Virus record (IMG/VR): IMGVR_UViG_3300046722_000126
Span: 1 to 28,991 of that record
Reading direction: 5' to 3' (one strand)
DNA length: 28,991 bases
From: a virus
Position 1 is the stretch's first letter, and each line of letters opens with the position of its first letter. The position numbers were made by a program, and so were the translations under genes. Below the pieces are notes generated by a model, which saw only the letters and a list, made by a program, of their open reading frames with translations, was not told the origin of the DNA and ran no database searches. This document shows positions 1-28,991 of this stretch, piece after piece.

Positions 1-231
1 CGCGCCCCCCGCCCCGCCCCCCCCGGGCCCCGCAGAGCGGCGAGCCATGTCTTTGAGTTTCCCTTTCTGTGTCGCTCGGTGTGTCTTGTCGGCACCGGCC
101 CGCACAGAATAACACTGTATCCATAATATACACAACACTCTGTTGTGATACACAACATCCTGGGTGACATGGAGCGATCCACAACCAATAAGTGTTGCCG
201 TCGGTTGTGTTGGGTGTGTAGGGTGTGGGGC
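1..231. promoter_or_regulatory. C-rich left edge and leader with phased CACAACA half-sites
   Basis: No convincing gene lies here. The first 33 bases are almost pure C/G, which could be a contig-end artefact or a genuine low-complexity tract. Further in, CACAACA (131-137), TGTTGTG (141-147) and CACAACA (151-157) form three alternating inverted half-sites whose starts are exactly 10 bp apart. CACAACC (180-186) and GGTTGTG (203-209) make another inverted pair. A possible -10 box, CATAAT, sits at 122-127 just before the first half-site, but I see no good -35. Sites at helical spacing beside a -10 box, directly upstream of an HTH gene, suggest an autoregulated early promoter. The promoter and its regulator are inference. 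Confidence 0.4.
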
Positions 232-462
232 ATGATCAGTTTCGATGTCGAATACCTGTTCACCAGGCTAGGCGGTCCCCGCGCGGTGCTCGATCTGATC
301 GACAAGCACGTTCCCGGCAACGCGCTGGAATACCCCACCGTGCAGATGTGGAAGCAGCGAGGCCGCATCCCGGCGGACTGGCTCGGGCGGGTGATCTATG
401 CCCTGCTGCGGCAGGGGACCAGTCCGCTGACTTTCTTCACCGACACCAGCGAGTTCGAGTGA
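232..462 (+). CDS. Small HTH DNA-binding protein, YdaS/Cro-like
   Basis: This is a 76-residue protein. I chose the ATG at 232 because the HTH-like fold starts there and GGG-rich ribosome-binding sequence (219-230) precedes it; an upstream in-frame start at 145 would add an unlikely Cys/Arg-rich leader. The segment around LGGPRAVLDLI (13-23), followed by VQMWKQRGRIPADW, resembles the YdaS/Cro type of phage HTH, in which the tryptophan and the basic loop follow the recognition helix. It has no room for another domain. The stop codon overlaps the start of the resolvase gene (TGATG). As the first gene of the early operon, and lying behind phased inverted repeats, it is probably a transcriptional regulator of that operon. 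Target and sign of regulation are not known. Confidence 0.6.
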   Translation: MISFDVEYLFTRLGGPRAVLDLIDKHVPGNALEYPTVQMWKQRGRIPADWLGRVIYALLRQGTSPLTFFTDTSEFE

Positions 463-941
463 TGCGCGTGTTGGGCGTGGACCCCGGTGCGTTCGGCGCG
501 TTGGCGTTATTGGACACCGACATGGACCGGCTTGACGTGCACGACATGCCGATCGTCAGCGTCAAGCGCCCGTCATCACAACGAAAATCCAACGTGATCT
601 CGCCCACCCATCTAGCGGATCTGGTTATAGCCCTGTCCCCCGAGGTTGCCTGGATCGAGCGCGTTCACGCGATGCCCAAGCAGGGGGTCGCCAGCTCGTT
701 CAACTTCGGCATGGCGTTCGGTCTGGTGCTTGGCGTGCTCGCCGGCAGGCAGATCCCGTTCATGCTGATTGAGCCCACCGTGTGGAAGGGGACTTACCGA
801 CTGGGCCGTGACAAACAGGCATCCCGTTTACTGGTTTCGAGGATGTTCCCGCTGAGCGCGCACCTGTTCGCACGCGTGAAGGATGACGGGCGGGCCGAGG
901 CCGCGTTGCTTGCCGCGTTCGGCGCCAAGAATCCAATCTAA
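462..941 (+). CDS. RuvC-like Holliday junction resolvase (RNase H fold)
   Basis: This 159-residue protein has the size and layout of phage RuvC-type resolvases, which cut four-way junctions during recombination and before packaging. The first strand carries GVDPG with Asp7, the classic first metal ligand of the RNase H fold. Glu66 in WIERVH is the second acidic residue, and Asp141/Asp142 and Glu146 in DDGRAEAALLA give the C-terminal acidic pair. A KQASR segment before the last helix is also typical. The ATG overlaps the HTH stop codon by one base and no strong ribosome site is visible, so translation is probably coupled. The family is clear from the motifs; junction-cutting activity is inferred. 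Confidence 0.85.
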   Translation: MRVLGVDPGAFGALALLDTDMDRLDVHDMPIVSVKRPSSQRKSNVISPTHLADLVIALSPEVAWIERVHAMPKQGVASSFNFGMAFGLVLGVLAGRQIPFMLIEPTVWKGTYRLGRDKQASRLLVSRMFPLSAHLFARVKDDGRAEAALLAAFGAKNPI

Positions 942-1142
942 GTGTCGGGTTTGTATTGTTGTGTCTATCGTGCTCACGCAAACGTGCAATACACACTGTT
1001 GGGTCTGGTCGGCATTACGTGTTGACAGCCGGGGACGGTCTCCGGTCATATTGGCCCTCTGTGCACGGTCGCCTGGATCCGACAGCACATTGTTTTTAAC
1101 GCTCCAGACATTAAAAATCGAAGTGCGGAGGAACGGAAGCTC
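942..1142 (+). promoter_or_regulatory. Intergenic region with possible promoter before the helicase
   Basis: About 200 bases separate the resolvase from the helicase in an otherwise tightly packed operon. TTGACA, a perfect -35 hexamer, lies at 1022-1027, and a poor -10 (TCATAT, 1046-1051) follows after 18 bases. GTATTG (953-958) and CAATAC (987-992) form a spaced inverted repeat, and TTGTTGTGTC here resembles the leader half-sites. GGAGGAA (1127-1133) is the ribosome site of the helicase gene. Internal promoter activity is plausible but unproven. Confidence 0.35.
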
Positions 1143-2087
1143 GTGCCGGACGGATATGCTGTGTCAACACTTCGCCGCTACCAGTCGCAAGGCGTGCGCT
1201 GGCTGGTGTCGCACTTCCGGGCGGGTGCGCGGGCCTTGCTGCTCTGCGACGATCCTGGACTCGGCAAGACCGTCCAGACCCTGGTTGCCGCGGACGTTCT
1301 CGACGTGCAGCGGATGCTTGTTGTGTCTCCCGCGGGCGCCCGTCGTGTCTGGTATAACGAAATCCTCCGTTGGTTTCCTGACTGGGCGCCCCGTGTCCTA
1401 GTGATCGAGCCCGGCGCCTATCCGCCGGTGAAGGATCTCGACCGGCCCGATGCCATCGTGCTGATCGCTTACGACATCATCTCGAACTCGGGCACCTACT
1501 GGGGATCGGCGGTATCGTCACGCACCTGGGACCTGCTGGTGCTCGATGAACCGCACCCACGTCGTCTACGGCGAGCGCGGGGACACCACCGGCATCCAGG
1601 CTGGCGCCGAACGCGTGCTCCTGTTGACCGGCACGCCCACCCCGAATCATGCCGGCGAGCTGTTCCAGCACTGCCGAACGCTTTGGCCGCAGGTATTGCG
1701 CAAGCCAATGGACACCGGCGGCGCGCTGTGGACCGAGGCGGAATTTCAGGAACGGTTCACTCGCTACAAGGACACGCCCTGGGGCCGGCAGGTGGTCGGT
1801 TCGTCGAACACGCATTTGCTGCGCGAGCGGCTGCGCCCGTTCGTGCTGCATCGCGCCAAGGCCACCGTGCTGCCGGAACTGCCGCCGTTGGTCGTGCAGG
1901 ACATCGCGCTGAACCGCTCAGCGCGGACGGTCGCCTCGCAGCTGTCCCCCGGGCTGAACGCCTGCGCCCGCGAGCTCGACCGGCTGGACGACCAGGCGCT
2001 GTTCCGCGCCATCCGCACGGTCCCCACCGACGAGGAGACCCAGCCTCTGGCATCCCTCCGGCGGCAACTGGGCGAGCTCAAGATTGA
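1143..2087 (+). pseudogene. SNF2-type helicase, N-terminal part, frame broken at DEAH box
   Basis: The GTG start lies 9 bases after GGAGGAA. The first 136 residues are the start of an SNF2/DEAD-like helicase: a Q-motif-like LRRYQSQGVRWL, then Walker A in DDPGLGKT with Lys42, then the Walker B segment WDLLVLDE (Asp135, Glu136). The natural frame ends at about 1550. From there this frame gives an Arg/Pro/His-rich tail to 2087 with no helicase motifs, while the real continuation runs in the +1 frame from 1546. Residues equivalent to A-H-x-L-K of the DEAH region are missing. Enzymes of this family move on DNA using ATP and in phages accompany DUF2800, DUF2815 and PolA genes. As written, this product could not hydrolyse ATP normally. 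Confidence 0.75.
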
Positions 2088-2646
2088 TCCCACCGTCGAA
2101 TGGATCGTCGAGCGGCTGGAGTGCGGCGTGCGCAAGATCCTGGTGTTCGCCTGGCATGTGCATGTGATCAGCCATCTGGCGCGCCGGCTGGCCGAGTTCG
2201 ACCCGGCAGTGATCACTGGCGCCACCGGTCCCCATGCCCGCGAGAGCGCGATCTACCGGTTCCAGAACCATGCGCCGACGCGAGTGTTCATCGGCCAGAT
2301 CCTCGCGGCGGGGACCGCGATCACGCTGACCGCGGCGAGTGAAGTAGCGATCGTCGAACCCTCCTGGGTGCCGGGGGACAACACCCAGGCGATCGGTCGC
2401 GCCCACCGGCTGGGGCAGCACGACAGTGTGCTCGCCAGCTTCCTGTATCTGCCCGGAACGCTTGACCAACGGATCATGTCGATCATGCGTCGTAAGGCTG
2501 CCGAAACGAGCGATCTTATCGGAGAGGACAATTGCGATGTCGAACGTGCCGGAGCCGCTGACCATCAAGGTCTCGCTAACCGTGAATTACGACTTGCCGG
2601 TCACCCAGTGGGACATGCTGCAGACCATCCTCGCCACACTGGCTGA
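1546..2646 (+). pseudogene. SNF2-type helicase, C-terminal part (+1 frame)
   Basis: This frame holds the rest of the helicase: motif III (LLLTGTPTPN), the RecA-like second domain (TVEWIVERLECGVRKILVF), motif V (AAGTAITLTAASE) and motif VI (QAIGRAHRLGQ with its arginine fingers). These are diagnostic for SNF2 helicases. The ATG at 1546 lies inside the GATGAA codons of the upstream half and has no ribosome site, so it is probably not an original start. The last 36 codons overlap the next gene, and that stretch looks non-native. Together, 1143-2646 would encode one protein of roughly 500 residues if the frame were restored. It is either a broken gene, two cooperating halves, or a sequencing/assembly error. 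Confidence 0.75.
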
Positions 2647-3070
2647 AGGCGGTGCGCCGGTATCGGTGAAGGTCAAGGAGGAACCTGACCTGACATTGCC
2701 GACTGACACCAACGGCAGCGGTGGTGGCGCACGGCGCACCCGCCGGGGGACCAATGCGGGGACCACAATCCAGCCGGTGCAAGCTGCACCCCCGGCGGAG
2801 GATCTGGCTGGCGCGGACGAACCCGCCGCCGAGGGCGAGGACGAAATGTTCGGCCTGCCCACGACAGGACAGGGGCGCACCGGCGAGGAAGCCCGTCAGC
2901 TTGCGCTTACCGGTGCCCGCAACCTGTTCAACGCGGGGCACAAGGGCGCGGTGAAAGAGATCCAGGCGATTTTCAACGTCGGCAAGTTCTCGGACATCCC
3001 GCCGAGCGAGGGGCACAAGCTGCTGCGGCTGGTCGAAGCGGCGGCACAGAAAGTCGGAATGCGCGTGTGA
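2537..3070 (+). CDS. Replication-module protein of unknown function
   Basis: This is a 177-residue protein. ATG 2537 follows GGAGAGGA (2521-2528), which sets the start. It has three parts: a beta-rich N-terminus (TIKVSLTVNYDLP, about 8-20), a low-complexity Gly/Arg, Pro/Ala and acidic linker (about 60-115), and a compact C-terminal helical segment (ARNLFNAGHKGAVKEIQAIF, then FSDIPPSEGHKLLRLVEAA). The C-terminal pattern resembles a short helical module on the tails of several phage replication or recombination accessory proteins, where a residue count, an IFNVG-like turn and a final LL-helix recur; this is from memory and not a named domain. Its place between helicase and nuclease suggests a partner of one of them. 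The stop overlaps the next GTG start (GTGA). Confidence 0.65.
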   Translation: MSNVPEPLTIKVSLTVNYDLPVTQWDMLQTILATLAEGGAPVSVKVKEEPDLTLPTDTNGSGGGARRTRRGTNAGTTIQPVQAAPPAEDLAGADEPAAEGEDEMFGLPTTGQGRTGEEARQLALTGARNLFNAGHKGAVKEIQAIFNVGKFSDIPPSEGHKLLRLVEAAAQKVGMRV

Positions 3071-4284
3071 CCGAGCCCGCACACTCAGCTTTGGGTGCGT
3101 CCGGTGCAATGCGCTGGTTGAATTGCCCGGGCAGCTTCCGGTTGTCGCAACAGGCACCGCCGTCGCGGTCGTCGGTGTATGCAGCCACCGGCACGCTGGC
3201 ACATGAAGCGATCGAGCGCAGCATTAAGCGGGTGCTGGCAGAGACCGGCAATCTGGAAGCGCTTCGCACGCTGGACCTGGACAACATGCTCGGCTCGCAG
3301 TTCCCGGTGGACGGCCACGACATCGTTATCGACCAGGACTTTCTCGATGGTGTGCACGTCATGCTGCACTATGTCGCCGATCAGGTTCCCAACTACGACC
3401 TGATGCGCTGCGAGCTTACCGTTCGGCTGGATAGTTACTTTCGCAACCGTCCCCCGCCACCGGTCAAGCTGTTCGGGCGCACCGATGTGGTGCTGCTGCG
3501 CGCTGACATGCTGGAGATCGTTGATTACAAAAATGGCTCGGGCATTCTGGTGGACCCCAACGACAACCCGCAGATGCTGTATTACGCCGCCGGGGTGCTG
3601 GCCGCGGTCACCAAACTGCAAAATCCTGTGCTGATCGAGACCGTGCGCATGACGGTGGTGCAGCCGCACGCACGCAGCGTGGACAAGGTGCGCAGTGCTG
3701 ACATTGACGTGCTGGACCTGCAGATGTGGATTGACGACGTGCTGATCCCGGGCGTTGACGCCTGCGGGAGATCTGACGCGCCACTCGTGCCGGGCTCCTG
3801 GTGCCGTTTTTGTCCTGTGTCTTTCGCATGTCCCGCACTGATCGAGGAGGCCGTGCGCATGGCCAAGATCGAATTCGACGATCAGCAGATCCTGTTCACC
3901 GATCCCGACGAACTGAGCCGTCATCTGGATATCGCCGAGCGGGCACAAGCCTGGATCGACGCGATCCGTGGTTATGCCCTGGAGCGATTGCAGCGCCAGG
4001 AGCGGATCCCGAACTGGGGACTGGTCCCCACGCGCCCGACGCGGCGATGGACTAACATCGTTGACGTGCAGGACGCCTGCATCGACGTGCTGCATCTGGA
4101 CCGTGCCGACATGATGCGCGACCCCGAGATCAAATCACCTGCCCAGCTGGAAAAGCTGGTGCGTCGACGCCTGTCCGCGCGTGCCTGGGAACAAACGTTG
4201 TCTCCGTTGGTCGAAAGTCACTCATCGGGAGTGAAACTCCACCGCGAGAACGACCCGCTGGAGGCGTTCGATGACACAAGTTGA
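3067..4284 (+). CDS. DUF2800 family PD-(D/E)XK nuclease, Cas4/RecB-like
   Basis: This 405-residue protein starts at GTG 3067, overlapping the previous stop by 4 bases. The PD-(D/E)XK core is visible: GTLAHE (42-47), Glu116 in CELTVR, FGRTDVV with Asp140, and IVDYKNG with Asp153 and Lys155, followed by a QMLYYA helix. Cys20 together with Cys246, Cys249 and Cys255 (WCRFCPVSFAC) has the one-plus-three cysteine spacing of Cas4/AddB-type iron-sulphur nucleases. DUF2800 genes sit in phages next to DUF2815 and PolA, as here. The expected job is processing DNA ends during replication or recombination. The fold is clear; strand polarity and substrate are not visible. Confidence 0.88.
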   Translation: MTEPAHSALGASGAMRWLNCPGSFRLSQQAPPSRSSVYAATGTLAHEAIERSIKRVLAETGNLEALRTLDLDNMLGSQFPVDGHDIVIDQDFLDGVHVMLHYVADQVPNYDLMRCELTVRLDSYFRNRPPPPVKLFGRTDVVLLRADMLEIVDYKNGSGILVDPNDNPQMLYYAAGVLAAVTKLQNPVLIETVRMTVVQPHARSVDKVRSADIDVLDLQMWIDDVLIPGVDACGRSDAPLVPGSWCRFCPVSFACPALIEEAVRMAKIEFDDQQILFTDPDELSRHLDIAERAQAWIDAIRGYALERLQRQERIPNWGLVPTRPTRRWTNIVDVQDACIDVLHLDRADMMRDPEIKSPAQLEKLVRRRLSARAWEQTLSPLVESHSSGVKLHRENDPLEAFDDTS

Positions 4285-4465
4285 GCGTAGCTTTCACAAC
4301 GTCAACACCTGCCTCCGGCATGGCAGTCAATACCGTGGGGACAACTGTCCCTATTGCCGGCCCGAACACCTGATTGCGACTTTTGACGAGGAGCACACAC
4401 GCGATGGCCATCAACTTGCGGACACCGATCGGCATCCTGTCGTTCCCGACGCTGTTCACGCCTAA
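4271..4465 (+). CDS. Tiny zinc-finger-like protein, overlapping both neighbours
   Basis: This 64-residue ORF is probably real because GGAGG (4260-4264) lies 6 bases before its ATG and it carries a C-x2-H (Cys14, His17) and C-x2-C (Cys26, Cys29) pair around GDNCPYC, a small zinc-binding pattern. It overlaps the end of the nuclease gene by 14 bases and the DUF2815 gene by 62 bases. The shared second half has no recognisable motif, so the functional part is the N-terminal 30 or so residues. Its position suggests a small nucleic-acid- or protein-binding accessory of replication. It could also act simply as a coupling leader for the DUF2815 gene. Confidence 0.55.
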   Translation: MTQVERSFHNVNTCLRHGSQYRGDNCPYCRPEHLIATFDEEHTRDGHQLADTDRHPVVPDAVHA

Positions 4466-4985
4466 GCCGGTGGTCCCCGGGGGTGAACCGCGTTACGGAT
4501 GCAACCTGTTGCTCAACCCGGGAATGCAGAACACCCCGGAATTCACCGCGATGAAGAAAGCCGTCGCGCAGTGCATTGACGAGAAGTGGGGCGCCGGCAA
4601 GTGCCGTGACAAGGCGTTTGTCGATCGCCTCGCGATGCCGTTCCACCGCTGTGAGGACATGAAATACCAGGGCTACAACATCCCCGGCGGCATTTTCATT
4701 CGCCCGTGGACCAAGAACCGCCCGGGCATTGTTGATGCACAGCGCAACGAGGTGACCGTCCCCGGCGATGTGTGGGCCGGGCAGTTCGTGCGCTTGACCG
4801 TGTCCCCCTTCGCATATCAAACGTCAGGTAACCTTGGTGTGTCGTTTGCATTGAACAACGTGCAGATCTGCCGTGTCGACGGCGAACGCCTGGATGGCCG
4901 CAAGGCCGCGCATGATGACTTTGATGACTACCGTGATCCGAACATGCCGGCAGGTGCACTGGTCGACGAGGACATCCCATTCTAA
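4404..4985 (+). CDS. DUF2815 family single-strand DNA-binding protein
   Basis: This 193-residue protein starts at ATG 4404, 10 bases after GAGGAG (4388-4393). The N-terminal FPTLFTPKPV and YGCNLLLNP segments, a middle GYNIPGGIFIRPWTKNRPGIVD and a beta-rich GQFVRLTVSPFAY match DUF2815, a phage family understood as OB-fold SSB-like proteins. The tail is strongly acidic and ends in DEDIPF, almost the same as the DDDIPF tip of cellular SSB, which recruits replication and repair enzymes. That supports the SSB assignment independently of the domain match. It would coat single strands made by the helicase and nuclease and hand them to the polymerase. The stop TAA overlaps the next ATG by one base. 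Confidence 0.85.
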   Translation: MAINLRTPIGILSFPTLFTPKPVVPGGEPRYGCNLLLNPGMQNTPEFTAMKKAVAQCIDEKWGAGKCRDKAFVDRLAMPFHRCEDMKYQGYNIPGGIFIRPWTKNRPGIVDAQRNEVTVPGDVWAGQFVRLTVSPFAYQTSGNLGVSFALNNVQICRVDGERLDGRKAAHDDFDDYRDPNMPAGALVDEDIPF

Positions 4986-6016
4986 TGACACACTTAATCA
5001 AGGACGTGCCGTTGCACGCGATCAGAGCTAACCCTTACCGGGAGTTGGCAACATTCCCCTGGATCGAGGCAAAGGTTGATCAGTTGATGCGTTCGATCCA
5101 GGAAGTCGGATTCTGGGAAAGCATCATCGCGCGCCCAACCTTGAGCCAGTTCGAGGCAGCGTTTGGTCACCATCGAATTGAAGCAGCAACCCGGCTCAAG
5201 CTCAAAACGATTCCGTTGATTGTGCGCCCTCTATCGGATCGGGACATGATCCGGTTCATGGGCCGGGAGAACGGCGAGGATTACAACAGCGATTTTTTGG
5301 TAATGCTGAACACATGGGAAGGCGCGGTGCGGTTTGTTTCCCCTACCACTGGTAGGGGAAATTTGAAAGCTATTGAAATCGCTACACTTCTTGGTTGGAT
5401 ACACCCTCATACCGGGTCACACTCCAAGGGGATGCAGATGTCGAAAACTGCAGCCGCGTGCGCGGCGGCGTTCGATTTAGTCCAGGGGGGCCATATATCT
5501 CGCGATGACCTGCGAGGGCTGACGACTTCTGATGCTCGCGAGGTGGTCGTTGCGACACACAAGGACATCGGGGATCTGCACCGTGCCGCACAAGGCAATA
5601 AGCGTTTTACCGCGAAAGACGTGGCACAGGCTCAAAATATTGTTGCACGAAGCGCAAAAGCCACCGCTGAGGACGTGCGCGCGGGAAGAATCCTGAAGAA
5701 GGACATCCGCACCGAAGTCCGGCTGAACGTTCTACGTGACACACGACGCAACAAACCCAAGCTGTTGCCGTTGTTTGCTGACTTCAGCCGTGCCGTCATC
5801 GCTAAGATCGACAACATGCTGCACGACGATCGCGCGGCGTTGCATATCAGTCAGATCGAGCAGGCATTACCAAACATCACGCTGGAGGAAGATCATGCCA
5901 TGATCCGCGATCTACACCACAGCCTGGGACAGCTTACCAAGCGCGCCGAGCAGGCGATTCGTCGCACAACGCCGGGTAAGATCGTAAAATTGAAAGCAAT
6001 CCAGGGAGAAGGCTGA
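4985..6016 (+). CDS. ParB-like N-terminal domain protein
   Basis: This is a 343-residue protein. The ParB/Sulfiredoxin-like fold is recognisable at residues 1-90: NPYR (16-19), GFWESII (42-48) and the nucleotide-binding-type GHHRIEAA (61-68). An ENGEDYNS stretch sits where ParB has ENxxR, but the arginine is absent, so CTP-clamp behaviour is uncertain. The rest is mainly helical, with a basic C-terminus. Bases here are more AT-rich than in the neighbouring genes. The coding sequence contains a perfect 25-bp palindrome (5337-5361). Relatives act in DNA partitioning, regulation or as ParB-fold nucleases; which applies here cannot be told. It lies between the SSB-like gene and the polymerase, coupled by 1-base overlaps on both sides. 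Confidence 0.75.
   Translation: MTHLIKDVPLHAIRANPYRELATFPWIEAKVDQLMRSIQEVGFWESIIARPTLSQFEAAFGHHRIEAATRLKLKTIPLIVRPLSDRDMIRFMGRENGEDYNSDFLVMLNTWEGAVRFVSPTTGRGNLKAIEIATLLGWIHPHTGSHSKGMQMSKTAAACAAAFDLVQGGHISRDDLRGLTTSDAREVVVATHKDIGDLHRAAQGNKRFTAKDVAQAQNIVARSAKATAEDVRAGRILKKDIRTEVRLNVLRDTRRNKPKLLPLFADFSRAVIAKIDNMLHDDRAALHISQIEQALPNITLEEDHAMIRDLHHSLGQLTKRAEQAIRRTTPGKIVKLKAIQGEG
5337..5361. repeat. Perfect 25-bp palindrome inside the ParB-like gene
   Basis: TTTCCCCTACCA (5337-5348) and TGGTAGGGGAAA (5350-5361) are exact reverse complements around a single C. They encode residues near SPTTGRGN of the ParB-like protein. An exact 12-bp arm is far more than codon choice would give by chance, so it may be a binding site (a parS-like centromere or autoregulatory operator) or an RNA hairpin that stalls or regulates translation. 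Neither role can be decided from the sequence. Confidence 0.8.
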
Positions 6017-6498
6017 TGAAGGAGCGAGTAACCCGCCGGAAAGTGCGAACCGATGGACGCCTACAGAAGGTGTATGCAGTAGCCAAGGAGCATTTGCTTG
6101 TCCGCGGCTACGTAGAATTCAGGCGCGTTCTCAAGGATGCTGATGTCTATCACGATATCAATGGTGTTGAAGAAGCGTTTCCCCTGATCCGTCGAATGCT
6201 CATGGAGGAAACCCATCGTGAATTGATGTGCGGTAGTGCTGTCTATTTTGAGGATTTAAAGAAAGCCCATCATGCGATCGACGGTCATGGTCGAAAACTA
6301 GATCCGAAAAAGTATCTAGCAATCAACAATAAAGCCCGCGGCTGGATATGGGTCGGTCGGGATGTCGACGGTGATATCGTGGAAGCGCATTTGCATCGTT
6401 GCCGTGTGCAGGAGCGTGGTTGGCGAGACAAGCAAGATCGTATTCGCAGCGAACGTTACGAGGCGCTGAGCTCTCCTGTTGATGCGGCTAATCCTTGA
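6016..6498 (+). CDS. Hypothetical protein between ParB-like gene and polymerase
   Basis: This is a 160-residue protein I do not recognise. The ATG overlaps the previous stop by one base. GGGAGAAGG just upstream (6004-6012) is a fair ribosome site. It is basic at the N-terminus, helical in the middle (EEAFPLIRRMLMEETHRELM), and then has a short beta-like segment with Trp (GWIWVGRDVDGDIVEAHLHRC) and a charged C-terminal helix. No signal peptide or membrane helix is present. It shares the more AT-rich composition of the ParB-like gene and overlaps the polymerase gene by 17 bases. The pair looks like an insertion into the usual SSB-polymerase order, and they may work together. Confidence 0.6.
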   Translation: MKERVTRRKVRTDGRLQKVYAVAKEHLLVRGYVEFRRVLKDADVYHDINGVEEAFPLIRRMLMEETHRELMCGSAVYFEDLKKAHHAIDGHGRKLDPKKYLAINNKARGWIWVGRDVDGDIVEAHLHRCRVQERGWRDKQDRIRSERYEALSSPVDAANP

Positions 6499-8404
6499 TC
6501 TGGAGACCTCGTCCACCGCCGATCTGCGCCTGACCGGCGCGGCAGCGTATGCCGAGCACCCCGACACCCGCGTCACGGTGCTGTGCTACGCGGTGGACGA
6601 TGAACCGGTCGATACCTGGCTCGCAGGGCCAGCGTCTGACCGGTTCATCGCCGCCGTGCGCGCGGATGCCATTATAGTCGCCCACAACTACCTTTTCGAG
6701 TTCAACGTCTACCACCAGAAGCTGGTCCCCCAGGGCTGGCCCAGGCTGCCGCTGGAGCGCTGGTCCTGCACCATGGCGCGCTGCTACGTCGCCGGGTATC
6801 CGGGCGGCCTGGAGCTCGCCAGCAAGGCCGCCAAGCTGGCCATCCCAAAGGACGCCGGCGCACGCGACCTGATGCTGCGCATGGCGCGTCCGCGCACCGT
6901 CACGCCCACGGTGACCTGGTGGCATGAAACCTCGCCCGAGCACTTCAAGCGGCTGCAGGATTACTGCGCCACCGACGTGGAAGCCGAACGCCTGCTGGAC
7001 CGCACGGTCCCCGAGTTGTCCCCCCGCGAGCGCGCGATCTTCGAGGTCGATCACGCGATCAACCAGCGCGGTCTCCGGGTTGACGAGCGCCTGGTGCACC
7101 GGCTGCATGACCTGGCCGCCGAAGCGCGGCACCGCATCACTCGCGACCTGATCCGCGCTACCAATGCTCAGGTCACCACGCCGAATCAGGTGGCCCGCCT
7201 CAAAACCTGGCTGGCCGGGGTGGGCGTTGACCTGCCCGACCTGCGCCGCGCGACCGTGCAGGCCCGCTTGCTGGATCCCGCCCTCGCTGGCGCCCCTAGG
7301 ACGGTGCTACAGGGCCGCCTGGATGCGTCCCGGGCGTCCACTGCCAAGCTGGACGCCATCCTGGCTGCACGGTCCCTGAACGGGCGCGTGCTGGGCACCT
7401 TCCAGTATTACGGCGCCAATCGCTCGGGACGCTGGGCTGGCCGGCGGCTGCAACCGCAGAACCTGTTCAAGGGCTCGATCGCCGACATCCCCACCGCGTT
7501 GCTCACCGTGATGCATCCCGACACCACCGCGGCGGACCTGGAAGCGCTCTATGAGGACAGCGCCATGGGGGTGGTGGCGTCGTGTCTCCGCTCGACTATC
7601 GAGGCGCCTCAGGATCACCGGCTGGTCATCCTCGACCTGTCGCAGATCGAGGCGCGGGTGCTGGCGTGGGTGGCCGACGAACGCGCCTCGCTCGCCTGCT
7701 TCGCTCGCGGTGACGACATCTACACCGACACCGCGTTGCGGGTGGGCTCGGCGTCCCGCCAGCTGGGCAAGGTGCTGGTGCTCGCCTGCGGCTTCGGCAT
7801 GGGCGCCACGCGGTTTCAGCTGGCCGCGCTGGCGTTCGGCGTGGTGCTCGACCTGATGACCTGCGAGAGCATGGTCGCGGCGTGGCGGACAGCCAATCCG
7901 GCGATCGTGCAGTTCTGGTGGAACGCCCATCGTGCGTTACTCAGGATAACCCGCGCCGGGGCCGGCAGCGTGCTCCCCTTCGGCAAGCTGGTATTCAAGC
8001 GCCACCATGATGCGGTGCTGATCCAGCTGCCGAGCGAGCGACATCTGGTCTACCGCGGTGCGCATGTCGGCAACGCCAACGACTACGGCAATTCGGAGTT
8101 CTGCTACATGGGCAGCCCCGGCGGCGGCTGGGTGCACCAGCGGTCCTGGCCCGGCAAGATCACCGAGAACATTGTGCAGGCGATTGCGCGTGACGTGCTG
8201 GCCGAGGCGATGATCCTGCTGCACCGCAGGGGCGTGCCGCTGATCGCCACGATGCATGACGAACTAATCGCCGAGGTCCCTGAAGCCGAGGCTGATCACA
8301 CTTACGATCTGATGCAGCGGATCATGCGCACGTCACCCGGCTGGGCGCCCGACCTGCCGCTGGACGCGGCGGGTTTTGTCGCGCGGCGCTACCACAAAAA
8401 ATGA
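6482..8404 (+). CDS. Family A DNA polymerase with 3'-5' exonuclease
   Basis: This 640-residue replicative polymerase of the T7/PolA family starts at ATG 6482 (a TTG lies three bases earlier). The N-terminal proofreading domain has DLE (Asp6, Glu8), the AHNYLFEFNVY segment and YCATD (Tyr161, Asp165). The polymerase domain has motif A (DLSQIEAR, Asp385), motif B (RQLGK-to-CGFG, Arg426, Lys430) and motif C (HDE, 592-594), the complete catalytic set. The tyrosine of the usual YG in motif B is Phe438, a conservative change. No 5'-3' exonuclease domain is present, as in other phage enzymes. It is the last gene of the plus-strand module and would be the main copying enzyme, with the SSB-like protein and helicase as partners. 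Confidence 0.95.
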   Translation: MRLILDLETSSTADLRLTGAAAYAEHPDTRVTVLCYAVDDEPVDTWLAGPASDRFIAAVRADAIIVAHNYLFEFNVYHQKLVPQGWPRLPLERWSCTMARCYVAGYPGGLELASKAAKLAIPKDAGARDLMLRMARPRTVTPTVTWWHETSPEHFKRLQDYCATDVEAERLLDRTVPELSPRERAIFEVDHAINQRGLRVDERLVHRLHDLAAEARHRITRDLIRATNAQVTTPNQVARLKTWLAGVGVDLPDLRRATVQARLLDPALAGAPRTVLQGRLDASRASTAKLDAILAARSLNGRVLGTFQYYGANRSGRWAGRRLQPQNLFKGSIADIPTALLTVMHPDTTAADLEALYEDSAMGVVASCLRSTIEAPQDHRLVILDLSQIEARVLAWVADERASLACFARGDDIYTDTALRVGSASRQLGKVLVLACGFGMGATRFQLAALAFGVVLDLMTCESMVAAWRTANPAIVQFWWNAHRALLRITRAGAGSVLPFGKLVFKRHHDAVLIQLPSERHLVYRGAHVGNANDYGNSEFCYMGSPGGGWVHQRSWPGKITENIVQAIARDVLAEAMILLHRRGVPLIATMHDELIAEVPEAEADHTYDLMQRIMRTSPGWAPDLPLDAAGFVARRYHKK

Positions 8405-8582
8405 CCGGGAGTGCCGAACTCGGCACTGCGGCAGAAATCTCGATAAAACCTGAACAACAACGATCAACCAGTGACACAATACGGGGGTAACTGCCAGAAT
8501 TCAGCAGAGTTGTGTTGGTTGTTGTGTCCTGTTATGACCGCATAAACCTATGTAAACGTTGAAAAGGCTGATCTACAAAAGA
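8405..8582. other. Convergent junction with short stem-loop
   Basis: This stretch follows the last plus-strand gene and contains no gene I can support. AGTGCCG (8410-8416) and CGGCACT (8421-8427) form a 7-bp GC-rich stem with a four-base loop right after the polymerase stop; it has no U-run, so it is at best a weak or factor-dependent terminator. TTGTGTCCTGT (8522-8532) also occurs, reversed, at 28128-28138 upstream of the scaffold gene. Confidence 0.4.
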
Positions 8583-8702
8583 CTAGGCAACCTCTTTGAT
8601 GAGGAACCTGGCCGTTTTACTTAGTGCGTTGAAATGCTTGGCGAAAACTCGTATTTTGTGTTGTGTAGCAGTGCTTAAATTCGGCACTATTTCGGCACTC
8701 AT
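8583..8702 (-). CDS. Possible very small basic protein
   Basis: A minus-strand ORF of 39 residues runs from ATG 8702 to TAG 8583. A GTG at 8738, a few bases after AGGA, is an alternative start giving 51 residues. The C-terminal half (IRVFAKHFNALSK, then ARFLIKEVA) reads as a basic amphipathic helix. There is no good ribosome site before the ATG and no family I recognise. It follows the SANT-like gene on the same strand, so it could be the last gene of the late operon, the remnant of a longer gene, or a chance frame in a non-coding stretch. Confidence 0.3.
   Translation of the reverse strand: MSAEIVPNLSTATQHKIRVFAKHFNALSKTARFLIKEVA
8682..8699. repeat. Tandem CGGCACT repeats
   Basis: CGGCACT occurs at 8682-8688 and 8693-8699, 11 bp apart, and again at 8421-8427 with its inverse at 8410-8416. 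These are all in the convergent junction. Their phasing could suit a regulatory protein, and their role is unknown. Confidence 0.4.
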
Positions 8703-8760
8703 TGAAATCGTTAGACTTTTCGGCTGCGCTCTGTCCACTTCGTCCTGTGTGTCCTGTATG

Positions 8761-9045
8761 TCAAATCAGGCTATCCGGCGGCTTATACGGCGGTGCGCTG
8801 CGCCATTCAGCCTTCGCCAGGGCAATCTCGAACGCGAGATTTTCCTTGGCCAGCCGCAACGCCTCCGGGTGTGCGTCCATCAGCGGCGGGCGCCGTCGCA
8901 GGTTGAGCCCCAGCCGGCGTGCCCGGTTCCAGATCGCCTGGTGGTCACGCTCGGGCATCAGCCGGGCGATCTCCTTCGCGGTCTTGCCCGCGTGAGCATA
9001 CTGCAGGATGGCGCCATCCTCGGCGGGCGTGAATGCTTTGCTCAT
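8761..9045 (-). CDS. SANT/Myb-like HTH protein, small-terminase candidate
   Basis: This is a 94-residue protein. ATG 9045 overlaps the stop of the upstream membrane-protein gene (ATGA) and is preferred over longer starts. Residues 5-48 (FTPAEDGAILQYAHAGKTAKEIARLM, then QAIWNRARRLGL) form a SANT/Myb-like helix-turn-helix with the regular Trp/Leu spacing, similar in style to GcrA-type proteins. The C-terminus is helical and ends in Pro. In T7 order the gene after the holin encodes the small terminase subunit, a DNA-recognition protein with an HTH. Context therefore suggests TerS, but a transcriptional regulator fits the sequence equally well. Confidence 0.55.
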   Translation of the reverse strand: MSKAFTPAEDGAILQYAHAGKTAKEIARLMPERDHQAIWNRARRLGLNLRRRPPLMDAHPEALRLAKENLAFEIALAKAEWRSAPPYKPPDSLI

Positions 9046-9236
9046 GGTGCTCGCTCCATCACCCGCAGGCAGGCCGCCAACAGAGGCGCGTAAACCGCTT
9101 CCCGATGGCGGTTCTCCGAGTGCACGAACCACGCCAGCCCGATGATCAGCAGGCACAGCATGAGGAACTGAACGGGCAGATGCTCGGTTAACCAGGTTAA
9201 CCAGTGCCGAGCCTCCGTCAGCGGTGGCACGACCAT
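9042..9236 (-). CDS. One-helix membrane protein, holin candidate
   Basis: This 64-residue protein starts at ATG 9236; longer frames would add an implausible leader overlapping the giant gene. A single hydrophobic helix, FLMLCLLIIGLAWFV, at about residues 25-39 is followed by a charged segment (HSENRHREA). The size and one-helix design match T7 gp17.5-type (class II) holins, and the gene occupies the same slot directly after the gene 16-like gene. Holins form lesions in the inner membrane at lysis time. No endolysin gene is visible in the window, so the lysis partner is unknown. A spanin or other small membrane protein is the alternative. Confidence 0.55.
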   Translation of the reverse strand: MVVPPLTEARHWLTWLTEHLPVQFLMLCLLIIGLAWFVHSENRHREAVYAPLLAACLRVMERAP

Positions 9237-9240
9237 GCGC

Positions 9241-12200
9241 TCACTCCTTTTTGGGTGGCGTCCCCTCGCGATATTTTTCAGTATCAGTCCAATAAGAATA
9301 AGCACCCCAGCCCGCCAGACCCGCCGAACCCAGGTATTTGATCGGTCCCGGGAGCGAGGTCAGTGCCGCGATCAGAGTGCGGGAATAGGCTGGCACAATG
9401 TCGTCCAAGATCCCGAGTGCGGTCATCATCGCGCCGCTGCCACTGTCACGCTCGGCGGCCTTGGCGTCAGCCTTGGCGGCGGCAGTGTCCTCCTCGCCCG
9501 GCATCTTCGGCATCTCCGGCATCTTGATTTCCGCGTCCTCGGGTGGTGCCGGCGTGGTGCCCTTCTCGCTGGTCAGCCAGTCGGCCACTGTTTCACCGGC
9601 CCTGCGGGAACTGGTGAACGCGTTGATCGCCCCGCTGCCGAACACACCGAGCGGTCCCAGCGCGGCCCCTATTCGCGACAAGACGAAGGCGAGCATCGGC
9701 AGGATCGTCATGTTGTAAGCAGACGCCGCCTGGTTATGCAGCCGCGTGTTGGTCGAGCTTGGTTCGCCGGCCCCGAACATCGGCGTGATGACGTTCTGCA
9801 GATCCTGCATCATGCTGGCCATGCCCGGGCCGTCCGTGATTTCGCTCAGAGAGGTCTTGAACCGCAACTGGTTGACCGTGGCCAGTGGCAGGGTGAACTT
9901 GCCCTGCAGCCCGCTGGCGCTCAGGGCATAGTCCCGCAAGAACTCCCCGAACCGGTCCTCGTCATGCAGCCTATCCCATAGATCACGCGAGAAAAGCCAG
10001 ATGCGTGGAATGGCGGTCAGCATAGTGATCATCAGGAAGGTGCCTGCCAGCATCGCCAGGTGAGCGGTTGCCCATGCTCCAGAGGCCGCACCAAAACCGG
10101 CGCTCGCCGTCTTGCCGTAGCCTTGTCCCCGGGCACGTTGATACGCCCGCCCGGTGGCTTCGGGGATACTGTGTATCGCCGGCCCGATTACGTTGCGGTC
10201 CATGCTGTAGTTGAAAGACTGAAACTGCAGCATCAACCGCAGCACCGGATCCTCGGCCATCATCGGCTGCTCGGCCTTGGACGGGTTCTGGACACCCCGG
10301 TTGACCAGCCGTCGCATCGCCAGCGCGTAGGTGGTTTTCCAGTTGGAGTTTAGCATTTCCTCCATCGTCGGGAGACCGTCATGCGCGATCATCCATGAGG
10401 CAAACGCTTCGCGCGTTTCATCATCCTGTGGGATGCCGATCTCATTCATCATGCGATCGGCTTTGTCCCATTTCGTGTGCAACGTGTTGTAATGGATACC
10501 CTTCTGCGGTCCCTGGTAGTTGCGAAAACGTAGCCAGTCGTTGCTGATCTTGCCGAGATACCAATGCATCGCCGCGCCCGACGCGCGCCGGTTGGCGTTG
10601 TTCAGCGCGGTCATGCCGGACATCCGATAGAGCGCTGGCATCATGCGATGAAAGCCCATGCTGTCGGCATACTCGGTGCCGTTGCGCGCCTGCATCGCAT
10701 CATCATACATGACCCCGGTGGTCACGCCGATGAAGTCCATCAACTCCGCGCGCTGCACCGCGTCAGATGTGTGCATCAGATTGCCGAATTGTGCCGCGAA
10801 TGCCTTGAGTCCGACCCGAACGTCCTGGGTGGCAAGCGCGCTCACATATGGTTCGCTTAGCATCGAGAGTGCCGAGCGACCGAGCAAGCGCACCACGCCA
10901 TAGGCTTGCACGACATTGGCGAACTTAGCGAAGTTGCGTAGTCTGCGACTGGATGTGCGCCCGGCGACGGCTTCGACAACGTCACGCACGACGCCGATAT
11001 CTTCGCCCTTGAAACCGCCGTCCTTGCCCTGCTGGTGCATCAAGTGGATCAGCCGCTCCAGTTCCCGCCCCCCAACCGAGGCCGCCGAAGGATGGCCGAA
11101 CGTTTCGACATACGCTTGCTTGCGACCCGCCGAGAGCATATAGCCGGCCAGCACGCTCTGCACGTCCCGCATCAGCCATTTTTCCATGATCTGATCGGTC
11201 TCCGGCGGCAGCACGCGCGCTTTCATAAATGACGCGTTGGGACCGACCGTGTCGAAATCGTTCGGATATCCTTTGGCGATGCGCCCTTCCCATTCGGTGG
11301 CAGCATTCTTGGAGAGATCATCCCGCACCGCCGGGTGATGTTTTTCTGCGAGTTCGCGCGCTGCGTCTTTTAATGCATCAAGCTGATCCTGACGCTTGGC
11401 CTTGTCCCCCGTAAAGTTTGGATCGTTCAGGTCACGTTCAATCGCGCGCTGCTCGCGTAGGTTGGCAGCAAGCGCATCCATGCCGTCGATGGTTTCCTGC
11501 GTGCCGATGTTGCGCCGGTCATCGTCTGACAAGGTGCGCCAACGATCGAGCAACGCTTGCGGGTCGTCTCCCGAGGGACCGACCTCCTGGTCGAAGATCA
11601 GCTTGTGCAGTTCGGTGGCATCCAGAATGAACCCCTGGCTGTCGCGCCAGATCCGCTTGGTGTCGTATTGCCGCGGGAAATGCCCGCTTTTGCTGTAGCC
11701 GATCTTCAGGCCCGCGTCGCTGAGACTTTTGAATACCTCGTCCATCAATTCGCGTAGCTGACCGACCGCCTTCTTCATGTTCTCTGACAGCGGCTTGCCC
11801 TGGTATTCGTCCTCGCCCGTGGTGAGTGCATGGCGCAACGCATCATTGTTTGAGTAATTCTTACCGCGCAGCTGCTTCCCGGCCAGGTTCTTGTTGGCCA
11901 GGATGTTGGACATCCGCATCACCCAGCCCTTGCCTAGCTCCTGCGAACGCTCCTCGAATGTCGGTTGCGGTGATCCACGCCCGCTGCCGGGTTTCATCGC
12001 GAGCTTGTCAATGATCGCTTGCAACGCTTCAGTGGCTTCGCGGGCGAGCCCTTGATTGACGCCGTGCGCGTGCATCACTTCAAGCGCGCCCACCTTAATC
12101 CCCAGCGTGGTCCGCATGTAGTGCGCGATCCGCTGCACCAGCTTGAAGTGCCCAGGATCCGGGCGCGAGCCATCGGTGAACGCGGTCTCCCGCCACGCTT

Positions 12201-15200
12201 CCACGGGGTGCGCCAACCCTTGGCCGGCTTCCTGCAATCCCCGCCGGATGAATTTCCACAAGCCCGGTTCGACGATCTGCTGCAGCCGGTCCATCGCACC
12301 GCGATCGAGCTTGTCCCCCTGATCGGAAAACAACTTGCCGTTGTCGCCGTATTTGTATTGGTTCTGGATTTCACTGTGCAGCACGGAGAACGCCTGCAGG
12401 ATCGCCGCGTAGTCGTCCTGTGGCGGATAGGTCATCCGCAACCGTCTGATCAACTGGTCGGCGTAAGCTGCCGTGGGCATAAATACGCCTACCGGATCGA
12501 CGCCCATGGCCTCCATCTCGCGCGCCATGACGGCCTCGTGCGCGCGGGTGATCATTTCGTAAGCCGTGCTGTAGTAGTCGTCTTTCGCACCGCCGCCGAA
12601 GGTTTGCGACAGCGCGCGGAAACGGCTCATGTCAATGGCACCGCTCTCCTCGCCGATCGTGAGCTTGTCGAGTTCGGCTTGGGCATCCTGCGCTTTCGGC
12701 GTGGGGTTGCCGAACCGGTCAACCTCCTGTGCCTCGGTCTCCCAGCGGAAGCGTTGCGCCACCAGATGCGCGTCATCGTAGAACAGCGTCTGCATCACAT
12801 GGATCAGTGCCGCCTGCACCGGATCGGTGACCGGCGAGACCGCCGCACCCTGTGTTATCATCTCGCTAGCCAGCGGTCGCTTGAACGCGGCGGGCGGCAC
12901 GATGTAGGGCAGCTTGTAAGCGAGCCAGTGATCGAGCGCGTGCAGCCATTCATGGCCGAGCGAGTTCGCTGTGCCGGTCAGATGGATAGTGTTCGGACCT
13001 GGGCTGAAGGCACCGGCGTAATCAACTTTTGGATGATACGGTTCCAGTATAAGACCCTTGAGGAAATTCGTGACCTGTCCTGTTGCGCTGATCTCTGGCA
13101 GGCCAAAAAACGCGTGCTGATATCCGAGCGCCGGCATCATGTCGTGCGTGGCGCGATATACATCGAGGATTACGCTGCGGGCCTGCAACAGGTCCATGTC
13201 GGGAGCCAGCGTGACGGGAACACCAAACTTTGCCTCGAACTGCTTGCTGAGCGTGTCAACCTGCCATTTGATCGGCTTGCTGGTGGCAAGGTCGGGATCG
13301 TGCCCCGCATCGGTGAACGCCTGCCGCCACACGCTGCTGCCGTCGCGGAATTGGTAATCTGCATAATTCGCCGGGTCCTGTGGACGCTTCGGACGGAACG
13401 GCGATATCACGCGCGGCATGGGTTTTTTCCCGGTGGCGGCGCGAGAAGCACGCCCGGGCATCCGTTTCAACAGCTTGTCGCGGGTCGCAGTCAGCGCCGC
13501 GAGTTGCTTTTCCTGCGCCTTCAACTTGCGTGCTTCAGCGGGTTTAATCGTGGCACCCTTGGCGCGCAATGCGTCCACCGATGCCTGCAGGGGAGCGAGT
13601 TGCTTGTTGCGTTGGTCGAGCTCACTCTGCAGCTGCGGCAGCCGCGCGGTGATGGTGTCGGTCTCTGGTTCACCGCCTGCTGCTTCACGATCAGCTTCCT
13701 CACGCGTCACACCACGCCGCGCCAGGCTTTCGTCTGTCTCCCGCATCCGAATGCTCGCGGCTCTGTCGCGTAGCACATCGCGAGCCGCATCAACCTTCGC
13801 CTTGTCCAGCAAGCCACCTTGTTTGCCTTCGCGTGCTTCCTTCAACGCGTTCGCCGGGTCGGGCTGGGTTTCGTTGCCGAACAGATCTTTGCCCGGCTTG
13901 AAGGTGAGCGCCTGGTCGACGTAATCGCTCAACGCCTCGCTGATCCCTTTGCGCGAGCGCAGCCGGTCCAGCTTGTCGTTGTAGAACGTGCGGATGATCT
14001 GCTCGGTGATCGGGTCGACCTGGCCGGCGAACACGTCGCCCTGCTTGAGCATGTCCCCCGGCGCGATGCCCTTGGCGCGCGCCTGGGTGATCAGATCGAG
14101 CGCTTCCGTCAGGTTCTTGGTGATATCAAACGCGCCCGGGATGCGATCGGCAGTGACCTCGGCTTTCATCTTCGACCACGGCGCTGCGACATCCATCAGC
14201 GAGTTGGTGACCGACTTCACGTCGTCGTTCGGGCTTTCCAGCGCCCGCCGCAGGATCGCATCGTGGTTGTAGGCTTTCGCCAGCACGGCACCCTGCAGCC
14301 GCTGAATGCCCTGTTGCGACAGCTGGCCGTTGGCATCCAGCAAGCGGTTGCGCTCGGTCGGGGGCAGTGACTGCATCCAGTCGCGGATGAACCCCTGATT
14401 TTTGCCGTGCGTCAGCGGAACCGCCGGGTCGTATTTGTCGAGCGCGGTATCAGACAGGTTCTTGGCGTCGACCTTGGCCTGTTCCACCGGGGACATGGTC
14501 ATCGCCCGGGTGACATTGGATGCCTCGGCGAACGCACGCGCCTGTTCGGGTGTCAGATCCCCCGTCCGCCGGATCAGCACCGGCGTGGTCATGCCGGTGG
14601 TGTCGTGCCCGAGACGTTCGATCTCGGCACGGTATGCCTGGTATTTTTCGGGATGCAGTTCCGCGGCACGCTGGATGGTGGCGAGCCTGCCGTTGCCGGC
14701 GAGCACCGTGCCATCCGGCATGACCACGGGGGCACCGATATCCGCCACCGGTGACGTGGTGACCTGATTCGGATCGAGCCGCGCGGCGTTCTCGGCGATC
14801 TGTGCCTCGGATGACGCGCGTGTGGCGCGATCGCGTGGTTGCAGGTCCCCGGTCGCCGGCTTGAGCGAATTCGCTTCCACCACCTGGTATTCGGTGGGGA
14901 GTGACACGCCGGGGACCGCGGTGCTGACTTCCTGTGTCTTTGTTGTGTCGGTCGCGGTAGGTTGCTTTTGATCTTGGGAGGTATCCGTTGATGGCTCTTG
15001 ACCCGTTGATCCTTGCCCGGCCCCTGGAAGGGGCTGACCCCCGCCAGCAGCACTACCAGGAACAACGCCGCCAGTGGACGGAGCGGGAACGATGGGATGC
15101 GATTGATCGGTCGGCTCATCGGCTGGAGTTGGTGCTGGCGCGGGCGGCTGATCTTGTTCAGGCGTTGGAAACGGTTCTGGCGCGGGCGGTCCCGCCGCTT

Positions 15201-16497
15201 CCTTCGGACCAAAATACTCCTTCGGACCAAACTGTTCCTGTTCCTTCGGCCCGAATGCCTCCTTCGGACCAAAATATTCCTTCGGACCAAACTGCTCACG
15301 CTCTTGGCCGGGAACCGGGAGATCCGGTGATTCCTGCTCTGTTGGCTTTGGCGCAGCACCTGGGGCCGCAAGTTGCTGCTGACCCGCCGGCGGGGGCGGT
15401 TCCTCCGCTCCGGTCACCCCAAACGACAGCGTCCCCTCTCGGGGCGTCGTCAGATGCCTGACCGCAGCGTGACCCGCGGCGAACATACTGCCGCTGATCA
15501 CGTCCGATAGCGCGCCCTCGGCTTGCTGCTGCAAGCCCGGCTGTGGCTCGCCAGTGAGCGCCGGAATTGCCGCACGCTCGGCAGTGCCGATCACCGGGGC
15601 GGTGACCAGCGAGTGAAACAGGATGTTTGATATCGCCGCCTTGAACGGCGCCAGGGCGAACAACGGCGCGGTGATGGCACTGATTGAACCATTGGCGGCG
15701 GCGATCGTAATCGCCTGATTGACGGCCTCGTCGTGCGACATCTCAGGATGCTGTGCACGAACCTGGTCATAAGCGGGGACCAGCGCCTGGGCTGCCGCCA
15801 TCACTCCCATGCCGAGTGCCGAGCCCACGGCAGCACCGGGGACCGCACCAAACAAGCCGGTGGTCTCCCCTGCCGCCGCGCCGGCTGCACCCCCGAGGAA
15901 CATCCCGGCGGTTGTGGGCGCCGAGTGACCGAACGCCTCACCGATCCTGCCCATCGGCGTGCGTTCGACCGGTGCCTCCGGTGGTTGATCGACGAAGGCA
16001 TTACCCGCGGCCAGTCGTTGGCCTTCACGGGTTGCCCGGCCCATGCCGCTGGGGATGCTTTCTATAAACCCTGGCCGGAGATCCGGCGGTGCGCCGGATG
16101 GCCCGACACCTGTGCCGAGTGTGCCGCCGCCGATTAACTCGCCGGTTGTTGGGTCGATATCGGCTTGAGGCAGTGGCGTGGGTGTTGGTGTAGACCCAGG
16201 CACCGCTGGTGCAGCGAATGTTGGAGCTCCAGGGACATCCGCCTGAACCTCTTGCCCCACCACAGCTGACAACGCGCGGGGGTCGACCGGTGGCATGGGC
16301 GCGGATGGGGCTGGCATGGGTGCCGCGGCCACCGACGGAGGCGGTGGCGCCACCGCGGCGTTGAGCGGCTTCTGAGCGGGTGCGCGCTCGGCCTCGGTGT
16401 CGAGCACCCAGTTCAGCTTTCCCCCGCTGGTGGAGGCAGACGGTTCCGAGGTTTTCGCGGCCTCGGTGTCGAGCACCCAGTTCAGGCCATCCGGCAT
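9241..16497 (-). CDS. Giant 2418-residue polyvalent protein, internal virion/ejection type
   Basis: Visible regions in order: two LNWVLDTEA repeats (5-13, 28-36); a Pro/Ala linker; a Gly/Ala-rich hydrophobic stretch (about 190-245); FGPKE repeats (about 400-434); a ddrB-ParB-like domain (about 534-830) with NGRLATIQRA near 600; a coiled coil (about 930-1010); an LPD1-like domain with an HExxH motif, HEWLHALDH (His1182, Glu1183, His1186); a long helical part; and a hydrophobic segment (about 2135-2165) in a C-terminal region resembling LPD38. Large polyvalent proteins of this kind occur in phages and conjugative elements and are thought to travel with the DNA and blunt host defence; P1 DdrB is a known capsid-delivered example. 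Position matches T7 gene 16. Domain names are from memory of the families; delivery and any enzyme activity are inferred. Confidence 0.85.
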   Translation of the reverse strand: MPDGLNWVLDTEAAKTSEPSASTSGGKLNWVLDTEAERAPAQKPLNAAVAPPPPSVAAAPMPAPSAPMPPVDPRALSAVVGQEVQADVPGAPTFAAPAVPGSTPTPTPLPQADIDPTTGELIGGGTLGTGVGPSGAPPDLRPGFIESIPSGMGRATREGQRLAAGNAFVDQPPEAPVERTPMGRIGEAFGHSAPTTAGMFLGGAAGAAAGETTGLFGAVPGAAVGSALGMGVMAAAQALVPAYDQVRAQHPEMSHDEAVNQAITIAAANGSISAITAPLFALAPFKAAISNILFHSLVTAPVIGTAERAAIPALTGEPQPGLQQQAEGALSDVISGSMFAAGHAAVRHLTTPREGTLSFGVTGAEEPPPPAGQQQLAAPGAAPKPTEQESPDLPVPGQEREQFGPKEYFGPKEAFGPKEQEQFGPKEYFGPKEAAGPPAPEPFPTPEQDQPPAPAPTPADEPTDQSHPIVPAPSTGGVVPGSAAGGGQPLPGAGQGSTGQEPSTDTSQDQKQPTATDTTKTQEVSTAVPGVSLPTEYQVVEANSLKPATGDLQPRDRATRASSEAQIAENAARLDPNQVTTSPVADIGAPVVMPDGTVLAGNGRLATIQRAAELHPEKYQAYRAEIERLGHDTTGMTTPVLIRRTGDLTPEQARAFAEASNVTRAMTMSPVEQAKVDAKNLSDTALDKYDPAVPLTHGKNQGFIRDWMQSLPPTERNRLLDANGQLSQQGIQRLQGAVLAKAYNHDAILRRALESPNDDVKSVTNSLMDVAAPWSKMKAEVTADRIPGAFDITKNLTEALDLITQARAKGIAPGDMLKQGDVFAGQVDPITEQIIRTFYNDKLDRLRSRKGISEALSDYVDQALTFKPGKDLFGNETQPDPANALKEAREGKQGGLLDKAKVDAARDVLRDRAASIRMRETDESLARRGVTREEADREAAGGEPETDTITARLPQLQSELDQRNKQLAPLQASVDALRAKGATIKPAEARKLKAQEKQLAALTATRDKLLKRMPGRASRAATGKKPMPRVISPFRPKRPQDPANYADYQFRDGSSVWRQAFTDAGHDPDLATSKPIKWQVDTLSKQFEAKFGVPVTLAPDMDLLQARSVILDVYRATHDMMPALGYQHAFFGLPEISATGQVTNFLKGLILEPYHPKVDYAGAFSPGPNTIHLTGTANSLGHEWLHALDHWLAYKLPYIVPPAAFKRPLASEMITQGAAVSPVTDPVQAALIHVMQTLFYDDAHLVAQRFRWETEAQEVDRFGNPTPKAQDAQAELDKLTIGEESGAIDMSRFRALSQTFGGGAKDDYYSTAYEMITRAHEAVMAREMEAMGVDPVGVFMPTAAYADQLIRRLRMTYPPQDDYAAILQAFSVLHSEIQNQYKYGDNGKLFSDQGDKLDRGAMDRLQQIVEPGLWKFIRRGLQEAGQGLAHPVEAWRETAFTDGSRPDPGHFKLVQRIAHYMRTTLGIKVGALEVMHAHGVNQGLAREATEALQAIIDKLAMKPGSGRGSPQPTFEERSQELGKGWVMRMSNILANKNLAGKQLRGKNYSNNDALRHALTTGEDEYQGKPLSENMKKAVGQLRELMDEVFKSLSDAGLKIGYSKSGHFPRQYDTKRIWRDSQGFILDATELHKLIFDQEVGPSGDDPQALLDRWRTLSDDDRRNIGTQETIDGMDALAANLREQRAIERDLNDPNFTGDKAKRQDQLDALKDAARELAEKHHPAVRDDLSKNAATEWEGRIAKGYPNDFDTVGPNASFMKARVLPPETDQIMEKWLMRDVQSVLAGYMLSAGRKQAYVETFGHPSAASVGGRELERLIHLMHQQGKDGGFKGEDIGVVRDVVEAVAGRTSSRRLRNFAKFANVVQAYGVVRLLGRSALSMLSEPYVSALATQDVRVGLKAFAAQFGNLMHTSDAVQRAELMDFIGVTTGVMYDDAMQARNGTEYADSMGFHRMMPALYRMSGMTALNNANRRASGAAMHWYLGKISNDWLRFRNYQGPQKGIHYNTLHTKWDKADRMMNEIGIPQDDETREAFASWMIAHDGLPTMEEMLNSNWKTTYALAMRRLVNRGVQNPSKAEQPMMAEDPVLRLMLQFQSFNYSMDRNVIGPAIHSIPEATGRAYQRARGQGYGKTASAGFGAASGAWATAHLAMLAGTFLMITMLTAIPRIWLFSRDLWDRLHDEDRFGEFLRDYALSASGLQGKFTLPLATVNQLRFKTSLSEITDGPGMASMMQDLQNVITPMFGAGEPSSTNTRLHNQAASAYNMTILPMLAFVLSRIGAALGPLGVFGSGAINAFTSSRRAGETVADWLTSEKGTTPAPPEDAEIKMPEMPKMPGEEDTAAAKADAKAAERDSGSGAMMTALGILDDIVPAYSRTLIAALTSLPGPIKYLGSAGLAGWGAYSYWTDTEKYREGTPPKKE
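15197..15300 (-). repeat. FGPKE repeats within the giant protein
   Basis: Five FGPKE units in a row, separated by one to three residues, are encoded by near-identical DNA (repeats of CCTTCGGACCAAA and variants). They lie in a disordered Pro-rich linker at about residues 400-434. Copy number probably varies by slippage. A flexible spacer or a small docking motif is the likely role. Confidence 0.85.
16389..16416 (-). repeat. 28-bp repeat encoding LNWVLDTEA, copy 2
   Basis: This is identical over 28 bp to 16458-16485 and lies 69 bp (23 codons) away. It encodes residues 28-36 of the giant protein. Identity at the DNA level means a recent duplication or strong selection. Confidence 0.9.
16458..16485 (-). 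repeat. 28-bp repeat encoding LNWVLDTEA, copy 1
   Basis: This is the first copy of the repeat, at the extreme N-terminus of the giant protein (residues 5-13). Because it starts 5 residues after the initiator, the motif may work as an N-terminal tag for packaging or release. Confidence 0.9.
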
Positions 16498-17213
16498 CAG
16501 CCGATGCCCGTCTGAGCCTGCTGATCCTTCTGGGCGCGCTGGGCTGCCTGGGTGAACGCGTCAGCCAGGCTGGGCGGGGCACCGGGGACACCGGCCCCCG
16601 GCAGGGGCATCCCGCCCATGGCGAGCGCCGCTGATGCGGGCGGCGCGGCGGGTTGCGGGGGACCAGCAGGCGGTCCCCCGGCGCCAGGCGCTACCACGGA
16701 CGCCAGGGGCGTGCCTGGTGGCTGGCCAGGCTGGGGGATCGGTCCCGTGGATCCCTTGCCGGCCATGCCCATCACGGTGTCCGCATAGCGGGACGCACCA
16801 GGCAAGCCTTCCAAGCCACGGCTGGCCACCGCGTGGGGACCGGAGGCATAGGCCCCCAGCGCCTTGCGGTAGTCGCCGCCAAACTGGTTGAGGTTCTGGC
16901 GCATGAACAACGCCGCCGCCGGGATGGCTTGCTTGGGGTCGCGCGGGTCGATCTTGAACGCCGCCGCGGTGGCCGGCATGAACTGGCCGATGCCGATCTC
17001 GCCGCCGGGGCCGATGGCGTTCGGGTTGAGCCCGCTTTCGTGCACCAGCATGGCGCGGAAGATCGCCGGGTCGATGTTGTATTGCTGCGCCGCCTGGGCG
17101 ATCAGCTGCTCGATCGGGTTGGCTCCCGCGGGCGCGGGAGCCGGTGGACCTTGCACGGGCGGTCCCGCCGGGGGTGCGGCAACCGGGGGACCGGCAGGAA
17201 AATCTTCGGCCAT
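16497..17213 (-). CDS. SLT-type lytic transglycosylase, virion-associated
   Basis: This is a 238-residue protein; ATG 17213 is preceded by GAGGG. A Pro-rich N-terminus (1-31) leads into a soluble-lytic-transglycosylase domain (33-150): catalytic Glu59 in LVHESGLNP, then GGEIGIGQFMPATA (70-83) and GAYASGP, the three usual motifs. The C-terminus is Pro/Gly/Ala-rich. Such enzymes cleave the glycan strands of peptidoglycan. In T7 the SLT domain is fused inside gp16; here it is a separate gene immediately before the gene 16-like gene, overlapping it by one base, so the two proteins probably work together to open the cell wall during DNA ejection. A role in lysis is less likely, as there is no signal peptide. 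Confidence 0.9.
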   Translation of the reverse strand: MAEDFPAGPPVAAPPAGPPVQGPPAPAPAGANPIEQLIAQAAQQYNIDPAIFRAMLVHESGLNPNAIGPGGEIGIGQFMPATAAAFKIDPRDPKQAIPAAALFMRQNLNQFGGDYRKALGAYASGPHAVASRGLEGLPGASRYADTVMGMAGKGSTGPIPQPGQPPGTPLASVVAPGAGGPPAGPPQPAAPPASAALAMGGMPLPGAGVPGAPPSLADAFTQAAQRAQKDQQAQTGIG

Positions 17214-17225
17214 GGGACCCTCGCT

Positions 17226-18941
17226 CTATCGTGGGTAGACGAAACCGTTGTGCACAACACCGGTCATGTTGCCGGCACGCACCGGGTCACCCTCTTTCAG
17301 GTTGCTGGGCGCAATGCTGATCGCACCCGGTTCATAGGGTTTCAACTGCGGAACAACGTAGCGCGACTGCGTTTTGCCGCCCGGGTTGACCTGTTGCTTG
17401 ATCCTCTCATCGTGGCCGAGATACTTGCCTGCCACATCGAACATGCTCTGCATGTCCGCCTGCTTCGGCATGTGACCGGTCGCCTGCAGTTCGTTGATCG
17501 CTTGGTCAACCGCCACAGTGTGATTGTGGTAGGCCGCGGAACTGCGATCGGTGTGGGCATAGATTTCCTGTGCACGCGTGAGAACGTCCGCTTGTTCGTG
17601 CGGATCGAGTTGCACCGGCAGCTCGCGCTGAAACCCTTCGGTCGGTGCGAACAACTGCGGCACCCGCGTATTCAAATGGTTCTCTGCGCCGATCTGTTCC
17701 TGCACCGTCATGGCTTGCGAGGGCTGCATCGCTTGTGTCGCGGCGCCGACATCCCGCGCGGCTTGCGGCTGGCCGCCGATACCCAGTTGCAGCGCCAACG
17801 CGTGCATCTGATCCACGCTTTTGGCCGTCATCGGCAGATGCTGTTCGCGCGCCTCCTTGAAGGTGGCAACGCTTATCGTGCCGTCCTTGTTGTAGGTTTC
17901 GACCATCGCGCCGTCGAGCCGTTGCTGCGCGGCAGCGTCCTGCGCCTGCTGGCGCTGGAGCGCGCCGGCTTCGACCATGCTGGTGCGCGTGGTCTGGCCA
18001 GTTTGTTCGGCCTCGGTGCGCTGGCCGGCGCCGGTCTGCCGCAACTGCTCCTGAGTAATGCCGGCGTTGGCCTGGATCTGCGCCGAACCCAAGGTCCCTC
18101 GCAGGGTTTGATCAGATTGATAGCGGCCCGTATCGGCCTGCGTCTTGGTGCCGAACACTGTCGAGCCGAGATCCGCGGTCAGCTGATCCGCGCGATCGGC
18201 GATGTTTTTGGCGGTGCCGACCGGCAGGGTGCCGCGTTGTTCGGCATCCCGGATGTAACCGAGGATGCCCATCTTGGCCAATTCGGGGTTGCGCCCGGTC
18301 ATGCCCATCAGCGCGGTATAGGTGGCGAGGTCGAACTGGGGTGGCGCGGGCGAACCATTCGGCGCCGCCGGCCCGGCGTATTTCTGTCCCCCATCGGGCG
18401 CCGTGACGCTGTTCATGTGCAGCGGACCGTCTCCCTGGTTGTTAGTCGGCACCTGGCCGTTCGACGTGGTCGTGTTGGGTGCCGGGGGCGCGCCAGGCGA
18501 GGGTGATGACGCCGGTGGCGGCGTGCCGGTGGCACCGAGCCCCTTGGCGTTCGGTTCGTTGCCGGGAGCTATGATGTTGGCCAGCACCTCGGGAGGCGGT
18601 ATTGCCGGGGTTGCCTGTCCCCCGCCCGCCACAGTCTGGCCCAGGCTCGGTTGTTGCTGACCAACAGTGTCCTGCAGCACCATCGTGCCGGACGCTGGAT
18701 CGGGGGTGAACTGCAGCGGTGCCTGAGCCAGCCCGCTGCCCGGTCCCCTGGCGAGAATCTGGTGCCCGGCAGCGATGCCTTCCCGAGCCTGTGCCGCTTG
18801 TAGCTGGGCTTTGCGCTGTTCGGCGCCGTAATAGCCCGCGCGTGCGATGTTCGACGGATCGGGAAACAAGCCTTGTGCCAGCGTGCCGAGGCCGCGATCC
18901 CAGTTCGCGTCACCGCTCGGCTGAAAGAACGTGCCGCTCAT
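17226..18941 (-). CDS. Internal virion protein, T7 gp15-like position
   Basis: This 571-residue protein begins at ATG 18941, overlapping the previous stop (ATGA). The N-terminal segment (FFQPSGDANWDRGLGTLAQGLFPDPS) is followed by Ala/Gln-rich helices, a long Pro/Gly/Thr-rich linker with VAGGGQATPAIPPPEV and PPPASSPSPGAPPAPN (about 125-170), more helices with Gln-rich stretches, and a C-terminal beta-like GDPVRAGNMTGVVHNGF. I cannot match it to a family with certainty. Size, Gln/Ala bias and the slot between a gp14-like protein and the transglycosylase/giant pair suggest the gp15-like part of the ejection apparatus. No catalytic motif is visible. Confidence 0.6.
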   Translation of the reverse strand: MSGTFFQPSGDANWDRGLGTLAQGLFPDPSNIARAGYYGAEQRKAQLQAAQAREGIAAGHQILARGPGSGLAQAPLQFTPDPASGTMVLQDTVGQQQPSLGQTVAGGGQATPAIPPPEVLANIIAPGNEPNAKGLGATGTPPPASSPSPGAPPAPNTTTSNGQVPTNNQGDGPLHMNSVTAPDGGQKYAGPAAPNGSPAPPQFDLATYTALMGMTGRNPELAKMGILGYIRDAEQRGTLPVGTAKNIADRADQLTADLGSTVFGTKTQADTGRYQSDQTLRGTLGSAQIQANAGITQEQLRQTGAGQRTEAEQTGQTTRTSMVEAGALQRQQAQDAAAQQRLDGAMVETYNKDGTISVATFKEAREQHLPMTAKSVDQMHALALQLGIGGQPQAARDVGAATQAMQPSQAMTVQEQIGAENHLNTRVPQLFAPTEGFQRELPVQLDPHEQADVLTRAQEIYAHTDRSSAAYHNHTVAVDQAINELQATGHMPKQADMQSMFDVAGKYLGHDERIKQQVNPGGKTQSRYVVPQLKPYEPGAISIAPSNLKEGDPVRAGNMTGVVHNGFVYPR

Positions 18942-19960
18942 GTGATCTGCCCTAAATTGATCGTGCCCGCCGGATCAGTTTTCAGGAAACCGGGCAGGGT
19001 GCCGTAACGCCCGGCGCCGTAGAGCCCGAGTTGCCCCACGCTGCTGACGATGCCGCCGAGCGACTGCTGGTAAGCCGCGTCGGCCTTGGCTTGAGCGGCC
19101 CGGTTCGCCGCGATGGTATCTGCATCGGACTGCGCCAGGTTGGCAGTGGAGACCGCGTTGCCGTAGCTCAGCCCCGCAGTGTCGAGTGCGCCCTGTCCCC
19201 GCGAGGCGATCAACTGGTCCATCGCCTGGCCGAGGTCCCCCGCATTGCGATAGGCGACCTGCGAGGGCAGCAACCGTGTGGCGCTGCCTGAACGTAACAG
19301 GCTCTCGGCGGCCTGGGCGGGCATGATGCCGTATTGGTTGGCGGCGATTGCCTGGCCGATATCTGCTGTTGGCTGGCTGTAGGACTGCAGCGCAGACACC
19401 TTCGAGCCGTAGGTCCGAACGTTGGTGGCGGCCTCCGCCAGGCGACGCTTGACCGCGTCCTGGGTTGCTGTGTCTCCCGTGCCCTGCGGGTCGGTCGGCG
19501 CCGGTCCCTGCGGGGCGGCCTGCCCGAGCAACAAAGCCCCTTGTGCGGCAGCATTCTGCTGACCCTGCGCCAGCTGTGGCCCGGTGGTCTGCTGCAACAA
19601 GGTCTGCGCCGCCTGGTCCCCGGTCCCCCGCAGCGCTTCGGCCTGCTTGTTCTCGGCGGCCAGGATATCCTGCTGGCTCTGTTGCGCGTTCAGCTGCGCG
19701 GTGCGCATCGAAGTCGCCGCCGTAGAGCGATCGGCCATAGTCTGCTGCATCGCGGCACTCTGCGCCGCGGTCTGCGCGTTGGCCGCCGCCATGCGCTGGG
19801 TGAACGCCTGGTTTTGTGCCGCCGTGGTGGCTTGGTTCTGTTGGGCGATGGCGTTTGCCGCACGAGACTGCGCTTGTGACGACATAACCGCACCACCAGC
19901 CGAGGCGGCTGCGCCAACTCCGGCGGCGATAGCGGTGAGGGTTGAGGCTGCAATGGTCAT
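18938..19960 (-). CDS. Internal virion protein, gp14-like
   Basis: This is a 340-residue protein. GGAGG lies 9 bases before ATG 19960, inside the end of the previous gene. The first 27 residues (LTAIAAGVGAAASAGGAV) are a small-residue hydrophobic helix, then residues 30-160 are Gln/Ala-rich coiled-coil-like sequence. The C-terminus holds a glycine-rich stretch around GQLGLYGAGRYGTLPGF. In T7, gp14 also starts with a membrane-active helix and is ejected into the outer membrane. The match is to the general design, not to a specific family. The stop overlaps the next start by four bases. Confidence 0.6.
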   Translation of the reverse strand: MTIAASTLTAIAAGVGAAASAGGAVMSSQAQSRAANAIAQQNQATTAAQNQAFTQRMAAANAQTAAQSAAMQQTMADRSTAATSMRTAQLNAQQSQQDILAAENKQAEALRGTGDQAAQTLLQQTTGPQLAQGQQNAAAQGALLLGQAAPQGPAPTDPQGTGDTATQDAVKRRLAEAATNVRTYGSKVSALQSYSQPTADIGQAIAANQYGIMPAQAAESLLRSGSATRLLPSQVAYRNAGDLGQAMDQLIASRGQGALDTAGLSYGNAVSTANLAQSDADTIAANRAAQAKADAAYQQSLGGIVSSVGQLGLYGAGRYGTLPGFLKTDPAGTINLGQIT

Positions 19961-19964
19961 TCGC

Positions 19965-21005
19965 TCAGTCCTCCAGGCTCAGCCGGTAAAGCTGGCCGAA
20001 ATCCTCGGCACCCATCCGGCGGTAAAACGTGCCCAGTCGCGGCCCCTCGCCCGACACACTGGCGCGCAACTGGATGTCACGCACACCACGCTCTTTCAGC
20101 GTTCGTGCCGCCACCTGTTGCAGTTTAAAACCGAGGTTCTTGATCAGAGGTGACGCAAAAAACGCAGTATGGGACGCGGTCAGCTTGTTCTCGGCGTCGA
20201 GCGCGGGACCGACCACCGACATGAGATATCCGAACAGCCGTCCGTTGCTGCGCGCGGTGACGATCTGCAGCGCACGGGCATCATCCATTTTGCGCAACAG
20301 AGGCACGTTGATCTCAGAACCGGCATCGGGAGACCGATCGGTCAGCACCAAATGCTCTTGAATCAGCAACATCGCTTCGTCATAAGAAGCCATCGTTTCG
20401 GTTTGGAATGTCACTCCGTCAATCTCCGGCGAACGCCATAGTGTGGTGAGCATCCGGTGCTTGGCCTGCCGTGTCAGTTTGTCGAGTTGAGCGCGATGTG
20501 CGACGCAATAGCGCGCAATATGCTCCAGATTAACCTGAACATTGAGCGGGTCGAACTTCTGCCACCAAACAGGATCACAGGGTTGTCCGAGACAATGCTC
20601 GAACAGCGTGGCGCAAGTGGCTTCCATCGATAAATCAGCATAAGCGAACGTCCGCACCCCCGGCACGCGACGCTCGATCTGGTCCAGCTTATGATCAAAC
20701 CGCTGGATCATGCGTGGATCAAACACGCCCCCTATTGCTGTCAACGACCGCACCACGTCATCAACAGGCCGGCGGATCGTCACCACCCGCACGTCAGGTC
20801 GGTAGTGCAGCAACAAACGCCAGAACGGCGCGCCGGCGGTTTCCACCGTTCCGGTGCAAGGTTGCGCCAGCCACGATTTAACATCATCGAGCGATCGGCA
20901 ATGGCGGATCTCGTCATGCCCGCACTGCCACGCACCATGCGTCAGGAAATACGACAACCAGCGGGACCGGCTGCGCGGCAGGCAAAAGATGACGAACGGC
21001 GCCAT
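19965..21005 (-). CDS. Sulfotransferase-like P-loop protein fused to GNAT acetyltransferase-like domain
   Basis: This is a 346-residue protein; ATG 21005 follows AGGGA. The N-terminal half (1-200) starts with FVIFCLPRSRSRWLSYFLTH, where PRSRSRWLS (10-18) matches the 5'-phosphosulfate loop of PAPS-dependent sulfotransferases, and VRVVTIRRPVDDVVRSL is the second conserved segment, a helix following the RxP. The C-terminal half (about 215-346) has a GNAT-like pattern: FFASPLIKNLGFKLQQVAARTLKERGVRDIQL, then LGTFYRRMGAEDF near the end, the usual final beta-bulge. Phage proteins with LPRSR(T/S)xWLS are common and poorly understood. The fusion of the two folds in a virion operon is unusual. Substrates are unknown, so I claim the folds, not a reaction. 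Confidence 0.7.
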   Translation of the reverse strand: MAPFVIFCLPRSRSRWLSYFLTHGAWQCGHDEIRHCRSLDDVKSWLAQPCTGTVETAGAPFWRLLLHYRPDVRVVTIRRPVDDVVRSLTAIGGVFDPRMIQRFDHKLDQIERRVPGVRTFAYADLSMEATCATLFEHCLGQPCDPVWWQKFDPLNVQVNLEHIARYCVAHRAQLDKLTRQAKHRMLTTLWRSPEIDGVTFQTETMASYDEAMLLIQEHLVLTDRSPDAGSEINVPLLRKMDDARALQIVTARSNGRLFGYLMSVVGPALDAENKLTASHTAFFASPLIKNLGFKLQQVAARTLKERGVRDIQLRASVSGEGPRLGTFYRRMGAEDFGQLYRLSLED

Positions 21006-21949
21006 CAGTTTTTCCCTGTCGGTGTCGTGCCGCCGAGGCCGCCGGTGCGGTTGTAGTTGTAGGAATTCATCGCGTTCTGCGCGTTGACGCCGCCGAGATA
21101 CGAACCGGCAGAGCCGAGCACGTTGCTGAAGATGCCCGACAGCATGTTCACGGTGGGCACGCCCGAAAGGGATGCCGTCACGTCGCCGGCCTGATTGGTG
21201 ATGCCGCTGATCGCCGAACGCTGGGTCTGCAACGCGGTCTGCACGCCGGGCTCGTCGGTTGACGCGATCGGCGAGCCGATGTTTTCGGAGGCAGTCACCT
21301 GCCCCAGGAGATTTTGCTTTGACTGTGCGACATTGGCTTTTAGTGAGTTGGCCGCGTCCTGCGCCTGCGCGGTAGCATCCGCCAGCGTGCGGCCCTCGGT
21401 CTCCGACAGCAAGCCTTGTTGATTGGCGCTCGCCTGGCTGTCACCGATGCCTTGCCGCGCCAGGCCGAACGCCAGGTTTTTCTCTGCCTGGGTTTTTTGG
21501 TAGTCGACCTGGTCCTTCGCCTTGGCCATGTAGTCGGACTGGTATTGATTGAAATAATCCGGGCTGAAATTAGCGAACGCATCGTTGATCGACTTGGTCC
21601 CCGCATCCAGCAGGCCGGCGCGCCCGGTGTCGTATTCGGACTGCCGCTGCGCCTGCGCGGCGGCATCAGCTTGTTGCTTGTCCTCCAGTTGTTTTTGGTA
21701 GTCGAACTGTTGCTGGTTGAACTGGTTCTGCTGATCAGCGATCGACTTTTGCGCAGCGATCTGTTTGTCGGACAGATCCTGCTGCGCCATCACCTGGTAT
21801 TGCGCCATCGTGGTAGCACCACGCTGGACGTAATCGAAGGGAACGCCCGCCTCGAAACTGTAATTAACCGGCGAGCCATCCGGGTTGGTGCCGACTGCTG
21901 TCTCGATCACTGGCCCGCCCTTGCCACCGCCTCCACCACCGAAGCACAA
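21005..21949 (-). CDS. Internal virion protein starting with TTG after the HNH gene
   Basis: This is a 314-residue protein. I place the start at TTG 21949 because GGAGGA lies 7 bases before it and the protein then begins MCFGGGGGGKGGP, a start seen in related phage structural proteins. A longer frame from 22099 would add about 50 residues that come only from the HNH gene's DNA. After the Gly stretch come Gln-rich helices (IADQQNQFNQQQFDYQKQ), a helical middle and a C-terminal part with GIFSNVLGSAGSYLGG. No enzyme motif is visible. It is likely a structural or ejected internal protein (gp14-like group). The stop overlaps the next ATG by one base. Confidence 0.65.
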   Translation of the reverse strand: MCFGGGGGGKGGPVIETAVGTNPDGSPVNYSFEAGVPFDYVQRGATTMAQYQVMAQQDLSDKQIAAQKSIADQQNQFNQQQFDYQKQLEDKQQADAAAQAQRQSEYDTGRAGLLDAGTKSINDAFANFSPDYFNQYQSDYMAKAKDQVDYQKTQAEKNLAFGLARQGIGDSQASANQQGLLSETEGRTLADATAQAQDAANSLKANVAQSKQNLLGQVTASENIGSPIASTDEPGVQTALQTQRSAISGITNQAGDVTASLSGVPTVNMLSGIFSNVLGSAGSYLGGVNAQNAMNSYNYNRTGGLGGTTPTGKN

Positions 21950-21950
21950 C

Positions 21951-22376
21951 TTATTGTCCTCCAACGCTAGAGTTATACCACTTTTGGTTGCGTGCCAACA
22001 GACAACGCCTGCACAGGCGTATATGCGGGCGCGTTGGTTGCCGGTAAACGTTATCGTCGCCGAGCCAGTGACCTTTGCTACAACAGAACCGACGCTCAAC
22101 CCGATCGCGTCGATTGTCTGCGTCGGTGCCTAAATACAAATGATCAGGGTTAACGCAGAGCGGCACATCGCATTTATGCAGAACGTGTTTCCCTTGGGGT
22201 ATCTCACCGTTGATACCGGCCCACACCAGCCGTGCGGCATTAACTTTGATTGTGCGACCATTCTGCCAGATGTTTTGTTCTGCACGCACACTCTTGCGAT
22301 GACGTTTTACGCTACCCGTCCATAACCAGCACCCCGAGTTTGGTTCAGGGATATATTGCTCAGACCAGTGTTGCAT
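21951..22376 (-). CDS. HNH homing endonuclease
   Basis: This is a 141-residue protein; TAGGAAG (a ribosome site) stands before ATG 22376. The N-terminal IPEPNSGCWLWTGS is a signature of phage HNH enzymes, and the HNH core reads HVLHKCDVPLCVNPDHLYLGT (about residues 65-85). A second zinc-binding set, CCSKGHW and CRRC, follows in the C-terminal part. Such genes are free-standing selfish elements that cut related phage DNA and spread between genomes. Here it lies between the 13-like and 14-like genes, overlaps the end of the former by 70 bases, and its last codons supply the ribosome site for the next gene. Neither neighbour is split by it, so it is inter-genic rather than inside an intron. Confidence 0.9.
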   Translation of the reverse strand: MQHWSEQYIPEPNSGCWLWTGSVKRHRKSVRAEQNIWQNGRTIKVNAARLVWAGINGEIPQGKHVLHKCDVPLCVNPDHLYLGTDADNRRDRVERRFCCSKGHWLGDDNVYRQPTRPHIRLCRRCLLARNQKWYNSSVGGQ

Positions 22377-22873
22377 CGCCGCTTCCTAGAAAACACATCG
22401 TCGTCTAGCCTCCATGCATAGAGGATGTAGTCCTCGCGCTGGCGTCCGTAATGATAGAGAAACGCCTCGATCTGGCCGCCCAGCAGTTCAATAAACCGCC
22501 GTCCGTCCGTGTTAGACGCGAGTGCGATCGCCTCGCCGCGGTGGTAGTGTGCGGCTTGCAGCCGCGGGATCACCCAGTCACGCGACCAGCGCGTCATCGC
22601 GCGCACGATATGACGCCATTTCTCGGTGCCGAACGCACCGCAGGTGCATACGCCCGGGCGCTGCGGGATCACGCCGTTCATCGCTACCGGTTCGCCGTCG
22701 TATTTCCACACCCGCCACATCGGCCCAGCCACCGCGCAGATGTCGCGCACCAGCGTGTCCGGGTTGTCATCCCAGCGGAGACCGAAGATCTCCACTCGAT
22801 CGCGCTCGCGCAGATTGGCGACGATGTGCGCAATGTCCTCGCGGGTGATCATGTCGGTGCCGGTGACGTTCAT
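22307..22873 (-). CDS. GNAT-fold internal protein, T7 gp13-like
   Basis: This is a 188-residue protein. ATG 22873 overlaps the previous stop (ATGA) and has GGAGG about 10 bases upstream, which decides the start over the later MITRED. Features typical of the T7 gp13/GNAT-like family: the EDIAHIVANLRERDRVEI start, a WRVWKYDGEPVAMNGVIPQ strand pair, a GTEKW segment, and a GRRFIELLGGQIEAF final part. In T7, gp13 is needed for assembly of internal core proteins rather than acetyl transfer. The last 27 residues (FSRKRRCNTGL onwards) overlap the HNH gene and look unlike the rest, so the original C-terminus may have been shorter. Confidence 0.75.
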   Translation of the reverse strand: MNVTGTDMITREDIAHIVANLRERDRVEIFGLRWDDNPDTLVRDICAVAGPMWRVWKYDGEPVAMNGVIPQRPGVCTCGAFGTEKWRHIVRAMTRWSRDWVIPRLQAAHYHRGEAIALASNTDGRRFIELLGGQIEAFLYHYGRQREDYILYAWRLDDDVFSRKRRCNTGLSNISLNQTRGAGYGRVA

Positions 22874-24318
22874 TTAGTCAACGCCTCCTGCAGGTTGAAA
22901 TAGAGCGCTGACAGGGTCGCTGGTCCCGGCCCTTGATGCTCCATGTGCACGCCGATATGCGTGCCGTAGCCAGCGAACGGGATCGACATGCCGCCGAGCG
23001 TGGTGTCCACGGTATTGGCGCACAGCTCGAACAGGTCAGTCTCGTTCGGCAGCATCCCGATGCTGATCGACCACGCACCGGTGCACACCGCGTCAATCGA
23101 CTGCACGCGCTTGTTGGTGGTGGGCTTGCTCGCGGCATGGTGTGGCGTGCGCACGCGCACCAGCATGGCGGGGTCGTAAGTGACGCCATCACTGCCGCCA
23201 TAGAGATAAACATTGTTGTTGCTGTCACGCGCAAATACGTAGTTTTCGACCCGGGCGAACTCCTCCACGAAAAAATCGATCGGGAAGGTCGACCATGCCG
23301 TGATGTTGCCGGCGGGAAAGTAGCTTAGCGCGTAAATCACGCGGTTTAGGTGCAGCCAGTAACGGCCTGAGATTGGCTGCACGACTGCGCACGCTGCAGC
23401 GGTCTCGTTCGGGTAGCTGCGTATCGCCGCCGTGATCAGCGGGTCCACCGCGGACCCAACATCCGATACACTGGCCGCCGTGAGATTGATGTTCAACGCC
23501 TTGAGCGAACGCACGCCGCTGTCGGAAAGAAACAACACGTCACCGGTGCCGAACTGCAGCACCGATTGCGGCGCCACCGTGCCAATGCGGATCAGCTGCC
23601 CTATTGCATCATTGTTCGGATCAGGGTCGAGTGACCACATCTGGGTTACCAAACGCGCAAACACCGCCATGTTGTTGTAGTAAATTTCCATCGCCTCCAG
23701 CGTTTCACCATCGGGATCGTTGATCGCCATGTTGATGAAACCAGCGCCCGGGTTGGTGGTGCTGGATGGGTCGGTGACCAAGGGGTCGTTGACGCCGGAA
23801 AAGCGTAGATAGATACCATCCGTGCGATACATCTTGGTCTTATAAGTGCGCGAATACGAACCATGCGACAGCACGTCCACGCCGACCTCGGTTAGTAGGC
23901 TGCCATTATACCAGACATATGTAGTCCCCGAGGCGCCCAGGCCCGAGACCTGGAACTTGTCGTTGAATGCCTCGCAGTCAGTCAGTTTGACGATCGCATC
24001 CCCGGACGGTGGGATCAGCCCATGCACCTGATAACTCACGCCGGGTGGCAGAGCCTGTAGCCAATCAATGGAAAATGTAGCGCCTACCAAATAGAAAAAA
24101 TGCAGGGAAGAACCTTGCCCGAACATATACGTTATGCCGAGGTTTACCGAAATCGTTCCCATTTTGACGAACGCGAGCCGCTTCTCGATCTCACCACCCT
24201 GGTTGATCACCGCGTTTTCCAGGATGCGCAGCGAACCACCAGGCGCGGTCAGGGGAGACCGCCGGTTGTCCAGTCCCCGGCTGAAATCGTCGATCGAAAA
24301 GATGTCCCCCTCGGCCAC
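22870..24318 (-). CDS. Tail nozzle / tubular protein B-like
   Basis: This 482-residue protein starts at GTG 24318, directly after the previous stop, with GGGGA 6 bases upstream. The N-terminal signature FSRGLDNRRSPLTAPGGSLRILENAVINQGGEIEKR is characteristic of podovirus tail-tube/nozzle proteins (T7 gp12-like), which form the distal part of the tail through which DNA passes. The rest is beta-rich with repeated short strands, as expected for a propeller-like nozzle (SDSGVRSLK, NNVYLYGGSDG). It follows the adaptor gene, in T7 order. No tail fibre domain is fused. Confidence 0.8.
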   Translation of the reverse strand: MAEGDIFSIDDFSRGLDNRRSPLTAPGGSLRILENAVINQGGEIEKRLAFVKMGTISVNLGITYMFGQGSSLHFFYLVGATFSIDWLQALPPGVSYQVHGLIPPSGDAIVKLTDCEAFNDKFQVSGLGASGTTYVWYNGSLLTEVGVDVLSHGSYSRTYKTKMYRTDGIYLRFSGVNDPLVTDPSSTTNPGAGFINMAINDPDGETLEAMEIYYNNMAVFARLVTQMWSLDPDPNNDAIGQLIRIGTVAPQSVLQFGTGDVLFLSDSGVRSLKALNINLTAASVSDVGSAVDPLITAAIRSYPNETAAACAVVQPISGRYWLHLNRVIYALSYFPAGNITAWSTFPIDFFVEEFARVENYVFARDSNNNVYLYGGSDGVTYDPAMLVRVRTPHHAASKPTTNKRVQSIDAVCTGAWSISIGMLPNETDLFELCANTVDTTLGGMSIPFAGYGTHIGVHMEHQGPGPATLSALYFNLQEALTK

Positions 24319-25068
24319 TTACGGTCCCCGGTTCGGCCCGGAGCCATAGCCCGGAGGCACGTAATCCAGCCCGAGCACCGGCTGCGACCCGGGGCGTGAC
24401 TGAGCGTCACCGCCGCCGCCGCCGATCACGATCGGCGTCACCTTCTTGTGGCTGAACTGGCGCACGCGATGCCGGCGCATCGCCTCGTTGGCCTTCTGCA
24501 GCTTGAGCGCGGCATCCTTGGCGCTGTCGCGCTGCAGGATTTCCACCGCCGAGAACAAGACAATCAGGTTATCCGGCAGCGTGCTTTCGTCGCTGTCGTT
24601 GATCATCTTGAGGACGGTCTTAGTCCCCCGCAGCCGCACCAGGGCGTTGGCGGCCTGGGCATTGGCATCGGGGACCGGCCATAGCTCGAACGTGTTGTCG
24701 TCGGCGTGATGCATCCATTTCTGCGTGGGCCAGCTTTTGAAACCGAGGTCGCTGTTCCACACGATCATGTCGTAGGGGCCGATGCCGTAGCCGAGTTCGT
24801 TGTAAACCGTGTTGATCAGCACCCAGATGTTGGTGATGTCATCGAACGCCAGGTCGGCGGGGTAAGGGTAATAGCGCTGCCCGTCCGCCACATGGATGTC
24901 ACGGTCTATGATCAGCTGCGGCCAGTCATAGTCAATATACAACTGCAGCTGCACCCGATTGAGGTAATACAGCAAGGTCTCGCGATCGTTGATGCCGTGC
25001 GCGACGTTGGTCGAGTGACCGATCTCGGCGCGAAGATCGGTCAGCATGTCGCGCAGCTGCTTACCCAC
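24319..25068 (-). CDS. Tail adaptor / tubular protein A-like
   Basis: This is a 249-residue protein. I chose GTG 25068 because GAGG lies 6 bases before it and VGKQLRDMLTDLRAEIGHS begins the conserved helix; a frame from 25122 would add 18 residues that overlap the previous gene. The protein carries the usual adaptor layout: N-terminal helices with LLYYLNRVQLQLYIDYDWPQL, then a beta part (DGQRYYPYPADLAFDDITNIWV) and FELWPVPDANAQ, then an acidic-basic C-terminal helix and a Gly-rich tail. In T7, gp11 bridges portal and nozzle. The stop adjoins the next gene's start. Confidence 0.75.
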   Translation of the reverse strand: MGKQLRDMLTDLRAEIGHSTNVAHGINDRETLLYYLNRVQLQLYIDYDWPQLIIDRDIHVADGQRYYPYPADLAFDDITNIWVLINTVYNELGYGIGPYDMIVWNSDLGFKSWPTQKWMHHADDNTFELWPVPDANAQAANALVRLRGTKTVLKMINDSDESTLPDNLIVLFSAVEILQRDSAKDAALKLQKANEAMRRHRVRQFSHKKVTPIVIGGGGGDAQSRPGSQPVLGLDYVPPGYGSGPNRGP

Positions 25069-25735
25069 GGACGACCTCGTTGCTGCGCAGCTGCGCGATG
25101 CGTTGTGTGGCTGAGGCAACATCCGGGCGCTGTCCGCCCTGGTTGCGACCGCTGCGGTTGCTGGCGAGGTTCGGGCGGCCTTGCCCGAGCACCGCGCCAG
25201 TGGCGTCGGGCTTCGACGGCACGCCTAGGCCGAGCTCATCGGCCAGCGTGTCCACCGCGGAGCTGTCCTCGGGCTCCTCGTCCTGGTGATGTGCAGCGAT
25301 TTCATCCGGCGTAGGCTCGGTCTCCCGCGGTGGCGCGGGGGACACACGCCGCGGCATGTGCGGCGTCATAGTGAAAGCGTCCAGGGGCCTGAGTTTGGGG
25401 TCCGGGCTGTCCGGCAATGTCGGGCCGGCGACATAGACGGGTAGCGTGCAGAACGGGATGGAGCCATCAGCACGCGGCAGGTTCGGCCTGGCACCGGGGA
25501 AAATCTCTTTGATCACGTCAGCGCCGTAGATCGTCACCAGCCGGGTCATCGCTTCGTCGGTCGACATCTCGCAGGTGCCGACCACATGCACGTCCGTCAC
25601 GGCCTCCTCGCCGTGCATGAACTGCAGCACGACCAGTTCGGGAAACAGAATGGGCCGCGAACGATCGCGCAGCACCACAGTGCTACCGTCACCGCCGAGG
25701 GAGACCATGCAACGCAACAACTGATATTCCGCCAT
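25061..25735 (-). CDS. Hypothetical virion-module protein
   Basis: This is a 224-residue protein; ATG 25735 is used (a GTG lies one codon upstream), with AAAGGTG before it. The N-terminal 110 residues look like a compact alpha/beta domain (VVLRDRSRPILFPELVVLQFMHG, then MTRLVTIYGADVIKEIFPG). The second half is low complexity: Pro/Glu/Asp-rich (PAPPRETEPTPDEIAAHHQDEEPEDSS) and then Gly/Arg/Asn-rich. I recognise no family. It lies between capsid and tail adaptor, a slot where phages often carry a head-completion or capsid-decoration protein. It overlaps the adaptor gene by 8 bases. Confidence 0.5.
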   Translation of the reverse strand: MAEYQLLRCMVSLGGDGSTVVLRDRSRPILFPELVVLQFMHGEEAVTDVHVVGTCEMSTDEAMTRLVTIYGADVIKEIFPGARPNLPRADGSIPFCTLPVYVAGPTLPDSPDPKLRPLDAFTMTPHMPRRVSPAPPRETEPTPDEIAAHHQDEEPEDSSAVDTLADELGLGVPSKPDATGAVLGQGRPNLASNRSGRNQGGQRPDVASATQRIAQLRSNEVVRG

Positions 25736-25753
25736 CACACACCTTTGGTTAAA

Positions 25754-25767
25754 GTTTCAGGTGAAAC
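25754..25767. promoter_or_regulatory. parS-like palindrome downstream of the capsid gene
   Basis: GTTTCAGGTGAAAC differs by one base from the core of the bacterial parS site (GTTTCACGTGAAAC). It lies in the gap after the capsid gene and touches the edge of a larger hairpin. A ParB-like protein is encoded in the same window, so a functional link is possible, but a chance match or a small terminator hairpin are alternatives. Confidence 0.4.
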
Positions 25768-25818
25768 GGATGGCGTGCGTCCGCAGGGAGGAAACAACCC
25801 CAATCACACGCCATCCGT
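25766..25818 (-). terminator. Hairpin after the capsid gene
   Basis: ACGGATGGCGTG (25766-25777) and CACGCCATCCGT (25807-25818) are exact 12-bp inverted arms around a 29-base loop, immediately downstream of the capsid gene on its own strand. In T7 the late terminator lies in exactly this position and sets the high capsid yield. The U-run is short (TTT), so it may pause or protect transcripts more than end them. Confidence 0.6.
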
Positions 25819-25829
25819 CACTCACACAC

Positions 25830-26912
25830 TCAGGCGATCGCCACCACGAGTGACGAATTCACCTGCTGTGCAACCATCTGACCGGTGTGCGTCATCGACT
25901 TATACATGACGAACTGGTTGTAAGGCCGTGCCGGCGTGAACCGGTGGTCCCATTCGCCGTCCTGCTTCATCAGGTAGATGTGTCGAGGATCCCACCAGTA
26001 GCCAAACTTGGCCCGACCAAGGTCATCAAGCGTCGGGTCGTATTCGACCGTCGTGCCACCGAACTTGACCTGGCCCATTTGCCCGTCCTGCGTTCCGGTG
26101 AAACCGGTCATCGAGTAGTTGCCGTTGGCGCGGATCTCGGTTTCCAGTGCCGAGATGAACGACGATCCGGCGAGGAACTTTGTCGGTCGCCCCCCGTAAC
26201 GGATCAGCTGGCGGTATTCCTGTTGCAGGAACTGGAACAGCGCCCCGCCATTGGCCGGATCAGAGGTCACCGCGCCGCGTCCACCGGCGGTGCCGAACGC
26301 TGGGCAGGCCGAACGGTTCTGCCACCAGACATTGGACGAGCGTGCCAGCCCGCCGAGTGTCCCCGCATTGGGCACGTCCACAATGATCGACTGGATGCCG
26401 GCCAGCGCCTTGGCGTCCGATGTGCCGTCGCCCCACATAAGGGCGTTCATCGAACGCGCATATTGCTCGCCGAAATCCTCCAGCTTGTCCTGCAGCAGGT
26501 TCACCAGGACCGTGACATCACGATCCGAGTGGTTGGACACGCTGGACCCGTCACCTTCGTCATCCGTCACGCTGATGCCGTCGATCTTCAGCTCAGTGTG
26601 AGTGAGCGTCAGACCCATGTGATGTTCACGCCACGGGAAGTTCACCCGCTTGATATTGGCGGGCGTGTAGAAGTTGACGGTGTCATTGTGGGTGTAGCCA
26701 ACGACATGATCGTTGACGCCGCCCGCACCGTAGTCACCCTTCACCGCAAGCGAAATGTTTCCCTTGCCGCCGGGGAACGACTTGGCGCCGCTCTCCAGAA
26801 ACCTGAGAAGGGGTTTCGCCTGGATCGACTGCTTGAAGGTATCTCCTTTGTTGTAATAAAAATCGAGTGCTGCGTTGGCGATATTGGTTAGCTCGCCAGC
26901 TGTGAAAGCCAT
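25830..26912 (-). CDS. Major capsid protein
   Basis: This is a 360-residue protein. ATG 26912 follows CAGGAC, and the gene sits directly after the scaffold gene. Segments typical of podovirus major capsid proteins: an N-terminal helix, a GKGNISLAVKGDYG loop (the E-loop region), VNFPWREHHMGLTLTHTEL, a long helix (LLQDKLEDFGEQYARSMNALMWGDGT) and a C-terminal PYNQFVMYKSMTHTGQMV strand. The fold is probably HK97-like; this is family knowledge. No sign of a cleavable prohead extension is evident. A hairpin follows the stop codon. Confidence 0.85.
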   Translation of the reverse strand: MAFTAGELTNIANAALDFYYNKGDTFKQSIQAKPLLRFLESGAKSFPGGKGNISLAVKGDYGAGGVNDHVVGYTHNDTVNFYTPANIKRVNFPWREHHMGLTLTHTELKIDGISVTDDEGDGSSVSNHSDRDVTVLVNLLQDKLEDFGEQYARSMNALMWGDGTSDAKALAGIQSIIVDVPNAGTLGGLARSSNVWWQNRSACPAFGTAGGRGAVTSDPANGGALFQFLQQEYRQLIRYGGRPTKFLAGSSFISALETEIRANGNYSMTGFTGTQDGQMGQVKFGGTTVEYDPTLDDLGRAKFGYWWDPRHIYLMKQDGEWDHRFTPARPYNQFVMYKSMTHTGQMVAQQVNSSLVVAIA

Positions 26913-26927
26913 GTCCTGACGCCCCGG

Positions 26928-28052
26928 TTAGGAGGCTCGCCGCATCCTTTGCAGTGCCATTTGCACTGCCTCTTTCATGTTGGATGGTTCGGCAGTGCCC
27001 CCGCTCGTTGCCACATGGACACTGGACGGGGTCGGGCGCGTGGGCTGTGGCCGTGGCCGCAGGGAGACCAGCACCTTGTTCGCCTCGTCATACGCCGCTT
27101 GCACCAGGGCGACCGCCTGTTGCGGGGTCTGGGGAACACCCTTCTCCTGCAGCAGAGCCTGGCTAAAGCGCCTGACAGTGTCCGCCTTGTGGGCGTAATC
27201 AGGATCCCGCGAACGAATACCGGCTTCCCATTGGTCCACCGAGGAGCGGATGGATGCGACATTGCGCACCTGCTCGTCCGCGGTGGTGGTTTGCGTCTGC
27301 TCTTTCAGGCGGTGCTCGGCCTGGGCCGCGCGGTGGCGGGTGCGCGTGTGATCGCGTGCCGCGTCCTCGCTGATCAGTCCGTCATCCACCTGCTTTTGCA
27401 GGTCCGGCGCAATGCGTATGCCGAGCGCTTCCTGCGCCACCATCACGTAGGGCGTGACGCCGTTTAGAAACGCCTGGTAATCACCGCGCCGCAGCGCTGA
27501 TCCGACCCCCAGGAGCATGTTGACATCGTCGGGCGCCAACTGGTGCTCGCGGAGATAGCCCTGCAGCTGCCGGTGCTGATCGAGCTCCGGCTTGACCTGG
27601 TCGAACTGCTGGCGGGCTTCGTTGCGCTGGCTGAGCAACCGCTCGAACCGCTTGCGGGTCTCCGGTCGTAGCTTGCGGAGTTCCGCCTCGGTCGGGTCGG
27701 GTGCGTCGTCGGAAGTGGTATCCGCTGGTGGGGGTGCCTGATCCCCCGGAGCCGCGGCCTTGTCCTGGCCGGCTGTCCCCGTCGCGGCATCCTCTGGGGT
27801 GTCCCCCTCGGCTGCGGGCGTGGTTTCAGTCTTGACCACCGAACGGACTGCGGCGAGGAGCCCATCACGGTCGGACTGGCGGCTGTCGCCTGACGAAGGC
27901 GAGGGTTGACTGTCAGTTTTGCCGTCTGACGAGGACGGCGTGGTTACGTCGACCGGCGTGCTCGGTGCTGGCGCGCTCGGGGTTTCGACAACGCTGGACG
28001 AGGGCGTGTCTGACGGGGTCGTTGCGTCCGAGGTCGATGCCGTGCCCGACAT
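26928..28052 (-). CDS. Capsid scaffold protein
   Basis: This is a 374-residue protein; AGGAG precedes ATG 28052. The first 115 residues are disordered and Ser/Thr/Pro/Asp-rich. Helical, charged sequence follows, including a coiled-coil-like stretch (RKLRPETRKRFERLLSQRNEARQQFDQVKPELDQHR, about 126-161), and the protein ends with a short basic helix (MKEAVQMALQRMRRAS). Scaffold proteins drive prohead assembly and leave before packaging, and a basic C-terminal helix that binds capsid is their usual feature. Its place between portal and capsid is the T7 gene 9 slot. The assignment rests on design and context. Confidence 0.75.
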   Translation of the reverse strand: MSGTASTSDATTPSDTPSSSVVETPSAPAPSTPVDVTTPSSSDGKTDSQPSPSSGDSRQSDRDGLLAAVRSVVKTETTPAAEGDTPEDAATGTAGQDKAAAPGDQAPPPADTTSDDAPDPTEAELRKLRPETRKRFERLLSQRNEARQQFDQVKPELDQHRQLQGYLREHQLAPDDVNMLLGVGSALRRGDYQAFLNGVTPYVMVAQEALGIRIAPDLQKQVDDGLISEDAARDHTRTRHRAAQAEHRLKEQTQTTTADEQVRNVASIRSSVDQWEAGIRSRDPDYAHKADTVRRFSQALLQEKGVPQTPQQAVALVQAAYDEANKVLVSLRPRPQPTRPTPSSVHVATSGGTAEPSNMKEAVQMALQRMRRAS

Positions 28053-28144
28053 CCAGGTCTACCGCTCCTGTTGTGACCTAGATGTGGTGTATGACGCTTT
28101 CGTGTGTCGTGTCCAGCTTAGCGAGACACAGGACACAAATCAGA
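28053..28144. other. Short gap before the scaffold gene
   Basis: This is a 92-base gap with no gene. ACAGGACACAA (28128-28138) is the reverse complement of TTGTGTCCTGT at 8522-8532, and GACAC/GTGTC repeats surround it. On the late strand this lies upstream of the scaffold start, so it could be a late-promoter or processing element, but no sigma70-type pair is convincing. Confidence 0.3.
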
Positions 28145-28312
28145 TCATTTGTGAGGGGACTTGCGCTCAGGCAGCCGGGCCTGGCTGCGACCCTTATCGG
28201 CGGTCACGAACTCCTTGGCGACCTTTTTTGACGGTCCCCCTTTGCCGGGGTCGATCGACCCTGACGCAATCCCGTGCATCAGGCGGCTTTGGGCTTTGGA
28301 TTTCGACGGCAT
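28145..28312 (-). CDS. 55-residue conserved-type phage protein
   Basis: A small gene runs from ATG 28312 to TGA at 28145-28147. AGAGGAG lies 9 bases before the start. The protein begins MPSKSKAQSRLMHGIASGS and has KKVAKEFVTADKGR, a pattern I have seen in many short phage proteins encoded near portal and head genes; they are basic and of unknown function. It sits 15 bases after the portal stop and before the scaffold gene. It may help head assembly. Family resemblance is from memory. Confidence 0.75.
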   Translation of the reverse strand: MPSKSKAQSRLMHGIASGSIDPGKGGPSKKVAKEFVTADKGRSQARLPERKSPHK

Positions 28313-28327
28313 TTATGGGGTCTCCTC

Positions 28328-28991
28328 TCAGGGGGTCGGAAACGACGTGGCGCGCTGCGGCATTCCGCCACCAGTGCCCGGGCGGTTGCCGTTCCGGCCA
28401 TAGACCTGCAGCGGTGGCACGCGCGGCCCCATGGCGCCCTGGGTGCCAGGACCGCTCTGCTGGGCGTTGGTGAAGCCGGCAGGCCCCTGCGAGGACGGAT
28501 CCTGCCCGATCGGCCCAGGCCGCGGGGGACCCTTCCCGGCACCCCCCGGGGGCTCGTCCGGGCCGGGTGCCGCACCAGGCGGTCCCCCGGGCGCCGGCGG
28601 GGGACGGCCCATCAGCTGATTCATCGCTTCCATGCTCGGCAGGCCCTCGGCGAACGCCTCGCTCATGTCCACGTCATCGCCCATCCGCCGGATGAGTTGC
28701 CGCGCCAGCCACTCGGGCGAGATCCCGGGGACACGCTGCAGTATGGGGACCAGCTGGGTCAGCATTTGAACATCCTGCTGGCGGTTCGGGGGACCGTTCG
28801 CGCCAACGTCAACCTCCAGGTAGACGTTGTCCGAAATGGTCTGGCGATCCAGCTGCGGCCACACCGCACCGGGACCGACAACCTTTTGCACGATCTCGGT
28901 GGACACGTTGAGGAGGAGAAGTTCGCTGGCCGAGCGGGCGAGTGCCGACATCATGTCGTTCATGTCGTCGATTACCGATGTGACATCGGTG
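28328..28991 (-). CDS. Portal protein, C-terminal part (cut by window edge)
   Basis: About 220 residues of an open frame run off the right edge; the start lies outside. An internal ATG at 28963 is not the real start, because the frame continues upstream of it (TSVIDDMNDM). The visible part shows the portal C-terminus: DNVYLEVDVGANGPPNRQQDVQMLTQLVPILQRV and PEWLARQLIRRMG, then a Pro/Gly-rich tail (APGGPPGAAPGPDEPPGGAG). A dodecameric portal forms the DNA entrance of the head. Neighbouring scaffold and capsid genes agree with this role. The tail is longer and more disordered than in T7. Confidence 0.75.
   Translation of the reverse strand, partial: TDVTSVIDDMNDMMSALARSASELLLLNVSTEIVQKVVGPGAVWPQLDRQTISDNVYLEVDVGANGPPNRQQDVQMLTQLVPILQRVPGISPEWLARQLIRRMGDDVDMSEAFAEGLPSMEAMNQLMGRPPPAPGGPPGAAPGPDEPPGGAGKGPPRPGPIGQDPSSQGPAGFTNAQQSGPGTQGAMGPRVPPLQVYGRNGNRPGTGGGMPQRATSFPTP

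Follow-up and report, generated by a model that had tools for sequence, protein, structure and literature searches.

The stretch of DNA analysed here, an IMG/VR virus record of 28,991 bases (hereafter "the window"), contains on its minus strand between positions 9241 and 16497 a single uninterrupted open reading frame of 2418 codons, referred to as the giant ORF in the following. Across the same interval the plus strand shows many stops. Dozens of IMG/VR contigs carry, in the corresponding position downstream of the capsid genes, full-length homologues of the encoded protein (1748 to 2723 amino acids, median 2286), so that the frame does not result from chance. A first-pass annotation, which named no strand, had proposed a protein of 2418 residues at this position, and both the uninterrupted frame and the syntenic homologues bear this out. 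The minus strand harbours, in this order, a portal-position gene, a scaffold-position gene, the capsid protein gene, an SU10-type adaptor gene, a stabilisation-position gene, several small genes, the gp14-position and gp15-position genes, the gene of a 238-residue SLT transglycosylase and, finally, the giant ORF. On the plus strand of the window a SNF2 helicase, a DUF2800/PD-(D/E)XK nuclease, a ParB_N protein and DNA polymerase A are encoded. The genes relevant to the following are:

25830..26912, minus strand: major capsid protein (phrog_9953, E 1.1e-32; 80-95% identical in relatives)
18938..19960, minus strand: gp14-position gene, 340 aa (synteny in relatives; no PHROG match)
17226..18941, minus strand: gp15-position gene, 571 aa (synteny in relatives; no PHROG match)
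16497..17213, minus strand: SLT transglycosylase gene, 238 aa (Pfam SLT, E 5.8e-20)
9241..16497, minus strand: giant ORF, 2418 aa, probable ejection protein of gp16-like type carrying a zincin protease and a DdrB payload

The SLT gene also matches phrog_342 (internal virion protein with endolysin domain) with an E-value of 4.8e-25, and its TGA stop overlaps with the ATG of the giant ORF in the sequence TGATG, one base being common to both. In many close relatives no SLT match is found immediately upstream of the giant-ORF homologue. Location of the giant ORF after the gp14- and gp15-position genes and beside the SLT gene, together with the fold described below, supports the gene 16 position that had been assigned to it. 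The designation "T7-like", which the first-pass annotation had extended to the whole phage, fits the core proteins, but the genome is not necessarily T7-like. A search of 16 related contigs for a phage RNA polymerase of the T7 type gave no match, the control search being equally empty. Two further frames were observed in this region. Positions 19965-21005, among the core genes, hold a 346-residue ORF whose N-terminal part is weakly sulfotransferase-like and whose C-terminal part is weakly acetyltransferase-like, while an ORF that by its sequence looks HNH-type lies at 21951-22376 within the structural gene block and overlaps its neighbours.

Within the giant ORF, about 1400 residues (linkers, payload and zincin) stand N-terminal to the gp16-like body. 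From the N- to the C-terminus the following features are distinguished:

16459..16485, minus strand: N-terminal motif copy 1, LNWVLDTEA (residues 5-13)
16390..16416, minus strand: N-terminal motif copy 2, LNWVLDTEA (residues 28-36)
15463..16089, minus strand: Gly/Ala-rich N-terminal block (residues 137-345), conserved in the close clade
13819..14985, minus strand: putative payload, the DdrB module, consisting of ParB domain and helical extension (residues 505-893; own profile)
14566..14907, minus strand: ddrB-ParB domain, PF18763 (residues 531-644; E 2.6e-27)
14686..14697, minus strand: GNGR motif including the ParB active-site Arg604 (G601, N602 and R604 in 37/37 sequences)
12349..13374, minus strand: predicted unit of zincin metallopeptidase and LPD1 (residues 1042-1383; AlphaFold pLDDT 83.8; zincin structural matches)
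12928..12954, minus strand: HEWLHALDH, predicted active-site helix (residues 1182-1190; H1182, E1183, H1186 and D1189 in 75/75)
12370..12585, minus strand: LPD1 (residues 1305-1376), containing E1314, R1318 and E1321
9247..12324, minus strand: putative gp16-like core-protein body (residues 1392-2417), predicted all-helical (pLDDT 82.2; BFVD and PDB matches; hhalign)

The C-terminal body

The predicted model of residues 1390-2418 is all-helical (pLDDT 82.2). It includes two weakly hydrophobic segments (2145-2163 and 2263-2281), which is what remains of a previously suggested "membrane-like C-terminal region"; otherwise the region of about 1000 residues is simply helical. Comparison of this model with BFVD retrieves proteins annotated as "Internal virion protein D", internal core protein or internal virion protein with a probability of 1.00, among them those of VP2, RSB3, LKA1, JG068 and others, alongside large polyvalent proteins. 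When the model is compared with solved structures by VIA-align, phage core proteins occupy rows 1-3 and 6, with chain 8vb2_A of the PhiM1 ejectosome first (Z 9.2, 272 residues, rmsd 4.8) and further including the T7 core protein 9jyy_I (Z 8.5 over 286 residues), E1004 (Z 7.3) and 7eyb_I (Z 6.7). Plain Foldseek against the PDB gives no match at E <= 0.001. As a Z of 8-9 is, according to the tool's own note, modest for a helical protein, sequence was compared by hhalign. The family profile aligns collinearly with JG068 gp39, an internal virion protein, over 306 columns (probability 88, E 3.2e-6). The match to T7 gp16 is weaker (E 0.0058), and that to LKA1 is not significant (E 0.06). The profile segments covered by the three alignments overlap, and each alignment ends at a common QFxSF motif. 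Because fold, profile match, gene position and SLT coupling agree, the C-terminal part of about 1000 residues is best read, from sequence and predicted model, as the body of a gp16-type core protein. The gp16-like fold, the remote profile match and the gene-16 position beside the SLT gene also sustain the earlier proposal that the protein is built into the ejection apparatus.

The predicted metallopeptidase and LPD1

The giant ORF protein contains only one HExxH motif, HEWLHALDH at residue 1182, which lies outside the LPD1 match. The first-pass annotation had combined both in one LPD1-like domain. LPD1 is most likely present, but the motif belongs to a zincin just ahead of it. Nine residues (N1178, H1182, E1183, H1186, D1189, Y1308, E1314, R1318 and E1321) are constant in 75/75 relatives; the invariance of H1182 and E1183 is in part due to selection because one of the two search patterns included HE, while the other residues were in neither pattern. 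Phage-type zincins carry an aspartate three residues downstream of HExxH (PMC5512222), and in the giant ORF protein HExxH, this aspartate and a glutamate in a later helix (E1314) are all found. In the VIA-align comparison of an AlphaFold model of residues 1030-1400 (pLDDT 83.8) all 50 of the 50 listed matches are HExxH zincins, the M34 peptidase fold coming first, followed by Pro-Pro endopeptidases and M4 enzymes (best match: Z 9.4, 191 aligned residues, rmsd 5.1). Plain Foldseek of this model against the PDB returned nothing significant, nor did a PDB sequence search with the single giant ORF protein give any match; the family profile retrieved weak zincin matches (E 0.008). Structure comparison, proposed earlier as a check, finds the gp16-type body by VIA-align and BFVD and the zincins by VIA-align, but is not significant by plain PDB Foldseek for either model. 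Judged by its sequence and predicted structure, the domain around HEWLHALDH is a zincin metallopeptidase. An NCBIfam match to CLCA_X near the zincin motif was sub-threshold and was discarded.

Pfam LPD1 (PF18796) matches the giant ORF protein at residues 1305-1376 below the cut-off (E 0.011, 16.2 bits versus 27). Within its own family, LPD1 matches at E <= 0.01 occur in 20 of 22 members (best 5e-10), and the closest isolate homologue matches in the aligned place with an E-value of 1.8e-12; because of these two observations we consider LPD1 real. In P0002 the homologous place scores 47.5 bits, above the cut-off of 27.

The DdrB module and the N-terminal motifs

At residues 531-644 the giant ORF protein matches Pfam PF18763 (ddrB-ParB) with 95.8 bits versus a cut-off of 27.6 (E 2.6e-27). 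The similarity exceeds the Pfam domain, since a stretch of about 380 residues (505-893) can be aligned to P1 DdrB as well as to other phage proteins; the module was delimited with a profile which was built in this analysis and had the giant ORF protein among its seed sequences. The ParB residues Q553, R555, R557, G601, N602, R604 and Y622 are invariant in 37/37 sequences, P1 DdrB included. R604 is the active-site arginine and Y622 the lineage-specific tyrosine described by Iyer et al., who proposed an NTP-regulated nuclease or NTP sensor for DdrB-ParB (PMC5512222). With a score far above the cut-off and the catalytic Arg and Tyr kept, the ddrB-ParB-like domain assumed in the first-pass annotation is firmly established.

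The N-terminus of the giant ORF protein attains a repeat score of 47 (shuffle maximum 29), and LNWVLDTEA occurs neither in the rest of the window nor in the loci of about 8-32 kb that were searched. N-terminal repeats score above all 40 shuffles in 38 of 67 proteins. Most close relatives carry two to three near-identical copies of a motif of about 8-14 residues within the first ~150 residues (motif-bearing N-termini: L117-L139, L140, L143-L145, L147, L171 and L217). The motif is uniform inside one protein and unrelated across phages, as exemplified by LNWVLDTEA, LPMATILPDD, FTVDTYQPL, LIPADEWEPV and GWTMDPPP. This array appears to be exchanged as a whole. The first 30 residues of P1 DarB (PMC9024508) offer an analogy, according to which it may represent a capsid-targeting signal.

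An exchangeable region among relatives

Scanning IMG/VR with the whole giant ORF protein as a single sequence gave no match. Relatives were gathered by their capsid protein and then by family alignment, which yielded 79 distinct ones, including contigs binned with alphaproteobacteria. Throughout these relatives the protease-LPD1 unit and the body are constant, while the region ahead of the protease, termed the slot, varies. In 68 relatives the slot is readable. The DdrB module is present in 32 of them and missing from 34; two are partial, L132 having kept the helical part without the ParB part and L189 being truncated at its start. When the slot label is mapped onto a phylogeny built from the constant part, at least 10 changes are required, nine of which are forced by well-supported branches, compared to 23 in shuffles; therefore the DdrB label is inherited but has repeatedly been gained or lost. 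In L173 the slot contains the DdrB module, which is missing from the sister protein L217 although the constant part is 87% identical in DNA. L162 and L164 differ within the slot by an in-frame payload difference of about 170 codons, flanked on both sides by DNA that is 97-98% identical. The slot of L176 is occupied by an ADP-ribosyltransferase of the polyvalent type (ART-PolyVal, E 2.4e-29) and that of L135 by a sequence with a weak ADP-ribosyltransferase match, while other relatives contain domains without a Pfam match, or almost nothing, at this place. Within the close clade the capsid proteins are 80-95% identical, the giant proteins about 28-38% over their common C-terminal part. Protease and gp16-like body are constant, and the payload before the protease has been exchanged repeatedly among related phages.

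For several common slot domains the scanned members gave no match in Pfam. A domain of about 165 residues is common to the slots of L127, L137/L164 and L121, and one of about 280 residues to those of L118, L130, L133 and L136; neither matches Pfam in the members scanned. An assignment by eye of the ~165-residue domain (L127/L137/L121) as an ADP-ribosyltransferase was rejected, as it found no profile support versus the L176 ART and no Pfam match. As a separate observation, L126:2-4861 encodes a single polypeptide that combines SLT, the DdrB module and the zincin and in which the N-terminal motif flanks the SLT domain on both sides.

Discussion

Since the giant ORF product, a large late-gene protein, unites several disparate domains, its earlier classification as a polyvalent protein is justified, and a link of this protein to ejection is very likely. 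Polyvalent proteins with DdrB-ParB, zincin and LPD domains in late genes have already been described, as has the fusion of DdrB-ParB with lysozyme (PMC5512222). The giant ORF product shares with the proteins of Iyer et al. 2017 its large size, its late-gene setting, DdrB-ParB, a zincin with downstream Asp and, most likely, LPD1. In contrast to that work, whose text (PMC5512222) mentions neither gp16 nor internal virion proteins, the family described here combines one gp16-like body with alternative payloads. In the literature searched, which omits most subscription journals, we found no description of a constant gp16-like body with an interchangeable slot.

In T7, gp16 contributes to the trans-envelope channel that is ejected, and it bears the lytic transglycosylase (PMC11440229). 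With T7 gp16, with internal virion protein D and with the PhiM1 ejectosome (PDB 8VB2) the giant ORF product has in common the helical body fold, the position as last core-protein gene and a linked SLT activity. T7 gp16, however, comprises 1318 residues with the endolysin domain fused, whereas the SLT of the giant ORF resides in a separate gene. P1 DdrB is a head protein homologous to the DdrB module over about 300 residues and followed by a zincin motif (HELGH), but it has 995 residues, belongs to a myophage, aids DarB packaging, and no gp16-like body is recognised in it. Alcaligenes phage Piluca and Acinetobacter phage TPWB-05 likewise encode, in an ejection-gene position, Epsilon15-gp16-like proteins with a DdrB module, and the Piluca protein additionally contains an SLT domain. 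These proteins are shorter (956 and 949 residues) and have a different body, and Piluca shows no LPD1 match. The protein UUJ74515 of Microcystis phage Mae-Yong1326-1 (2441 residues, annotated as "peptidoglycan transglycosylase") shares zincin-LPD1, the gp16-like body and the gene order, with 29% identity over residues 1044-2312 (E 2e-124), but it lacks the DdrB module and possesses a second HExxH motif upstream. We would like to note that Mae-Yong1326-1 (L002, OP028995.1) was reported as a Microcystis phage with a long flexible tail, yet a short-tail-type module is present in its deposited genome, and relatives of this phage in the giant-ORF set sit in alphaproteobacterial bins. The deposited genome and the imaged particle may not be from the same phage. 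A precedent for a giant polyvalent protein in a podovirus virion is provided by phage JC1, in which a DarB-like protein of 4515 residues was found by mass spectrometry (PMC9144972).

Taken together, the giant ORF product is probably a core (ejection) protein of the gp16 type that has been turned into a payload carrier in a podovirus-like phage. Its location in the virion, its injection, its self-cleavage and its payload role are what we infer from the domains and their arrangement. The chain would be packed as a core protein with its body on the portal inside the head. Preceding the DNA, the body would leave the head together with the other core proteins and would help to form a channel across the envelope, while the separate, translationally coupled SLT protein would open the wall, a task for which T7 carries an SLT domain in gp16 itself. 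The zincin peptidase would most likely cut the chain during or after ejection; the payload would thereby be freed inside the cell, and its ParB-type enzyme might act there on NTPs or DNA early in infection. Self-cleavage by the zincin is a guess, as N4 vRNAP possesses a domain of this kind and is packaged uncut (PMC5512222).

It is also conceivable, though in our opinion unlikely, that DdrB module and zincin serve packing or maturation of the core in the head and that nothing acts in the host cytoplasm. P1 DdrB, well represented in the head with 39 peptides, is listed with the role "Aids DarB addition to capsid" (PMC9024508), and DdrB is dispensable for plating. N4 vRNAP requires its zincin region for encapsidation (PMC5512222). 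Yet half of the family lacks the module or has something else in its place, with the capsid proteins staying similar, which fits cargo better. Invariance of the ParB active-site residues and the occupation of the same slot by an ADP-ribosyltransferase in one relative equally speak against a role confined to assembly.

If the slot does carry a payload, this may be an anti-restriction or other anti-defence effector, as put forward in the first-pass annotation; we regard this more specific proposal as doubtful. Its precedent, P1 DdrB as a counter-defence protein, holds in so far as P1 needs DdrB together with DarB and Ulx against EcoB and EcoK (PMC12810830), but is weakened by the listing of DdrB as a DarB packaging aid (PMC9024508). 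Because P1 DdrB aids DarB packaging, yet is needed against EcoB/EcoK, anti-defence is one among several possible jobs of the payload. Frequent exchange among near-identical phages resembles an arms race, and DNA or NTPs are possible substrates of ParB-type enzymes (PMC5512222). The same pattern would, however, be expected from host takeover, superinfection exclusion or DNA processing, and PADLOC, whose library comprises models of defence and not of counter-defence, gave no match. The non-significant plain Foldseek search of the C-terminal part against the PDB might suggest a conventional tail or structural protein which is unrelated to ejection and whose domain similarities are incidental. This is highly improbable given that gp16-type core proteins lead the VIA-align list and recur through the viral-structure list, and given the gene-16 position with SLT.

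The reading as a gp16-type core protein turned payload carrier joins two literatures, that on polyvalent proteins, whose route of cell entry is mostly assumed, and that on gp16-type core proteins, with a route established in T7. Should it be true, the slot of this family constitutes a catalogue of candidate early-infection effectors, comprising DdrB-ParB, ADP-ribosyltransferase and several further domains. More tentatively, the gp16-type ejection protein might represent a general delivery chassis composed of a phage-specific motif array at the N-terminus as loading signal, an exchangeable cargo slot, a cargo-freeing protease and a channel-forming body. In that case cargo would be swappable between phages with the virion remaining unchanged.
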